Origin: Micromonospora sp. NBC_00389
Lineage (GTDB): Bacteria > Actinomycetota > Actinomycetes > Mycobacteriales > Micromonosporaceae
Direction: 5' to 3'
DNA: 64,000 bases
Assembly: GCF_036059255.1 (NCBI RefSeq)
Contig: NZ_CP107947.1
Span: 1,054,001 to 1,118,000, forward strand
Shown: positions 1 through 64,000 of the stretch, one piece after another
Numbering within the stretch: position 1 is the stretch's first letter
Layout of the letters: each line of letters begins with the position of its first letter
Position numbers and translations under genes: made by a program
Notes under the pieces: model-generated
Told to the model about the DNA's origin: nothing
The model's input: the letters and a program-made list of their open reading frames with translations, nothing else
The model's database searches: none

Positions 1-292
1 GGTCCAGGTCCTTGAGGATGCGGACCACCCCGGAGGAGGTGGTGCCCTGGCCGTAGGAGGAGATGGCCATGAAGTCGAGCTCGGCCGGGGGCCCGTTGCG
101 GCCCAACGCCCGGGAGAAGTCCGCCATGAACATCACCGCGCCCTTGAGCACGCACACCAGCAGCAGCCCGTTGTCCACGTGGGCGTAGTCGGCGGAGACC
201 TGCTTCGCCAGCTCCGCCGTCTTCTCGCGGATCTGCGCCTCGGAGATGATCACGTGGTCGATGTCGGCGTCGTACCAGGAGCCGTCAGCCAT
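1..292 (-). CDS. hpt: Hypoxanthine phosphoribosyltransferase, N-terminal part (cut by window edge)
   Basis: Purine salvage enzyme that joins hypoxanthine or guanine to PRPP to give IMP or GMP. Only the first 97 residues lie in the window; the PRPP-binding motif is beyond the edge. Residues about 46-56 read VCVLKGAVMFM, the conserved loop of HGPRT, and DFMAISSYG then TTSSGVVRI near residues 74-92 also match the family. The ATG at 292 is preceded at very short distance by AGGAG. The gene faces left, away from the rest of the window. In other actinobacteria hpt directly follows tilS; here an AraC-type gene and a small ORF lie between them. Family assignment is confident; the rest of the gene is unseen. 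Confidence 0.93.
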   Translation of the reverse strand, partial: MADGSWYDADIDHVIISEAQIREKTAELAKQVSADYAHVDNGLLLVCVLKGAVMFMADFSRALGRNGPPAELDFMAISSYGQGTTSSGVVRILKDLD

Positions 293-392
293 GACTCCTA
301 GCCTGCCGTACGTCGGATGGCCTCCGTCGGCGGGGCCGCACCTTTTGGCGCGGTCCCGCCCGGGATTTTCGCCGCAAAAACCACTAAACACA

Positions 393-530
393 TCAGCTGG
401 TACGCGACTGCCAGCGGCGGCCGTCGTCGCTCGGCTTCCAGTCGGCCGAATCGCGGCTGTCGGTGGTGAGGCCGGCCGCCGAGGCGGCGACGAGCAGGAC
501 GAGGAACAGGAGGAAGAGCAGGAACTCCAT
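393..530 (-). CDS. Putative 45-residue single-pass membrane protein
   Basis: A short ORF of 45 codons. Residues 2-20 (EFLLFLLFLVLLVAASAAG) are a strong hydrophobic segment at the very N-terminus, followed by a polar tail with DSRDSADWK and ending RRWQSRTS. This is the layout of a small membrane-anchored or secreted peptide. It lies between hpt and the AraC-type gene, 100 nt upstream of hpt on the same strand, so it could be co-transcribed with it. No good Shine-Dalgarno sequence is visible (GAAAGTGAG lies about 9 nt upstream). I do not recognise a family. The strong TM pattern argues that it is real, but its length makes this uncertain. Confidence 0.45.
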   Translation of the reverse strand: MEFLLFLLFLVLLVAASAAGLTTDSRDSADWKPSDDGRRWQSRTS

Positions 531-668
531 GGCGGCGCTCACTTTCGCATGGTTGCTGTCGGTTTCGCCGCCGGTGCGCACCGGACTGAGACCAGTCTGC
601 GACGACTCGCGCCGACCGGACAGTGGCAGCGATGCCACTGGGCATCGATTTACTGCCACCTCTCGGGT

Positions 669-674
669 TACCCT
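669..674 (+). promoter_or_regulatory. -10 element for a leaderless araC-type transcript
   Basis: TACCCT ends 6 nt before the ATG at 681, the TANNNT-to-start spacing seen at many genes in this window. No clear -35 and no Shine-Dalgarno sequence are visible, so a leaderless mRNA starting at the ATG is predicted. Confidence 0.5.
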
Positions 675-680
675 CGTCAC

Positions 681-1643
681 ATGCTTCGCTCCGTCGCCGT
701 CCTCGCCCTCGACCAGGTCGCCCCCTTCGAGCTCGGCGTGCTCGCCGAGGTGTTCGGCACCGACCGGACGGCCGACGGCTTCCCCGGCTACCGCTTCCAC
801 GTGTGCAGCCCGGACGGCGCGCCGGTACGCACCTCGTCCGGCTTCCACCTCACCCCGCACGCCGATCTCGGCCCGGTGGAGGACGCCGACCTGGTGGCCG
901 TACCCGCGCACAGCCAGGGCACCACCGTCCCGGGCCCGGTGCTCGACGCGCTACGCCGGGCCGACGCGCGCGGCGCGCACCTGTTCAGCGTCTGCTCGGG
1001 CGCCTTCCTGCTCGGCGCGGCCGGGCTGCTGGACGACCGGGAGTGCACCACCCACTGGCGGTACGTGGACGAGCTGCAACGCCGACACCCCCGCGCCCGG
1101 GTGCGCTGCAACTCCCTCTACGTCCAGGACGGTCGGCTGCTCACCAGCGCCGGCACCGCGGCCGGCATCGACGCCTGCCTGCACCTGATCCGCCAGGAGC
1201 ACGACTCGGCCACCGCCACCCGGCTGGCCCGGCGGATGGTGGTCCCGCCGCATCGCGACGGCGGCCAGTCGCAGTACATCGAGGCGCCCATCCCGAAGGC
1301 GCCCGAGGCGCCCACCCTGGAGCCGGTGCTGGAGTGGCTGATGGGGCACCTGGACCGGACGATCACGGTGGACGAGCTGGCGGCCAGGGCTGGCATGTCG
1401 CCGCGTACGTTCGCCCGCCGGTTCCGCGCGGAGACCGGCACCACCCCGCACGACTGGCTCACCAACCAACGGGTGCTGCTCGCCCGGCGGCTGCTGGAGG
1501 AGACGCCGCTGAGCGTGGAGGCGGTCGCCGACCAGGCCGGCTTCAGCGACGCGGCGGCGCTGCGCCACCACTTCAGTCGCCGGGTCGGCGCCACCCCGCA
1601 CGGCTACCGGACCACCTTCCGGGACCGGCTCACCCCCGGCTGA
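681..1643 (+). CDS. GlxA-family regulator (DJ-1/PfpI domain plus AraC helix-turn-helix)
   Basis: Transcription regulator of 320 residues. Residues 1-165 form a DJ-1/PfpI-like amidotransferase fold (start SVAVLALDQVAPFELGV; nucleophile-elbow-like FSVCSGAFLLG near residue 105), probably a ligand sensor rather than an enzyme. Residues about 215-315 are the AraC DNA-binding domain with two helix-turn-helices (TVDELAARAGMSPRTFARRF and VADQAGFSDAAALRHHF). The ATG at 681 was preferred to far-upstream starts because the PfpI fold begins immediately and a TANNNT element sits 6 nt before it. It converges on tilS, and the two 3' ends share a perfect inverted repeat. Target genes are unknown; members of this group often control amine or amino-acid catabolism. 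Confidence 0.85.
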   Translation: MLRSVAVLALDQVAPFELGVLAEVFGTDRTADGFPGYRFHVCSPDGAPVRTSSGFHLTPHADLGPVEDADLVAVPAHSQGTTVPGPVLDALRRADARGAHLFSVCSGAFLLGAAGLLDDRECTTHWRYVDELQRRHPRARVRCNSLYVQDGRLLTSAGTAAGIDACLHLIRQEHDSATATRLARRMVVPPHRDGGQSQYIEAPIPKAPEAPTLEPVLEWLMGHLDRTITVDELAARAGMSPRTFARRFRAETGTTPHDWLTNQRVLLARRLLEETPLSVEAVADQAGFSDAAALRHHFSRRVGATPHGYRTTFRDRLTPG

Positions 1644-1701
1644 GACCGGCCAGGCCAGACTCCGGGCCGCCGCACCGCCCTCAGCCGGGGGTGAGCCGGT
1701 C
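1623..1701. terminator. Bidirectional stem-loop shared by the 3' ends of two convergent genes
   Basis: Two perfect 22-bp arms, 1623-1644 and 1680-1701, are separated by 35 nt. Each arm contains the last six codons and stop of one gene, so both the AraC-type protein and TilS end in DRLTPG. There is no U-tract. The position between convergent genes suggests transcription termination or 3'-end protection in both directions. Confidence 0.6.
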
Positions 1702-2664
1702 GTCGCGGCGGAGCACCCGGACACCACCGGGCAGGTCGGCTGGACCCTGACCGTGCCACTCGGTGACCAGGGCATCCAGCGCGGCGACGTGCCCGTACGA
1801 CAGGGCACCCGGCGATGCGCCCAGCTCACGCGCCCAGGCGTGCAGCACCCGGCCGCGTACCGCGGGTGTCAGGCCGACCAGCTCCGGCACCAGCAGCCCG
1901 CCCCCGGGATGCCGGGCCGCCGCCAGTGCCGCCTCCGCCAACTCGTCGAGTGCGGCGTTGTCGGACGCCACCAGCCGGGCGGTACGCGCGAGGTTGTCCA
2001 GCACCCCCGGCCCGAGCGCCCGCACCAGCGCTGGCAGCACGTCGGCCCGTACCCGGGACCGGGCGTACGACGGGTCGGTGTTGTGCGGGTCCTCCCACGC
2101 GCTGAGCCCGAGCACGGCGCACGCGGCGCGCGTCTGGTCCCGGCCGACCATCAGCAGTGGGCGCAGCAGTGGCACCCCGGCCAGCTCGCGCCGGGCGGGC
2201 ATCCCGGCCAGCCCGCGCGGGCCCGCCCCCCGGGCGAGTGCGAGCAGCACGGTCTCCGCCTGGTCGTCGCGGGTGTGCCCGGTCAGAATCGCGACGGCGC
2301 CGTGCTGCCGGGCCACCTCGGTCAACGCCTGGTAGCGGGCCTCCCGCGCAGCGGCCTCGGGCCCGCCCACGCGCCCGGCCACCTCCACCCGGACCACCAC
2401 CACCGGCGCGAACCCGGCCTCCCGTGCCCAGGCGGCCACCGCCTCGGCGCGCTGCGCCGAGCCGGCCTGCAGGCCGTGGTCGACGGTCACCAGGCCGGCG
2501 GGGCGGCCCAGCCGGGGCGCCACGAACACGGTGGCCGCCGCCAAGGCGAGTGAGTCGGCGCCACCGGAACAGGCGACCAGTACCGGCCCGCCGGACGACA
2601 GGCCGGTCAGCGCGCGGCGGACCGCCACCCGGATCGCGGCCACCGGCGGGGCGAGCGCGGCCAC
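1681..2664 (-). CDS. tilS: tRNA(Ile)-lysidine synthase
   Basis: Attaches lysine to C34 of the CAU anticodon of tRNA-Ile2, an essential step for reading AUA codons. The 327-residue protein has the PP-loop ATP pyrophosphatase motif SGGADS at residues 33-38, followed by LVTVDHGLQAGS and ILTGHTRDDQAETVLLALARG, all typical of TilS. It is shorter than the E. coli enzyme and lacks most of the C-terminal domains, which is usual in actinobacteria. Start is GTG at 2664, 10 nt after the stop of the metalloprotease gene, so the two are probably co-transcribed. Its 3' end is half of the inverted repeat shared with the AraC-type gene. Confidence 0.93.
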   Translation of the reverse strand: MAALAPPVAAIRVAVRRALTGLSSGGPVLVACSGGADSLALAAATVFVAPRLGRPAGLVTVDHGLQAGSAQRAEAVAAWAREAGFAPVVVVRVEVAGRVGGPEAAAREARYQALTEVARQHGAVAILTGHTRDDQAETVLLALARGAGPRGLAGMPARRELAGVPLLRPLLMVGRDQTRAACAVLGLSAWEDPHNTDPSYARSRVRADVLPALVRALGPGVLDNLARTARLVASDNAALDELAEAALAAARHPGGGLLVPELVGLTPAVRGRVLHAWARELGASPGALSYGHVAALDALVTEWHGQGPADLPGGVRVLRRDDRLTPG

Positions 2665-2674
2665 CGGCGGACGG

Positions 2675-3745
2675 TCAGCCGGCGGCCGGGACGGTGCCGG
2701 CCGGACCGTGCACGCGGGTCACCCAGGCGTCCGGGTCGGCAAGCTCCGACAACCGGGGCAGGGTGAGCGGAGAGTTGAAGATCGAGTTGAACCCGGGCAT
2801 GCCGACGCGCTCGACCACGCCGTGCACGAACTTGCGCCCCTCGGCGTACTGGCGCATCTTGACGTCCACCCCGAGCAGCCGGCGGATCGCCTTCTCCAAC
2901 GGATTGCCCGCCTCGCGGCGCCGGTTGAACGACGCCCGGATCCGCTCCACGCTCGGGATCACGCGCGGCCCGACGCCGTCCATGACGAACTCGGCGTGCC
3001 CCTCCAGCAGGGTCATCAGCGCGGTGAGCCGGTCCAGTACGGCCCGCTGCGCCGGGGTCTGCACGATGTCCAGGACGCTGGTCCGGCTCTCCGGGTCGCG
3101 GACCGCGTCGGACAGGGTGGCCACCCCGCGCCGCAGCCGCTCGATCAGGTGCTCGCCACCGCTGGACGAGGCGTCCACGAACGCCTGCACCTCGCTCAGG
3201 AAGTACGCGCGCATCCACGGCACCGCGGTGAACTGGGTCCGGTGGGTGACCTCGTGCAGGCAGACCCAGAGCCGGAAGTCCCGCGGGTCAGCGCCGAGCT
3301 TCCGTTCCACCTCGACGATGTTCGGGGCGACCAGCAACAGTTGGCCCGGGTCGGCGGAGAAGACCTCGTACTGGCCGAGCACCCGGCCGGAGAGGTACGC
3401 CAGCACGGTGCCGGCCTGCACGCCGGTCAGCCGGGACCCGATCGCCTCGGTCAGGGCACCGGGCTGCTTGTCGCCGGAGAGCCGGTTGACCAGCGGAGTG
3501 ATCACCTCGCGCAACCCGGCGATGTTGGCGGCGGCCCAGTCCCGGCGATCGACCACCCGGACCGGCGGGTGCGACACCTGCGCCCGCAACCCCGTGTAGT
3601 CGGCCACGTGCCCGGCCGCCTCGTCGGTCAGCCGACGCAGGTCGCCGACCACGTCGGTGGCCTCGGCGTACGACACCCGAGGGCCCGACTTGCTCAACGC
3701 CCCCGCGGTGGCGGCGGCCAGATCCCAGTCCACGAACTGCGCCAT
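2675..3745 (-). CDS. Zinc-dependent metalloprotease of the DUF2342 / F420-biosynthesis-associated family
   Basis: Protein of 356 residues with a minigluzincin-like pattern: HEVTH at residues 164-168 is the zinc-binding HExxH motif, and the conserved LLEGHAEFVMD segment near residues 246-256 supplies a likely further ligand. These proteins sit next to tilS and dacB in many actinobacteria; their substrate is unknown despite the F420-related family name. The start at 3745 is chosen because MAQFVDWDLA is the usual N-terminus and TACGGT lies 6 nt upstream (leaderless pattern). It is followed within 10 nt by tilS. Confidence 0.85.
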   Translation of the reverse strand: MAQFVDWDLAAATAGALSKSGPRVSYAEATDVVGDLRRLTDEAAGHVADYTGLRAQVSHPPVRVVDRRDWAAANIAGLREVITPLVNRLSGDKQPGALTEAIGSRLTGVQAGTVLAYLSGRVLGQYEVFSADPGQLLLVAPNIVEVERKLGADPRDFRLWVCLHEVTHRTQFTAVPWMRAYFLSEVQAFVDASSSGGEHLIERLRRGVATLSDAVRDPESRTSVLDIVQTPAQRAVLDRLTALMTLLEGHAEFVMDGVGPRVIPSVERIRASFNRRREAGNPLEKAIRRLLGVDVKMRQYAEGRKFVHGVVERVGMPGFNSIFNSPLTLPRLSELADPDAWVTRVHGPAGTVPAAG

Positions 3746-3847
3746 GGACCCACCGTACCCGCGCCGCGACACCCCGGCCCGGGCTCGCGTCGGCGATCGG
3801 CGGCGGTCGCGGCTCCGCCGCCGGGCGAGAACGCGGGCCGGCAGCGG

Positions 3848-5812
3848 TCAGTGACAGCCGCAGCCGGCCAGCGCCGCGGCGATCCGGTCCAGCGCCGGTT
3901 GGGCGGTGTCCGTGCCACCCGGCACCTTGTCGGTGAGCACAGCGAAGGTGAGCAGTCGGCCGTCGGCCGTGGTGACCAGGCCCGCAATGGCGTGCACGCC
4001 GGTCAGCGTGCCGGTCTTGGCCCGCACGGCGCCCGCCCCTCCGGCGGTGCCGGGGGCCCCGCGATAGCGGTCGCCCAGGGTGCCGGACCAGCCGCCCACC
4101 GGGAGGCCGCCGAAGATGCCGGCCAGCTCCGGATGGTCCGGGCTGGCTGCCAGGCGGATCAGGTCGGTCAGCAGCGACGGGCTGATCCGGTTGCGGCGGG
4201 ACAACCCGCTGCCGTCGGACAGGGTGATCTCGTCGGCGGGCAGGCCCAGCTCAGCCACCACCGCGTCCATCGCGGCGGCGGCACCATCGAACGAGGCCGG
4301 CTGGTTGCGGGCCAGCGCGACCTGGCGGGCCAGCGCCTCGGCCAGCAGGTTGTCGCTCTCGCTGATCATGATGTCGACCAGCCGGATCAGCGGCGGGGAC
4401 TGCACCACGCCCAGCTCGGTCCCGGGAGCCGGAGTGCCACCGGTGGCGGCCTGGGCCGGGGCAGTCCCTTGCTTGACGGCGCTGGCCGGCACGCCGAGCA
4501 GCCGGGCGAACGACCGACCGGCCGCCAGGTCCGGCTCGGCGACCCGCTCGGCGCCGCCGCTGTCGGCGCCCGGGTCCTTGCGCGCGCCATCGGTCATCAG
4601 CGCGGTCATCGCTCCGCCGTACCCGCCGGTGGGAATGTCGTCGTCCCAGCCCGGGCCGTAGACCGGGCCGGAGTAGACCGAGCCGTCGACGGTGACGCTG
4701 GTCGGTGCGACACCGCCGAGCGCGGTGCGCACCTGGGCGGCCAGGTCGTCGAGGCGCGCCGCACCCGGGTAGTAGCCCTTCTTGTCGACCGCGAGGGTGG
4801 GGTCGCCACCACCGACGAGCACCACCTCGCCGGGTTTCGCGCCGGCAACCGCCCGGGTGGGGATCCGGTACGCGGGCCCGCGGGCGGCCAGCACCGTCAC
4901 CCCGGTCGCCAACTTGGTCACCGAGGCGGGCACGGTGCCGTCGTCCGCCCCCTTGGCGAACAGCGTCTGACCGGCGGTCACGTCGGCAACCGACACGTTC
5001 ACCCGGTCGCCCAGGGCGTCGGCCCCGATCAGCGGGTCCAGCGCGGCTCGTACCCCTTCGGGGGTGGGCAGCGCGGCGTTCGGGTCCGGTCCGGCAAGCA
5101 CGTCCGACGGGTCGGGCTCCGGGGTCGCGCCGGCGGCGGCCGGGGCGGGCTCGGTGTCGTCGCCCAGCCAGCCGGCGACCGGGCCGGGCCGGGCCACGAA
5201 GACCCCGACGCCGGCGAGCACCAGCAGCACCACCAGGGCAAGCACCACCGGGAGCCGCCGACGGCGCGGCGCGGCGGGAGCGGGCTGCGGTGCGGCGGGC
5301 GGTTCGGCGCCGGCCGGCGCTGGCAGCGCGGAGATCGGCGGTCCCAGCGGTGGGACGCCGGTGGGGAGCGGAGCCGTCGGGCCGGACGCCGTGCCACGCG
5401 GGACCGCGCTGGTCGGGATGGGGACGGTCGGGCCGTCGCCGGACGGCGGGCCGCCCGGCGCCGGGCTGGTCGGGACACCGGCTCGCCCGCTCGCCGGGGC
5501 GCTGCCGCCCGGCGCCGGGCTGGTCGGGACACCGGCTCGCCCGCTCGCCGGGGCGCTCATGGGCCGGTTGCCGCCGAGGACCGGGAAGCGACCGGTGTTC
5601 GGACCGGCGGGAGCCGACCCTGCGGGCGGACGCCAGGGCAGTGGCGGGGGACGTTCGGGCACCGTCTCCGGCGCCGGGGTCGACGGCTCGGGCGCCCGAG
5701 GGAGGTGGGCATCGGGCACCGGGACCCGACCGGTGGCGCCACCGGAGCCGGATCGTCCGGTACCGCGCGCGTCGCCCCCGTCCGGGCGGTAGTGTGAATC
5801 TTCCCTCCCCAC
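3848..5812 (-). CDS. dacB: D-alanyl-D-alanine carboxypeptidase/endopeptidase (PBP4 type) with long proline-rich N-terminal tail
   Basis: Low-molecular-weight class C penicillin-binding protein that trims or opens peptidoglycan cross-links outside the membrane. The 654 residues run: proline/alanine/glycine-rich cytoplasmic tail (1-183), basic stop RRRR, one membrane segment (about 187-207), then an S13-family domain. Catalytic motifs are SVTK at 297-300, SDN at 486-488 and KTG at 599-601. The tail contains an exact tandem duplication of 18 residues (about 86-121). The GTG start at 5812 is preceded by GGAGGAGGG. It is transcribed divergently from ppa, an arrangement also found in mycobacteria. 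The long disordered tail is unusual in length and could be a regulatory or phosphorylation region (inference). Confidence 0.92.
5450..5557. repeat. Perfect 54-bp tandem duplication inside dacB
   Basis: Copies at 5450-5503 and 5504-5557 are identical and in frame, duplicating 18 residues ([18 protein letters not shown] in one register) of the cytoplasmic tail of the PBP4-type protein. Complete identity points to a recent duplication or ongoing slippage. Confidence 0.92.
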
Positions 5813-5854
5813 GACCCCCTCCTCCCCCAGCGAAAATTGGCTTGGGTGACACTA

Positions 5855-5867
5855 CTTCGGTCCGAAG
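5855..5867. promoter_or_regulatory. Palindrome in the dacB-ppa divergent promoter region
   Basis: CTTCGGTCCGAAG is a perfect 6-bp inverted repeat around one T, about 100 nt upstream of the ppa start. It could be an operator for either gene. No regulator can be named. Confidence 0.3.
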
Positions 5868-5965
5868 ACTATGCGGCAGCCGGAGCCGGCGGGTGGGCAT
5901 TCACCTGTCCGGGGGGCCGCCAGTGGTTTCCGTTAGCCAGCGTGGGCAGACGAGGGAGCGTGCAG

Positions 5966-6472
5966 ATGGATTTCGACGTGACGGTTGAGATCCCCAAAGG
6001 TCACCGGAACAAGTACGAGGTGGACCACGCGACCGGCCGGATCCGGCTGGACCGCACCCTCTTCACGTCCACCCAGTACCCGGCCGACTACGGGTTCATC
6101 GAGGGCACGCTGGGCGAGGACGGCGACCCGCTCGACGCTCTCGTGCTGGTGCCCGAGCCGACCTTCCCGGGCTGCCTGATCCGCTGCCGCACCATCGGCA
6201 TGTTCCGGATGACGGACGAAAAGGGCGGCGACGACAAGGTGCTCTGCGTGCCCTACGAGGACCCGCGCCAGGAGCACCTGCGCGACATCCACCACCTGGG
6301 CGAGTTCGACCGGCTGGAGATCCAGCACTTCTTCGAGGTGTACAAGGACCTGGAGCCCGGCAAGTCGGTGGAGGGCGCGACCTGGGTCGGCCGCACCGAG
6401 GCCGAGGCCGAGATCCACGCCTCCTACCAGCGGGCCAGGGACGCCGAGGCACGCGGCGAAGCCGCCCACTGA
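5966..6472 (+). CDS. ppa: Inorganic pyrophosphatase (class I)
   Basis: Hydrolyses pyrophosphate to two phosphates in the cytoplasm, pulling biosynthetic reactions forward. The 168-residue protein has the class I signature DGDPLD at residues 52-57, preceded by [11 protein letters not shown], plus the downstream GDDKVLCVP segment. The start [12 protein letters not shown] matches actinobacterial Ppa exactly, and GAGGGAG lies about 9 nt upstream, so the in-frame upstream start at 5837 is rejected. The gene converges on eccD with only 31 nt between stops. Confidence 0.95.
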
Positions 6473-6503
6473 CGATCGCTGACACGCCGGGCCCGGGAGC
6501 CGC

Positions 6504-7907
6504 TCAACCGAGCAGGCCCCGGGCCCGGTCGTACAGGTCGAGCACCGCGCAGGCGACCGGCACCACGGCGACCACCAGCGCCGTGTCGGTGAGATCGGCG
6601 ACCCTGCCCACGTACGGCGAGACCGGCCGGCGGGCGTACCCGGTGCCGGCCGCGACGGCCACCAGGGCCAGCGCCGCCCCACCGAGGACCAGCGCCAGCC
6701 GCCCGGCGTCGTCGGCCCGGCCGACCAGCACCGCTCCCAGGATCGCGTAACCGGCCAGCCCGGCGAGCACCGGCGGCACCCGGTGCCGCAGCGCCACGAA
6801 CAGCCGTGACCGCAGCAGCAGCACGGCCGAGACGACCGCCACCAGCACCCGGCCGGCCGTCCCGCCTGCCACCCCGAGCACCGCCGCCGTGGCCACCGCC
6901 AGCAGGGCGTGCCCGAGCAGCATCCCGGTGAGCATCTCCTCGGTGCGCGTCACCGCCGCCTGCACCCGGCCCCGGTCCGGCAGGTCCCGGGCCTGCTCCG
7001 GCTCCGCAGTGGGGGCCGTGGCCGGCAGGGTGATCGGCGGCAACGGCAGCTTGCCCAACCGGATGGCCAGCAGCGGGATCACCCCGACGGCGAACACCAG
7101 CGCGCTGAGCAGCACCGCGGCCGTGCCGGCCGGGGTCAGCACCAGCCCGCCGAGCGCCGCACCCACACCGATCAGGCCGACCGTGACGCCGGCCACGAAG
7201 ACCCGCAGCCGGCTGGCCACGCCGAGCAGCCCGAGCAACGCGACCAGCAGCAGCGCCACCGAGCCGGCCAGCAGCTCGGGGGCGCCCACCCAGCGCGCCG
7301 GGCCGAGTGGCCCGACCGGATCGCCCGAGCCGACCGCGAGGGCGCCAGCCACGAACGCGTACGGCAGGGCGTAGCCACCGAGCGTCGCCCCGGCGGTGCC
7401 GTCGCCGTTGGCCCGGGACGCGACCGTGCCAGCCACGGTCAGCAGCAGCGCCACCACGGCCGCCGCCAGCCAGCCCACCCGGTGCGCCGGGCCGCCGGTG
7501 AGCAGGGCGAGCAGCCCGACGGCGAGCGGGACCGCGGCGCCGGCCAGGCCGGCCGCACGGGTGGCCGCGGGCGACCAGGCCCCGCCGCGGCGACGGGCGC
7601 CGTCGGCGATCGCCTCCACCACGTCGTCGTACTCCAGCTCGGGCCAGTGGGCGCGGGCCGGCACCAGGTGTAGCACCTCACCGTCGCGGACCCCCTGCGG
7701 CAGCAGCGCCTGGGCGGTCGCCAGCAGTGCTCCGTCCGTGCGGCGCAGCACCCAGCCGCCGTGCCGCTCGCCGTCGTCGGCAAGCCCTTCACCGGCGTGC
7801 CGGAGCACGTCGGGCAGCAGCTCGGCGAGGGGCACCTGCTCCGGCAGGGCAACGTCCACCCGCCGTTGCGGCGCGCTGATGGTGACGCGGGCCAGCCCGG
7901 TTGTCAT
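6504..7907 (-). CDS. eccD: Type VII secretion integral membrane protein EccD
   Basis: Membrane component of a type VII (ESX-like) secretion system; in ESX systems two EccD copies per protomer form a membrane vestibule. Residues 1 to about 85 resemble the ubiquitin-like cytosolic domain (ARVTISAPQRRVDVALPEQVPLAELLPDVL), followed from about residue 115 by some eleven hydrophobic segments, interrupted near residues 288-315 by a cytoplasmic loop. Length 467 fits the family. The ATG at 7907 follows GGAGATC. It diverges from eccC across about 100 bp, a shared regulatory region. The neighbouring eccC is damaged, so the system may be non-functional or served by another EccC. Confidence 0.88.
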   Translation of the reverse strand: MTTGLARVTISAPQRRVDVALPEQVPLAELLPDVLRHAGEGLADDGERHGGWVLRRTDGALLATAQALLPQGVRDGEVLHLVPARAHWPELEYDDVVEAIADGARRRGGAWSPAATRAAGLAGAAVPLAVGLLALLTGGPAHRVGWLAAAVVALLLTVAGTVASRANGDGTAGATLGGYALPYAFVAGALAVGSGDPVGPLGPARWVGAPELLAGSVALLLVALLGLLGVASRLRVFVAGVTVGLIGVGAALGGLVLTPAGTAAVLLSALVFAVGVIPLLAIRLGKLPLPPITLPATAPTAEPEQARDLPDRGRVQAAVTRTEEMLTGMLLGHALLAVATAAVLGVAGGTAGRVLVAVVSAVLLLRSRLFVALRHRVPPVLAGLAGYAILGAVLVGRADDAGRLALVLGGAALALVAVAAGTGYARRPVSPYVGRVADLTDTALVVAVVPVACAVLDLYDRARGLLG

Positions 7908-8008
7908 CGACTGATCTCCATATCGAGGGGGATCGGAGGCTGCGCGGACGACAGGACTTTACCTACCATGAGCCAGGCTCGGGTTACCCAGCGCTGTCAG
8001 GAGGCCGA

Positions 8009-11000
8009 GTGTCCACCGTCGTCATCAAGCGCCCGCCCCGCCGGCCGGCACCGGAGATTCCGGCCGGCGAACTGCCGGTCGAGGCACCACCGGAGATCCC
8101 CGCGGTGACCGGCGGGCGCTGGCAGCAAATGCTCATGCTGCTGCCCATGCTCGGCGGCACGGTGGCGATGGCGATGATGTTCGGCCGGGGCGGCGGCGCC
8201 TACTCGTACGTGGTGGGCGGGATGTTCGGGCTCTCCTCGTTGGCGATGCTGGTGACCTTCTGGGGCAGCGCCTCGGGCACGCCGAAGAAGTCCGAGATGA
8301 TGGCCGCCCGCCGGGAGTACCTGCGCCACCTGGCCACGCTACGTCGACGGGTCCGGCAGACCGCCGGGCAGCAGCGGGCCGGGCTCTACTACCGACACCC
8401 GGACCCGGGCCGGTTGTGGTCGACGGTGGACAGCCACCGGGTCTGGGAGCGGCGCCCCGCCGACCCGGACTTCGCGGTGGTACGGGTCGCCGTCGGGCCG
8501 CAGACACTGGCCACCCCGCTCGTTCCTCCGGTCACCCGGCCGCTGGAGGAGCTGGAGCCGATGACCGCCGGCGCGTTGCGCCGCTTCCTGGACGCGTACT
8601 CCGTGGTGCCGGACCTGCCGGTGGCGCTGTCACTGCGCAGCTTCGCCCGGGTGCACGTGCGGACCGCCGGCCGCACCGGCGGTGGCACCGGCCCGACCAC
8701 CGGCGGGCCACCCACCGGCGACCCGGCGGCGCAGGCGCTGGTCCGGGCCGTGCTGACCCAGCTGGCCGTCTTCCACGCCCCCGACGAGCTGCTGGTCGCC
8801 ATCTGCGCCGGGCCGGAACGCCGGGCCGGCTGGGAGTGGGTGAAGTGGCTCCCACACGCCCACCATCCCGGACGCACCGACGCACTCGGCCCGGTACGTC
8901 TGGTCACCAGCTCCGCCGCCGAGCTGGAACGGCTGCTGGGCGACGTGCTGGCAAGCCGGTCCCGGTTCAGCCCGGCCGGCCCGGCCACCGACGGGCCGCA
9001 CGTGGTGGTGGTCCTCGACGGTGGCGACCTCACCGGTGCCACCGACCTGACCGGCGACGGCGGCATCGACGCGGTCACCGTCCTGGACCTGGACACTCCA
9101 CCGCCGCGCCTGCTCGACCGGTACGCGCTGCTGCTGGAGCTGCGCGGCCGGCGGCTGCACTCCTGGTCGGCCGAGGGGCATGCCGAGGTGGGCAGCGCCG
9201 ACCAGCTCGACCCCGCCGACGCCGAGGCGGTCGCCCGACGGTTGGCGCCGCTGCGGCTGGCCGGCGCGGCTCGCGGCCCGGACGCCCCGCTCCAGGCCGA
9301 GCTGGGCCTGCCCGAGCTGCTCGGCCTCGGTGACCCGGAGAGCTTCACCGCCGAGCAGGGTTGGGCGCCGCGCTCGGCGCGGGACCGGCTGCGGGTGCCG
9401 ATCGGGGTGGGCGCCGACGGTGGGGCCATCGAGCTGGACCTCAAGGAATCCGCCCAGGACGGGATGGGCCCGCACGGCCTGCTCATCGGGGCTACCGGCT
9501 CCGGCAAGTCCGAGCTGCTCCGCACGCTGGTGCTGGGGCTGGCCGCCACGCACAGCTCCGAGCAGCTCAACTTCGTACTGGTCGACTTCAAGGGCGGCGC
9601 CACCTTCGCCTCGTTCGACCGGCTGCCGCACACCGCCGCCGTGATCACCAACCTGGCCGACGCGCTGCCCCTGGTCGATCTGCGACGAGTTCTCCGAGCT
9701 GCTCTCCGCCAAGCCCGACTTCATCGACCTGTTCGTGCAGATCGGCCGGCTCGGCCGGTCCCTCGGCGTGCACCTGCTGCTGGCCAGCCAGCGCCTGGAG
9801 GAGGGGCGGCTACGGGGGCTGGACACCCACCTGTCGTACCGGATCGGGCTACGCACCTTCTCCGCGTTGGAGTCGCGCACCGTGCTCGGGGTGCCGGACG
9901 CGCACGAGCTGCCCCGCTCACCGGGCCACGGCTACCTGCGCGCCGGCACCGACCCGCTGGCCCGGTTCAAGGCCGCGTACGTCTCCGGGGCGATCCACCG
10001 CCGCGCCGCGGCGGCCGGTGTGACCGCCGGCGGCGGCGCCCGCCTGCTCACCTTCACCACCCACGTCGTGCCGGTGCCCGAGCCGGCCACGCCGGCCCTG
10101 CCCGTCGTGGCCGAGGAGGACGGCGGCCGGGAGACCCTGCTCGACCTGCTGGTCGACCGGCTCGTCGGGCAGGGGCCGCCCGCGCATCAGGTCTGGCTCC
10201 CGCCGCTCGGCCAGCCGCCCGCACTGGACGAGCTGCTCGGCCCGGTCGAGGTCGACCCGGCGCGCGGGCTCACCGTGGGCAACCCCGAGCTGCACGGCGC
10301 GCTCGGGGTGCCGGTGGCCGTGGTGGACAAGCCGCTGGAGCAGCGCCGCGACCTGCTCTGGCTGGCGCTGGACGGCGCGGCCGGGCACGTGGCGGTGGTG
10401 GGTGCGCCGCAGAGCGGCAAGTCCACCGCGCTGCGCACGCTGATCTGCGCGCTGGCGCTCACCCACACCCCGGCCGAGGTGCAGGTCTACTGCCTCGACT
10501 TCGGCGGCGGCGGCTTGGCCGCGCTGCGCGACCTGCCGCACGTGGGTGGGGTGACCGGCCGTGCCGACCCGACCGCTGTGCGGCGCACCGTCGGCGAGAT
10601 GACCACCCTGCTGGCCGAGCGGGAACGCCGCTTCAACGAGCTGGGCGTGGAGTCGATGGCCGCGTACCGGCAGCGCCGGGCCGCAGCGGGGACGGCCAAC
10701 CGGCCGGGCGCCGACCCGTTCGGCGACGTGTTCCTGGTGATCGACGGCTGGAGCACCGTCCGCGGTGAGTACGACGACCTGGAGCCGCTGGTCACCGACC
10801 TGGCCACCCGGGGCCTCGTACGGGCTGCACGTGGTCGCCACGGCGCTGCGCTGGCTGGACTTCCGCCCGGCGATCCGGGATCTGTTCGGTTCCCGGCTGG
10901 AGCTACGCCTCGGCGACCCCGCCGACTCGCTGGTGGCCCGGCGGGCGGCCGCGAACGTGCCGGAGCGCTCCGGTCGGGGGGTGACCGCGGAGAGCCTGCA

Positions 11001-11853
11001 CTTCCTCACCGCACTGCCTCAGCTCGCCGCCGCCAGCGGTGACACCGCCGACCTGGTCAAACGGGTCGCCGGCAGTTGGCCAGGTCCACCGGCGCCCCGG
11101 GTCCGGCTGCTACCGCCGGTGCTGCCGTACGCCGACCTGGACCTCGCCGCGACGACCGGGCTGCGGCTGCCGATCGGGATCGCCGAGGCGGACCTGCGCC
11201 CGGTGGTGCTCGACTTCGCCACCGAGTCACATTTCGTGGTCTTCGGGGACGCGGAGTGCGGCAAGTCGTCGTTCCTGCGCGCGCTGGCCACCTCGATCAT
11301 CACCCGGTTCACCCCGGAGCAGGCCCGGGTGATCCTGGTCGACTACCGACGCAGCCTGCTCGGCGCCATCGAGACGCCGCACCTGATCGGTTACGGCACC
11401 GCCGCGGCGCACACCGCCGACCTGGTCGAGTCGGCCGCCGGCTACCTGGAGCGGCGTGCCCCCGGGCCGGAGGTCACACCGCAGCAGCTGCGCGACCAGT
11501 CCTGGTGGTCCGGACCGGAGCTGTTCGTGCTGGTGGACGACTACGACCTGGTGGCGGCCGGGCCTGCGAACCCGTTGCGGGCACTGGAGGAGCACCTGCC
11601 GCACGCCCGCGACGTCGGGCTGCACCTGGTGCTTGCCCGCCGCTCCGGCGGAGCGGGCCGGGCCCAGTACGAGCCGATCGTGCAGCGGCTGCGGGAGCTT
11701 TCCACCGCCGGTCTGGTGATGGCGGGCAGCCCCGAGGAGGGCGCACTTGTCGGGCCGGTCCGGCCCGGGCCGCTGCCACCTGGTCGTGGTCGGTTGGTCA
11801 CCCGGCGGGAGGGCGTACGCCTCGTCCAGCTCGCCCAGCTGCCGCCGCCGTGA
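8009..11853 (+). pseudogene. eccC: Type VII secretion ATPase EccC, disrupted by an internal deletion and a second frameshift
   Basis: EccC is the FtsK/SpoIIIE-type motor of type VII secretion, with two N-terminal membrane segments and three ATPase domains. Here it is split over three frames. Segment 1 (8009 to about 9677) has the start SVVIK-like N-terminus, two TM segments and first Walker A GATGSGKS, and stops making sense after NLADALPLVD. Segment 2 (about 9678-10815) resumes at ICDEFSELL, the first Walker B, and carries the second Walker A (GAPQSGKS). Segment 3 (about 10816-11853) carries the degenerate third site (GDAECGKS) and ends LAQLPPP. About 48 residues between NLADALPLVD and CDEF are missing relative to known EccC, with a length change of 2 modulo 3. 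The second junction fits loss of 2 nt from a CTCT run in GGCCTC-TACGGG context. GTG 8009 follows AGGAGG. Either a real pseudogene or assembly errors. Confidence 0.85.
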
Positions 11854-11911
11854 CCCTTGTCTTAGCGGTTCCTCCCGTGACAGGTGGGGAAACCGGTAAT
11901 CTCCGATCGTC

Positions 11912-11929
11912 ATGGTTTCGTCGGGATGA
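11912..11929 (+). promoter_or_regulatory. Five-codon upstream ORF abutting mycP
   Basis: ATG at 11912 opens a five-codon frame (MVSSG) whose TGA stop at 11927-11929 is followed immediately by the ATG of mycP at 11930. TAATCT lies 9 nt before the first ATG, so the mRNA may begin near this mini-ORF and mycP may be translated by reinitiation. Confidence 0.35.
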
Positions 11930-13270
11930 ATGGCTGAGGATGTGACTGGGGTTCGGCACAGCTGTCCGGCAGCGGCCCGACGGGCGACCGGCCGGGTGCT
12001 GCTCGGTGTGGCGGCAGCGCTTGCCGTCGTGGCCCCGGCCGCAGCCGCCGTGCCCGCCGCCGTGCCCACCGCAGGCGGCCAGCTCGCTGGCGCGTCGGTG
12101 GCGTTCGCCCCCGGTGACAGCGTGGCCCGCAGTGACCAGGTCCGCGACGAGCAGTGGCAGCTCGACGAGCTGCGCGCCGAGACGGCGTGGCGCAGCTCGA
12201 CCGGGCGTGGCGTGACCGTCGCGGTGGTCGACTCCGGAGTGGACGCCAGCCATCCCGACCTGACCGGCCAGGTGCTGCCCGGTCTCGACCTGGTGGGCCC
12301 CGCTGGCGGCGCCGGTCCGGATCCGGTAGGCCACGGCACGACCGTCGCCGGCCTGATCGCCGGGCGGAAAGACGACAAGCGGGGTGTGGTCGGCCTGGCG
12401 CCGGACGCCCGGATCCTGCCGGTACGGGTGCTCGACGACGAAAACCGCTACGACGACGCGCTCATCGTGGCCAAGGGAGTGCGCTGGGCGGTCGACAACG
12501 GCGCCCGCGTGATCAACCTGTCGTTGGGCGGCAGCGGCGACAGCCCGGCCCTGGCCGCGGCGCTGGACTACGCGTTCGCCCGGGACGTGGTGGTGGTCGC
12601 CTGCACCGGCAACCTGGCCACCTCCAGCAACTCCAAGGTCTGGTACCCAGCCCGCGAGCCGGGCGTGATCGCGGTAGCCGGCCTGGAACGTAGCAGCGAC
12701 AATCTCTGGTCCGGGTCGATCACCGGCCGGGCGACGGTGCTCACCGCCCCCGCCACCGGGTTGGTCGGCGCCAAACCAACCGACGGGTACTGGCGGGTAC
12801 AGGGCACCAGCTTCGCGGCGCCGCTGGTGACCGCCACCGCCGCGTTGGTCCGGTCCCGCTACCCCCGGATGCCCGCCGGCGAGGTGGTCAACCGGTTGCT
12901 GGCCACCGCACGTGACCTCGGCCCGACCGGCCGGGACGACCGCTTCGGGTACGGGGTGGTGGATCCGGTGGCCGCGCTGACCGCGCAGGTGCCGCCGGTG
13001 ACCGCCAACCCGTTGGACGACCTGACGTCGCCGGGCGTGGTCGGCTTCGGCCCCGCCCCCGGTTCCGCTGACGACGACCCGGTGACCGGCGCCGGCAGCG
13101 ACCCGCTCGGCCTCACCGCACCCCGGCAGCAGACCCGGTGGACGGCCCGGCCGGCGGGCGCGCAGGACGACTCGGCGCCGGAGCAGCTGTGGACCGGAGC
13201 CGCGCTCTTCGTCGCCCTGGTCACCGGAGCGGCGTTGATGGTGCGGCAGTTCCGCCGGCGCGCCCGCTGA
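11930..13270 (+). CDS. mycP: Mycosin, type VII secretion-associated subtilisin-like serine protease
   Basis: Membrane-anchored S8 protease of ESX-type systems, stabilising the secretion complex and cutting substrates. The 446-residue protein has an N-terminal hydrophobic signal (about 21-45), catalytic Asp101 in VVDSGVD, His135 in GHGTTVAGL and Ser294 in GTSFAAP, with the oxyanion Asn in CTGN near 228. A proline/aspartate-rich linker follows, then a C-terminal membrane segment (about 422-440) and a basic RQFRRRAR tail. All catalytic residues are intact, unlike the neighbouring eccC. The start at 11930 is taken because it directly follows the mini-ORF stop; GTG at 11942 is an alternative. Confidence 0.9.
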   Translation: MAEDVTGVRHSCPAAARRATGRVLLGVAAALAVVAPAAAAVPAAVPTAGGQLAGASVAFAPGDSVARSDQVRDEQWQLDELRAETAWRSSTGRGVTVAVVDSGVDASHPDLTGQVLPGLDLVGPAGGAGPDPVGHGTTVAGLIAGRKDDKRGVVGLAPDARILPVRVLDDENRYDDALIVAKGVRWAVDNGARVINLSLGGSGDSPALAAALDYAFARDVVVVACTGNLATSSNSKVWYPAREPGVIAVAGLERSSDNLWSGSITGRATVLTAPATGLVGAKPTDGYWRVQGTSFAAPLVTATAALVRSRYPRMPAGEVVNRLLATARDLGPTGRDDRFGYGVVDPVAALTAQVPPVTANPLDDLTSPGVVGFGPAPGSADDDPVTGAGSDPLGLTAPRQQTRWTARPAGAQDDSAPEQLWTGAALFVALVTGAALMVRQFRRRAR

Positions 13271-13292
13271 TCCGGTCGGTGCGGCAGGCCTG

Positions 13293-13311
13293 ACCCCACC
13301 GTCGGTGGGGT
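13293..13311 (+). terminator. Stem-loop after mycP, overlapping the next promoter
   Basis: ACCCCACC (13293-13300) and GGTGGGGT (13304-13311) form an 8-bp stem with a 3-nt loop, 23 nt past the mycP stop. It runs directly into TAGAAC (13311-13316), a -10-like sequence 7 nt before the next gene's ATG. It may therefore end mycP transcription and also influence the PAP2 promoter. Confidence 0.45.
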
Positions 13312-13323
13312 AGAACCGTCGGC

Positions 13324-14115
13324 ATGAGCACGCCCGGCCCGCGCACCCTGGCCCCCGCCGACACCCCGTCCTGGCGGCAGCGCCGCCTCGACCCGGACCA
13401 TTCGCTGGGCCTGCGGCTGACCCTGGCCGCCATGGCGGCGTTCCTGGTGCTCGTGCCGTTCGCGCTGCTCGCCCTGCTGGTGCTCGGGGCCTGGCCGCCG
13501 CTGCGCCGACTGGACACGACGGTCACCGACGCGCTGCACGGCTATGCGCTCGACCATTCAGCCTGGGTCACGCTGATGCGGGGCTGGACCGAGGTCTTCG
13601 GGCCGATGCCGCTGCGGGCCGTCGCCCTGCTCGTGGTGATCTGGCTGCTGCGCCGGGGAGCCCGCCGGCTGGCCCTCTGGGTGACCACCACGATGGTGGT
13701 GGGCGGGTTGATGGGCCCGCTGCTCAAGCTGCTCGTCGGCCGGGACCGGCCGGAGCTGCTGGACCCGGTCGCGCGGGCCGCCGGCTACTCGTTCCCCTCC
13801 GGGCACGCGCTGAACGCCACCCTGGCCGCCGGGGTGCTGCTGCTGGTGTTCCTGCCGTACGCGGGGCGCGGGGCGTGGCGGGTCGGGCTCTGGATCGCCG
13901 CGGTGCTGCTGACCGTGGTGACCGGGCTGAGCCGGGTGGCACTCGGCGTGCACTTCGCCAGCGACGTGTTCGGCGGTTGGCTGCTCGGTGCGGCGGTGGT
14001 CGCGGCGACCACGGCCGCGTTCACCAGTTGGCGGGCGCACACCGGGCTGCGTCCCGTCCGGCCGACCCGCGACGGCGTCGCGCCGGAGGTGGAACGGCAC
14101 CCCGGAGAGGCCTGA
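13324..14115 (+). CDS. PAP2-family membrane phosphatase
   Basis: Integral membrane phosphatase of 263 residues. The three-part PAP2 motif is complete: KLLVGRDRP (residues about 138-146), PSGH (about 159-162) and SRVALGVHFASD (about 203-214), giving the catalytic histidines of an acid-phosphatase-like active site facing outward. About six hydrophobic segments flank these. The substrate is probably a lipid phosphate such as phosphatidylglycerol phosphate or undecaprenyl pyrophosphate. The next gene encodes a second PAP2 protein in the same direction, 37 nt downstream. The start is supported by a TAGAAC element 7 nt upstream. Confidence 0.85.
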   Translation: MSTPGPRTLAPADTPSWRQRRLDPDHSLGLRLTLAAMAAFLVLVPFALLALLVLGAWPPLRRLDTTVTDALHGYALDHSAWVTLMRGWTEVFGPMPLRAVALLVVIWLLRRGARRLALWVTTTMVVGGLMGPLLKLLVGRDRPELLDPVARAAGYSFPSGHALNATLAAGVLLLVFLPYAGRGAWRVGLWIAAVLLTVVTGLSRVALGVHFASDVFGGWLLGAAVVAATTAAFTSWRAHTGLRPVRPTRDGVAPEVERHPGEA

Positions 14116-14152
14116 GGCGTGGCGACCACGGCGACAGGGTATTGGGCGGCCC

Positions 14153-14860
14153 ATGTCCGAGACCGTGGTCCAGATCGCCCGGCGGGTGCTGCTGCCGGTG
14201 TCCCTCCTGCTCGGCGTCATGGTGTTGCTCGGGGTGCTGGTCACCCGGGTGTTCGCCCACACCTGGCCGTTGTCCGTGGAGGACGCGGTCAACCGGGAAC
14301 TCGCCGCCGAGCGCACCGGCGGCTGGAACGACGTGTCGCTGGTGTTCAGCACACTGGCCAGCACCCAGATGATCGTCGTGGTCACCGTGCTGGTGGCGCT
14401 GGGGCTGCGGCTCTGGTTGGGCCGCTGGCGGGAGCCGCTGTTCCTGTGCGCGGCGGTGACCGCCCAGGCGCTGGTGTTCCTGCTGACCACGCTGGCGATC
14501 GACCGGCACCGCCCGGCGGTGGAGCACATGGACGTCTCACCGCCCACGTCCAGCTTCCCGTCCGGGCACACCTCGGCGGCGGTGGCGCTCTACGTCGGCA
14601 TCGCCGTGCTGCTGGCGCTGCGGGCGCGGAGCACCGGCGCGAAGGTGGCCTGGTGGACGCTGTTGCTGGTGGTGCCGCTCGGCGTGGCGATGACCCGGAT
14701 GTACCGGGGAATGCACCACCCGAGCGATGTGGTGGCGTCCTTCCTCAACGGTGGCACCTGCGTCGCGATCATGGCTCGCGCGGTGCTGGACCGGGGAGTG
14801 CGGTGGGGGCGGGCGAAGCTACCGGCCGCGGGCCGACCCGCCACGCCAGCCCGGAGCTGA
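14153..14860 (+). CDS. PAP2-family membrane phosphatase (second copy)
   Basis: Second PAP2-type protein, 235 residues. The motif core is present: AIDRHRPA near residues 117-124 (first motif, with K-x6-RP reduced), FPSGHTS near 137-143, and TRMYRGMHHPSDV near 181-193 with the catalytic HHPSD. About five hydrophobic segments. It is not a close duplicate of the upstream PAP2 gene, so the pair may handle different lipid phosphates. The ATG at 14153 has no convincing ribosome binding site; a longer start is possible but would overlap the upstream gene. It converges on marP with 12 nt between stops. Confidence 0.8.
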   Translation: MSETVVQIARRVLLPVSLLLGVMVLLGVLVTRVFAHTWPLSVEDAVNRELAAERTGGWNDVSLVFSTLASTQMIVVVTVLVALGLRLWLGRWREPLFLCAAVTAQALVFLLTTLAIDRHRPAVEHMDVSPPTSSFPSGHTSAAVALYVGIAVLLALRARSTGAKVAWWTLLLVVPLGVAMTRMYRGMHHPSDVVASFLNGGTCVAIMARAVLDRGVRWGRAKLPAAGRPATPARS

Positions 14861-14872
14861 CCCGCGCGGCGG

Positions 14873-16051
14873 TCAGGTGCACTCGCCGGTGCCGACGCCC
14901 CGGGTGCGTTCGGCGCCGGCGAGCGCCACCGGGCGGGCCTCGGCCGCGGTCACCGCGAAGCCGGTGTTCGGGTCGTCGGCCGCCGCCGCGAAGATGACGC
15001 CAAGCACCAGGCCGTTGGCGGACACCAGCGGTCCGCCGGAGTTGCCGCTGCGGACCAGCGCCCGGATCGTGTAGATCTCTCGGCTGACGTCGCCGGAGGA
15101 GTAGATGTCCGGTCCCTTGATCCGGTCGACGTCGCGGATCCGCGCCGACTGTGCGTTGTACGGGCCGTCGAGCGGGAAGCCCAGCACGATGGCGTCGGAG
15201 CCGCTGCCCGCGTTGCCGGCGGCGAACCGCAGCGACGGGCCGGGCATCCCGGGCACGTGCAGCACGGCCAGGTCGCGCTCCGGGTCGTAGACCACCACCT
15301 GACCGTCGTACCGATCGCCGCCGAGCTCGACCGCCACCGAGCGGGTGCCGGCGACCACGTGCGCGTTGGTCATCACCCGGTCGTCGGCGTACACGAAACC
15401 GGAGCCCTCGATCCGGCGCGAGCAACTGGGGGCGGAGCCGAGCACCTTGACCACCGACCGCTGGCCGTTGACCACCACCTGGGAGCCGGCCAGCGCCGGG
15501 TCGGGCGGTTCGACCTGCCGGGCCCGGGTGGGTGCGAGGTCGCCGAAGACGTCCGGGAAGCCGTTGGTGTCGACGGTTTCCCGCAGTGCGGTGGAGAGCT
15601 GCTGGGCCTGGTCCGGTAGGACCCGGTCCACCACTGTGATCAGCGCGCTGTTGCGTACCGAGGCGGCCAGCCAGGGCAGCGAGGACGACCCGAGCGGCAC
15701 GGCGACCAGCCAGGCGACCAGCAGCACCGCGAAGAGCGAGACGAACGCCCCGCCGACGTCGTCGACCCGCCTGCCCACCTCACTGGTGATCGTCTTGCGT
15801 AGGTGCGAGCCGACCCAGCCGGCCAGCGCCTGACCGACCACGGCCAGCCCGAAGACCACGACCAGTGAGATCAGCACCCGGGTGCCGCTGTCCACGAACT
15901 GTCGGGCGAGCAGCGGCCCGAGCTGGAGGCCCAGCAACGCGCCCAGGAAGAAGCCGGAGAACGACAGGATTCCGATGACGAAGCCCTGGCGGTATCCGCT
16001 GATCGCGAACACGAGCATGAGCAGCAGCAGGACGAGATCCACGGCGGACAC
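14873..16051 (-). CDS. marP: MarP-type membrane serine protease (CvpA-like N-terminus)
   Basis: Periplasmic trypsin-like protease anchored by a CvpA-like membrane region; the M. tuberculosis homologue (Rv3671c) is needed for acid and oxidative stress resistance. Of 392 residues, about 1-125 form four membrane segments. The protease domain follows from about 195, with the triad H in TNAHVV, D in DPERDLAVL and S in SGNSGGPL. Two cysteines (around SAPSC and the C-terminal GECT) may form the stabilising disulfide of this family. It is last in the nth-tlpA-nudix-marP row, 63 nt after the nudix gene. TACGCT (16058-16063) ends 6 nt before its GTG start, so it probably also has its own leaderless promoter. 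Confidence 0.9.
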   Translation of the reverse strand: MSAVDLVLLLLMLVFAISGYRQGFVIGILSFSGFFLGALLGLQLGPLLARQFVDSGTRVLISLVVVFGLAVVGQALAGWVGSHLRKTITSEVGRRVDDVGGAFVSLFAVLLVAWLVAVPLGSSSLPWLAASVRNSALITVVDRVLPDQAQQLSTALRETVDTNGFPDVFGDLAPTRARQVEPPDPALAGSQVVVNGQRSVVKVLGSAPSCSRRIEGSGFVYADDRVMTNAHVVAGTRSVAVELGGDRYDGQVVVYDPERDLAVLHVPGMPGPSLRFAAGNAGSGSDAIVLGFPLDGPYNAQSARIRDVDRIKGPDIYSSGDVSREIYTIRALVRSGNSGGPLVSANGLVLGVIFAAAADDPNTGFAVTAAEARPVALAGAERTRGVGTGECT

Positions 16052-16114
16052 GGGTCAAGCGTACGGGCCGCACGCCCGGCAGATGACCATCGCTCGCTGA
16101 AGGTGACCGCGCGG

Positions 16115-16807
16115 TCAGCGCAGGGCGGTCTCGTCGACCTCGTCGGTGCCGGCTGACGGCGCGGGGGTCGCCCCGGTCGGCGGCAGCTCGACCACCCGGC
16201 TGCGCGGCCACGGGCGGGCCCACCCGCCCATCTCCAGCAGGGTGGCCAGCACCCCGGCGGTGAAGCCCCACACCAGCATGCCGCGCGCCGAGAACGCCGG
16301 CCCGATCCAGCCGCTGGGGTGGCGGACCCGCATCCGGTTGGCCGGGTCGACCAGCTCGCTGACCGGCAGCCGGGCCACGTGCGCCACCTCGGCGGGCTCC
16401 CGGGGGTGCACCGGGTGCGGGTCGTGCCACCAGGCCAGCACCGGGGTGACCACGAAGTCGCTGACCGGGATCCACAGCTTCGGCAACTCGGCCAGCACCG
16501 TCACGCTGGCCGGGTCGAGGCCGACCTCTTCGTTCGCCTCGCGCAGGGCGGTGGCGCGGACGTCGGCGTCCTCCGGGTCGGCCGCGCCTCCGGGGAAGGC
16601 CGGCTGGCCGGCGTGGTTGCGCAGGGTGGCGGCGCGTTGCAGGACCAGCACGTCGGGGCCGGCGCCGGGCTGCTCGCCGAGCAGCACCAGCACGGCGCTC
16701 TCCCGGCCTCCCTCGGCCGGGGTGGTCAGTCGGGTGAAGTCCTCGGCGCGGGCGGTGCCCAGCCGGGATAGCAGAGGCTCGATCCAGTCGGGCGGTCGGT
16801 GGGTCAC
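16115..16807 (-). CDS. NUDIX hydrolase (CoA pyrophosphatase type)
   Basis: Cytoplasmic NUDIX hydrolase of 230 residues. The Nudix box is clear: PAFPGGAADPEDADV followed by ATALREANEEVGL, with the metal-binding REANEE core. The preceding RNHAGQPAFPGG stretch resembles the CoA/acyl-CoA pyrophosphatase subgroup, suggesting cleavage of CoA derivatives (inference). GTG at 16807 overlaps the tlpA-like stop by GTGA, so translation is coupled. The gene is third in an operon order identical to M. tuberculosis Rv3674c-Rv3671c. Confidence 0.87.
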   Translation of the reverse strand: MTHRPPDWIEPLLSRLGTARAEDFTRLTTPAEGGRESAVLVLLGEQPGAGPDVLVLQRAATLRNHAGQPAFPGGAADPEDADVRATALREANEEVGLDPASVTVLAELPKLWIPVSDFVVTPVLAWWHDPHPVHPREPAEVAHVARLPVSELVDPANRMRVRHPSGWIGPAFSARGMLVWGFTAGVLATLLEMGGWARPWPRSRVVELPPTGATPAPSAGTDEVDETALR

Positions 16808-17415
16808 GCCGGCACCGTCAGACCGAGGTGTTGGTGGACCAGCTCGGCGAGCCGGGCATCGTCGAGCGCGCCGCTGGCGTCGACGTGGCGGATCCGCCCC
16901 TGCGCGTCGACGAAGAGGGTCAGCGGGATCGCGTTGCGCTTCAGCTCCCGTTGCAGCGCTTCGCCCTGGTCCACCAGGATCGGGAACCGGACGCCGAAGT
17001 CCTCCCCGATGGACTGGGCGCCGCCGCGGCTGTCCCGGCTGTTCACCCCGACCACCTGGAGCCGGCCGTCGGCCCGCTCGCTGAGCCGCTGGAAGGCGGG
17101 CAGCTCTTTGCGGCACGGCGGGCACCAGGAGGCCCACACGTTGATCACCGCCGGCCCGGCCACGTCCCGCAGAGCGACCGGTGCGCCGCCGGTGAAGCAG
17201 GCCAGGGTCAGCTCCGGCAGTGCCTCCCCGCCCGAGGCGGGTGCTGCCGCGTCCGCGGCGGACGTGGGTGCTGTGCTCAGCTCGGCGCAGTCGTCGAATG
17301 GCGACGGGCGCTCAGCGGCCGCCGGCCGGGGTGCGGGGTCGTCGGCCGTGCCGTCGGTGCAACCGGCGACGACCAGCAGCAGCGGCAGGAGCAGCAGAGT
17401 GAGGCGCCGGTTCAC
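16804..17415 (-). CDS. TlpA-type thioredoxin-fold lipoprotein
   Basis: Membrane-anchored extracytoplasmic thiol-disulfide oxidoreductase of 203 residues. Residues 1-18 are a lipoprotein signal ending in the lipobox VAGC (Cys19). The redox motif WCPPC lies near residues 97-101 in [19 protein letters not shown], followed by the typical cis-proline region [17 protein letters not shown]. It probably reduces or isomerises disulfides in exported proteins; the adjacent MarP has candidate disulfide cysteines. GTG at 17415 overlaps the nth stop by GTGA, and its own stop overlaps the nudix start, showing tight coupling. Confidence 0.9.
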
Positions 17416-18200
17416 GGCACCTCCGCGGCGACCGCCTGGGCGGGCACCAGCGCCGGGTCGACCCCGGCCGCCGCCGCCAGGTCACGTGCCCGGGGGCCCT
17501 TGAGCAGCTTGGCGGCAGCGGCCGGATCGGTCGGGCCGGTGCCGTACGAGGGGCAGAGCTTGGCCAGCGTGCACGCGCCGCAGGCCGGCTTGCGGGCGTG
17601 GCAGACCCGCCGACCGTGGAAGATGATCCGGTGCGACAGCATGGTCCAGTCGCGCTTGTCGTACAGCGCGCCGACCGCGTGCTCGATCTTGACCGGGTCA
17701 GTCTCGGTGGTCAGCCGCCACCGGTGCACCAGCCGCTGGAAGTGCGTGTCGACGGTGATGCCCGGGACGTCGAAGGCGTTGCCCAGGATGACGTTGGCGG
17801 TCTTGCGCCCGATCCCGGGCAGCGTCACCAGGTCGGCGAGCCGGCCGGGCACCTGGCCGTCGTACCGGTCGAGGAGTGCCTGCCCGAGGTGGAGCAACGA
17901 GTTGGTCTTGTTGCGGTAGAAGCCGGTGGGCCGGATCAGCTCCTCCATCTCGCCCCGGTCGGCGCCGGCGTAGGCGGCGGCGGTCGGGTAGCGGGCGAAG
18001 AGCTTCGGGGTGACCTCGTTGACCTTCTTGTCCGTGCACTGCGCGGAGAGGATGGTGGCGACGGCCAGCTCCAGCGGGGTGGAGTGGTCCAGCTCACAGT
18101 GCGCGTCGGGGTGCGTCTCGGCCAGCACCCGGCCGATCTTTCGGGCGCGGCGTTTGCGCCCGAGGTCGGTCTCGCTGGCGCCGGGTGGGCTACTGGTCAC
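17412..18200 (-). CDS. nth: Endonuclease III
   Basis: Base-excision repair DNA glycosylase/AP lyase for oxidised pyrimidines. The 262-residue product has the helix-hairpin-helix [17 protein letters not shown] with the catalytic Lys, the catalytic Asp in [14 protein letters not shown], and four cysteines spaced C-x6-C-x2-C-x5-C ([17 protein letters not shown]) for the [4Fe-4S] cluster. A GTG at 18221 is the longest start, but TAGGCT at 18208-18213 ends 7 nt before GTG 18200, favouring a leaderless mRNA starting there. It heads the nth-tlpA-nudix-marP operon. Confidence 0.93.
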
Positions 18201-18240
18201 GACGGTCAGCCTACGTCGCACCCCGGACGTTCCCGCCGGG

Positions 18241-19419
18241 TCAGCCGCCGGTCGGCGGCGAGATCTTCCCCTGCCCGTCGAACCGGGCGCCGTCCTTCGG
18301 GAAGTCGCTGCGACTCAACTCGGTGACCAGACCCAGGCCCCGGTCGTCCGGGTCCATCGTCGGCTTGCCGGCCGAGTTCATGTACGTCGAGGTGAACGAG
18401 CCGCCGGCCCAGGTGCCGTCGGGCTTGAGCGACACCTTGAGCACACCGCCCCAGCCGAGCCGGCCGGTGTTGCTCAGCGAGTTGCCGCCACCAGCGAAGT
18501 TGCCCAGGCTGTACGCGATCAGGCGCCCCTGGTAGAACTCCATCCCGCGCAGCACGTGCGGCCCGTGGCCGACGATCAGATCCGCCCCGGCGTCGATCAT
18601 GGCGTGCGAGAACTTCACCGGGTCGCCCCGGTTCTCACCCAGGAACATCTCGGTGCCCGGCTTCACCCGGGTCTTGTCCGCTCCCTCGCCACCCATGTGC
18701 ACCTGCACCACGACCAGATCGGCCAGGGTGGCGGCCTTGGCGACCACCGCCTTCGCCTTGGCGATGTCGACCAGGCTGTTGGACCAGACGTACGACGAGA
18801 AGCCGGCCACGGCGACCTTGACGCCCTTGACGTCGACCACGGTGATCTGGTCCGGGGCGCCGGTGTGCTCCAGGTCGTACTTCTCCAGCGCCTTCTGGGT
18901 GTTCTCGTAACCCTTCGGGCCGTAGTCGTAGCCGTGGTTGTTGGCCTGGTTGAGCACGTCGAAGCCGGCGTCCCGCAGGTGTGCGGCGTACTCCGGTGGG
19001 GCCCGGAACTGGAAGCAGCGGGTGGAGTTGGCCCCGCACTTGCCGGTGCCGGTGTCCACCGTCAGCGGCTCCTCCAGGTTGCCCATCACCAGGTCGGCCT
19101 TGAGCGCCCCGGTTACCGAGGTGAAGAAGCCCTTCCCACCGGCGGCGGGCAGTCGGCTCGGGGCGTTGCCCATGATGATGTCGCCGGTGGCGGAGAGCGA
19201 GATGGCGGCGTCCCCGCCGGAGGCCGAGGGATCCCCGCTGGCCTTCGGGCCGGCCGTGGCCACCGGAGCGCCGGTGCCACCGCCGCCGGCACCCGGCTGC
19301 CAGACCGGGGACTCCCCGGAGTCGGCGCAGCCGGCGACGAGCAGGGCAGCCAGCAGCGCGGCGACGCCGAGGGCGACACGGCGGCGCGGGCGGGGCGCGA
19401 GGGAGGCGGGAGCGTACAT
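18241..19419 (-). CDS. CapA-family lipoprotein (poly-gamma-glutamate capsule protein-like metallophosphatase fold)
   Basis: Exported protein of 392 residues. A basic N-terminus and hydrophobic core end in the lipobox VAGC (Cys31), followed by a Gly/Ala/Pro-rich linker. From about residue 75 the CapA family motifs appear in order: [58 protein letters not shown]. These form a calcineurin-like metal site. The family is named after a capsule polymer protein, but most actinobacterial members are of unknown substrate and no cap operon is present here. TAGGGT (19428-19433) ends 8 nt before the ATG. It lies between nth and cbiZ on the same strand. Confidence 0.87.
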
Positions 19420-19475
19420 CGTCCGCGACCCTACCGGGCCGTAAACGCGCCGACGAGGGCCGATCGGTCGGAAGT

Positions 19476-20138
19476 TCAGCCGGTCAGCCGGTCCGACCAG
19501 GGCACGACCGGCCGGTCGCCACCGGCGAGCACCGCTGCGTGCACCGCCCGGGCCAGCGGGGCACCCCAGTTGGAGCGCGGTCCGCCGTACGCCGCCTCCG
19601 GCCCGTCCACCGGGCAGAGGACGGTGACCGCGTCGGTCGGGGTACCGGTTCCCGGCAGCCCCAGCTCGCTGATCGCCTGGGCCTTCGCCTCGGTCGCGGT
19701 GGCCACCGCGTTGACCAGAGCCGAGTCGGCGAGCCGCGCCGGCACGTACACCACGATGTTGACCGTGCCGACCCGCTGGGTGAGCGCGGCCGGAACCGGC
19801 GCGGCGGCCAGCACCGGGGTGCCGAGCCCGACGGTCGCCCAGGCCCGCACCCCGGTGTCGGTCCGGGCAACCACCTCGGTCACATCAACGCCGGTCAGCA
19901 GGCCCACCCCGGGGCCGTCGAGGGCCAGGTCGGCGGCGAGTGCGGCCAGGTGCCCGGCGGGGTCGTCCCGGTCGTACGACATGGGCACGGTCGCGTTCAG
20001 CACCCATTGCCGGATGCCGATGCCGCCGCCGAGCGGGCCGCTGCTGACCGCCCGCAGCGGGCTGTCGGCGCGCCACACCAGCAGCGGGATGTCCCGCCCG
20101 TCTTCGGCTCGGCTGGTCAGGATTGGCTCGGTCAGCAC
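19476..20138 (-). CDS. cbiZ: Adenosylcobinamide amidohydrolase
   Basis: CbiZ cleaves the aminopropanol side chain of adenosylcobinamide to adenosylcobyric acid, allowing salvage of corrinoids into B12. The 220-residue product shows the family signatures [52 protein letters not shown] and [11 protein letters not shown] with GTGTPTDAV. The start GTG 20138 is preferred over a TTG at 20165 because TAACCT (20146-20151) ends 7 nt upstream, the leaderless spacing. No other cobalamin gene and no recognisable cobalamin riboswitch lies nearby. It diverges from crp. Confidence 0.87.
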
Positions 20139-20281
20139 GTCGGGCAGGTTACGCCCACCGACCAAGATTCCAGGGGCGACCTCTGATTCGTGCTCACGTG
20201 CGCCTAGACTTGGCGGCGCGCGAGGGGATCAGCGGACGGCGGACCCGGCCGACGGACGGCACGCGTAAGCGGAGGTGCGCG

Positions 20282-20959
20282 ATGGACGAGGTACTGGCCC
20301 GCAGCGGGATCTTCCAGGGTGTAGACCCGGAAGCTGCCGAGGCGCTCGCCAAAGAGATGGAGACGATCGAGGTCCGCAAGGGCGAGATCGTCTTCAATGA
20401 GGGCGAGCCCGGTGACAGCCTCTATATCCTGCTGTCCGGGAAGATCAAGGTTGGCCGCCGCGCGGCGGACGGCCGGCAGAACCTGATCGCGGTGATGGGC
20501 CCGTCGGACATGGTCGGTGAGCTGTCGCTCTTCGACCCGGGTCCGCGTACGGCGACCGCCACCGCGGTGACCGACACCCGGCTGGTGCGACTGCGCAAGC
20601 AGGCGCTGCGGCCGTGGCTGAACAACCGTCCGGAGATCGCCGAGCAGTTGCTCCGGGTGCTCGCCCGGCGGCTGCGCCGGACCAACGACTCGCTCGCCGA
20701 CCTGATCTTCACGGACGTGCCGGGTCGGGTCGCCAAGAACCTGCTCCAGATGGCCGGCCGGTTCGGCACCCGGGACGGCGGCGTGCTGCGGGTGACCCAC
20801 GACCTCACCCAGGAGGAGATCGCCCAGCTCGTCGGCGCCTCCCGGGAGACGGTCAACAAGGCGCTGGCCGACTTCGCCTCGCGCGGCTGGCTGCGCCTGG
20901 ACGGCAAGAGCATCATCATCCTCGACCCGGAGCGCCTGGCCCGTCGCGCCCGCGTCTGA
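20282..20959 (+). CDS. crp: Crp/Fnr-family transcription regulator, orthologous to mycobacterial CRP
   Basis: cAMP-responsive global regulator of 225 residues, the same size as M. tuberculosis CRP (Rv3676). The cyclic-nucleotide fold spans about 10-120 with the phosphate-binding cassette [18 protein letters not shown] containing the expected E and R. The C-terminal winged helix has [23 protein letters not shown] as recognition unit. The ATG at 20282 follows GGAGG with good spacing; an upstream in-frame start at 20123 is rejected. TAGACT at 20205-20210 could be its -10, giving a leader of about 65 nt. A strong terminator follows. A class III nucleotide cyclase gene lies 16 kb away. Confidence 0.92.
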
Positions 20960-20971
20960 GTAGCACGTCCC

Positions 20972-21006
20972 GTCCCCGCCCACCGTCTCCGACGGTGGGC
21001 GGGGAC
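20972..21006 (+). terminator. Terminator of crp
   Basis: Perfect 16-bp stem (20972-20987 with 20991-21006) around a 3-nt loop TCC, followed by GTTTCGTT. It starts 12 nt after the crp stop codon. Confidence 0.85.
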
Positions 21007-21096
21007 GTTTCGTTGTGGACCCGCCCACCGCCCGTCTCTCTCTGCCCGGCGCAGAATCGCTGGACTCGGCGCTTCGCCCGCCGCCAGGGTGGAGCT

Positions 21097-21840
21097 ATGT
21101 TGAACCGGGTTGCTGTGCTGTCCGACATCCATGGGGTGCTACCCGCGCTGGAGGCGGTGCTGGCCGAGCCGGACGTTGCCGCCGCCGACCTCATCGTGCT
21201 CACCGGCGACATCGCGGCCGGCCCGCAGCCGGTCGAGGTGCTGGACGTGCTCGCCGGCCTCGGCGACCGGGTCTGCTGGGTCGGCGGCAACGCGGACCGC
21301 GAACTGGTCGAGGCGCGGAAAGGCAGTCCCGCGTCGATCGAGGTGTCGAACTGGGCCGCCGAGCAGCTCCGCGATGACCACCTCACGCGGCTGGCCGCGC
21401 TGCCGCTGACGGTGACCCTGGAGATCGACGGTCTGGGCCTGGTGCTCTTCTGCCACGCCACTCCTCGGGACGACGAGGAGGTCGTGCTCGTCGACACCCG
21501 GATGGAGCGCTGGGCGGAGGCCTTCGCCGCACTGCCGGACGAGGTGACGACGGTGGTCTGCGGCCACACCCATATGCCGTTCACTCGGCTGGTCGACCGC
21601 CGCCTGGTGGTGAACGCCGGCAGCATCGGCATGCCGTACGGCGGGGCGGGCGCGTGGTGGACGCTGCTCGGGCCGGGCGTGCAGCTGCGCCGCACGAACT
21701 TCGACGTGGACCTCGCCTGCGCCCGGGTGACCGCCGACTCCACCTTCCCCGACGCCGCCGCCTGGGTCGATGAGTACCTGCGCTCCGAGCACAGCGACGC
21801 CGAGGCCCTGGCCGTCTTCGCCCCACGCGACGGCCGCTGA
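21097..21840 (+). CDS. Calcineurin-like metallophosphoesterase (YfcE/MJ0936-like)
   Basis: Cytoplasmic phosphoesterase of 247 residues. The dinuclear metal motifs are complete and in order: VLSDIHG (residues 7-13), LTGDIAAGP, VGGNADRE, LFCHATPRDDEE and VCGHTHMPF, then VNAGSIGMPY. This layout matches small YfcE-type phosphodiesterases acting on nucleotides or cyclic nucleotides. The ATG at 21097 follows GGTGGAG. It sits just after the crp terminator, so it is transcribed separately. Its substrate cannot be told; a cyclic nucleotide is attractive beside crp but is inference. Confidence 0.85.
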   Translation: MLNRVAVLSDIHGVLPALEAVLAEPDVAAADLIVLTGDIAAGPQPVEVLDVLAGLGDRVCWVGGNADRELVEARKGSPASIEVSNWAAEQLRDDHLTRLAALPLTVTLEIDGLGLVLFCHATPRDDEEVVLVDTRMERWAEAFAALPDEVTTVVCGHTHMPFTRLVDRRLVVNAGSIGMPYGGAGAWWTLLGPGVQLRRTNFDVDLACARVTADSTFPDAAAWVDEYLRSEHSDAEALAVFAPRDGR

Positions 21841-21880
21841 CACGCAGCTTCGGCCACGGCCGCCACCGCGCCCGCAGGCC

Positions 21881-21940
21881 CGGGCCTGCCGGGGGCGGGC
21901 CGGGCCTGCCGGGGGCGGGCCGGGCCTGCCGGGGGCGGGG
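21881..21940. repeat. 20-bp tandem repeat, three copies
   Basis: CGGGCCTGCCGGGGGCGGGC occurs at 21881-21900 and 21901-21920, and with its last base changed at 21921-21940. It lies 40 nt after the metallophosphoesterase stop in a gene-free stretch of about 460 bp (21841-22302). Confidence 0.92.
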
Positions 21941-21953
21941 ACCACCCTCGCTG

Positions 21954-22195
21954 CCTGTCGAGCTGCCCCAGATCTGAGACCGTCCCGAACCGCACGGCAC
22001 CCGACCCGGCACCCGAGCTGCGCGGCATCCCACCGGGCACCCGAACCGGCACCCCGGCTGCGCGGCATCCCACCGGGCACCCCGGCACCCAAGGCGGTGC
22101 TGGCAGTGGCGCTCTGTGCCGGGCTGCGCCTGTCGGAGCTGCTGCGCGGAACGTGGCGTGAGGAGGCTGCCCCAAATATGGGGCAACTCGACAGG
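21954..22195. repeat. 242-bp element with 17-bp imperfect terminal inverted repeats (MITE-like)
   Basis: The left end CCTGTCGAGCTGCCCCA (21954-21970) matches the reverse complement of the right end TGGGGCAACTCGACAGG (22179-22195) with one mismatch. The right end also contains an inner inverted repeat TGCCCCA-AATA-TGGGGCA (22168-22185). The interior has the 26-bp repeats described separately and no complete gene. I cannot see a target-site duplication. It could be a small non-autonomous mobile element or a pair of related palindromic intergenic repeats. Confidence 0.45.
22017..22082. repeat. 26-bp direct repeat, two copies with 40-bp period
   Basis: The copies at 22017-22042 and 22057-22082 are identical; their core is GCGCGGCATCCCACCGGGCA. 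A degenerate further copy may lie at about 21985-22010. They sit between the inverted ends of the 21954-22195 element. Confidence 0.85.
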
Positions 22196-22262
22196 GACCT
22201 GGAAGCACGGACACCGGCCGGCGCGTCCAGGAGCTACGTCCGCCACCGGGAACAGAAAAAAT

Positions 22263-22296
22263 CAGTCTTGACTGTTTGTTTCGTAAGCCGCAGGCT
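22263..22296 (+). promoter_or_regulatory. tetR promoter with overlapping palindromic operator candidate
   Basis: TTGACT (22268-22273) and CAGGCT (22291-22296) are separated by 17 nt and form a plausible promoter; CAGGCT ends 6 nt before the GTG at 22303. The palindrome CAGTC-TT-GACTG (22263-22274) covers the -35 box, an ideal place for autorepression by the TetR protein encoded next. Confidence 0.5.
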
Positions 22297-22302
22297 GTCC
22301 CC

Positions 22303-22908
22303 GTGTCCACCGCACCGACGCGCGTCCCTCAGCAGAAGCGCAGCCGAGCCACCCAGGCCCGGCTGCTGGAGGCGACCGTCGACTGCCTGATCGAGCACGG
22401 CTGGTCCGGCACCACCACCACCGTCGTCGCGGCCCGGGCCGGCGTCTCACGCGGTGCTCAGCTACACCATTACCCCACCAAAGCCGCGCTGGTCACGGCC
22501 GCCGTCGCCCACCTGGCCGAGCGCCGGGCCGATGAGCTGCGCACCGAGGCGGAGGCGCTGCCCGCCGGGCCGCAGCGGCTGGACCGGGTGATCGATCTGC
22601 TCGCCGCCGCGTTCACCGGGCCGCTCTTCGTCGCCGCGCTCGAACTGTGGGTCGCCGCCCGCACCGACCGGGAGCTTCGGGACGCCCTGGTGCCACTGGA
22701 GGCGACGGTCGGCCGGGAGATGCACCGACTCACCGTCGCCCTGCTCGGCGTCGACGAGCGCCGTCCCGGCGTCCGCGAGGCGGTGCAGGCCACCCTCGAC
22801 CTGCTGCGCGGGCTCGGGGTGGCCAACCTGCTCAGCGACGACTCGGCCCGCCGCACCGCCCTGCTCGCCACCTGGAAACGCCAGCTCGCCACCCTGCTCA
22901 CGCCCTGA
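22303..22908 (+). CDS. TetR-family regulator heading the acyl-CoA operon
   Basis: Repressor of 201 residues. The N-terminal HTH is RATQARLLEATVDCLIEHGWSGTTTTVVAARAGVSRG followed by AQLHHYPTKAALVTAAVAHL, typical of TetR. The C-terminal half is the variable ligand-binding domain. It is the first gene of a run in the same direction with a 39-nt gap to the next gene, so it probably controls the operon with an acyl-CoA as likely inducer. GTG 22303 is chosen on the promoter spacing; a TTG at 22276 would add nine residues with no domain support. Confidence 0.85.
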   Translation: MSTAPTRVPQQKRSRATQARLLEATVDCLIEHGWSGTTTTVVAARAGVSRGAQLHHYPTKAALVTAAVAHLAERRADELRTEAEALPAGPQRLDRVIDLLAAAFTGPLFVAALELWVAARTDRELRDALVPLEATVGREMHRLTVALLGVDERRPGVREAVQATLDLLRGLGVANLLSDDSARRTALLATWKRQLATLLTP

Positions 22909-22947
22909 CCTGCCGCCCGCTGCCGGGCCGCCCTGACCGGAGGCACC

Positions 22948-23754
22948 ATGGTCGACCTCAAGGATCTACTCGCGGATCTGGCCGACGAGTCCGATCAGCT
23001 GGACGCACTGGTGAGCCCGCTGCCGACGGTCGACTGGGCGCAGCCGACCCCCGCACCGGGCTGGAGCATCGGGCACCAGATCGCCCACCTCGCCTGGACC
23101 GACCACGTGGCGCTGCTGGCCGCCACCGACGCGGCGGCCTTCTTCGCGACGGTGACCGCCGCACCGGACCCGGCCCGACTGGTCGACCACGGTGCGGAGC
23201 AGTTCCTCGCGCCACCGCCCGAGTTGCTCGCCCGTTGGCGCGCCGGCCGAACGGCGCTCGCCGCCGCGCTGGCCGCCGTCCCGATCGGTGCGAAGCTGCC
23301 CTGGTACGGCACGCAAATGTCGGCCACCTCGATGGCGACGGCCCGGATCATGGAGACCTGGGCGCACGGCGAGGACGTGGCCGACGCGCTCGGCGTCGTC
23401 CGCCCCGCCAGCGACCGGCTCCGACACGTGGCGCACCTCGGCGTGCGTACCCTCGGGCACGGCTTCGCCGCGCACGGCCGGCCGGCACCGACGGCGCAGG
23501 TCCGGGTCGAGTTGACCGGGCCCGGCGGCGACACGTGGAGCTGGGGTCCGGCGGACGCCGCCGACCGGCTGACCGGTCCGGCCCGGGACTTCTGCCTCCT
23601 GGTCACCCAGCGCCGACACCGCGCCGACACCGCCCTGCTGGCCAGCGGCCCGGTCGTCGACGAGTGGCTCGACGTGGCGCAGGCATTCGCCGGCCCGCCG
23701 GGCGCTGGCCGCGACCCGGCCGCGCCCACCGCTGGGAACGGAGTGCGGGCATGA
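22948..23754 (+). CDS. TIGR03084-type protein (DinB / mycothiol-dependent maleylpyruvate isomerase N-terminal fold)
   Basis: Protein of 268 residues. The N-terminal four-helix bundle shows APGWSIGHQIAHLAWTDHVALLAATD, with His residues (IGHQIAHL, near 43-47) expected to bind metal, and a later MATARIMETWAHGEDVADALGV segment with the third His. These are typical of the DinB_2 / MDMPI fold and of TIGR03084-type proteins found beside AtuA and carboxylase genes. The role is unknown; thiol chemistry with mycothiol is a family-level guess. The stop overlaps the AtuA-like start by ATGA. GGAGG precedes the ATG. Confidence 0.82.
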   Translation: MVDLKDLLADLADESDQLDALVSPLPTVDWAQPTPAPGWSIGHQIAHLAWTDHVALLAATDAAAFFATVTAAPDPARLVDHGAEQFLAPPPELLARWRAGRTALAAALAAVPIGAKLPWYGTQMSATSMATARIMETWAHGEDVADALGVVRPASDRLRHVAHLGVRTLGHGFAAHGRPAPTAQVRVELTGPGGDTWSWGPADAADRLTGPARDFCLLVTQRRHRADTALLASGPVVDEWLDVAQAFAGPPGAGRDPAAPTAGNGVRA

Positions 23755-25463
23755 TCCGAATCGGCAACGCCTCCGGCTTCTACGGCGACCGGTTCACCGC
23801 TTGGCGGGAGATGCTCGACGGCGGCGAGCTGGACGTGCTGACCGGCGACTACCTGGCCGAGCTGACCATGCTGATCCTCGGTCGGGACCGGCTGCGCGAC
23901 CCCGACCTCGGCTACGCGAAGACCTTCCTGCGGCAGCTGGAGACCTGCCTCGGCACCGCCCTCGACCGGGGGGTGCGGATCGTGACCAACGCCGGTGGGC
24001 TGAACCCCGCCGGCCTGGCCGCCGCCATCGAACGGCTCGCCGACCGGCTGGGCCTGCCGGCCCAGGTCGGGTACGTCGCGGGCGACACGATCGAGCGGCC
24101 CGACGCGCTGACCGCGAACGCCTACCTGGGGGCGTTCGGGATCGCCGCCTGCCTCGACGGCGGGGCGGACGTGGTGGTCACCGGCCGCGTCACCGACGCG
24201 TCGCTGGTGGTCGGCCCGGCCATCGCCCGGTACGGATGGAGCCGCGACGACCTGGAACAGTTGGCCGGGGCGACCGTCGCGGGGCACCTCATCGAGTGCG
24301 GCGCGCAGGTCACCGGGGGCAACTTCAGCTTCTTCACCGAGCTGCCCGACGGTGGACGCCGGCCTGGCTTCCCGATCGCCGAGGTGCACCCGGACGGCTC
24401 CACGGTGCTGACCAAGCATCCGGGCACCGGCGGCGCGGTCACCGTCGAGACGGTCACCGCCCAACTGCTCTACGAGATCGGCGGGCCGGCGTACCTGGGG
24501 CCGGACGTGGTCACCCGGCTGGACACCGTGACGCTGCGCCCCGACGGGCCGGACCGGGTCCTGGTCTCCGGCGTCCACGGCACCCCACCGCCGGCGACGC
24601 TGAAGGTGGGCGTCAACAACCTCGGTGGTTTCCGCAACTCGATGACCTTCGTGCTCTGCGGGCTGGACGTCGAGGCGAAGGCAGCGCTGGTCCGCGGCCA
24701 GGTCGAGGAGGCGGTGGGCAAGGACGGGCTGGAGTTCGTGCTGGCCCGGACCGACCACCCGGACGCCGTCGACACCGAGGCGGCCAGCGCCCTGCTCCAC
24801 GTACACCTGCGCGACAGCGACCGGACGCGGGCCGGTCGGGCCTTCTCGGCCGCCGCCGTCGAACTGGCGCTGGCCTCCTACCCGGGCTGCACGCTGACCA
24901 CCCTGCCCGGCGATGCGGCGCCGTACGGCGTCTTCACCGCCGACACCGCGCCGCAGGATGCCGTGTCGCACGTGGCGGTGCTGCCCGGCGGCGAACGGGT
25001 GCCGATCGCCCCACCGATCCGCACCGTCGCTCCGCCCGCGCCGGAAACCGAGACGTCACCGGGTGGCGGGGCGGCCGCGGTCGAGGGTCCGACCCGGCGG
25101 GGAGCCCTCGGCGACGTGGTCGGCGCGCGCTCCGGGGACAAGGGCGGGGACGCCAACCTCGGCGTCTGGGCGCGCTCCGACGCCGGGTACGCCTGGCTGC
25201 GCGAGTGGTTGAGCGTCGAACGGCTGGCGGAACTGCTGCCGGAGACCGATTCGCTGGCCGTGCATCGGTACGAGCTGCCGAACCTGCGCGCGGTCAACTT
25301 CGTGATCGAGGGACTGCTCGGGGCGGGGGTGGCCGCGTCCACCCGGTTCGACCCGCAGGCCAAGGCACTCGGTGAGCTGCTGCGCTCCCGGATCGTCGAC
25401 CTGCCGGTCAACGTGCCGACCGGCCCGGCGGCATCGGCCGGCACGGGCGAGGAGGCGCCATGA
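23751..25463 (+). CDS. AtuA-like protein (acyclic terpene utilisation family, DUF1446)
   Basis: Large protein of 570 residues in two parts. Residues 1 to about 430 match the AtuA/DUF1446 family (IRIGNASGFYGDRFTAWREML, YVAGDTIERPD, VVTGRVTDASLVVGPAI, VTGGNFSFFTE, TKHPGTGGAVTVETVTAQLLYEIGGPAYL). Residues about 460-560 are the AtuA-like C-terminal domain (GDVVGARSGDKGGDANLGVWARSD). AtuA is required for citronellol/geraniol breakdown in Pseudomonas but its reaction is not established; here fusion of the two domains and linkage to a carboxylase fit that family. It overlaps both neighbours by 4 bp. Whether the substrate is a terpene or another branched acyl-CoA is not decidable from sequence alone. 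Confidence 0.85.
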   Translation: MIRIGNASGFYGDRFTAWREMLDGGELDVLTGDYLAELTMLILGRDRLRDPDLGYAKTFLRQLETCLGTALDRGVRIVTNAGGLNPAGLAAAIERLADRLGLPAQVGYVAGDTIERPDALTANAYLGAFGIAACLDGGADVVVTGRVTDASLVVGPAIARYGWSRDDLEQLAGATVAGHLIECGAQVTGGNFSFFTELPDGGRRPGFPIAEVHPDGSTVLTKHPGTGGAVTVETVTAQLLYEIGGPAYLGPDVVTRLDTVTLRPDGPDRVLVSGVHGTPPPATLKVGVNNLGGFRNSMTFVLCGLDVEAKAALVRGQVEEAVGKDGLEFVLARTDHPDAVDTEAASALLHVHLRDSDRTRAGRAFSAAAVELALASYPGCTLTTLPGDAAPYGVFTADTAPQDAVSHVAVLPGGERVPIAPPIRTVAPPAPETETSPGGGAAAVEGPTRRGALGDVVGARSGDKGGDANLGVWARSDAGYAWLREWLSVERLAELLPETDSLAVHRYELPNLRAVNFVIEGLLGAGVAASTRFDPQAKALGELLRSRIVDLPVNVPTGPAASAGTGEEAP

Positions 25464-26652
25464 GCATCGTGGACACCCCGGAGCGGCGGCAACTGCGCGA
25501 GCTGACGCGCGCCTTCGTGACCCGCGAGGTGCTGCCGCATCTCGACGAGTGGGAACGCGCCGGTGAGGTGCCCCGGGCACTGCACGCCACCGCCGCGAAG
25601 CTCGGCCTGCTCGGCATCAGCTTCCCCGAGTCGGTCGGCGGCAGCGGCGGTGATCTGCTCGACTCGATCATCGTGACCGAGGAGCTGATCCGCTCCGGCG
25701 GCTCGTCCGGCCTGGTCGCCGCGCTATTCACGCACGGCATCGCGTTGCCACACATGGTCGCGGCAGCCGGCGTCCACCCCGGCGGCTCGCTGGGCGGCCG
25801 GCTCGGCGGCACGACGACGCCCGGCGCCGACGACCTGGTCGAGCGGTACGTCCGGCCCACCCTGGCCGGCACGATGATCGGCGCGCTGGCGATCACCGAG
25901 CCGGACGGCGGCTCGGACGTGGCCGGGATCCGCACCACCGCCCGCCGCGACGGCGACCACTACGTGGTGAACGGGTCGAAGACGTACATCACCAGCGGGC
26001 ACCGGGCCGACTTCGTGACCACGGCGGTCTGCACCGAATTTCCGGGTAGCGGCGAACTCACCCTGCTAGTGATCGACAAGGGCACGCCCGGCTTCACCGT
26101 GGGCCGCCGGTTGGAGAAGCTCGGCTGGCACTGCTCCGACACCGCCGAACTCTCCTTCGTGGACGTACGGGTGCCGGTGGCGAACCGGATCGGCGCGGAG
26201 AACACCGGCTTCCTGGCGATCATGCAGCACTTCGCGGCGGAGCGGCTCTCGCTGGCCACCCAGGCGTACGCCACCGCGCAGCGCTGTGTCGAGCTGGCCG
26301 TGCGCTGGTGCCGGGACCGGGAGACCTTCGGGCGGCCGCTGGCCAGCCGGCAGTTGGTCCGGCACCGGCTGGCCGAGATGCACACCCGCGCCGAGGCGGC
26401 CCGGTCGTACGTGCACGAGGTGGCCGCCCGGGTGGCGGCCGGGGAGCCGGTGGTGACCGAGGTGGCGATGGCCAAGAACATGGCGGTGGCCGCCTGCGAC
26501 CAGGTCGTCGACCAGGCGTTGCAGTTGCACGGTGGCTTCGGCTACCTCCGCGACGCCGAGGTGGAGCGGCACTACCGGGACGCCCGGATCCTCGGCATCG
26601 GCGGCGGCACCACCGAGATCATGAATGAGATCATCGCGAAGGGGATGGGGCT

Positions 26653-26656
<4 letters not shown>
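25460..26656 (+). CDS. Acyl-CoA dehydrogenase (first of two)
   Basis: FAD-dependent acyl-CoA dehydrogenase of 398 residues that introduces an alpha-beta double bond. FAD/substrate motifs are GALAITEPDGGSDVAGIRTTA and KTYITSGHRADFVTTAV. The C-terminal LHGGFGYLRDAEVERHYRDARI is followed by GIGGGTTEIMNEIIAKGM, where TTEIM carries the usual catalytic glutamate position. It resembles FadE/LiuA-type enzymes. Its start overlaps the AtuA-like gene (ATGA) and its stop overlaps the carboxylase beta gene (GTGA), so stoichiometric co-expression is likely. Confidence 0.9.
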
Positions 26657-28254
<1,598 letters not shown>

Positions 28255-28268
28255 GGGGCGGAACCAAC

Positions 28269-30293
28269 ATGATCAACCGACTTCTGGTGGCCAACCGGGG
28301 GGAGATCGCGCGTCGGGTCTTCGCGACCTGCCGAGCGCTCGGCGTGGAGACGGTCGCCGTGCACTCGGACGCGGACGCCGCGTCGCCGTTCGTCCTGGAG
28401 GCCGACCAGGCGGTGAGGCTGCCGGGGAACACGCCGGCCGAGACGTACCTGCGGGTCGACCTGATCCTGGACGCGGCCCGCCGCAGCGGCGCGGACGCCG
28501 TCCACCCGGGCTACGGCTTCCTGGCCGAGAACGCCGAGTTCGCGGCGGCGGTGACCGACGCCGGGCTGATCTGGGTCGGGCCGCCGGCAAAGGTGATCGG
28601 CGCGATGGGCGACAAGTTGGCGGCGAAGGCGCTGCTCGCCGACGCGGGCGTGCCGATGCTGCCCAGCTGGACCGACACCGACGAGATCACCGACTTCCCG
28701 GTGCTGGTGAAGGCGTCCGCCGGTGGCGGCGGGCGCGGGATGCGGATCGTCCGGGACGCCGCCGGGCTGGCCGAGGCCGTCGCCTCGGCGCGCCGCGAGG
28801 CCGCTGCGGCGTTCGGCGACGGGACGGTCTTCATCGAGCGGTACGTCGAACGCGGCCGGCACGTCGAGGTGCAGATCTTCGGCGACACCCAGGGTCGGGT
28901 GGTCGCCCTCGGCGACCGGGAGTGCTCGATCCAGCGCCGGCACCAGAAGATTGTCGAGGAGGCGCCGGCGGTCGTGCCGGCGGAGGTGCGGACGGCTTTG
29001 CACGAGGCGGCGGTGGCCGCTGGTCGTGCGGTCGACTACCTGGGCGCCGGCACGGTGGAGTTCCTGCTCGCCCCGGGCGGAGAGTTCTTCTTCCTGGAGA
29101 TGAACACCCGGCTCCAGGTGGAGCACCCGGTCACCGAGCTGTGCACCGGGCTGGACCTGGTCGGGCTGCAACTGCTCGTCGCCGAGGGTGAGCCGCTGCC
29201 GGCGGCGCTGCCGGCCAGCACCGGCCACGCGATCGAGGTACGCCTCTGCGCCGAGGACGCCGCAGCGAGTTGGCGGCCGGCCACCGGCACCCTGCACCGA
29301 TTCGCGGTCTCCGGTGTGGTCACCGAGTTCGGCGCGCTGGCCGGGCCCGGGCTGCGGCTCGACTCGGGCGTGGTGGCCGGCTCGGTGGTCGGCGTGCACT
29401 ACGACTCGATGCTCGCGAAGCTGGTCGCGTGGGGCCGGACCCGGGCCGAGGCGACCCGACTGCTGGCCACCGCGCTGGCCCGGGCCGAGCTGCACGGGTT
29501 GACGACCAACCGGGATCTGCTGGTCCGCGTGCTGCGCAGCCCCGCATTCGCCGCCGTGGAGATCGACACCGGGTTCCTGGAACGGCACCCGGAGGTCTTC
29601 GCCCCGCTGCTCCCCGCCAACCGGCTCCCGCTGGCCGCTCTCGCGGCGGCGCTCGCCTCGGCCGCCGGCCGTCGCGCCGATTCCCGGGTGCTCACCGGCT
29701 TGCCGTCGGGCTGGCGCAACGTGCCCGCCGTTCCGCAGGTCACCCGCTTCGCCGGGGCGGACGGCGAGATCGAGGTCCGCTACCGGCTGGACCGCACGGG
29801 CGGGCTCGCCGAGTGGTCCACCGACCCCGTCGCCGATCGCGCCGTGGCACTGGTTGAGGCCGCCCCGGGCCGGGTGGTGCTCGACGTCGACGGCGTGCGG
29901 CACGCGTACGGCGTACACCGGGTGGGGTCGGCGGTCTTCGTGGACGGCCCGGACGGGGCGGCGAGCCTGACCGAGCTGCCGCGTTTCCCGTTGCCCACCG
30001 CGGAGTTGGCCGCCGGGTCTCTGCTCGCGCCGCTGCCCGGCGCGGTGACCCGGGTGCACGTCCAGGTCGGCCAACGGGTCGCGGCCGGCGATCCGCTGCT
30101 CACCCTGGAAGCGATGAAGTTGGAACATCCCGTGCTCGCCCCGACCGACGGTGTCGTCGCCGAACTGCCGGTGCCGGCCGGCGGTCAGGTGCGTACCGGC
30201 GCCGTGCTGGCCGTTATCGACGGCTCCAGCTCGGTGCGTCTTGCGCCGCACCTCGACCTGGAGCAGTCGAACCCCGAGGAGGACTCCCGATGA
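28269..30293 (+). CDS. Acyl-CoA carboxylase alpha subunit (biotin carboxylase plus biotin carrier domain)
   Basis: ATP-dependent biotin carboxylase fused to its biotin carrier, 674 residues. The biotin carboxylase part (1 to about 445) has LLVANRGEIARRVF, HPGYGFLAENAEFA, the ATP-grasp loop KASAGGGGRGMRIV, RDCSIQRR-like GDRECSIQRRHQKIVEEAP and EMNTRLQVEHPVTEL. A linker domain follows, and the C-terminal biotinyl domain has EAMKLEH with the biotinylated Lys at about 617. It forms a holoenzyme with the beta subunit encoded 14 nt upstream. The ATG at 28269 follows GGGGCGGA. Its stop overlaps the next dehydrogenase by ATGA. Confidence 0.92.
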   Translation: MINRLLVANRGEIARRVFATCRALGVETVAVHSDADAASPFVLEADQAVRLPGNTPAETYLRVDLILDAARRSGADAVHPGYGFLAENAEFAAAVTDAGLIWVGPPAKVIGAMGDKLAAKALLADAGVPMLPSWTDTDEITDFPVLVKASAGGGGRGMRIVRDAAGLAEAVASARREAAAAFGDGTVFIERYVERGRHVEVQIFGDTQGRVVALGDRECSIQRRHQKIVEEAPAVVPAEVRTALHEAAVAAGRAVDYLGAGTVEFLLAPGGEFFFLEMNTRLQVEHPVTELCTGLDLVGLQLLVAEGEPLPAALPASTGHAIEVRLCAEDAAASWRPATGTLHRFAVSGVVTEFGALAGPGLRLDSGVVAGSVVGVHYDSMLAKLVAWGRTRAEATRLLATALARAELHGLTTNRDLLVRVLRSPAFAAVEIDTGFLERHPEVFAPLLPANRLPLAALAAALASAAGRRADSRVLTGLPSGWRNVPAVPQVTRFAGADGEIEVRYRLDRTGGLAEWSTDPVADRAVALVEAAPGRVVLDVDGVRHAYGVHRVGSAVFVDGPDGAASLTELPRFPLPTAELAAGSLLAPLPGAVTRVHVQVGQRVAAGDPLLTLEAMKLEHPVLAPTDGVVAELPVPAGGQVRTGAVLAVIDGSSSVRLAPHLDLEQSNPEEDSR

Positions 30294-31453
30294 CCTTCGA
30301 CCTCACCCCCGAGCAGGACCAGCTGCGCGACGCCGTGCGGGCGTTGGGCCGCCGGTACGGCCACGGCTACTTCGTCGAGAAGGCGAAGGCCGGCGAGCAC
30401 ACCACCGAGCTGTGGACCGAGGCCGGCCAGCTCGGCTACCTGGGGGTCAACATCCCCACCGAGTACGGCGGCGGGGGCGGCGGCATCACCGAGCTGGCCA
30501 TCGTCTGCGAGGAGTTGGCGGCGGCCGGCTGTCCGTTGCTGCTGCTGGTGGTCTCCCCCGCCATCGCGGCCACCATCCTCAGCCGGCACGGCACCGAGGA
30601 GCAGCGCAAGCGGCACCTGCCCGGCCTCGCCGACGGCTCCCAGAAGATCGTCTTCGCGATCACCGAGCCGGAGGCCGGCTCCAACTTCCACCGCCTCGGC
30701 ACGGTGGCCCGCCGCGACGGCGACGGGTGGCTCCTCTCCGGCCGCAAGTGCTACATCTCCGGCGTGGACGAGGCGGACCACGTGCTGGTGGTGGCCCGTA
30801 CCGGGGACGCGGCGACCGGAAAGCTCAAGCCGGCGCTGTTCCTCGTGCCGACGGACGCGGCCGGGCTGACCCGGTCCAAGCTGGACATGGAGATCCTGTC
30901 CCCGGAGAACCAGTTCCTCCTCTACCTGGACGACGTACGACTGCCCGCCGACGCGTTGGTCGGCGAGTCGCTGGACGCCGGCCTGCCGGCGCTCTTCGCG
31001 GGGCTCAACCCGGAGCGGATCACCGTGGCCGCGATGGGCGCCGGCACCGGCCGGTACGCCATCGAGCGAGCCAGCGAGTACACCGCCACCCGCAAGGTGT
31101 GGGGTGGTCGGACCATCGGCTCCCACCAGGCGGTGTCCCACCCGCTGGCGCACGCGGCGGTACAGGTGGAACTGGCCCGACTGATGATCCAGAAGGCCGC
31201 CACCCTGTACGACGCCGGCCGCGACCTGGAGGCCGGGGTGGCCGGCAACATGGCCAAGTACGCCTCCGGGGAGGCTGCCGCGCTCGCCGTGGACACCGCC
31301 GTCCAGGCGCTCGGCGGGGCCGGCATGACCACCGAGTACGGGGTGGCCACCCTGCTCGGCGCGGTTCGGGCCGGCCGGATCGCCCCGGTCAGCCGGGAGA
31401 TGATCCTCAACTTCGTCGCCCAGCACGTCCTCGGCCAGGACAAGTCCTACTGA
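30290..31453 (+). CDS. Acyl-CoA dehydrogenase (second, divergent C-terminus)
   Basis: Second acyl-CoA dehydrogenase of the operon, 387 residues. N-terminal TFDLTPEQDQLRDAVRALGRRYG and FAITEPEAGSNFHRLGTVA, CYISGVDEADHVLVVA are typical FAD-binding segments. The C-terminus replaces the usual GTxEI motif with PVSREMILNFVAQHVLGQDKSY, a version I associate with citronellyl-CoA dehydrogenase-like (AtuD) enzymes. This suggests that the two dehydrogenases of the operon act on different intermediates. It is the last gene of the operon and converges on the membrane protein gene at 31485 with 31 nt between stops. Confidence 0.86.
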   Translation: MTFDLTPEQDQLRDAVRALGRRYGHGYFVEKAKAGEHTTELWTEAGQLGYLGVNIPTEYGGGGGGITELAIVCEELAAAGCPLLLLVVSPAIAATILSRHGTEEQRKRHLPGLADGSQKIVFAITEPEAGSNFHRLGTVARRDGDGWLLSGRKCYISGVDEADHVLVVARTGDAATGKLKPALFLVPTDAAGLTRSKLDMEILSPENQFLLYLDDVRLPADALVGESLDAGLPALFAGLNPERITVAAMGAGTGRYAIERASEYTATRKVWGGRTIGSHQAVSHPLAHAAVQVELARLMIQKAATLYDAGRDLEAGVAGNMAKYASGEAAALAVDTAVQALGGAGMTTEYGVATLLGAVRAGRIAPVSREMILNFVAQHVLGQDKSY

Positions 31454-31484
31454 CCCGCCCCACCACGAGCCACAGCGGCAGCAT

Positions 31485-32702
31485 TCAACCGGGAGTGCGG
31501 CAGGCGGCGTCGATGCGGTGCACCGGTCGGACGCGGCGGCCCAGCCCCTCCAGCAGCGAGTCCTCGACGTGGAAGTCGTGGATGCGCAGCCGGTGTCGGG
31601 GGAGCTCCTCCTCGCTCGGGCAGAGCACCTGAGCGCGTACCAGGTCGACCGGGACGTACCGCACGCCGCCCTGCTCCTGAAGGATCACCATGTTGACGTC
31701 GTCGGTGGTGACCACGTGCCCGCGAACGTCCTCGGTGGGGCCGTTCTCCGCGCCCACCGTGGTGACGGTCAGCGGCAGCACCGGCGTGCTGATCACCGGC
31801 AGCGCGGCCCAGACCAGCATGGCCAGCACCGCCACCTCGGTCACCGACGCCAGCGGCCGGATCACCATCCCGGGCAGCGGCCCGGCGATGAAGAGGGCCA
31901 GCAACGGCGGCACCACGATGAGCGCCAGCACCAGCCGCTCGCCCCCCTGGTCCACCGCGTCGCGCAGCGTGGGCAGTACCAGCCAGCCGTACCCGGCGAG
32001 CAGCGCGACGATCAGCAACACCCGTGGCGCGACCCGCTCGTGCAGCCGGCCGGGGCGGAGCTGGAACGCGGCCACGAACGCCGGCAACAGCAGCGGAAGG
32101 TAGAGCAGCGGCCAGGTGATCAGGGCGAGCAGGAAGCTTGCCAGCACCACCCAGGCCGGGGTGATGTCGGCCCAGCGGGCGAAGAGCGGTCGACGACGGG
32201 TGCCCGGCGGGAGTCGATCCGCGCTGACGGCCAGCACCGCGCCGAGCGCGAAGACGGCGACCATGCCGGTGGAGAGCAGCCGGGCCGCCGTGGTCAGGAA
32301 GCCGGCCAGCAGGTTGACCGGCCCGACGTTTGCCACCAGCAGCAGCGTGGTCTGGAGTTCGCCGCCCGCCTCCACCCCGAGGCGGAGAACCGAGAAGATC
32401 GCCGGTACGCCCACCACGGCGGTCCAGAACGACTGGCTGGCGCGGGCGCGCCGTTCCGCCGGGTCCCACCGGACCCGCCCGGGCTCGACGTCGGCGACGA
32501 CCGGCTCGGCGGGTTCGGCGGCCGGCACGCCGACCGGCCAGTCGAGGCCACCCACGGCGCCAGCGGCCGAACCGTCGACGGCCGAGGACGCGGCAGCCTC
32601 CGTACCGTCGATGCTCGGCGAGGCGGCGGCGGCGCCCGGCACGGACGTGCGGGGCGGCGGGACCGGGCCGTCGCCGCCGGTGGCGGTCGGCGCCGTGCTC
32701 AC
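31485..32702 (-). CDS. Polytopic membrane protein with Pro/Ala-rich cytoplasmic N-terminus, partner of a solute-binding lipoprotein
   Basis: Protein of 405 residues with no family I recognise. Residues 1 to about 90 are Pro/Ala/Gly-rich and acidic toward the end (EPAEPVVADVEPGRVRWDP). About eight hydrophobic segments follow between residues 95 and 325. The C-terminal 80 residues are soluble (GHVVTTDDVNMVILQEQGGVRYVPVDLVRAQVLCPS...). GTG at 32702 sits in a GTGA overlap with the upstream solute-binding gene, so the two products are made together. It lacks ABC permease EAA motifs. It might be a membrane sensor or channel that works with the binding protein; this is inference from coupling only. 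Confidence 0.7.
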   Translation of the reverse strand: MSTAPTATGGDGPVPPPRTSVPGAAAASPSIDGTEAAASSAVDGSAAGAVGGLDWPVGVPAAEPAEPVVADVEPGRVRWDPAERRARASQSFWTAVVGVPAIFSVLRLGVEAGGELQTTLLLVANVGPVNLLAGFLTTAARLLSTGMVAVFALGAVLAVSADRLPPGTRRRPLFARWADITPAWVVLASFLLALITWPLLYLPLLLPAFVAAFQLRPGRLHERVAPRVLLIVALLAGYGWLVLPTLRDAVDQGGERLVLALIVVPPLLALFIAGPLPGMVIRPLASVTEVAVLAMLVWAALPVISTPVLPLTVTTVGAENGPTEDVRGHVVTTDDVNMVILQEQGGVRYVPVDLVRAQVLCPSEEELPRHRLRIHDFHVEDSLLEGLGRRVRPVHRIDAACRTPG

Positions 32703-33640
32703 TTCGCGGGCGCCTTGTCGTCGAAGTCGACCAGCTTCGGCACCTCCAGCGGCTGCGGCTGGCGCTTCTCGGCCTTCAGCCACGGGCCCAGAGTCCTGTT
32801 GTACGCGGTCTGCCAGGGACTTGCCTCCTCGTCCCGCCCCTGCTGGTAGCTCTTCTGTAGGAAGAACGCAACCAGGTCGCGCAGTGCCGGGTCGCCGATC
32901 GGCATGCCGACGCCCAGCAACTCGCTGGTGCCGAAGGGCAGGTCGACGATCTCGAACTCCTTCGGGTGACGGGCCAGGAAGCCGGCGAGGATCGTCTCGT
33001 CGGAGCTGACCGCGTCGTAGCGGCCTGCCCGGATGCCGGCGACGCAGTCACCAACGGTCTTCACGACCAGGGCCCTGACCTGGTGACTTTCCAGCTCGGC
33101 CTCGGAGGTGGAGCCGCCGCTGGTACAGATCTTGTAGTCCGGGTTACGAAGGTCCTCAATGGTGCTGATCTTGCCCCTGAGCCGGATCGGCACCATCACC
33201 TCCTGGGTGGTGACGAAGTACGGCCCGGCGAAGCTCACGACCTCCTTGCGCTTCTCGGTCATGGAGAAGCTGGACACCACGAGGTCTACCGTGCCGCCCT
33301 GCAGCGCCGGGATCCGCTCCTCGGTGGCCACCGGAACGAACTCCAGGCGCTGGTCCCCCTCGTAGCCGAGGGAGGCGGCGACGTACCGGGCGATCTCGAC
33401 GTCGAAACCGACGTGTTGGCCGTTTCGCAACTCACCCATGAGCGGCTCGTTCGTGGCGACACCGATGCGCAGCTTCGACTGGCCGTAGATGTGTGTCTCG
33501 CGCATCTTCTCCTGCACGGACGGCAGGTCCGGCTCCTGACGGCTGTCGCACCCGGCGGCGGCGGCCGGGGTGAGGGTCAGGGCGACCGCCAACGTCGTCG
33601 CGATCGAGCGGAGCCGGGACTGCGAACTGCCTGAGTTCAT
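32699..33640 (-). CDS. Solute-binding lipoprotein, polar amino-acid (SBP_bac_3/GluB-like) family
   Basis: Extracellular binding protein of 313 residues. A signal peptide with lipobox-like AAAAGC (Cys about 31) is followed by the family 3 fold: KLRIGVATNEPLMGELRNGQHVGFDVEIARYVAASLGY, EERIPALQGGTVDLVVSSFSMTEKRKEVVSFAGPYFVTTQEVMV and DAVSSDETILAGFLA. It resembles the glutamate-binding GluB/GlnH group. No ABC permease or ATPase genes are adjacent; instead it is translationally coupled to an unrelated membrane protein. ATG 33640 is chosen because it starts the signal peptide; TACTCT at 33678-33683 is a -10 candidate. Confidence 0.87.
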   Translation of the reverse strand: MNSGSSQSRLRSIATTLAVALTLTPAAAAGCDSRQEPDLPSVQEKMRETHIYGQSKLRIGVATNEPLMGELRNGQHVGFDVEIARYVAASLGYEGDQRLEFVPVATEERIPALQGGTVDLVVSSFSMTEKRKEVVSFAGPYFVTTQEVMVPIRLRGKISTIEDLRNPDYKICTSGGSTSEAELESHQVRALVVKTVGDCVAGIRAGRYDAVSSDETILAGFLARHPKEFEIVDLPFGTSELLGVGMPIGDPALRDLVAFFLQKSYQQGRDEEASPWQTAYNRTLGPWLKAEKRQPQPLEVPKLVDFDDKAPAK

Positions 33641-33811
33641 GGGCGACCTCGCTGCCGAAAGAGCCTGCGGGACACCGAGAGTAGCGGTTTCGGTCCATTC
33701 CGTGTGCGCACCGTTTTGGTCGCTCCAGCCAAGCCGGTCGATCAACTCGGAGCGGCGCGCCGGTCAGCTCTCTGCGGTTGACAGCCGGCCCGGCCGCGAC
33801 ATGCTGGAGGG

Positions 33812-34150
33812 GTGAGCCGACTGTCCAGGCCCGATGCGCGGATCGTAGCGGTGGTCGCGGCGCTGGGAGCCCTCGCGCCGCTGGTCATGCTGGTCGTCTG
33901 GCGCCGCCAGGATCTTCTCGGCGTGGTCCTCGCGCTGCTCTGTGTCCTGCTGACCATGGTCGCCGGGGTGGCCGTCTCCGCCGCCCGACAGGGCGACGAC
34001 CCGGAGCCGGCGGACCGGCCGGCCGCCGGGCCGCCGGAGTTAATGCCGTACGGGCTGGACGCGGACACCCTCGACGCCCTGGACAGCCGGGACGCGTTGC
34101 GTGCGGTGCATGAACGGCGGCGCGGGCCGGGCGGGCTCAGCGCCCGGTGA
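33812..34150 (+). CDS. Small two-TM membrane protein of unknown function
   Basis: Protein of 112 residues. Residues 10-30 (VAVVAALGALAPLVMLVVW) and 35-57 (LLGVVLALLCVLLTMVAGVAV) are hydrophobic, followed by a polar tail with many Asp and Arg (ADTLDALDSRDALRAVHERRR). I recognise no family. The GTG start is preceded closely by GGAGGG, good support for translation. Its 3' end overlaps the convergent kinase gene by 14 bp. It could belong with the kinase functionally, but nothing in the sequence shows this. Confidence 0.65.
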   Translation: MSRLSRPDARIVAVVAALGALAPLVMLVVWRRQDLLGVVLALLCVLLTMVAGVAVSAARQGDDPEPADRPAAGPPELMPYGLDADTLDALDSRDALRAVHERRRGPGGLSAR

Positions 34151-35636
34151 GGGTGGGCGCGGTGAGCGCGTCCACGCCCCGCCCGGCCAGGCACCGGTAG
34201 GTCCGGTCGATGCTGCCGTCCACCGGCGGCAGCACCTCCAGGTGCCAGCCGGCCGACTCGGTGATCCCGGTGGTCAACCGGAACGTGGTCGCACTGCACA
34301 CCTTGCGCACCGGCTCGGCGGCGACCACGTCGTCGTATTCGGCGCCGATCAGCGACACCGGCAGGAGGCCCTCGGCGTACGTCTCCCAGGTGTGCCGCCC
34401 GGCGCAGGGGACCCGGACCGCCTCGGCACGGGTGCCGCGGATCCGCACCGGGCCGAAGCACTCCAGCTCGGGCAGGCATCGTGCGCCGTCCGGCAGGGCG
34501 GTCTGCGCGCCGGCGGCGGTGGTGCAGCCGGGCAGTGGCCCGGTCGCCGGCGCGGCGGCCCGACTCACCGACGGGGTCGGGTTGGGCGGTTGCGGGCTGC
34601 TGGCCACCAGGGCTCCGGCGGTTGCCGAGGCAGCGAGCGCGAGAACCCCGGCGCCGCCGAGGAACCAGCGCCGCAGGGAGCGCCGCCCGCCGGGAGCCGT
34701 CGGGTGGGCGTCCTCGACAGGAGGGCGGGGTACGGGCTGGCCGGTGGCGTACGGGCCGGAGTGGGTCGGGCTGCCGCTGACCGGGGCGCCGCTGACGGGT
34801 GCCGACGGCGAGCCGAGCGGCAGGCTGGCGAGCAGTTCGTGCAGTTCGAGGGCGGAGGGCCGCTCGGCCGGGTCGTTGGCCATGCCGACGCGCAGCACGT
34901 CGATCAGCTCGTCCGGCACGCCGGGCAGGGTGGGGACCGGCTGGTTGAACATCTCCAGCACGGTGACCAGGCTGGGGTTGCGCTCGGACTGCCAGCGCGG
35001 CGGCCGGCCGTGCATCACCGCGTAGAGGGTGGCGCAGAGCGCGTACACGTCGACGGCCGGCGACGGCGGGCTGTGGCTGAACATCTCCGGCGGCGCGTAC
35101 GCCGGCGTGAGCACCTCCAGGGTGACCGAGGCGTCCCGATGCTCCGCGAGCACGGCCAGCCCGAAGTCGGCGAGTACCGCCGAGTTGAAGGGCGAGTAGA
35201 GGATGTTCGCCGGCTTGACGTCGCGGTGCAGCACGCCGGCCGCGTGCGAGTGGGCCAGCGCGTCAGCGATCTTGAGGCCGAGGTCGCGAGCCTCGATCGG
35301 GCCCAGCGGCGACGTGCGCATGCGCTCGGCGTACGACCCGTCGCAGAGTTCCATGATCAGGTAGGGGTGCTGGTCGATGGTGACCCCGACGTCGAAGAGG
35401 TCCACCACGTGCGGGTGCGACGACATCCGCCCGGCCGCCCGCGCTTCACGAAGAAAACGGGCCTGGTCGCGCTCGCTGTCCAGCGTGCGGTTCTCCACCT
35501 TGACGGCGACCTCACGCCCCACCGAGATCTGGGTGGCCTGGTAGACGGTCGCGTAACCACCCCGGGCAAAGACCCGCAAATCGGTCAGACCGGGCACGAT
35601 CGGCACTGGCAAGCCGCCAGTCGGGGTGTCGGTCAC
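34137..35636 (-). CDS. Receptor-like Ser/Thr protein kinase
   Basis: Hanks-type kinase of 499 residues. The N-terminal kinase domain has a degenerate glycine loop (ARGGYATVYQA), ATP lysine in VAVKV (Lys46), catalytic loop HRDVKPANIL (137-146) and DFGLA (157-161), so it should be active. A Pro-rich juxtamembrane stretch precedes one TM segment (about 324-346). The extracellular part has six cysteines and VPCAGRHTWETYAEG, resembling septum-formation-type (Septum_form) domains, so it may sense something in the envelope. TATTTT (35643-35648) ends 6 nt before the GTG start, predicting a leaderless mRNA. There is no adjacent phosphatase or FHA gene. Confidence 0.86.
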   Translation of the reverse strand: MTDTPTGGLPVPIVPGLTDLRVFARGGYATVYQATQISVGREVAVKVENRTLDSERDQARFLREARAAGRMSSHPHVVDLFDVGVTIDQHPYLIMELCDGSYAERMRTSPLGPIEARDLGLKIADALAHSHAAGVLHRDVKPANILYSPFNSAVLADFGLAVLAEHRDASVTLEVLTPAYAPPEMFSHSPPSPAVDVYALCATLYAVMHGRPPRWQSERNPSLVTVLEMFNQPVPTLPGVPDELIDVLRVGMANDPAERPSALELHELLASLPLGSPSAPVSGAPVSGSPTHSGPYATGQPVPRPPVEDAHPTAPGGRRSLRRWFLGGAGVLALAASATAGALVASSPQPPNPTPSVSRAAAPATGPLPGCTTAAGAQTALPDGARCLPELECFGPVRIRGTRAEAVRVPCAGRHTWETYAEGLLPVSLIGAEYDDVVAAEPVRKVCSATTFRLTTGITESAGWHLEVLPPVDGSIDRTYRCLAGRGVDALTAPTLTGR

Positions 35637-35666
35637 TGCTCGAAAATACCCAACCCGGCCAGTCGC

Positions 35667-36179
35667 TCAGCGCACCGCGTCCGCCGGAGCGGCGCCGGCA
35701 GCGCCGGGACCGTCCCCGGCGTCGCCCGCCGGCAAGGCCGGGTCGGTGCCGTTGGGCGTCGCGTCGATGCCGACCGGCGCGCCCCTGCGGGCGTCCAGGC
35801 GCAGGCCGACGGCGGTGGCCAGTGCGCCCAGCCCCTCCCAGGCGGCCACCCCGAAGAACCGGTCGGGGGCGATGTCGGCCAGCACGGCGATGGTGAACAC
35901 GGTGAAGGTGACCAGACGGAAGACCACCGTGAACCGGTAGAAGGCCCGCCACTCGGTGACCGTGGCGAGCAGGTAGTAGACCCCCATGTTGAACGACGCC
36001 ATCGAGGACGCCAGCAGGAACGTGCCAGTGTGGTCACCGGCGGAGCGAGTAGTCGGCACGTCCAACCCGAGCATGCGCAGCAGCGCCTCCGGCCAGAGCA
36101 GCCCGAGCACGCCCATCACCAGCGCCAACACGCCGAAGACAGCGATTGTCCAGCCCGCGGCGGAACGCGGCAACTTCAT
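35667..36179 (-). CDS. Four-TM membrane protein of unknown function
   Basis: Protein of 170 residues with about four hydrophobic segments between residues 8 and 125 (GWTIAVFGVLALVMGVLGLLW; TFLLASSMASFNMGVYYLLA; VFRLVTFTVFTIAVLA; AWEGLGALATAVGL) and a low-complexity Asp/Gly/Ala tail. It looks like a small conserved membrane protein of the DUF4345 kind, but I am not sure. The ATG follows GGGGAGG. It is 30 nt upstream of the kinase, on the same strand, though the kinase has its own leaderless-type promoter. Confidence 0.65.
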   Translation of the reverse strand: MKLPRSAAGWTIAVFGVLALVMGVLGLLWPEALLRMLGLDVPTTRSAGDHTGTFLLASSMASFNMGVYYLLATVTEWRAFYRFTVVFRLVTFTVFTIAVLADIAPDRFFGVAAWEGLGALATAVGLRLDARRGAPVGIDATPNGTDPALPAGDAGDGPGAAGAAPADAVR

Positions 36180-36318
36180 GAAGGGCCTCCCCAGGCGCCG
36201 CGACGATCACCTGTGGACCACCGCACGGTGTTGACACGCTAGCCGCTCGCCCCGACCAACCACATCCCCGGAACCGTCAAAACCGGATCGGGTCCCGGCA
36301 GCCGGCGGACCGCCCCGG

Positions 36319-39300
36319 CTAGACGGCGGCGAGCCGCGCGCGCAGGGCGTCGGCGGCGGCGCGTTCGCTGCGCTGCTCGGTCGCGTATGCCAGCCGAACC
36401 GCCTCGTCCGCACTGGCCAGTGCCTCCGCCGGGTGACCGCACGCGGCCAGCGCCTCGGCCAGCACACTGGCCGCGATCACCTGACTACGCACGTCCTCGG
36501 CCGGCGCGGCGACCGCCCGCCGAGCCCAGTCCAGCGCCTGGTCCCGCTGACCGTGGGCGAGCAGCGCCGACGCGTACCGGGCCATCGCCTGGCGGCGGGA
36601 GAAGAGCAGCGAGGGTGCGGTCGCGGCTGCGGTGGCCACCGGGGCGAGCAGGCCGACCGCGGTCGCCGGGTCGCCGGCGGCCAACCGGGCGGTGGCCAGC
36701 AGCACCCGGGGTGCCACCTGCGCCGGGGCCTGCGGGTTGTGCGGCTCGACGGCGGTCAGCACCGCGCGGGCGGCCTGCTCGGCGGTCTCGCAGTCGCCCA
36801 TGTCCAGCGCCACGAAGCCACGCAGCGTCCCGGCCATCCCGGTGAGCAGCGGGTGCGAGGTCAGCTCGGCGTACGCCACGGCGTCGGTGAGCAGGTCGGC
36901 CGCGTGCTCCGGCTCGCCCAGCCCGCGCGCCACCACGGCCCGGACCACCAGCGCGAACCCGCGCCCCCAGTCGTCGGAGGCGGCCGCGAACTCGCGATAC
37001 GCCCGCCGGGCCTCCCGATCCGCCTCGGCCAGGTCGCCCAGTTCGGCCGTGGCGAACGCCGCCACCGCGCGCAGCGTGCCCACCGCCCACGCCTCCCCGA
37101 CCCGCTCGCCGAAGGGCAGGAAGACCTGCGCCATCCGACACGCCTCCCGCAGCCGGCCTGCGAGCAGCCGGGCGAAAGCCGTGGTGCCCCGCAGCCAGGC
37201 CCGCCCGTACGGATCCTTCAGCTCGGCGAAGAGTCGGGCGGCCCGGCCGAGCACCGCGTCGGTGCCGGCGAAGTCGCCCCGGGTGGTGGTCACCCAGGCC
37301 AGGTTCTGCAACGACCAGGCCTGCCCGCGCCGGTCCTGCGCGCCGAGGCTGACCTGGTACGCGGCGGCCAACCGGCTGCTCGCCTGGCTCAGCCGCCCGG
37401 CCACGAAGTCGGCCATGCCGAGCCGGCGCATCGCGGAGGCGCGCAGCGTGGGCAGCCCGGCGGCAGTGGCCACCTGCAACGCCTCCTGCCAGGCGACCAC
37501 CGCCCGGCCCTGGTCACCGACGGTCTGCTGAGCCTGCCCGGCGAGCAGCAGGGCGCTGACCCGGATCGCCTCGTCCCCGGCGTTCGCGGCAATCTTCTCG
37601 GCGAAGGCGAGGGCGTCGACGACCCGACCGATCTGGAGCAGCGCCCGGGCATGCACCACCCGGTCGGCCGCCGGCACCCCGTCGCGGGCCAGTTCGGTGG
37701 CGCGCTCCGCGTACTCCACGGCCAGCGCCGGCTCGCCCGCCGACAGTGACCGGCGGGCGGCCCGGCCGAGCGCGGCGACCCCGAGCGGGACCACCGCGCG
37801 GGCCGACGCGTCCGGACGCAGCTTCACCGCGTCGGCGAGCCTGGCGGCCCGCTCGACGTGCGTCGCCACGAAGTCGTCCCGGGCCTCCTCGTTGAACCCG
37901 CCCGGCCCGCCGGCCGCCGTCTCGTCCCCCGGCGCCGCCCAGCGCGCCAGCGCGGCGTGCCGCTCGGCCAGCTCCGCCTTGCTCACCCCGGCGTACGCGG
38001 CCTCCCGCATCAACGGGGTGGCGAACGCGTAGCCGGTACGGGTGCGGTGCAGCATCCGCCGTTGCAGCAGCTCCTCGACGGCTCGGTCGAGCTCGACGGC
38101 GACCACCGCCGACGGTCGGCCGTCGCGGCCGGCCCGCTGGTCGCGCAGCGCCTCCAGCGCACCGGTCGGGACCGTGTCACCGACGACCGCGGCGTCGCGC
38201 AGCACCGAGCGGGCGTCCGGCGGCAGCGCGTCGATGCGTGCCGCGAGCACGGCGGCGAGGTCCCGGGAGAGCAACCGGCTGCCCAGCGAGCCGGGCACCA
38301 GCCGCCAGCCGGCCGTCGAGCCCTGGTCCCGCTCGCCGGGTGCGCCCCGGTTGCCGCGCCCTGGTTCCACCGTGGTGAGCGCTCCGCGCTCGATCAGCAG
38401 GGTGACCAGCTCGGCCAGGTAGAACGGGTTGCCCTGGGCGGTGGCCAGCAGCCGGTCCGTGTCGGCCTGCGGCAGCTTGCCGCCGCTGAGGTAACTGGTG
38501 AGCAGCCGGGCGGCATCGGCGCCGCGCAGCGGCGGCAGGGAGTGCACCTCGGCGTCCGCGACCCGGGTCAGCGCGCCGGCGGTACGGACCAGCTCGGGGC
38601 GGCCGAGCAGCAGCACCAGCACCGGGCCGGTGAGTCGGGACAGGGTCAACCCGAGAGCGCGGATCGTCTCGGCGGTGGCGTCGTGCAGGTCGTCCACCAC
38701 GATCACCAGTGGCGCCTCCATGGCGAGCCCACTGAGCAGGTCGGCGACCGCGTTCGGCACCGCCTCGGCGTCGGCCGCCGGCGCGCCCGCGCTGCCCCAC
38801 TCGCCGTTGTCGGTGCCGCCGTGGGCGGGAAGGTCGGCGTAGCCGAGCAGGGCGAGCACTTGATCGGTGACGATCGGCGGCTGCTCACTGCCGGCCCGGG
38901 CCAGCCGCTGGCCGAGCCGGCGCAGCCGCTCCTCGACCGCTGGCCGGGTCAACGCGGTGGCCGCGTCACTGGGCAGGCCGACGGCGGCGCGGACCAGGTC
39001 GGCCAGCGGCGCGAGCCGGCGCCGCTCACCGAAGGCGGCGCAGCGCACCGAGAGGACCCGGGCACCGGTGTGCGCGGCGTACCGGCCAGCGCCCACGTCG
39101 TACCCGGCGGCGAGGCGTTCCACCTCAGCGGCGAACCGGGACTTGCCGATGCCCGCCTCGGCGGTCATCAGCAGCACCCTCGGATCACCCTGGTCGATGA
39201 CCTCGGCGAGCCGCCCGGCGACCCGACCGATCTCGGTCTCCCGGCCCACGTAGGGCGCCTCGTCGCCGAGGCCGGACCGGGTGCCCGGCGCGTCCAGCAG

Positions 39301-39939
39301 ACCCAGCAGCTCGTACGCCTCGACCGGCTCGCGCTTGCCCTTGAGCCGCAACGGGCGCAGCGCCCGCCAGGAGGCGACGTGCCGGGTGGTGGCGGCGGTC
39401 CGGGCGCCGGCGTAGACGGCACCGACTGCGGCGGCGTCGGCCAGCCGGGCGGCGGTGTTCACCGTGTCCCCGATGACCGTGTACTCGATGGCGGCCTGGA
39501 TGCCCGCGATGACGTCGCCGGTGTTCAGTCCGACCCGCAGCCCGAGCGGCGCACCGCCGCCCCGCTCGTCGTCGAGCACCCGGCGGACCGCCCGCTGCAT
39601 CGACAGGGCGGCCCGGACCGCGCGTTCGGCGTCATCCTCGTGCGCCACCGGGGCGCCGAAGACCGCCATGATCCCGTCACCGGTCAGCTTGTCGACGTGC
39701 CCGCCGAAGGTCTTCACCGCGCCGGCGAGGGCGGCGAGCACCCGGTCGGTGACCGCACCGACCCGTTCCGGGTCAAGATCCTCGGACCAGGAGGTGAAAT
39801 CGGAAAGGTCCCCGAAGAGCACGGTGACCACCCGGCGCTCGGCCGCCGGCAACGTCGCGGCGGCCGGCAGCGCGGCACCGCAATTGTGGCAGAACCGGGC
39901 ACCGGGAACGGCGACGGTTCCACACACGGGGCAGGTCAC
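36319..39939 (-). CDS. Adenylate/guanylate cyclase fused to AAA ATPase and TPR-rich region
   Basis: Large signalling protein, 1206 residues. Residues 3-21 are a zinc-ribbon (CPVCG...CHNCG). Residues about 36-215 are a class III cyclase domain with metal Asp44 (LFGDLSDFTS) and Asp88 (KLTGDGIMAVFG), and transition-state Asn161 and Arg165 (GDTVNTAARL), so it looks catalytically competent. An AAA/STAND-type ATPase follows with Walker A AEAGIGKS (about 259-266) and Walker B-like LVIVVDDLHD. The C-terminal 500 residues are alpha-helical TPR-like repeats. This architecture is common in mycobacteria and relatives. GTG start overlaps the MBL stop by GTGA, so they are one operon. Whether ATP or GTP is the substrate is not certain; crp lies in the same window. 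Confidence 0.9.
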   Translation of the reverse strand: MTCPVCGTVAVPGARFCHNCGAALPAAATLPAAERRVVTVLFGDLSDFTSWSEDLDPERVGAVTDRVLAALAGAVKTFGGHVDKLTGDGIMAVFGAPVAHEDDAERAVRAALSMQRAVRRVLDDERGGGAPLGLRVGLNTGDVIAGIQAAIEYTVIGDTVNTAARLADAAAVGAVYAGARTAATTRHVASWRALRPLRLKGKREPVEAYELLGLLDAPGTRSGLGDEAPYVGRETEIGRVAGRLAEVIDQGDPRVLLMTAEAGIGKSRFAAEVERLAAGYDVGAGRYAAHTGARVLSVRCAAFGERRRLAPLADLVRAAVGLPSDAATALTRPAVEERLRRLGQRLARAGSEQPPIVTDQVLALLGYADLPAHGGTDNGEWGSAGAPAADAEAVPNAVADLLSGLAMEAPLVIVVDDLHDATAETIRALGLTLSRLTGPVLVLLLGRPELVRTAGALTRVADAEVHSLPPLRGADAARLLTSYLSGGKLPQADTDRLLATAQGNPFYLAELVTLLIERGALTTVEPGRGNRGAPGERDQGSTAGWRLVPGSLGSRLLSRDLAAVLAARIDALPPDARSVLRDAAVVGDTVPTGALEALRDQRAGRDGRPSAVVAVELDRAVEELLQRRMLHRTRTGYAFATPLMREAAYAGVSKAELAERHAALARWAAPGDETAAGGPGGFNEEARDDFVATHVERAARLADAVKLRPDASARAVVPLGVAALGRAARRSLSAGEPALAVEYAERATELARDGVPAADRVVHARALLQIGRVVDALAFAEKIAANAGDEAIRVSALLLAGQAQQTVGDQGRAVVAWQEALQVATAAGLPTLRASAMRRLGMADFVAGRLSQASSRLAAAYQVSLGAQDRRGQAWSLQNLAWVTTTRGDFAGTDAVLGRAARLFAELKDPYGRAWLRGTTAFARLLAGRLREACRMAQVFLPFGERVGEAWAVGTLRAVAAFATAELGDLAEADREARRAYREFAAASDDWGRGFALVVRAVVARGLGEPEHAADLLTDAVAYAELTSHPLLTGMAGTLRGFVALDMGDCETAEQAARAVLTAVEPHNPQAPAQVAPRVLLATARLAAGDPATAVGLLAPVATAAATAPSLLFSRRQAMARYASALLAHGQRDQALDWARRAVAAPAEDVRSQVIAASVLAEALAACGHPAEALASADEAVRLAYATEQRSERAAADALRARLAAV

Positions 39940-40772
39940 GTGTGTTCCAACCCACTGACCCCCGGCTCAGATTCCCCGGTGGCGACCCCCAGGTACTCCA
40001 ACTGGGCGCGGACCGACCACTCGGCGGCCCACCAGAGCGAGCGGTCCACGTCGGCGTAGACCGCAGCGACCACCTCGGCCGGGGTGCGGGCACCGGCGGT
40101 GACCGCCGCCCGCACCTGGTCGAGCCGGGCCCGACGGTGGGCGAGATAGAAGTCGGCCGCTGCGGCGCAGTCGGCCAGCGCCGGGCCGTGTCCGGGCAGC
40201 GCCGGGATCCCCCGGTACGCGGACAGCAACTCCAGGCTGGTCAGGTAGTCGCCGAGGTGCCCGTCCGGGTGGGCCACCACCGTGGTGCCCCGGCCGAGGA
40301 TGGTGTCACCGGTGAGCACCACCCGCTCGTCGCCGTACGCGACGTGCAGGCAGACCGAGTCGGCGGTGTGCCCGGGGGTGGGTACCGGTCGCACCGCCAG
40401 GCCGGGGAGGTCCAGTGGCTCGGGCCGAGCGGCCAGCGGCTCGGCGCCGATGCTGTGTGCCAGGTCGACGGCGCGTACCGGCACCCCGCCGAGCAGCTCG
40501 CTCAACCGGGCGGAGCCCTCGGTGTGGTCGGGGTGGCCGTGGGTGATCAGGATCAGCCCGACCGGGCCGGTCGCGGCGATCCGGGTCAGGTGCCCCTCGT
40601 CCGCCGGCCCCGGGTCGACCACGACGCCGTACTCCGCCGCCGGGGCGCGCAGCACCCAGGTGTTGGTGCCGTCGAGGGTCATCGGGCCAGGGTTCGGCGC
40701 GCGCAGCAGCGTCACCCAGCTCGGCAGCTCGTCGGCGAGGGCCGCCGCCGGCGCCGTCACGTGCCCGCTCAT
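39936..40772 (-). CDS. MBL-fold metallohydrolase (Rv3677c type)
   Basis: Metallo-beta-lactamase-fold hydrolase of 278 residues with the metal motif HGHPDH at residues 78-83, then VPTPGHTADSVCLH and VLTGDTILGRGTTVV, and LPGHGP toward the end, as in glyoxalase II/LACTB2-like enzymes. In mycobacteria the orthologue is next to crp and ridA; here ridA is still adjacent. The start at 40772 is chosen because TACGAT (40780-40785) ends 7 nt upstream; an ATG at 40814 would add 14 residues lacking homology. It is translationally coupled to the downstream cyclase gene, a linkage I do not know from mycobacteria. Substrate unknown. Confidence 0.85.
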   Translation of the reverse strand: MSGHVTAPAAALADELPSWVTLLRAPNPGPMTLDGTNTWVLRAPAAEYGVVVDPGPADEGHLTRIAATGPVGLILITHGHPDHTEGSARLSELLGGVPVRAVDLAHSIGAEPLAARPEPLDLPGLAVRPVPTPGHTADSVCLHVAYGDERVVLTGDTILGRGTTVVAHPDGHLGDYLTSLELLSAYRGIPALPGHGPALADCAAAADFYLAHRRARLDQVRAAVTAGARTPAEVVAAVYADVDRSLWWAAEWSVRAQLEYLGVATGESEPGVSGLEHT

Positions 40773-40800
40773 GGCTGCGATCGTACGACCCCGCCCGCCA

Positions 40801-40886
40801 CACCCCGCGATCATGCACGTTCGGTCCCTGATTCATCCCTGTTCAGGGCTTTCATCCGGGCCGGAAGTGCATGGTCGCGGGGGTGG
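40801..40886. repeat. Intergenic imperfect palindrome with nested hairpin
   Basis: The outer arms, about 40801-40823 and 40861-40886, pair imperfectly through CCCGCGA, CATGCAC and TTC blocks. Inside is CCCTGA (40826-40831) with TCAGGG (40843-40848). It lies between ridA and the MBL gene and could serve as a terminator for ridA. GATC-ATGCAC-type palindromes of this kind are repeated in Micromonospora genomes as far as I recall. Confidence 0.6.
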
Positions 40887-40893
40887 CGACGCG

Positions 40894-41355
40894 TCAGGCA
40901 ACCTCGACGATGAGTTCGATCTCCACTGGGGCGTCGAGGGGGAGTTCGGCGACCCCCACGGCGCTGCGGGCGTGACGGCCGGCCTCGCCGAAGACGGTGC
41001 CCAACAGGTCGGAGGCACCGTTGATCACGGCGGGCTGGCCGGTGAACCCGGGCGCGGAGGCCACGAAACCGGTCAGCTTGACCACCTTGACCACATTCTC
41101 CAGGCCGACCAGCGAGTCGACCGCGGCCAACGCGTTCAGCCCACACCGCTGAGCCAGGTCCTTCGCCTGCTCGGCGGAGATTCCGGCGCCGACCTTGCCG
41201 GTGGCCAGCAGCTTCCCCTCGGCGATCGGCAGTTGGCCGGAGACGTACACGTGCTGCCCGGACTGCACGGCCGGCACGTAGCTGGCCACCGGCGGCACCA
41301 CCTCGGGCAGTTCGAGCCCCAGCTCGGCGAGCTTCGCGTGCGGGCCGTTGCTCAT
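40894..41355 (-). CDS. RidA-family protein
   Basis: Member of the RidA/YjgF/UK114 family, 153 residues; archetypes deaminate reactive enamines/imines from PLP enzymes. Visible segments are PAVQSGQHVYVSGQLPI, GKVGAGISAEQAKDLAQRCGLNALAAVDSLVGLENVVKVVKLTGFVAS and the C-terminal VGVAELPLDAPVEIELIVEVA. The C-terminal arginine typical of archetypal RidA (RVE... motif) is not obvious: ARSAVGVAELPLDAPVEIE has Arg three residues before the strand. It is the homologue of mycobacterial Rv3678c. The start overlaps the 51-residue gene stop by ATGA. Confidence 0.87.
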   Translation of the reverse strand: MSNGPHAKLAELGLELPEVVPPVASYVPAVQSGQHVYVSGQLPIAEGKLLATGKVGAGISAEQAKDLAQRCGLNALAAVDSLVGLENVVKVVKLTGFVASAPGFTGQPAVINGASDLLGTVFGEAGRHARSAVGVAELPLDAPVEIELIVEVA

Positions 41356-41507
41356 GCCTTGGGCCGCTTCAGGTACGCGACCAGTTGGTCCGGGTTCGGC
41401 CCGGGGACCACGGCGACGAGCTCCCACCCGTCCTCGCCCCAGTTGTCGAGGATCTGCTTGGTCGCATGGACCAGCAGCGGGACCGTGGAGTATTCCCACT
41501 TCTGCAT
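41352..41507 (-). CDS. Small DUF4177-like protein (Rv3678A type)
   Basis: Protein of 51 residues: MQKWEYSTVPLL, then ILDNWGEDGWELVAVVPGP and LVAYLKRPKA. The pattern W-E-Y...L...G-x-x-G-W-E-L...Y-L-K-R-P is typical of DUF4177-like proteins. A gene of this kind sits beside ridA and the two ArsA-like ATPases throughout actinobacteria. Function unknown. It overlaps ridA by ATGA, so the two are co-translated. GGAG lies about 9 nt upstream of the ATG. Too short for many gene callers, but conserved context makes it convincing. Confidence 0.85.
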   Translation of the reverse strand: MQKWEYSTVPLLVHATKQILDNWGEDGWELVAVVPGPNPDQLVAYLKRPKA

Positions 41508-41551
41508 CGCTGGAGGGCTCCCTCTCGGTGCGGACTTCTTCGAGGCACAGC

Positions 41552-42031
41552 CTACGGTCCGCTGGCCGAGTGAGGTGCGGGACGCTGCTCCGGCGCAGCC
41601 GGCAGCTCTCCGCAGGGTCCCTCGTGCTCGTACATCTGAGGGCAGCGGGACCGGTCGGGCAGCAGCAGGTCGCAGAAGACCCGGTGCCGGTTGTTCTGGT
41701 CGTCGGCGTTGGACACGGTGGTCTCGCCGGCGTCCAGCTCCGGCAGAAAGCCCAGGGACACCGCGACCCGACCGGCCAGCGTGGTCGCCGCCGCCAGGTC
41801 GGGCACCCGGATCGGCAGGTGGATGACGAAGCCCGGCTCGTCGTCGTCCCGGGCCCGCCCGATGGGGCGACTCGGCGCCCGCGCCGCCTCCGTCGACTCC
41901 GGCACCCGGCGGTACGACCGCTCGTTGACCGGCAGGCTGCCCACCGGCGCGTCGGCCTCGCCGACGGACCCGGGCCTGCGCGGCCGGTTGTTCGGGAACT
42001 GGGTGCGAGGAACATTGTCCGCGTCGCGCAT
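41552..42031 (-). CDS. Hypothetical protein upstream of ridA
   Basis: Protein of 159 residues, not recognised. The N-terminal half is basic and Pro/Arg-rich, probably disordered. From about residue 68 a folded part appears: DEPGFVIHLPIRVPDLAAATTLAGRVAVSLGFLPELD, then NNRHRVFCDLLLPDRSRCPQMYEHEGPCGEL with three cysteines in a possible metal or disulfide arrangement (C-x9-C-x8-C), and a Pro-rich tail. GGAGG lies about 7 nt before the ATG at 42031. It is 44 nt upstream of the DUF4177-like gene and so may be the first gene of a small operon. Confidence 0.65.
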   Translation of the reverse strand: MRDADNVPRTQFPNNRPRRPGSVGEADAPVGSLPVNERSYRRVPESTEAARAPSRPIGRARDDDEPGFVIHLPIRVPDLAAATTLAGRVAVSLGFLPELDAGETTVSNADDQNNRHRVFCDLLLPDRSRCPQMYEHEGPCGELPAAPEQRPAPHSASGP

Positions 42032-42385
42032 GTACTGCCTCCGGGGTCGTACCTCTCGGATCACACTTCCGGTCCGAACCATCCGTCCGTTCCGGCCCCC
42101 GCACCGGGACGAAGGTAGGTCCCGAGCCTCAGTCCCGCCAACAGGACGCGCACGATCGGTCACCCCGAGCCACATATACGACACCTTGCAGGTAGGAAGC
42201 CCGACGGTGCTCCGCACCGGTGGCCAGCCGGTCGAATTCGAAGCTGGCACGGCACGACGGGGGCGACATCGATCCGGTGGTTGACCGCTACCCTTCCGGT
42301 CGGACGGTCGCGCAGCGCCCGGACGCCCGCTCGATCACGCTCGGCGCCAGGGGTGGCGACGGGCGCCGCACCCCCGGGGGAAGAG
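42032..42385. promoter_or_regulatory. Divergent intergenic region with several palindromes
   Basis: This 354-bp gene-free stretch separates divergent genes. It holds the hairpin CGGTGC-TCC-GCACCG (42205-42219), the palindrome CGAATTCG (42233-42240) flanked by GCCAGC (42223-42228) and GCTGGC (42243-42248), and a TACCCT -10-like element (42289-42294) that would give the rightward gene a leader of about 85 nt. No RNA family is recognised. Confidence 0.35.
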
Positions 42386-43267
42386 ATGACCCAACCGCCC
42401 AGCGGCGACCAGCCCGCACACCCGCCCGTTCACCCGGATCCCACCGGCCAGCCCGACGGTTCCGCCGTCCCCGGCCAGTCGGCCCCCGACGCGCAGCCCG
42501 GCCCGCTCGCCCTCCCGGCGCAGCCCGCCAGGCCGGCGCTCCCTGCACAGCCGGCATCGCCCGCATTCCCTGGCTCGCCCGCCTTCCCCGCGTCGCCGGC
42601 CGGGCCGGCCTTCCCCGCGTCGCCGGGCTTCCCCGCGCCGCCTGCCGGGCCGGCGTTCCCCACTCAGCCGGGCGGGACGAACTTCCCCGGGCAGCCTGGT
42701 CTGGCCGGGCAGCCCGAGGGTCCGGGCGGCGCAGCCGCACCGGCTGGGCCAGGCACTCAGGACCCCTCGGCGATCCCGCCTCCCCCCTCCGGCTACCCGC
42801 CCTACCCGGGCGCTGCCGCGCCGAAGAAGAAGCGCGGCCTGCTGATCGCGGCGATCGCGCTGGTCGTGATCATGGTGCTCTGCGTGGGCGGCGGCGTGGT
42901 GGCGTTCCTGACCCTGCGCAACGTCGAGAACGGCGAGGGCGCCAAGGAGCCGGCGGTCGCCGTCGACGAGTTCCTCACCGCGGTCTACAAGGATCGCGAC
43001 GCGACCAAGGCGGCCAGCCGCGTCTGCGCCGCCTCCCGGGACGACGAGAAGATCGCGGCGAAGGTGGCCGAGGTGCAGAAGTACTCCGCCGAGTACCAGA
43101 ACCCGCGCTTCCGGTGGACCAGCCCCAAGGTGGACAACCAGACCGGAGACCGGGCCACCGTCTCCACCCGGATCACCATGACCACCGCCGACGAGAAGGT
43201 GGCCGACCAGGACCTGCGCTTCACCGTGGTGCAGAAGACAGGTTGGTGGGTCTGCGAGGTCGCGTGA
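42386..43267 (+). CDS. Membrane-anchored protein with Pro/Ala-repeat cytoplasmic tail and small extracellular domain
   Basis: Protein of 293 residues. Residues 1 to about 145 are low-complexity Pro/Ala/Gly with repeated PAFPxSPAGP-like units (for example PAFPGSPAFPASPAGPAFPASPGFPAPPAGPAFP split over about 60-93). A basic KKKR precedes one TM segment (about 150-172). The remaining ~120 residues outside contain two cysteines (VCAAS and VCEVA at the very end) that may form a disulfide, and resemble NTF2-like or DUF4878 lipoprotein-type domains (EFLTAVYKDRDATKAASRVC). The ATG at 42386 is preceded by GGGGGAAGAG. It lies directly upstream of the ArsA-like pair. Function unknown. Confidence 0.7.
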   Translation: MTQPPSGDQPAHPPVHPDPTGQPDGSAVPGQSAPDAQPGPLALPAQPARPALPAQPASPAFPGSPAFPASPAGPAFPASPGFPAPPAGPAFPTQPGGTNFPGQPGLAGQPEGPGGAAAPAGPGTQDPSAIPPPPSGYPPYPGAAAPKKKRGLLIAAIALVVIMVLCVGGGVVAFLTLRNVENGEGAKEPAVAVDEFLTAVYKDRDATKAASRVCAASRDDEKIAAKVAEVQKYSAEYQNPRFRWTSPKVDNQTGDRATVSTRITMTTADEKVADQDLRFTVVQKTGWWVCEVA

Positions 43268-43281
43268 CCGCCAACCCTGGA

Positions 43282-43287
43282 TAGGCT
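43282..43287 (+). promoter_or_regulatory. -10 element for leaderless ArsA-like gene 1
   Basis: TAGGCT ends 6 nt before GTG 43294. There is no Shine-Dalgarno sequence. Spacing is identical to that of the next ArsA-like gene. Confidence 0.55.
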
Positions 43288-43293
43288 CGACGG

Positions 43294-44271
43294 GTGCGTG
43301 CAGCTGAGCGGCCGTCCGACCCGGCCGGTAACGGATGGTCGGCCCGTCTCCACGTCGTGACCGGCAAGGGCGGCACCGGCAAGACCAGCGTGGCGGCGGC
43401 GCTGGCCCTGGCGCTGGCCGCCGGCGGCCGGCGCACCCTGCTGGTGGAGGTCGAGGGGCGGCAGGGCATCGCCCAGCTCTTCGGCATCGATCCGCTGCCG
43501 TACGAGGAGCGACACCTCGCCGACGCCCCGGACGGCGGCGAGGTGCGCGCGCTGGCGGTGGACGCCGAGGAGGCGCTGCTCGAGTACCTCGACATGTTCT
43601 ACAAGCTGGGTGCGGCGGGCCGGGCGTTGCGCAAGCTCGGCGCCATCGACTTCGCCACCACGATCGCCCCCGGTCTGCGCGACGTGCTGCTCACCGGCAA
43701 GGTGAAGGAGGCCACGACCCGCACCTCAGGGCAGCGGCGCGTGTACGACGCGGTGGTGCTGGACGCCCCGCCGACCGGGCGGATCGGCCGGTTCCTCAAC
43801 GTCACGGCCGAGACGGCCCGGCTCGCCAAGGTCGGCCCGATCAAGACCCAGAGCGAGGGGGTCGCCGCGCTGCTGCGCTCCCCGATCACCGCGGTGCACG
43901 TGGTCACGCTGCTGGAGGAGATGCCCGTGCAGGAGACGGTGGACGCCATCGCCGACCTGACCTCGCTCGGCTTCGGGATCGGGAAGGTGATCGTCAACGG
44001 CGCCCGGCCACCGCTGCCCGCCGGCCGGGCGGTCAGTGCGGCCGAGCTGAAGCGCGGGCTGGTCGCCGCCGGGCTGCCGGCCGACCGGGAGACCGTCACC
44101 GGCCTGCACGACGAGGCGCGCGACCAGTTCATCCGGCGCGAGCTGGAGGATTCGCTCCGAGCCGACCTGGTGGAGCTGGGGCTCCCGATGGTCGAGCTGC
44201 CGTTGCTGCCCGACGGGGTGGACCGGTTGGGGCTCGCGACGCTGGCGCAGGCCCTCGTCCGGGCCGATTGA
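43294..44271 (+). CDS. ArsA/Get3-like ATPase, first of a pair (Rv3679 type)
   Basis: Deviant-Walker P-loop ATPase of 325 residues. The P-loop is VTGKGGTGKTS (about 22-32), with signature Lys as in ArsA/Get3/MinD. The switch-like VVLDAPPTGRIGRFLNV (about 157-173) matches ArsA DTAPTGHTLRLL-type switch II. Mycobacterial homologues Rv3679/Rv3680 form a complex related to Get3 and contribute to metabolite and stress tolerance. No arsenical-binding cysteines are evident, so arsenite export is unlikely. GTG start is supported by a -10 element 6 nt upstream. Confidence 0.87.
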   Translation: MRAAERPSDPAGNGWSARLHVVTGKGGTGKTSVAAALALALAAGGRRTLLVEVEGRQGIAQLFGIDPLPYEERHLADAPDGGEVRALAVDAEEALLEYLDMFYKLGAAGRALRKLGAIDFATTIAPGLRDVLLTGKVKEATTRTSGQRRVYDAVVLDAPPTGRIGRFLNVTAETARLAKVGPIKTQSEGVAALLRSPITAVHVVTLLEEMPVQETVDAIADLTSLGFGIGKVIVNGARPPLPAGRAVSAAELKRGLVAAGLPADRETVTGLHDEARDQFIRRELEDSLRADLVELGLPMVELPLLPDGVDRLGLATLAQALVRAD

Positions 44272-44315
44272 CTCACACCTGAGCTCTGCACGGGCGCTGG
44301 ACCCACCCGGCCCGA

Positions 44316-44321
44316 TACGCT
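44316..44321 (+). promoter_or_regulatory. -10 element for leaderless ArsA-like gene 2
   Basis: TACGCT ends 6 nt before GTG 44328, again with no Shine-Dalgarno sequence, although the gene is only 56 nt behind the first ArsA-like gene. Independent expression of the second subunit is therefore possible. Confidence 0.5.
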
Positions 44322-44327
44322 CGATTG

Positions 44328-45476
44328 GTGCCTTCCGAAGACGCGGCGCCGCAGCTGGACGTCGACCAGATCCTCGCCGACCCAGGCGTGCGGATCATCG
44401 TGTGCTGCGGTGCCGGCGGGGTCGGCAAGACGACCACGGCCGCGGCGCTGGCGCTGCGGGCCGCCGAGCAGCACGGCCGGCGCACGGTGGTGCTCACCAT
44501 CGACCCGGCCCGCCGGCTGGCCCAGTCGCTGGGCCTGACCGAGCTGGACAACACTCCCCGCCAGGTCAAGGGGATCGACGTCGAGACCAGCGGCGGCGAG
44601 CTGCACGCCATGATGCTGGACATGAAGCGCACCTTCGACGACGTGGTGCTCCAGCACACCGATCCGGCGAAGGCTGCGGAGATTTTCTCGAACCCGTTCT
44701 ACCAGGCAATGAGCTCCACCTTCGCCGGCACGCAGGAATACATGGCGATGGAGAAGCTGGGTCAGCTGCACGCCCGGGGCGAGTGGGACCTGATCGTCGT
44801 GGACACCCCGCCGTCCCGCTCGGCACTGGATTTCCTGGACGCGCCGGCCCGGCTCTCCCGATTCCTCGACGGCCGGATGCTGCGACTGCTGATGGCCCCC
44901 GCGCGCAGCGGCGGGCGGAGCATGTTCAGCCTGGTCACGGCCTCGTTCGGGATGTTCTCGAAGGTGGTGCAGAAGATCCTCGGTGCGCAGCTGCTCACCG
45001 ATCTGTCCGGCTTCGTGGCCGCACTGGATTCGATGTTCGGCGGTTTCCGGCAGCGGGCCGAGCAGACGTACCGCATCCTCCAGGCGCGGGAGACGGCCTT
45101 CGTGCTGGTCGCGGCACCGGAGCCGGACGCGGTCCGGGAGGCCGCGTACTTCGCGGGCCGGTTGCGGGAGGAGAAGATGCCGCTGGCCGGCCTGGTGCTC
45201 AACCGGGTGCACCGGCCGGCGGTGCCGGAGCTGGACGCCGAGCGGAGCCGGCTCGCCGCGGAGCGGCTGGCCGAGCTGGGTGGGCACGAGGCCACCGCCG
45301 AGGTGCTGCGAGCGCACGCGGCGCTGGCCCGTCAGGCGGTACGCGAGCAGCAGGTGGCCGCGCGGTTCACCGAGGCGTTCCCGGCGGTGCCGTCGGTGTC
45401 GGTGACGGCGCAGCCCGCCGACGTACACGACGTCGACGGGCTGCGGACGATCGGCGCGGCGATCAGCCGGCCGTGA
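44328..45476 (+). CDS. ArsA/Get3-like ATPase, second of a pair (Rv3680 type)
   Basis: Second ArsA-like ATPase, 382 residues. P-loop CCGAGGVGKTTTAAALALRAA (about 26-46, signature with GVGKTT), LTIDPARRLAQSLGL for switch I and LIVVDTPPSRSALDFLDAPARL for switch II. A hydrophobic methionine/phenylalanine-rich stretch in the middle (GRSMFSLVTASFGMFSKVV) resembles the substrate-binding region of Get3-like proteins (inference). Pairs of these ATPases adjoin whiB4 and ponA2 throughout actinobacteria. The start GTG 44328 is preferred to TTG 44325 by promoter spacing. It ends 6 nt before the stop of the convergent whiB gene. Confidence 0.87.
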   Translation: MPSEDAAPQLDVDQILADPGVRIIVCCGAGGVGKTTTAAALALRAAEQHGRRTVVLTIDPARRLAQSLGLTELDNTPRQVKGIDVETSGGELHAMMLDMKRTFDDVVLQHTDPAKAAEIFSNPFYQAMSSTFAGTQEYMAMEKLGQLHARGEWDLIVVDTPPSRSALDFLDAPARLSRFLDGRMLRLLMAPARSGGRSMFSLVTASFGMFSKVVQKILGAQLLTDLSGFVAALDSMFGGFRQRAEQTYRILQARETAFVLVAAPEPDAVREAAYFAGRLREEKMPLAGLVLNRVHRPAVPELDAERSRLAAERLAELGGHEATAEVLRAHAALARQAVREQQVAARFTEAFPAVPSVSVTAQPADVHDVDGLRTIGAAISRP

Positions 45477-45482
45477 CCGGCG

Positions 45483-45803
45483 TCAGTTGGCCGCGCTGAC
45501 GAGGATCTTGTCCTTGCCGGCCTTGTCCTTGCTGTTCTTCTTCATCGCGGCCTCGAACATCTTGCGCCAGCTCGTCACCTGCGGGTGACGACGCAGCAGC
45601 GCCCGCCGTTCGCGTTCGGTCATGCCACCCCACACACCGAACTCGATTCGGTTGTCCAGCGCGTCGGCCAGGCACTCGTAACGAACTGGGCAGCTCCGGC
45701 AGATCCGCTTCGCCACGTTCTGTTCGGCGCCCTGTACGAACAACGCGTCCGGGTCCCCGTTCTGACACGCCGCCAGCGACGGCCAGTCAGTAATCATGCC
45801 CAT
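45483..45803 (-). CDS. WhiB-family iron-sulfur regulator (WhiB4 type)
   Basis: Redox-sensing [4Fe-4S] transcription regulator of 106 residues. Cysteines at 13, 35, 38 and 44 (CRSC...C pattern ICRSCPVRYEC) bind the cluster, followed by the conserved turn FGVWGGMTERERRALLRR and a Lys-rich DNA-binding tail (KKNSKDKAGKDK). Position between the ArsA-like pair and ponA2 is that of mycobacterial whiB4 (Rv3681c). ATG 45803 is chosen because MGMITDWPSLAAC is the usual N-terminus; a much longer frame upstream has no family support. AAGGGGGG lies about 12 nt upstream. Confidence 0.9.
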   Translation of the reverse strand: MGMITDWPSLAACQNGDPDALFVQGAEQNVAKRICRSCPVRYECLADALDNRIEFGVWGGMTERERRALLRRHPQVTSWRKMFEAAMKKNSKDKAGKDKILVSAAN

Positions 45804-46198
45804 GTGTACACGTCCCCCCTTGCAGTACCTACCGACCTCGTTGCACGTCAGCCGGCAATTCCCCCCGATCGCCCGGCCTGCCTTCCCCAAGGCGGCGCGA
45901 ACGACATGTGGCTCTGTCGCCGCCCCCATCATGCTCTGTAGTCGACTGATTACGCAACGTTGTCGACGAAATCCATCATTCCGGACACTCCCGGCGTCCC
46001 GGGCTCTCGACCGCCGGTTACCCCGCCGAGGTCGGCGAAAACGCTGCGCCGCCTCCTCCGACTGGAGGAAACTCACGGCAGGTCACGCGCAACCACGCAC
46101 CGGGGGTCGTGCGTTTAGCACAACGAGGGCAGCGCACGCAGGAAATGGGGAAAGAACGCCCTAGCGCCCCTCGTTCCCTACTCGCGTACCCTGTCGAG
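45804..46198. promoter_or_regulatory. whiB-ponA2 divergent promoter region
   Basis: This 395-bp gene-free stretch is distinctly more AT-rich than its surroundings. It contains two GTCGAC palindromes exactly 21 bp apart (45941-45946 and 45962-45967), with CAACGTTG (45955-45962) abutting the second. TACCCT (46187-46192) ends 6 nt before the ponA2 GTG. The paired palindromes on one helix face look like an operator. Confidence 0.45.
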
Positions 46199-48649
46199 GT
46201 GACCTGGATGCGGAAACGTGACCACAATGTGCTGACCAACGCCGCATCGCTGCTCATATGTGGCCTGTTGGCTGGCGTGGTGGTCGCTGCGGCGGCCTTC
46301 CCCGCGGTGGCGATGTCCGGCTTGGCCGCCAAGGCCGGCGCCGAGACATTCGGTGCCCTGCCCACGGAGCTGACGGTGGCCCGCGCGCCGCAGATCAGCT
46401 ACCTACTGGCCTCGGACGGCAAGACGCCGCTCGCGACGATGTACGACGAGAACCGGCGGGACGTGAAGCTCGCCGACATCTCGCCGTACATGCAGAAGGC
46501 CATCATCGCGGCCGAGGACCATGACTTCTACAAGCACAACGGCGTCGACATCAACGGTGTCGCCCGCGCGTTCGTGAACAACCAGAACGAGAGCGCCGGC
46601 CGGCAGGGCGCCTCGACGCTGACCATGCAGTACGTCCGGCTGGCCATCGCCTACTCGGCGACCCACCCGGCCGACGTGGTCGCGGCGACCGAGGACACCA
46701 GCGCCCGCAAGCTCCGCGAAATGCGGCTGGCCCTCCAGGTCGACAAGGAATTCTCCAAGGACGAGATCCTCACCCGCTACCTCAACCTCGCCTCGTTCGG
46801 CAACGGCGCGTACGGCATCTACGCCGCCAGCCAGGTCTACTTCGGAAAGCCGCCGAGCAAGCTGAAGATCGAGGAAGCGGCGCTGCTGGCCGGCATGGTG
46901 AAGGCGCCCACCACCAACGACCCGACCACCAAGGCCGGTTACCCGCTCGCACTGGACCGGCGCAACTACGTCATCCAGAACATGCTCGACATCAAGGCCA
47001 TCACCCAGCAGGAGGCCGACGCGGCCAAGGCGACCAAGCTGGTGGTGAAGGACAAGCGCACCCCGAACGGCTGCGTCGCCGCCAACGTCAACAGCTGGGG
47101 CTTCTTCTGCGACTACTTCTACCGCTGGTGGATGCAGGAGGAGACGTTCGGCTCGACCACGTACGACCGCGAGCGGCGGCTCAAGAGCGGCGGCTACACC
47201 GTCGTGACGTCGATCGACGTTCAGGCGCAGAAGGGCGCGGACGCGGCCGTCCGCAGGGCCAAGAGCGAGAACAGCAAGGAAGCCGCCATGGTCGCGGTGG
47301 TGGAGCCCGGCACCGGGCGGGTCCGGGCGCTCGCGGTCAACCGGCAGTTCAAGCTCGACGACCCGAAGAACCCGAAGAACAAGATCTCCAGTGATCCGGC
47401 GAAGAGCAAGAAGGGCATCCGGGGCAACTATCCGGCGACGGTGAACCCGCTGCTCACCGGTGGCGACGGCATCGCCGGCTACCAGGCCGGCTCGACCTTC
47501 AAGATCTTCAGCATCGTGGCGGCGCTGGAGAAGGGCATTCCGCTCAGCTACACGATCAATGCGCCGCAGCAGTTCAAGTCGGAATACATCATCGACAGCA
47601 GCAGCCCGGCGGCCTGCAAGGGGACGCACTTCTACTGCCCGACCAACTCCGGTCTGAAGGCCGGCGGCGTGCAGACCATGTGGAGCGCGTTCTCCCAGTC
47701 GGTCAACACGTACTTCGTCCCGCTGCAGCAGCAGGTGGGCGCGGAGAACGTGGTCGACGCCGCCAAGCGGGCCGGCATCCAGTTCCGGGCCAGCAGCGAC
47801 GCCAAGTTCGCCGGCACCAAGGACGCCGCCCACCAGTGGGGCGCATTCACCCTGGGCGTCTCCTCGACCACGCCGTTGGACCTGGCCAACGCGTACGCCA
47901 CCCTCGCGGCTGACGGCAAGTACTGCGAGCCGATCCCGGTGCAGGAGATCCGGGACCCGGAGGGCAAGAAGCTGGACATCGCCAACCCGCGCTGCGAGAA
48001 GCGGTTCAGCACCGAGGTGGCCCGGGCCGCCGTGGACGCCGCCCGCTGCCCGGTCGGCGACAACTCCAGGACCAGCAAGTGTGGCGGCAGCCGCACGGCC
48101 GGGGTGGTGAAGGGCATCGTCGACGCGCCGGTGGCCGGCAAGTCCGGCACCACCGACTCGGAGAAGACGGCCGCCCTGGTCGCGATGACCAAGCAGTACG
48201 CGGTGGCTGGCATCATGGCCGACCCGGACTGGCCGCAGACCAACGTCAAGATGAAGCACAAGGAGAAGGACGGCATCAACCCGCCGGTGTACGAGACGCT
48301 GCGGGATGCGATGAAGGGCAAGCCCCGCGTCAACTTCGAACCGCCGGGGCAGAAGATCTCCGAAGGTGACCAGCGCAGCATCCCCGACGTGAAATGCGTG
48401 TCGGTGGAGACCGCGAAGTCCCGGATCAAGGGCGCCGGCTTCGAGCCGGTCGTCTCCGAGACGAAGGTCCCCTCGTCCTGCAAGGCGGGCGACGCGGCCG
48501 GCACCAGCCCGGACGGGCGCACCATCAAGGGCGGCGTGGTCATCATCCAGATCAGCCGCGGCGGCGGGGCCACCCCGCCGGGCACCACCACCCCGGGGCA
48601 ACCCGGTAACCCGCCCGGTCGACCCGGCGCGGGCCGCCCAGGCGGCTGA
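46199..48649 (+). CDS. Bifunctional penicillin-binding protein (PonA2 type) with PASTA domain
   Basis: Class A PBP that polymerises and cross-links peptidoglycan, 816 residues. One TM segment (about 12-40) is followed by a GT51 glycosyltransferase with catalytic Glu106 in AAEDHDFYKHNG and RQGASTLTMQYVR. The transpeptidase domain has STFK at 432-435, SVN at 501-503 and KSGTT at 648-652. One PASTA domain (about 715-775: PDVKCVSVETAKSRIKGAGFEP) and a Gly/Pro tail close the protein. This layout equals M. tuberculosis PonA2 (Rv3682), next to whiB4 there too. GTG 46199 is favoured because TACCCT ends 6 nt upstream; MRKRDHN four codons in is an alternative. Confidence 0.92.
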   Translation: MTWMRKRDHNVLTNAASLLICGLLAGVVVAAAAFPAVAMSGLAAKAGAETFGALPTELTVARAPQISYLLASDGKTPLATMYDENRRDVKLADISPYMQKAIIAAEDHDFYKHNGVDINGVARAFVNNQNESAGRQGASTLTMQYVRLAIAYSATHPADVVAATEDTSARKLREMRLALQVDKEFSKDEILTRYLNLASFGNGAYGIYAASQVYFGKPPSKLKIEEAALLAGMVKAPTTNDPTTKAGYPLALDRRNYVIQNMLDIKAITQQEADAAKATKLVVKDKRTPNGCVAANVNSWGFFCDYFYRWWMQEETFGSTTYDRERRLKSGGYTVVTSIDVQAQKGADAAVRRAKSENSKEAAMVAVVEPGTGRVRALAVNRQFKLDDPKNPKNKISSDPAKSKKGIRGNYPATVNPLLTGGDGIAGYQAGSTFKIFSIVAALEKGIPLSYTINAPQQFKSEYIIDSSSPAACKGTHFYCPTNSGLKAGGVQTMWSAFSQSVNTYFVPLQQQVGAENVVDAAKRAGIQFRASSDAKFAGTKDAAHQWGAFTLGVSSTTPLDLANAYATLAADGKYCEPIPVQEIRDPEGKKLDIANPRCEKRFSTEVARAAVDAARCPVGDNSRTSKCGGSRTAGVVKGIVDAPVAGKSGTTDSEKTAALVAMTKQYAVAGIMADPDWPQTNVKMKHKEKDGINPPVYETLRDAMKGKPRVNFEPPGQKISEGDQRSIPDVKCVSVETAKSRIKGAGFEPVVSETKVPSSCKAGDAAGTSPDGRTIKGGVVIIQISRGGGATPPGTTTPGQPGNPPGRPGAGRPGG

Positions 48650-48663
48650 GGTAGCGCGGACGC

Positions 48664-48704
48664 ACGAACGGGCGGGCACCCACTGCGGGTGCCCGCCCGT
48701 TCGT
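48664..48704. terminator. Bidirectional terminator between ponA2-type gene and yqeY
   Basis: Perfect 18-bp stem (48664-48681 with 48687-48704) and 5-nt loop ACTGC, 14 nt past the PBP stop and 44 nt past the convergent yqeY stop. Confidence 0.87.
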
Positions 48705-48748
48705 CTGTCGGGACTACTCCGGTACGAGACTGCGGCGGTGCCCTCGGG

Positions 48749-49204
48749 TCAGAGGCCGAGCTGTCGGCGTACCTCGGCGGCCACCCTGCCCCCCTCGGCC
48801 TGACCGGCCACCGCGGCCTGGGCCGACTTCATCGCCGGGCCCATCTGGGCCTTACCGGTGAAGCCGCCCGCGGCGAGCGCCCCCGTGACCAGCTCGGTCA
48901 GCTCGGCATCGGAGAGTTGCTTGGGCAGGTAGCGGTCCAGCACCTCGCCCTCGGCGGTCTCCTTCGCGGCCTGCTCGGCGCGGCCGGCGTCGGCGAAGGC
49001 GGTGGCCGCCTCCCGGCGCTTCTTGGCTTCCTTGGTCAGCACCGCGAGCACCTCGTCGTCGGTGAGCTCGCGCTTGGCCTTGCCGGCGACCTCGGCGGTG
49101 CCGACGGCGGCCAGGGCCATCCGCAGCGTGGAGGTGGTCAGCTCGTCGCGCGCCTTGAGCGCGGAACGCATGTCGGCAGTGAGGCGGTCCTTCAGCGTGC
49201 TCAT
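48749..49204 (-). CDS. GatB/YqeY domain protein
   Basis: Stand-alone YqeY-type protein of 151 residues, related to the C-terminal tRNA-binding domain of GatB. Typical segments are MSTLKDRLTADMRSALKARDELTTSTLRMALAAV, ELTDDEVLAVLTKEAKKRREAATAFADAGR, EGEVLDRYLPKQLSDAELTELV and the C-terminal QMGPAMKSAQAAVAGQAEGGRVAAEVRRQL. Its role is thought to be tRNA-related but is not established. It lies between ponA2 and the metallophosphoesterase, which are adjacent in mycobacteria. TAGTTT (49213-49218) ends 8 nt before the ATG, suggesting a leaderless mRNA. Confidence 0.9.
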   Translation of the reverse strand: MSTLKDRLTADMRSALKARDELTTSTLRMALAAVGTAEVAGKAKRELTDDEVLAVLTKEAKKRREAATAFADAGRAEQAAKETAEGEVLDRYLPKQLSDAELTELVTGALAAGGFTGKAQMGPAMKSAQAAVAGQAEGGRVAAEVRRQLGL

Positions 49205-49229
49205 GGACGGTCAAACTACCCTGAACGCC
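49205..49229. promoter_or_regulatory. 25-bp divergent promoter with overlapping opposed -10 elements
   Basis: Only 25 bp separate the yqeY and metallophosphoesterase start codons. TAGTTT for the left gene (49213-49218) and TACCCT for the right gene (49217-49222) overlap by 2 bp; each ends 7-8 nt before its own ATG. Two polymerases could not occupy both at once, so the two genes should be mutually exclusive at initiation. Confidence 0.55.
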
Positions 49230-50123
49230 ATGCGAAAGCGCACACTATTCCGACTCGCCGCCGGAACCGCCGCAGTCGGCGCGGCCACCCTCGCGTACGC
49301 GTCGCTCATCGAGCGCAACATGTTCACCCTGCGGCGGTACGACGTACCGATGCTGCCGGCCGACGCGGAGCCGCTTCGCGTGCTGCACCTGTCGGACCTG
49401 CACATGATGCCCAACCAGGCGCGCAAGCAGCGCTGGGTGGCGTCGCTGGCCGCACTCGACCCGGACCTGGTCGTGGTGACCGGCGACAACATGGCACACC
49501 CGGGCGCCGTGCCGGGGGTGCTGCGGGCGCTCCAGCCGCTACTGGACTACCCGGGCGCGTTCGTGTTCGGGTCCAACGACTACACCGGGCCGGTGTGGAA
49601 GAACCCGTTCACCTACTTCCTGCCCGACCGGGAGTACACCGAGGGCGCCGAGCTGCCCTACGAGGAGCTGCGCCAGGTGTTCACCGGCGCCGGCTGGGTG
49701 GACCTCAACAACGCACGGACCACGCTGAAGGCCGGCGGCCGGCAACTCGACCTGGCCGGCGTGGACGACCCACACATCGACCGGGACGAGTACGAGGCGG
49801 TGTCCGGCACGGTCTCGTCCTCGGCGGACCTGTCCATCGCGCTCGCGCACTCACCTGAGCCTCGGGTGCTCGACCAGATGGCCGCCGACGGCTTCGGGCT
49901 GCTGCTGGCCGGGCACACCCACGGCGGGCAGGTCTGCGTACCGGGCGCCGGGGCACTGGTGACCAACTGCGGCCTGCCCCGCTCGATGGCGCGCGGACTG
50001 CACCGGTGGCCGGGCTCGGAATCCTGGCTGCACGTCTCCGCCGGCCTCGGCACCCACCCGACCGCTCCGGTCCGCTTCGCCTGCCCCCCGGAGGCGAGCA
50101 TCCTCACCCTGATCCCCCGCTGA
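49230..50123 (+). CDS. Membrane-anchored metallophosphoesterase (Rv3683 type)
   Basis: Calcineurin-like phosphoesterase of 297 residues with an N-terminal hydrophobic anchor (about 7-27). Metal motifs are LHLSDLHMMPNQ, VVTGDNMAHP, VFGSNDYTGP, LALAHSPEP and LLLAGHTHGGQV, complete for a dinuclear centre; GSND replaces the usual GNHD, as in YkuE-like enzymes. YkuE-type proteins are exported or membrane-bound, with proposed UDP-diacylglucosamine or other lipid pyrophosphate substrates. The ATG 49230 is taken from the -10 spacing and the anchor; earlier starts lie inside yqeY. Confidence 0.87.
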   Translation: MRKRTLFRLAAGTAAVGAATLAYASLIERNMFTLRRYDVPMLPADAEPLRVLHLSDLHMMPNQARKQRWVASLAALDPDLVVVTGDNMAHPGAVPGVLRALQPLLDYPGAFVFGSNDYTGPVWKNPFTYFLPDREYTEGAELPYEELRQVFTGAGWVDLNNARTTLKAGGRQLDLAGVDDPHIDRDEYEAVSGTVSSSADLSIALAHSPEPRVLDQMAADGFGLLLAGHTHGGQVCVPGAGALVTNCGLPRSMARGLHRWPGSESWLHVSAGLGTHPTAPVRFACPPEASILTLIPR

Positions 50124-50173
50124 CCGCCACTCCGCCGCCCGGCGCCGGGCGTCCGGCGCCCGACGCCCGGCGT

Positions 50174-50253
50174 CAAGATCCGCACAACTTCCGGGAAATA
50201 GGTGCCTCACCGCGCTGGAAGGCCACTACATCCCGGAAGTTGTGCGGATCTTG
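50174..50253. repeat. Perfect 23-bp inverted repeat, intergenic
   Basis: Arms at 50174-50196 and 50231-50253 are exact reverse complements with a 34-nt spacer; each arm contains AAGATCCGCACAACTTCC. It lies about 50 nt after the metallophosphoesterase stop and before the tRNA promoter. Palindromic elements built on GATC-CGCAC-AACTT recur in Micromonosporaceae genomes as far as I recall. It might act as a terminator or mRNA-stabilising stem, but its function is unknown. Confidence 0.8.
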
Positions 50254-50292
50254 GCTGCTCCGGGCGGGGTCCGGCCGGCGGGGGTACCGAGT

Positions 50293-50320
50293 TTGACCAT
50301 CGCGGCGGGTGGGCTACTAT
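50293..50320 (+). promoter_or_regulatory. Promoter of tRNA-Pro
   Basis: TTGACC (50293-50298) and TACTAT (50315-50320) are separated by 16 nt, close to the vegetative consensus. The tRNA begins 14 nt after the -10 box. Confidence 0.75.
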
Positions 50321-50334
50321 TTGTCGGCACGCCT

Positions 50335-50411
<77 letters not shown>

Positions 50412-50425
50412 GAGGTAATAGCAGG

Positions 50426-50453
50426 TCAAGGCCCCTCCACCGAGGGGCCTTGA
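50426..50453 (+). terminator. Terminator of tRNA-Pro
   Basis: Perfect 11-bp stem (TCAAGGCCCCT with AGGGGCCTTGA) and 6-nt loop, followed by TTCGTTT, 14 nt after the CCA end. Confidence 0.85.
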
Positions 50454-50758
50454 TTCGTTTCCGGCGAGCATCGCTCGCATTGAGGCAGCGATCCGTGCGA
50501 GCACCCTGCGATTTGGGTCACGAGTCGAAAGCGCGGCTGCCGGTCCAGCGTCATTGACGTCCGGTCGTGGCCCCTCACCTTCGCCGCGTCGTTGGTCGGC
50601 ACCCAATCGGACACAGCGCCACTCGCGTACGAGTGCCGAAGACCGTGGAACCCGGGGTCCGACGGGCAGCCGTGTCCGGTGCGGCGACGGAGACGTCCAG
50701 TGAATGCTGCCGTCGCGGCTGACGTCCGAGCGACGCCCGCTGACTAGCATCGACCGCG
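50454..50758. other. Gene-free stretch after tRNA-Pro
   Basis: About 300 bp with no convincing gene. It includes the short palindrome ACTCG-CGTA-CGAGT (about 50620-50633) and TAGCAT (50745-50750), which ends 8 nt before the LuxR-type ATG and is its likely -10. I see nothing else. Confidence 0.5.
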
Positions 50759-53350
50759 ATGGAGCTGCTGGAACGCGCGGACGCGCTCGCCACCCTGGAC
50801 GGGCTGCTGGCCTCCCCCGGCGGCGCGATCGCGCTCGTCGCGGGCGAGGCAGGTGCCGGCAAGTCCACCCTGGTCGGTGCATTCGCGGCGACGGCCGGGG
50901 CCAGGGTGCTCTGGGGCAGCTGTGACCCACTGCTGACCCCACGGGCGCTTGGCCCCGTGCACGACATCGCCCGGCAGGTCGGCGGCGTACTCGCGGAACG
51001 ACTGAGCGCGCTGCACACGGCGGCGGAGGCCGAACGCCGTGACGCCTTGTTCGACGCGCTCCTCGACGAGCTGACCGATTCCCGGCCCGGACGCCGAACA
51101 GTGATGGTGGTGGAGGACACGCACTGGGCGGACGGGGCCACCCTGGACCTCATCGCGTACCTGGGGCGGCGGCTCGCCCGCCACCCGGCGCTGCTCGTAC
51201 TCACCCTGCGCGATGACGAGGTCGGGGCGGAGCATCCACTGCACGCCGTACTCGCGGGCCTGCCCCGGCCAGTGGTCCGCCGGTTGCCGCTGCCCGCCCT
51301 GTCCACCGATGCCGTCGCGGAGCTGGCCCGGCGGGCCGGCCGCGCCCCGGGCGGGTTGTACCAGGCCACCGGCGGCAACCCGCTGCTGGTCACCGAGGTG
51401 CTGGCCGCGACCGGCCCGGGTGTGCCGCCGACCGTACGCGATCTGATGCTGGCCCGACTGGCCGCGTTGTCGCCGCCGGCCCGGGAGGTCGCCGCCCTGG
51501 TCTCGGTGGTCCCGTCCCGGGCCGAGCCGTACCTGCTCGACGGTCACCCGGCGGCTGCCGTGCAGGAGTGCCTGGATCGGGGGGTGCTGGTCCCGGTGGG
51601 CAATGCGGTGGCGTTCCGGCACGAACTGCTGGGCCGGGCGGTACGCGAGTCACTCTCCCCGGTGCACCTGGTCGCGCTGCACGCCGCCGTGCTGGCCCGA
51701 CTCACGCCCCGGGCGGATGTGGACGCCGCCCGGCTGGTGCACCACGCTCACCACGCCGACGATCCGCTGGCCGTACTGCACTGGGCACCCGTGGCGGCCC
51801 AACGGGCCAGCCGGGCGGGCGCGCACCGGCAGGCGGCGGACCACTACACCGTCGCGCTCCCCCACGCCGCGGGCCTGCCGGCACCGCGCCGGGCCGAGTT
51901 GCTGGAGGCGTACGCGACCGCCGCGTACCTCGCCGGGTTGGCCGCGCAGGCGCTGGACGCCCGGCGGGCCGCGCTCGCCATGCGGGAGGCCGAGGGCGAT
52001 CCGCTGCGGATCGGCGAGAACCTGCGCTGGGTGTCGCGTCTGTGCTGGTGGACCGGGGACAGCACGGCGGCCCGGACGGCGGGTACCCGAGCGGTTCGGG
52101 TACTGGAGTCCGCGACCCCCGGCAGGCAGTTGGCGATGGCCTACAGCAACATGTCGCAGCTGCTCATGCTCGCCGACGACAACGACCGGGCCATCGAGTG
52201 GGGTGACCGGGCCCGGGAGCTGGCCCGACGGCTCGGCGACGTGGAGACCGAGGCGCACGCCCTGGTCAACGTCGGCTCGGCCCGCCTCCAGAGCGGTGAT
52301 GTCGCCGGCATCATCGAGCTGGAACGTGGGCACACCCTGGCCGTCGCCCACCACCTCGACGACCACGCGGCCCGGGCGCTGGTCAACCTGGCCACCATGT
52401 CGCTGGAGTGGCACCGGATCGGGCCGGCTGCCGAGGCCCTGGACCGGGCACTGCGCTTCACCACGACCCGGGACCTCGACGGGTACGCCCGGCACCTGCT
52501 CGGCTACCGGTCCCGGCTGCGGCTGACGACCGGCGACTGGGCCGGTGCCCGCTCCGACGCCGAACGGGCGCTGACCGGCACCGCGCAGCCCGGGGGGAGC
52601 CTGGTCCCGGCCCTGGTCGCACTGGGCCTGCTCGACGCGCGTCGGGGCGAGGCGACCACTGGCGAGCATCTGGACAGGGCGGCGCGCTGGGCGGCGCAGA
52701 GCCGCGAACTCCAGTTCGTCGTGCCGGTCGCCGCGGCCCTGGCGGAACGACACTGGCTGGCCGGCGAGCCGGGACCGGCGGTCCCCGAGCTGCGCCGTGC
52801 CCACCGGCTCGCCGTCGACGCGGGCCAACCCTGGTACGCCGGCGAGCTGGCGTACTGGCTGTGGCAGGTCGGCGAGCCGTTCGGGGACACCGGCGCGCTG
52901 GCGTCGCCCTACCGGCGGCTGATCGAGGGTGACTGGGCCGGCGCAGCCGAGGAATGGCACCAGCTCGGCTGCCCGTACTCCCGTGCCGAGGCGCTGGCCT
53001 GCGGCGACGACCCGGCGGCCGCCGAGGCGCTGCGGATCCTGGACGGGCTGGGCGCGATCGCCGTGGCCCGCAGGATCCGGGCCGAACTGCGCGGCCGTGG
53101 GATGGCCCGGGTGCCGAGGGGGCCGCGCCCGGCGACAGCCGCGCACCCGACGGGCCTGACCGCCCGGCAGCGGGAGGTGCTGGCGCTGCTCGCCGAGGGG
53201 CTCAGCAACGCCGAGATCGCGGCCCGGCTGTCGCTCTCCGCCCGGACCGTCGGCCACCACGTGTCGGCGGTGCTGGACAAGCTCGCGGTGCCCAGCCGGG
53301 GCCAGGCGGCCGCGGCGGCCCGCCGGCAGGGCCTGGTGCCGCCAACATAG
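50759..53350 (+). CDS. Large LuxR-family regulator with N-terminal AAA ATPase (LAL/MalT-like)
   Basis: Regulator of 863 residues. The N-terminal ATPase has Walker A GEAGAGKST (29-37) and Walker B-like MVVEDTHWADGATLDL near 115. The middle 500 residues are helical TPR-like repeats. The C-terminal LuxR helix-turn-helix is GLTARQREVLALLAEGLSNAEIAARLSLSARTVGHHVSAVLDKL (about 800-845). LAL regulators activate nearby genes on ligand binding; the next gene is a methyltransferase in the same direction, 76 nt downstream. TAGCAT ends 8 nt before the ATG. Ligand unknown. Confidence 0.9.
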   Translation: MELLERADALATLDGLLASPGGAIALVAGEAGAGKSTLVGAFAATAGARVLWGSCDPLLTPRALGPVHDIARQVGGVLAERLSALHTAAEAERRDALFDALLDELTDSRPGRRTVMVVEDTHWADGATLDLIAYLGRRLARHPALLVLTLRDDEVGAEHPLHAVLAGLPRPVVRRLPLPALSTDAVAELARRAGRAPGGLYQATGGNPLLVTEVLAATGPGVPPTVRDLMLARLAALSPPAREVAALVSVVPSRAEPYLLDGHPAAAVQECLDRGVLVPVGNAVAFRHELLGRAVRESLSPVHLVALHAAVLARLTPRADVDAARLVHHAHHADDPLAVLHWAPVAAQRASRAGAHRQAADHYTVALPHAAGLPAPRRAELLEAYATAAYLAGLAAQALDARRAALAMREAEGDPLRIGENLRWVSRLCWWTGDSTAARTAGTRAVRVLESATPGRQLAMAYSNMSQLLMLADDNDRAIEWGDRARELARRLGDVETEAHALVNVGSARLQSGDVAGIIELERGHTLAVAHHLDDHAARALVNLATMSLEWHRIGPAAEALDRALRFTTTRDLDGYARHLLGYRSRLRLTTGDWAGARSDAERALTGTAQPGGSLVPALVALGLLDARRGEATTGEHLDRAARWAAQSRELQFVVPVAAALAERHWLAGEPGPAVPELRRAHRLAVDAGQPWYAGELAYWLWQVGEPFGDTGALASPYRRLIEGDWAGAAEEWHQLGCPYSRAEALACGDDPAAAEALRILDGLGAIAVARRIRAELRGRGMARVPRGPRPATAAHPTGLTARQREVLALLAEGLSNAEIAARLSLSARTVGHHVSAVLDKLAVPSRGQAAAAARRQGLVPPT

Positions 53351-53426
53351 GTGTTTCTACCGATCCCCCGGAGTGCCACCCCGCCTACCGTCGGTGACAC
53401 ACCGAACCGTCCGAGGGGGACCACTG

Positions 53427-54251
53427 ATGACCACCGCAATCGATCTCAGCGCCGTCAAGGCACGCCAGCAGGTGACCTGGGCCAGCGGCGACTACGGCGC
53501 GGTCGCCGCGCTCATCCACCCGATCTCCGAGTGGCTGGTCGCGGCTGCCGACCTGTCGGCCGGCGCCCGGGTACTCGACGTGGCGACCGGCACCGGCAAC
53601 GCGGCCATCGCCGCCGCCCGCTGCGGCTGCGCGGTGACCGGCGTCGACTACGTACCCGAACTGCTGGAACGCGGCCACGCCCGGGCGGCGGCGGAACGGC
53701 TGCCGGTCACCTTCGTGACCGGTGACGCGGAGCGGTTGGCGTATCCCGACGGCACCTTCGACGCGGTGCTCTCCGTCGTCGGCGTGATGTTCGCGCCGGA
53801 CCAGGAGCGGGCGGCCGCCGAGCTGGTCCGGGTCTGCCGGCCCGGCGGCACGGTGGCGTTGGCGTCGTGGACGCCGCAGGGGTTCATCGGCGAACTGTTC
53901 CGCACGGTGGGGCGGCACGTGCCGCCGCCGGCAGGGCTGCGCCCGCCGGTCCAGTGGGGCGACGAGGGCCGGGTCCGCGAGTTGCTCGGCGGGGCCGTGG
54001 GTGAAGTGCGGGCGGTACGCCGGGAGTTCGTCTTCCGCTTCGGCACCCCGGAGGAGTTCGCCAACTTCTTCCGGGCCAACTACGGGCCGACGCTGAAGGC
54101 GTTCGAGGCGCTGCCCGAGGAACGGCGACCGCACCTGCACGCCGACCTGGTGGAGCTGGCCCGGACGCACAACCGGGCCACCGACGCCACCGTGCGGATC
54201 CCGGCGGAGTACCTGGAGGTGGTGGCCGAGCGGACGCCGGAGCGCTCCTGA
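53427..54251 (+). CDS. Class I SAM-dependent methyltransferase (UbiE-like)
   Basis: Methyltransferase of 274 residues. SAM-binding motif I is VLDVATGTGNAAIAAARCG (about 49-67), followed by VTGVDYVPELLERGHARA, motif-like VTGDAERLAYPDGTFDAVLSVVGVMFAPD and LVRVCRPGGTVALASWTP. This is typical of ubiE/MenG-like small-molecule methyltransferases; the acceptor cannot be told. The ATG follows GAGGGGGA. It may be a target of the LuxR-type regulator upstream (inference from position). Confidence 0.86.
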   Translation: MTTAIDLSAVKARQQVTWASGDYGAVAALIHPISEWLVAAADLSAGARVLDVATGTGNAAIAAARCGCAVTGVDYVPELLERGHARAAAERLPVTFVTGDAERLAYPDGTFDAVLSVVGVMFAPDQERAAAELVRVCRPGGTVALASWTPQGFIGELFRTVGRHVPPPAGLRPPVQWGDEGRVRELLGGAVGEVRAVRREFVFRFGTPEEFANFFRANYGPTLKAFEALPEERRPHLHADLVELARTHNRATDATVRIPAEYLEVVAERTPERS

Positions 54252-54257
54252 CCGGGC

Positions 54258-54288
54258 CCGCCCCTCGCCCTTCGCGGGCGAGGGGCGG
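54258..54288. terminator. Bidirectional terminator between methyltransferase and secreted protein 1
   Basis: A 13-bp stem (54258-54270 with 54276-54288) and 5-nt loop TTCGC lies between convergent stops at 54251 and 54295. Confidence 0.8.
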
Positions 54289-54294
54289 TCGGGG

Positions 54295-56916
54295 TCAGGG
54301 GGTGGTGGCGATGAAGTGGCCGGCCTGGTCGACCACGACGTCCGTGCTGCCACCGCTGTTGTTGAACAGCGTCACGGACCCGTTGGCGCCCACCCGGACC
54401 ACCGCGGCGTTCGACGCAGTCTCCCCGGCCACGAAGTTGACGTTCGAGACGGCCGCCGGCGCCTCGCCCTTGGGGTGCGCGGTGAGGACACCCGGAGCGG
54501 TCGGCGCGGTGACCGTCAGGTTGGCCACCAACGCGGTCGGCTTCGGCGCACTGTCGTTGCCGTTCGGGTCGAGGTAGGGCACCCACAGGTCGATCGACGA
54601 GAACGGAGCCAGGGTCGGATCAGCATTGCCGCCGATCGCGCTCCGGGTGTCGAGCACCCGCTGGGGACCGTGCGGCACGAAGCCGTCGGTGGCACCGGTG
54701 CCGTACCAACCGGCCAGGTCCGCGAGCACGTGGGTGGTACCGGAACTGACGTTCTGGAGAACGAGCCGACCGTTCACCACCGGCACCGTCACCAGGTTGG
54801 GGATGGTCTGGCCGGCGACGAAGTTCAGGTTGGACGCCGTCGGCACGGACGAACCGGCCGGGAACACGGTTAGGACCCCGTTCGCCGTCGGCTGGGTGGC
54901 CGTCACGTTCAGCACGACGGCCTTGGCACCTGACGGCACCCGCCCGGAGAGGTCCAGCACCCGATAGCTGTTCGCGGGGATCGGCGTGCCCCCGTTGGCC
55001 CGACTGTCCAGCACCCGGGTCGGCGGCAGCGGCTTGAAGCCGTCACCCACCCCGGAGTAGAAGCCCTGCAGGTCGGCGACGACGTGCACCGTCCCGCCGG
55101 CGTTGTTACGGATGCGCAGGTTGCCGTTGGACATCGGCACCGTGACCAGGTTCGGCACGGTCTCGCCGGAGACGAAGTTGACGCTCGACGCCCCGGGTGC
55201 CGTCGTGCCGTCGGGGTAGACGGTGAGGTAACCGGCGCTGGTCGGCTGGGTGGCTGTCACGTTGAGCACCACAGCCGTGATGTTCGAGGCCGCGACCCCG
55301 TTGATCGACATGATCGGCAGGACGATCTCGGAGTTGGCCGCGATGGGAACGGTGGTGCCGATTCCGACGGCGGCGCGAGTGTCCAGCAGACGGGTCGGCG
55401 TCACCGGGGTGAACATCGCGCCCAGGACCGTGCAGTACGCGAAGTGCGGCTCGAACACGATGTCCGGGAGCACCCGGAAGTTGTCGAAACGGGTAGAGCT
55501 GTTGTGTACACATGCGCCACCGGCGCGGGGGAGCTGGCGCTCCGCCGGTTCAATCGGACCCACGCGATAGAACCGGTCGCCGGTGAGCTTGCGGATCACC
55601 TTGCCCACCGGGCCGTCGGTGGGCCACGCGTGGATGACCGTCACGGGGTGAACGAAGTCCAGCGACGAACCGCCCGGCTTGCGCCGAATCTCGTCGATGC
55701 CGGTCACGGTCGAGTTGCCCTGGAGCTCCACCGCGCCCCGGTCGTGGTAGCCGTTACCGGTGCCGGTGTTGGGCACACTGGGCGCGTCGGCGTGTGCGTT
55801 GTCCAGCAGGTCGGTGCGAGTGGCGCCGGGCGCCGCCGCATCGGCGGAGTCGACCGCCGGCGAGGCGGCGGTCAGCGGGAACCAGCCTCGCTCGGTGCCC
55901 TGCATCTCGCCCAGCAGGGCCGGGGCCAGGATGTCGTGACCGCCCTGCCCCGTCGCCGCCCGGAACGACGCCAGATCGGCGTGATCGGTGTCGCCCCACC
56001 GGTAGACAGCCCCACCACTGGCCGGGTCGACCAGGTTGTGGTCGGCCTCCGTACCGCCGGTGGCCGCAGCGGAGACCGAGATCGCGGGCGCGGTGGTCGG
56101 GTCGGCACAGGCCCCCGGCTGCGGGACGGGCCCGGCACCGGTGCGCAGGATGTTGTTGCGGATACTCGCGCCGGTCGAGGCACCGGCCAGCACGATCCCG
56201 GTCGCGCAGTCGGTCACCACGGTGTTGCCGGTGATCCGGGCTCCCGGCGCGTCGGTCACGGCGACCCGGGTCTTGAAGAAGGTGCTGGCGGTGACCGTCG
56301 CGCCAGAGACGCCCGCCTCGACGGCCACGCCGGTGCCGGAGCCGGAGAACCAACCCCGGCTGACCGTGACATCGCTGGACGAACCCGTCACCCGGACGGC
56401 GGGCAGGGTGCCCGCGCCAGCGGCGACGCCGTCCACAGTGACCCGCTGGGCTCCCTGGATCAGAGCCGGCACCGCGTCGGCGCGGCCGGAGAGTGTGAGG
56501 CCCTCGACCACGACGTCGTGCACGCCGGAGATGGTCAGCGGAGTCCCGCTGATGCTGTAGTGGCCAACGCGGACCATGCCGTACGGCGTGTTGACCGCCC
56601 GCAGGGTGATCGGCGCGGATTCGGTGCCGGACCGCGTGACCGTCACCTTCTCCGCGTAGTTGCCCGGCAGCACGAGCACCGTCTGGCCCGGCTGGACGAC
56701 AGCCAACGCGGCGCCGATCGTGCAGTAGGGCGCAGCCTCGCTGCCGTCGCCAGCCGGCTTACAGTCGCGCTGACTGACGTACACCTCGGTGCCAGCGGTC
56801 GCGGCCTTGGCCGCGGGCGACGCGGGTGCCGCCACCGCTGGCGCGGCCGGCCCGGCCAGGCTCGCACCCCCCAGCAGCGGTACGACCGCGAGCTGGGCCC
56901 ACCTACGCATATTCAT
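54295..56916 (-). CDS. Secreted beta-helix protein with three LDTR repeats (paralogue 1)
   Basis: Exported protein of 873 residues. The signal peptide ends near AVAA (about 29). Residues about 42-110 form a conserved block with PYCTIGAALAVV, PGQTVLVLPGNY and TRSGTESAPITLRAVN, as in DUF1565/parallel beta-helix proteins. A valine/threonine-rich beta-helix-like region continues to about 330, with SIRNNIL and ITGNTV rungs. A variable domain (about 410-500, with AWPTDGPVGKV and five cysteines) leads to three repeats at 502-625, 626-744 and 745-873. Each repeat begins P-x-R-[LV]-L-D-[TS]-R and contains LNVT-type and NFVxGxT motifs. No catalytic residues are recognised. It is one of three tandem paralogues. 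A TAGGCT element (56954-56959) and GGGGGATGG precede the ATG. Confidence 0.82.
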   Translation of the reverse strand: MNMRRWAQLAVVPLLGGASLAGPAAPAVAAPASPAAKAATAGTEVYVSQRDCKPAGDGSEAAPYCTIGAALAVVQPGQTVLVLPGNYAEKVTVTRSGTESAPITLRAVNTPYGMVRVGHYSISGTPLTISGVHDVVVEGLTLSGRADAVPALIQGAQRVTVDGVAAGAGTLPAVRVTGSSSDVTVSRGWFSGSGTGVAVEAGVSGATVTASTFFKTRVAVTDAPGARITGNTVVTDCATGIVLAGASTGASIRNNILRTGAGPVPQPGACADPTTAPAISVSAAATGGTEADHNLVDPASGGAVYRWGDTDHADLASFRAATGQGGHDILAPALLGEMQGTERGWFPLTAASPAVDSADAAAPGATRTDLLDNAHADAPSVPNTGTGNGYHDRGAVELQGNSTVTGIDEIRRKPGGSSLDFVHPVTVIHAWPTDGPVGKVIRKLTGDRFYRVGPIEPAERQLPRAGGACVHNSSTRFDNFRVLPDIVFEPHFAYCTVLGAMFTPVTPTRLLDTRAAVGIGTTVPIAANSEIVLPIMSINGVAASNITAVVLNVTATQPTSAGYLTVYPDGTTAPGASSVNFVSGETVPNLVTVPMSNGNLRIRNNAGGTVHVVADLQGFYSGVGDGFKPLPPTRVLDSRANGGTPIPANSYRVLDLSGRVPSGAKAVVLNVTATQPTANGVLTVFPAGSSVPTASNLNFVAGQTIPNLVTVPVVNGRLVLQNVSSGTTHVLADLAGWYGTGATDGFVPHGPQRVLDTRSAIGGNADPTLAPFSSIDLWVPYLDPNGNDSAPKPTALVANLTVTAPTAPGVLTAHPKGEAPAAVSNVNFVAGETASNAAVVRVGANGSVTLFNNSGGSTDVVVDQAGHFIATTP

Positions 56917-57004
56917 CAACCATCCCCCGTGGAAGTCGAGTTTTGCTCGGCGCAGCCTATATCCACGGAGGTCATATCGGTTGTCCTGCGCCACTGGCAC
57001 AAAC

Positions 57005-57045
57005 GAGCCGGCGCCCGCCCGTTGGTCACGGGAGGACGCCGGCTC
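57005..57045 (-). terminator. Stem-loop downstream of secreted protein 2
   Basis: GAGCCGGCG (57005-57013) pairs with CGCCGGCTC (57037-57045) around a 23-nt loop, 13 nt past the stop of the minus-strand gene that ends at 57059. The loop is long for a classical terminator. Confidence 0.5.
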
Positions 57046-57058
57046 CGGGGTACGCAGA

Positions 57059-59698
57059 TCAGGGCGCGCCGGCGATGAAGTGTCCGGCCTGGTCGACGAT
57101 CATGTGGGTGTAGCCCGAGCTGTTGTTGAACAGCACCACGGCCCCGTCCTCACCGACGCCCACGATGGCATGGTTGGCGGCGGTCTCACCGGCGACGTAG
57201 TTGACGTTCGAGGCGGTCGGCTGGTCCGATCCGTTCGGGTGGGCGGTGAGCACGCCGGCCTTGGTCGGTGCGGTGACGGTCAGGTTCGCCACCAGTGCCG
57301 TCGGCTGCGGCGCTTTCTTGTCGCCCAACGGGTCGAGGAACGGCACGGGCAACCCCGCCGAGGTGTACGGCGTGTGCGGCCACCCCTCGCCGGCGGCCCC
57401 CCGGCTGTCGTACATCCGGCGCGGGCCGAACGGCACGAAGACGTCGGTGGCACCACCACCGAACCAGCCGGCGAGGTCGGCCACCACGTGCGTACGGCCG
57501 GAGCTGACGTTCTGGATGGCCACCTTGCCGTTGACCACCGGCACCATGACGAGGTTGGGGATGGTCTGCCCGGCGACGAAGTTCAGGTTCGACGCCACCG
57601 GCACCGCTGTGCCGTACGGGTGGACGGTGAGCACCCCGCTGGTCGTCGGCGCGGTCACGGTCACGTTGAGCACGGCGGCCGTGGCGCCCGCCGGGATCCG
57701 CCCGGTCAGGTCGAGCGTCCGCCCGGTGTGGGGGGCGAACGCGGAGTTGCCTGCGCTGCGGGTGTCCAGCACCCGCAGCGGAGCGATCGACCGGAAGCCG
57801 GAGCCGCTGGCCGAGTAGTAGCCCTGCAGGTCGGCGACGACGTGCACCGTACCGCTGGCGGTGTTGCGCACGCGCAGGTTGCCGTTGGACATCGGCACGG
57901 TGACCAGGTTCGGCACCGTCTCACCGGCCACGAAATTGACGTTGGACGCTTCGGGCAGGGTGGTGCCGTCCGGGTAGACCCGCAGGAATCCGGCGGTGGT
58001 CGGCGCGGTGACGGTCACGTTCAGCACCATGGCGCTGATGTCCGCCGCCGGCACCCCGTTGATCTGCGGCAGCGCCAGCACGACCTCGGTGTTCGCCGGG
58101 ATCGGCACGGTGCCCGGCACCCCGATAGCCGCGCGGGTGTCCAGCACCCGCTGCGGTGGTAGGGGGGTGTAGGCGGCACCGACCACGGTGCAGGTGACGA
58201 CCGGGCTCCCGTACGTCCTCCGGAAGTCGTTGAAGCTCACGTGGTGGGTCTCGCAGGCCTTGCCGGCCCGGTGGAAGTGGTGGTCCTCCGGCCCGATCCG
58301 ACCGATCCGGCGGAACGGCTCGTCACTCCAACTGCGGGACACCTTGCCCACCGGGCCGTCCGTGGGCCAGGCGGCGGTGACCGAGAGGCCGACGGTCGCG
58401 TCCAGGGGTGAGCCACCGGCCTTGCGGTGGACTGGAAGCTCCTGGACTGTCATCGGTCCCTGGGCCTCGACCGCGCCCCGGTCGTGGTAGCCGGAGCCGG
58501 TGCCGGTGTTGGGCGTCTCCGGGCTGTCCGTGTGCGGGTTGTCCAGCAAGTCGGTGTGGGAGACGCCCTCGGCCGTGGCGTCGGCCGAGTCGACGGCTGG
58601 GGAGTTCCGGGCGATCTCGTAGTACGGCCGCTCGTACGCCTGGGTCGCCATCAGCCAGGGGACCGCGGCGATGTCGTGAACGCCCTGACCGGTGGCGGCG
58701 ACGAACTCCGGCAGGCTGGTGTACTCGGTGGCATCCCAGCGGTAGAGCGGGCCGCCACTGCCTGGCTCGATCAGGTTGTAGTCCGCCACGGTCTGCGGAA
58801 CACTGCCGGCCGAGACGGCGATGGCGGTCGCCTCCGATGGCACCTCGCACGCCACGGCATCATTGAGGGCACCGGTGGCGGTCTCAAGGATGTTGTTCCG
58901 GATCGACACGCCCGGCGAGGTGCCGGTGACGTCCACCGCCAGTGTGCAGTCGGTGGCCAGGGTGTTGCCGACGATCTTCGTGCCCGGCGCGTCCCGCACC
59001 GTGATCCCGCTCTGGGTGAAGGTGCTGGCGGTGACCAGCGCGCCGGTCACTCCCGGGTCCACCAGCAGCCCACTGCCCGGCCCGAAGTAGCTGCGGCTCA
59101 CCGTGACGTCCTGCGCCGCGCCGGTAATCCGGATCGCGCCCGGGGCGTCGTACTCGGAGGCGACCAGCCGGTCGAGGGTGATTCGCGCGGACCCGTTGAC
59201 GAGGACGGCCTCGGCCGTCCCCTCGCCTGCAGTCAGGAAACCCTCGAGGACCACATCGTGGATGCCGGTGAGGGTGAAGGCGCTCTCGTTGCCATTGGCA
59301 CCGCGTCGTTTGCCGACCTTGACCGCAGTGGTGCTGAGGCCCGGCCCGTTGACCGCCCTGAACGTGATCGGAGCGCCCTCCGTGCCGGATCGGGTGAGCG
59401 TCACCGACTCCCGGTATTCCCCGGGCTGCACCAGGACGGTCTGGCCGGGTCCGGCCACCGCCGCAGCCTGGGTGATGGTGCAGAAGGGCGCCGTCAGGCT
59501 GCCGTCGCCGCCGGCCACGCAGCCGGACTTGCTGACGTAGAACTCGGCTCCGACGGCAGCCGGCAACGGTGCGATAGCGGGCACCGGCGCCGCGACAGAG
59601 GCCCCAGGCGCCGCCGCCGCGGGCGCCGCCGGGCCGACCAGGCCGGTGCCACCGATCAGCGGTACGAGCGCGAGCCGCGCCAGTCCAGAAATCCTCAT
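57059..59698 (-). CDS. Secreted beta-helix protein with three LDTR repeats (paralogue 2)
   Basis: Exported protein of 879 residues with the same order as its neighbours: signal peptide (to about AAAA at 30), the block PFCTITQAAAV / PGQTVLVQPGEY / TRSGTEGAPITFRAVN, a beta-helix-like region, the marker DRGAVEAQG, a variable domain (SVTAAWPTDGPVGKVSRSW, three or so cysteines), then three ~120-residue repeats from about residue 510. The third repeat has a degenerate start (RRMYDSR). Compared with paralogue 1 the sequences are clearly homologous but well diverged, so the duplication is old. GGGATGG precedes the ATG; AGCTTA (59739-59744 on plus) gives a TAAGCT -10 on the coding strand. Confidence 0.82.
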   Translation of the reverse strand: MRISGLARLALVPLIGGTGLVGPAAPAAAAPGASVAAPVPAIAPLPAAVGAEFYVSKSGCVAGGDGSLTAPFCTITQAAAVAGPGQTVLVQPGEYRESVTLTRSGTEGAPITFRAVNGPGLSTTAVKVGKRRGANGNESAFTLTGIHDVVLEGFLTAGEGTAEAVLVNGSARITLDRLVASEYDAPGAIRITGAAQDVTVSRSYFGPGSGLLVDPGVTGALVTASTFTQSGITVRDAPGTKIVGNTLATDCTLAVDVTGTSPGVSIRNNILETATGALNDAVACEVPSEATAIAVSAGSVPQTVADYNLIEPGSGGPLYRWDATEYTSLPEFVAATGQGVHDIAAVPWLMATQAYERPYYEIARNSPAVDSADATAEGVSHTDLLDNPHTDSPETPNTGTGSGYHDRGAVEAQGPMTVQELPVHRKAGGSPLDATVGLSVTAAWPTDGPVGKVSRSWSDEPFRRIGRIGPEDHHFHRAGKACETHHVSFNDFRRTYGSPVVTCTVVGAAYTPLPPQRVLDTRAAIGVPGTVPIPANTEVVLALPQINGVPAADISAMVLNVTVTAPTTAGFLRVYPDGTTLPEASNVNFVAGETVPNLVTVPMSNGNLRVRNTASGTVHVVADLQGYYSASGSGFRSIAPLRVLDTRSAGNSAFAPHTGRTLDLTGRIPAGATAAVLNVTVTAPTTSGVLTVHPYGTAVPVASNLNFVAGQTIPNLVMVPVVNGKVAIQNVSSGRTHVVADLAGWFGGGATDVFVPFGPRRMYDSRGAAGEGWPHTPYTSAGLPVPFLDPLGDKKAPQPTALVANLTVTAPTKAGVLTAHPNGSDQPTASNVNYVAGETAANHAIVGVGEDGAVVLFNNSSGYTHMIVDQAGHFIAGAP

Positions 59699-59811
59699 CA
59701 ACCATCCCTGATGAAAGTGGATCTTCAAATGCGACGAGAGCTTATACCGACGCCCACCGATGCCCGACCCGCCGATCGGATGAACCACCGCACCGGTCGA
59801 CCGGGTACGGA

Positions 59812-59842
59812 CCGGCCGGCCACCGATGCGATGGCCGGCCGG
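59812..59842 (-). terminator. Terminator of secreted protein 3
   Basis: Perfect 11-bp stem CCGGCCGGCCA with TGGCCGGCCGG around a 9-nt loop, 7 nt past the stop of the minus-strand gene that ends at 59850. Confidence 0.7.
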
Positions 59843-59849
59843 ACGACGG

Positions 59850-62450
59850 TCAGGACGCGGCGGCGATGAAGTAACCCGACTGATCGACGATGACGTGGGA
59901 CGTACCCCCGCTGTTGTGGAAAATGTCGACGCCGGAGCCCACGGCGACCAAGGCGGCGTTCGACGCGGTCTCACCCGCGACGAAGTTGACATTCGAGGCG
60001 GTGGGCCGCTGCCCGCCGCCGGGATGAAGGGTGAGCACGCCCGCCGTGGTCGGTGCGGTAACGGTCACGTTGCCCACCAGCGCGGTCGGGGTCGGGCAGG
60101 CCGGCGCGCAGACCACGCCGCTCTGGAACGGCGCGAACCGGACGGTCTCCCGGGCGGCGAGTGGAGCCGGCGCGCGGCCGGGCAGCCCGATGCTGTACCG
60201 GGTGTCGACGATCCGCGTCGGCGTGATCGGCACGAACGTCTGGGTGGCGTCCGGGCTGAACCAGCCGGCCAGGTCCGCGACCACGTGTGTGGTGCCGGAG
60301 CTGTTGTTGAAGATGTTGACCCGGCCGTTCACCACCGGCACGGTGACCAGGTTGGGGATGGTCTGCCTGGCGACGAAGTTGAGGTTCGACGCGGTTGGTG
60401 CCGCCGAGCCGTACGGGAAGACCGTGAGCACCCCGCTCGTGGTCGGAGCGGTGACCGTCACGGAGAGCACGGCCGCCTTCGCGCTGGCGGGCAATCGCCC
60501 GGACAGGTCGAGCGGGCGGATGCCCTTGGCCGGGATCGGCGCGCCAGCTCCCTCCCGGGTGTCGAGCACCCGCGTCGGCGACACCGACGCGAAGCCGGAC
60601 CCGGTCGCGGCGTAGAAGCCCTGGAGGTCGGCGACCAGGTGGACGGTGCCCGAGCTGGTGTTGTCGAAGAGGGCGGACCCGTCGAGGACGGGCACGGTGA
60701 CCTGGTTCGGCACCGTCTCCCCGCTCACGAAGTTGATGCTGGACGAGGTGCTCCAGCCGCCGCTCGGGTAGACGCTGATGAAACCCGAGGCGCTTGGCTG
60801 GGTCACCGTCACGTTGAGCACGACCGCGCTGATGTCCGTCCCGGGAATCCCGGCGATGCTGCCGATCGGAAGCTCGACCGTTCCGTTCGCGGCGACCGGT
60901 CGGGTGTCGGGCACACCGATCCGGGATCGGGTATCCAGGACCCGGGTCGGCGCCACCGGTATGTAGCGTGCACCGACCTGGGTGCAGATCCGTTCGTCGT
61001 ACGAGGTGGGCAGCCGGAAGTCGGTCTGAGAGGTCTGCACCCGGACGCAGACTTCGCCGGCTCGCCGCAGCGTGTACTCCGCCGTGGCGGAGTCGGTCAC
61101 CCGCCAGAACGGCTCGCCGTGGTGGTGGTAGGCGTACAGGGTCCGCTCCCGCTCGACCGGCCAGACGGAGTGCGTGCCCGACCGGGCGACCACGTCGAGG
61201 GTGCCGCCGCCAACCTTGCGCTCGACACGTAGCGGGTCCTGAGTGACGGCACCCCGTGCCTCCACCGCTCCCCGATCGCGGTATCCGCTGCCGGTGCCGA
61301 TGTTCGGCATGGCCGGATCGTCGGTGTAGGACCCGTCGAGCATGTCGGTGTCCAGGGCGCCGGGGGCGTTCGCCTCGGCGGAGTCCCGGGCGGGAGACCC
61401 GTCCCCGGTCACCAGGTAGTGACGGTCCACGCCGGTCGCCCAGGTGAGCTTCGGGTCGGCCGCCAGGTCGTGGGCGGCCTGCCCGGTCGCCGCGACGAAT
61501 GCGGCGAGGGTGGGGTAGTCGGTGCCCGCCCAGGAGTAGGGCGCCCCTCCGCCGAGCGGGTCGATCAGGTTGTAGTCGGTGCTGGTCCCCGCCACCGACT
61601 CGGCGGACACCCGGATGCCGGTGGCGTTCGCCGGAGTGAGGCAGCGACCGCGCAGGCGAGCCGTGACGACGATGTTGTTGCGAATCGTGGCACCCGGTGA
61701 ACTGCCAGCCAGCTGGATGCCGTACCTGCAGTCGACGTGGATCGTGTTGCCCGTGATCGTGAGGCGGGGAGCGTTCGCCGCGGCCAGGCCGGAGTTGTCG
61801 AGCTGGTTGGCGGTGATCACCGTGTCGGTGACGCCTGACTCAACGGACACCGAAGGGCCCTGCCAGGTGCGGACGAAGCTTCGGCTGACGGTCACCCGGC
61901 TCGACGTGCCGCTGATCCGCACTCCGTTGGGACCGGAACTGCCGGTGTAGATGGTGACCTTGTCGAGGCGGACCCGGTGGGAGTCCCGCACTGTGACGGC
62001 GTCGGCGACGTTGGCCCCGAAGACGACCAGGCCCTCCACCGTCACGTCGTGCACGCCGGTGAGGTCCAGGATGGTCCCGGTGATGGCACCGGTGGCGTAT
62101 CTGCCGACCCGCACCATCTCCGAGTTGACATTGACCGCGCGGAAGGTGATCGGCGCGGACTCAGTGCCGGATCGGGTGAACCGGACGTTCTCCTGGTATT
62201 CCCCCGGGTGCACCAGGACCGTCTGGCCCGGGCCGGCCACCGCAGCCGCCTCCGATATGGTGCAGAACGGTCGCTTCACGCTGCCGTCACCGCTGCCCTG
62301 GCACCACAGCTCGCTGACGTGCAGTTCACCTGCGACCGCCGAGGCGGTGACCGGCGCGGGCGCCGCCGAGGCGGGCGCTGCGGGCCCCACCAGGGCCGCA
62401 CCCCCCGTCAGTGGTACGAGTGCGAGGCGTGCCCACCGTCGGATGTCCAT
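59850..62450 (-). CDS. Secreted beta-helix protein with three LDTR repeats (paralogue 3)
   Basis: Exported protein of 866 residues, first of the trio in transcription order. It has a signal peptide (about 1-28), PFCTISEAAAV / PGQTVLVHPGEY / TRSGTESAPITFRAVN, a beta-helix-like region with ITGNTIHVDC and TIRNNIVVTA rungs, DRGAVEARG, a variable domain, and three repeats starting at PVAPTRVLDTR, SVSPTRVLDTR and PITPTRIVDTR. The variable domain here lacks the AWPTDGPVGKV motif and instead has SVWPVERERTLYAYHHHGEPFWRV, so this middle part may define specificity. AGCGTA on plus (62490-62495) gives a TACGCT -10; GGGGGCG precedes the ATG. Confidence 0.82.
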   Translation of the reverse strand: MDIRRWARLALVPLTGGAALVGPAAPASAAPAPVTASAVAGELHVSELWCQGSGDGSVKRPFCTISEAAAVAGPGQTVLVHPGEYQENVRFTRSGTESAPITFRAVNVNSEMVRVGRYATGAITGTILDLTGVHDVTVEGLVVFGANVADAVTVRDSHRVRLDKVTIYTGSSGPNGVRISGTSSRVTVSRSFVRTWQGPSVSVESGVTDTVITANQLDNSGLAAANAPRLTITGNTIHVDCRYGIQLAGSSPGATIRNNIVVTARLRGRCLTPANATGIRVSAESVAGTSTDYNLIDPLGGGAPYSWAGTDYPTLAAFVAATGQAAHDLAADPKLTWATGVDRHYLVTGDGSPARDSAEANAPGALDTDMLDGSYTDDPAMPNIGTGSGYRDRGAVEARGAVTQDPLRVERKVGGGTLDVVARSGTHSVWPVERERTLYAYHHHGEPFWRVTDSATAEYTLRRAGEVCVRVQTSQTDFRLPTSYDERICTQVGARYIPVAPTRVLDTRSRIGVPDTRPVAANGTVELPIGSIAGIPGTDISAVVLNVTVTQPSASGFISVYPSGGWSTSSSINFVSGETVPNQVTVPVLDGSALFDNTSSGTVHLVADLQGFYAATGSGFASVSPTRVLDTREGAGAPIPAKGIRPLDLSGRLPASAKAAVLSVTVTAPTTSGVLTVFPYGSAAPTASNLNFVARQTIPNLVTVPVVNGRVNIFNNSSGTTHVVADLAGWFSPDATQTFVPITPTRIVDTRYSIGLPGRAPAPLAARETVRFAPFQSGVVCAPACPTPTALVGNVTVTAPTTAGVLTLHPGGGQRPTASNVNFVAGETASNAALVAVGSGVDIFHNSGGTSHVIVDQSGYFIAAAS

Positions 62451-62615
62451 CAAGCGCCCCCGTGACAATCCCATCCACCGATTTCACTGAGCGTATCCGT
62501 GACAGGTCCAATGCGGACAGCGTCGATCGGCCGTTAACCTGCGCCGATCAGCCCACTGGATGGTTCACCCGGGCCGCCTCAACGGCACCTGGCGGGATCG
62601 TTAGGCCGGAGCGTC

Positions 62616-63089
62616 TCAGTCGTGCCGTTCAGTGCGCTCGATCTCGGCGAACGCCGCGCTCAGGTATGCGTCGACCTGCCGAGCCGTGCCCGCGAGCAGG
62701 TCGACCACGAGCAGCGGGGCGTGCCGGGCGACCGCAACCGGGTCGGGCGGGAAGTCGTCCTCGCCCGGGTCGTACACACCGAGCGCCCCGGCCAGCAGAA
62801 CCAGCACGACGTGCGGATCGACGTCCGGTCGCCACGGGGCTGCCGAGCGGACACACCGCGCCAGCACCTGCCGGATGTCGTCGCCGTCCAGCCCGTCCGG
62901 GTGGGTCTCCTCCAACAGCAGCCGCACCACGGCGCCGAGGACCAGACCCGAACGCTCGGCGGCGGCGAGCCGCGTGGTCGCCACCTCGTACGCCTCGCTG
63001 TCCTGGGCCTTCGCGGCCTCGACCGCGTCGCTGGCGGCGCCGGCGATCTCGCGGGCCGATGCGGGCAGGTGTCGCCAGGTCACGCTCAC
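62616..63089 (-). CDS. Hypothetical protein, helical
   Basis: Predicted protein of 157 residues, all-alpha in appearance (SAREIAGAASDAVEAAKAQDSEAYEVATTRLAAAERSGLVLGAVVRLLLEETHPDGLDGDDIRQVLARCV), with LLVVDLLAGTARQVDAYLSAAFAEIERT at the C-terminus. I do not recognise a family; it lacks a visible HTH or TM segment. The GTG at 63089 is chosen because CATGCT ends 6 nt upstream, close to the leaderless pattern; GTG 63083 is equally possible. It diverges from the MFS gene across 84 bp. Confidence 0.6.
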   Translation of the reverse strand: MSVTWRHLPASAREIAGAASDAVEAAKAQDSEAYEVATTRLAAAERSGLVLGAVVRLLLEETHPDGLDGDDIRQVLARCVRSAAPWRPDVDPHVVLVLLAGALGVYDPGEDDFPPDPVAVARHAPLLVVDLLAGTARQVDAYLSAAFAEIERTERHD

Positions 63090-63173
63090 CGGGCCAGCAT
63101 GGCAGAGCACACCGACAGCCCTCGCCGCGGTAAACGGTTCGCGATCGTCACACCCGGCGAACAGAATGCCGGA

Positions 63174-64000
63174 ATGTTGCGTCGCGCCCTACCTCGCCGT
63201 TCGGAAGCTCGCCGACTCCTCATCGGCACCCTGCTGTCGGCGATCGGGCGCGGCCTGACCCTGCCGTTCCTGTTCATCTACCTGACCGACGTACGCGGGC
63301 TCACCGACACCCGTGCCGGGCTGGTGATCGGCTGGTACGGCGCGGTCACCCTGGCCCTGTCGCCGCTGGGCGGGACACTGATCGACCGGTTCGGCGCCCG
63401 CCGGGTGGTGGTGCCGTGCCTGCTGATCGAGGCGGTCGGCACCGGCTCACTGGCGCTGGTCAACTCGACCGGCTCGGCCCTGCTGGTGATGACGGTGGTC
63501 GCCATCGGCAGCTCGGCCATCTGGTCCGGGCAGAACACCATCCTCGCCTCGCTGACCGACGACGACGAACGGCAGCGCGTCTTCGGGCTGAACTTCGCCC
63601 TGCTCAACCTCGGCATCGGTATCGGCGGCATGACCTCCGGCGCGATCGTCGACACGGCCCGACCCGGCACCTTCGAGACGGTCTACGTGCTCGACGCGGT
63701 GAGCTACCTGATGCCGGCGCTGATCCTGCTCACCCTGCCCGGCGTCGGCCACCGACTCGGCCATCGTCGGACCGGCGACGAGCCATCGCCCGGCGGCTAC
63801 CTGACCGTGCTCCGCGACCGCCCGTTCCGCCGGCTGGTGATCTTCGGGCTGGTCCTCACCACCTGCGGGTACGCCCAGATCGAGGTGGGCTTCGCCGCGT
63901 ACGCCGTGCGGGTCGTCGAGGTGACGCCCCAGGTGGTCGCCTGGGCACTCGCGGCCAACACGGTGATGATCGTGCTCGCCCAACTCCTGGTGATCCGCCG
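63174..64000 (+). CDS. MFS transporter, N-terminal part (cut by window edge)
   Basis: The first 275 residues of a major facilitator superfamily transporter. Six hydrophobic segments of the first half are visible, with the MFS motif A region GTLIDRFGARRVVVPCLLIEA after TM2 and GLNFALLNLGIGIGGMTSGAIVD at TM5. A cytoplasmic loop (RLGHRRTGDEPSPGGYL) and the start of the second half follow. It resembles multidrug-efflux-type members; no substrate can be named. CAGAAT ends 6 nt before the ATG. The gene continues beyond 64000. Confidence 0.87.
   Translation, partial: MLRRALPRRSEARRLLIGTLLSAIGRGLTLPFLFIYLTDVRGLTDTRAGLVIGWYGAVTLALSPLGGTLIDRFGARRVVVPCLLIEAVGTGSLALVNSTGSALLVMTVVAIGSSAIWSGQNTILASLTDDDERQRVFGLNFALLNLGIGIGGMTSGAIVDTARPGTFETVYVLDAVSYLMPALILLTLPGVGHRLGHRRTGDEPSPGGYLTVLRDRPFRRLVIFGLVLTTCGYAQIEVGFAAYAVRVVEVTPQVVAWALAANTVMIVLAQLLVIR

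Follow-up and report, generated by a model that had tools for sequence, protein, structure and literature searches.

Architecture of genes A, B, and C

The window, by which we mean the whole 64,000-nucleotide stretch of the Micromonospora sp. NBC_00389 genome that was analysed, carries three consecutive genes on its minus strand (54295-62450). According to the ORF list and the translations, none of them contains internal stop codons. These are gene A (54295..56916; 873 aa from the chosen start, 901 aa in the longest mechanical ORF), gene B (57059..59698; 879 and 977 aa), and gene C (59850..62450; 866 and 874 aa). The reading frame of gene B stays open upstream to position 59992; its start in alignment with genes A and C is 59698. 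Directly before the start codons (56916, 59698, and 62450), the leaders of all three genes resemble each other, as expected for duplicates. The preliminary description of three genes of these sizes, with a shared layout and exported products, was thus reproduced, the signal peptide of each protein being read by eye. Genes A, B, and C are paralogues encoding exported modular proteins.

The gene A product begins with a signal peptide (residues 1-43; read by eye). It is followed by a right-handed parallel beta-helix (55726..56787, minus strand; residues 44-397), which ends in a DRGAVE cap, and by a PKD-like middle domain (55405..55725, minus strand; residues 398-504), apparently a degenerate beta-sandwich spacer. 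Three LDTR repeats (residues 505-629, 630-748, and 749-873) form the C-terminal unit (54298..55407, minus strand; residues 504-873), which we propose to be a single-chain pseudo-trimer head. The module borders were placed by eye from the alignment and the structural model. Genes B and C share this layout. The DRGAVE motif is located at residues 392 (A), 406 (B), and 392 (C), and the LDTR cores start at residues 510/635/754 (A), 518/643/762 (B), and 504/628/747 (C), with three repeats of 119-125 aa per protein. Cysteines occur near positions 52/65, 237/270, and 469/495 (gene A numbering) in each protein; among the three, only gene C encodes two cysteines in repeat 3. Inspection of the three sequences revealed no anchor apart from the C-terminal unit. 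The predicted structure of the full gene A product had a pLDDT of 91.9 and a pTM of 0.84 (model md7a4ef59220b).

The Pfam profiles exceeding their cut-offs in the helical module were NosD (33.3 bits) and DUF1565 (30.4 bits) in gene A, DUF1565 (21.4 bits) in gene B, and Beta_helix (41.3 bits), NosD (27.9 bits), and DUF1565 (27 bits) in gene C. The Beta_helix profile by itself was below the cut-off in genes A and B. The predicted structure of the gene A product contains the beta-helix fold that had been suspected from the sequence. The helix is of the right-handed parallel type and belongs to the polysaccharide lyase / glycosidase class.

The homology of the repeats within and between the proteins, noted previously, holds for all 36 pairs of the nine repeats (37-70% identity; z 12-33, 60 shuffles per pair). 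The pattern suggested for their start, R-x-[LV]-[LV]-D-[TS]-R, was one residue too long and matched nothing; the motif itself is present in A, B, and C as R-[LVMI]-[LVY]-D-[TS]-R. Repeats occupying the same position in different proteins are 53-70% identical, compared to 39-58% for different repeats of one protein. The exception is the pair A1-C1 (56%), which is slightly below A1-A2 (58%). Since same-position identity across proteins exceeds identity within a protein, the three-repeat layout is, judging from the sequences, most likely older than the paralogues.

As described earlier, the paralogues differ most in the domain preceding the repeats. Identity between them is 32-46% in the middle domain, 49-54% in the helix, and 60-66% in the repeats, and the mean column entropy among 79 aligned homologues is 2.17 bits in the middle domain versus 1.12-1.74 bits in the helix and the three repeats. 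The proposal that this domain determines specificity is not supported. PKD (PF00801) matches were obtained at E ≤0.1 in 4 of 14 members and were weak (best E 0.0027), and the domain is missing in 6 of the 79 homologues. A profile search of PDB with the middle domain returned a single row with an E value of 1.1. In one homologue (P0154), a PKD-like pattern, WGDG...THTY...GTYTV, occupies the place of the middle domain; Pfam analysis of this full-length protein gave no PKD match at E ≤0.001. The simplest reading of the middle domain is a degenerate PKD-type spacer, and loose constraint explains its variability as well as specificity does.

Distribution of the array in Micromonospora

A profile built from the three proteins scored 534 proteins. 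Among the 120 best matches listed, the named ones were mostly from Micromonospora, and two were from Kitasatospora (44-45% identity). In a search of the genus, matches at E ≤1e-120 were found in 11 of 160 genomes, including that of the strain studied here; with five candidates scored per genome, the copy numbers from this search are at most five. In the regions fetched from the 11 carriers, full-length copies number between 1 and 7 per genome and 43 in total; this count covers these regions only and bears out the view of a multi-copy array. The genome of strain NBC_00389 has a fourth full-length paralogue about 93 kb away (1209920-1212520). This copy is solitary and not part of the array; its neighbours are presumably genes for a catalase-peroxidase and a Fur-type regulator.

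The transporter gene of the window, or the stretch directly before it, adjoins the array in nine of the ten other carriers, and was not found in the region taken from the remaining one (G167). In a 41-genome sample, a match to the transporter was present in only 25 genomes. Between the stretches matching the transporter gene and the metallophosphoesterase gene there are about 13.2 kb here, versus 1.2 kb in a genome outside the 11 array carriers (G153). Distribution of the array within the genus is patchy, and most carriers have it at one locus; it looks like an accessory array undergoing gain, expansion, and loss. An 863-aa LuxR-type regulator is encoded at 50759-53350 of the window, between the metallophosphoesterase gene and a methyltransferase gene adjoining the array. 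It had no tblastn match in the other array regions fetched, not all of which reach that far.

Fold and copy number of the LDTR repeat

Searches of Pfam, NCBIfam, and PHROGs revealed no family matching the repeats of A, B, or C over the cut-off or at E ≤0.001, in agreement with the preliminary description of these modules as uncharacterised, and an enzymatic reading of the repeats was rejected. The weak rows were DUF7196 in repeat 1 of gene A (15.4 bits versus a cut-off of 27) and CgeC in all three genes (E 0.35-0.43). A homologue with six repeats (P0121) passed the Pfam cut-offs for S_layer_C (41 bits) and Peptidase_A4 (29.6 bits) as a whole protein; no single stretch of it does so alone, and these scores are taken as sums of weak matches. 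A literature search, mostly without subscription journals, yielded nothing recognisable as an LDTR domain among the papers listed, the term LdtR being used mostly in other meanings.

The structure predicted for the gene A three-repeat unit (residues 504-873) had a pLDDT of 93.3 and a pTM of 0.90 (model mf1aa62445e2c), and in this confident model the LDTR repeat is a beta-sandwich. The best VIA-align match of the unit was the trimer tip of Bd2133 from Bdellovibrio bacteriovorus (mosaic adhesive trimer family, 8ond/8ok3), at 9-10% identity; a single LDTR domain has the Bd2133-tip-like beta-sandwich fold. The Bd2133 tip is formed by three separate chains on a trimeric fibre, whereas the window proteins carry three fused copies. 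Jelly-roll heads that work as trimers are also known from C1q and TNF-type proteins. Fused single-chain forms of C1q (5hkj) and APRIL-BAFF-BAFF (4zch), which are man-made, unlike the LDTR triples, align with the unit over about two domains, with Z below that of Bd2133. Global superposition on the single-chain C1q head was poor (TM 0.24), which counts against a pseudo-trimer. The repeat profile had no match in PDB at E ≤5 and no sequence similarity to C1q or TNF; with the 79-row profile, the repeat region gave a single weak row, an unrelated protein at E 0.76. At E ≤0.001, 66 matches were obtained in the viral structure library, and those shown have TM-scores of 0.16-0.27. Among these low-scoring matches, which were not counted as evidence, are a phage protein with a C1q domain and a pithovirus protein with collagen repeats.

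The gene A repeat array alone scored 7219 proteins at E ≤1e-5, of which the best 120 were listed. Records containing LDTR repeats came from Actinomycetota, Chloroflexi, and Rudaea (best 80 of 213 matches). The repeats occur beside many unrelated partner domains, such as RCC1, CotH kinase, and, by source names, amidase, subtilisin, and a DUF1501 protein (among the matches listed, i.e. the best 120 of 7219 and the best 120 of 305). One further profile (alignment A4) returned mainly RCC1 propellers, since full-length proteins made up its rows.

The preliminary description had missed that these repeats are mostly present in one or three copies per protein. Exactly three repeats were counted in 62 of 66 closed ORFs of the named-genome sample (61 of 66 with a richer profile). 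The phylum sample, 60 regions picked among the listed matches from 10 of 13 other carrier genomes, contained 50 proteins with three repeats, 15 with one, and three with two (68 in total). With a single-domain query, 120 proteins were listed: 102 with three repeats, 12 with one, one with four, and five with five. The 154 proteins listed for three-repeat queries, which lean towards three on account of these queries, comprised 148 with three, five with six, and one with five. No two-copy protein was present among these 274 (120 + 154).

Departures from this pattern take several forms. Five proteins (P0121, P0122, P0123, P0125, and P0128) contain regular tandem arrays of six repeats, as would fit a pair of three-repeat heads. 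Six others (P0185, P0171, P0189, P0201, P0258, and P0262; 637-658 aa) have, in front of their three full repeats, one or two that are weaker and partial; they are either exceptions to the one-or-three pattern or decayed arrays. At one locus (L192), one and two repeats lie in two frames, a triple apparently broken by a frameshift, and L048 is similar; these could reflect assembly error or decay. The pieces of L192 were counted in the phylum sample as one single and one two-copy protein, also among its 15 singles, and were left out of the clade count given below.

Single-copy proteins often possess collagen-like stalks. Long Gly-X-Y runs were detected in 10 of 15 singles versus none of 50 triples of the phylum sample. 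Because the counts are not independent, the p value of this comparison (Fisher, 1.7e-8) should not be read literally. In the database set, such runs occur in 12 of 12 singles, which form one clade with the query, versus 3 of 250 triples, in which they comprise only 6-7 triplets. The 29 singles correspond to seven clades, and collagen is found in three of them. No stalk-like segment was visible in five singles, including the single-repeat protein of strain NBC_00389. The latter (1504564-1504950; about 333 aa) has a Tat-like signal, read by eye, and no collagen run; the adjoining gene we take to encode an inositol-phosphate synthase. Collagen helices are obligate trimers, and C1q heads sit on collagen stalks, a feature common to some single LDTR domains. 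BclA-type bacterial collagen-like surface proteins differ from the window proteins, which lack a collagen stalk and in which three domains are fused.

A candidate single-chain trimeric head

The occurrence of one or three copies is what would be expected if the working unit is a trimer, composed of three chains or of three fused copies, and it speaks for a three-fold unit over a series of repeats that act independently. Support for trimeric assembly of LDTR from the copy numbers is indirect. Confidence in such readings is lowered by the fact that the 12 collagen-bearing database singles represent one clade and that most triples came from three-repeat queries. Conservation of the presumed axis strand does not support the trimer idea: the strand of Bd2133 trimerisation, mapped by collinearity to LDTR positions 77-87 (79-89 were scored, the reference being trimmed by two residues; the equivalence is approximate), ranked 67 of 99 windows, while high conservation was expected.

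The best explanation, to which we assign a probability of about 0.5, is that genes A, B, and C encode exported beta-helix proteins with a PKD-like spacer and a fused pseudo-trimer binding head. From the N-terminus, the signal peptide is followed by the beta-helix, which probably serves as a platform for binding glycans rather than as a lyase, then by the spacer, and then by three tandem LDTR beta-sandwich domains. We infer that these three domains are arranged about a pseudo-three-fold axis as a single compact head, so that each protein would be the natural single-chain version of an assembly in which three single-LDTR chains are held on a collagen-like stalk. For the head, a ligand on the cell surface or in the matrix is the most likely target; by binding it, the head would retain or deliver the attached module outside the cell. 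Our best guess for this ligand, by analogy with Bd2133 relatives, C1q, phage tips, and other trimeric heads, is a surface glycan. The earlier suggestion of surface adhesins or carbohydrate-binding proteins is retained as the most likely reading, with the exception of specificity in the middle domain; we place the key to the family in the number of repeats instead. More generally, we tentatively regard LDTR as a widespread, unclassified bacterial head domain that may achieve a three-fold unit via three chains, often collagen-stalked, or via fused copies.

Alternatively, the repeats could be independent carbohydrate-binding or wall-anchoring beta-sandwiches, whose number was fixed once at three and inherited as a shuffled cassette, with no three-fold packing. 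This agrees with the many partner domains, with the mostly C-terminal location of the unit (in 226 of 250 triples it ends no more than 15 residues from the C-terminus), and with the presence of tandem CBM22 and neuropilin b1b2 chains among the Foldseek matches. In a repeat tree of 113 triples, 51 of 117 sister pairs joined the same position of different proteins, and the number of position-label changes (155) was below that in 200 shuffles (mean 189, minimum 179), so part of the triples descend as a unit. However, 52 of the 117 sister pairs were repeats of the same protein, and in 5 of 181 triples (P0134, L212, L213, L216, and L229) the three repeats are 100% identical. The latter arrays were recently made or homogenised, yet have exactly three repeats. 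Arrays have thus been re-made or homogenised while the number stayed at three. The lack of two-copy proteins among the 274 listed and the restriction of long collagen runs to singles also speak against inheritance of a cassette, which we consider somewhat unlikely.

Also unlikely is an enzymatic role in which the helix actively cleaves polysaccharides, as a lyase or as a glycoside hydrolase, with the LDTR unit merely targeting it and the members of the array degrading different substrates. The PL9 profile PF22842 tags most of the homologues listed in a newer precomputed release (version.4); version.2 had no match in the genome of strain NBC_00389. Pel9A-like PL9 enzymes have a catalytic lysine and a calcium-binding cluster of aspartates in the rungs. 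By column counts in 79 homologues, not superposition, D134, D162, D222, D292, and D297 are each kept in 60-69 and D328 in 78, no aspartate before D356 is fully invariant, and no lysine is conserved to 70% in residues 44-396. In having no conserved rung lysine, the window helices and their homologues differ from the closest known enzymes of this fold, PL9 (Pel9A), PL6, XylC (3vst), and BT_1002 (5mqp). Finally, a sorting signal, i.e. a surface attachment domain recognised by dedicated machinery as are C-terminal sorting domains, is very unlikely: the unit does end most triples and is the sole anchor seen in A, B, and C, but it is N-terminal in 20 and in the middle in 4 of the 250 triples, and 20 of 50 triples in the phylum sample are not C-terminal.

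Trimeric beta-sandwich heads are known in kind; what would be new here is their natural single-chain form. If the proposed fused head is real, it would be nature's equivalent of the single-chain C1q and TNF heads obtained by engineering, and fusion would allow an enzyme or beta-helix that is itself monomeric to bear a trimeric head for recognition. No Pfam model covers the repeat over the cut-off in A, B, or C, yet thousands of proteins were scored with it (the 7219 given above). If the one-or-three pattern reflects a trimer, there would be a structural rationale for this domain that can be tested, and a way into ligand assays. For members of the genus Micromonospora, the array represents a patchy, expanding gene set at a single locus.
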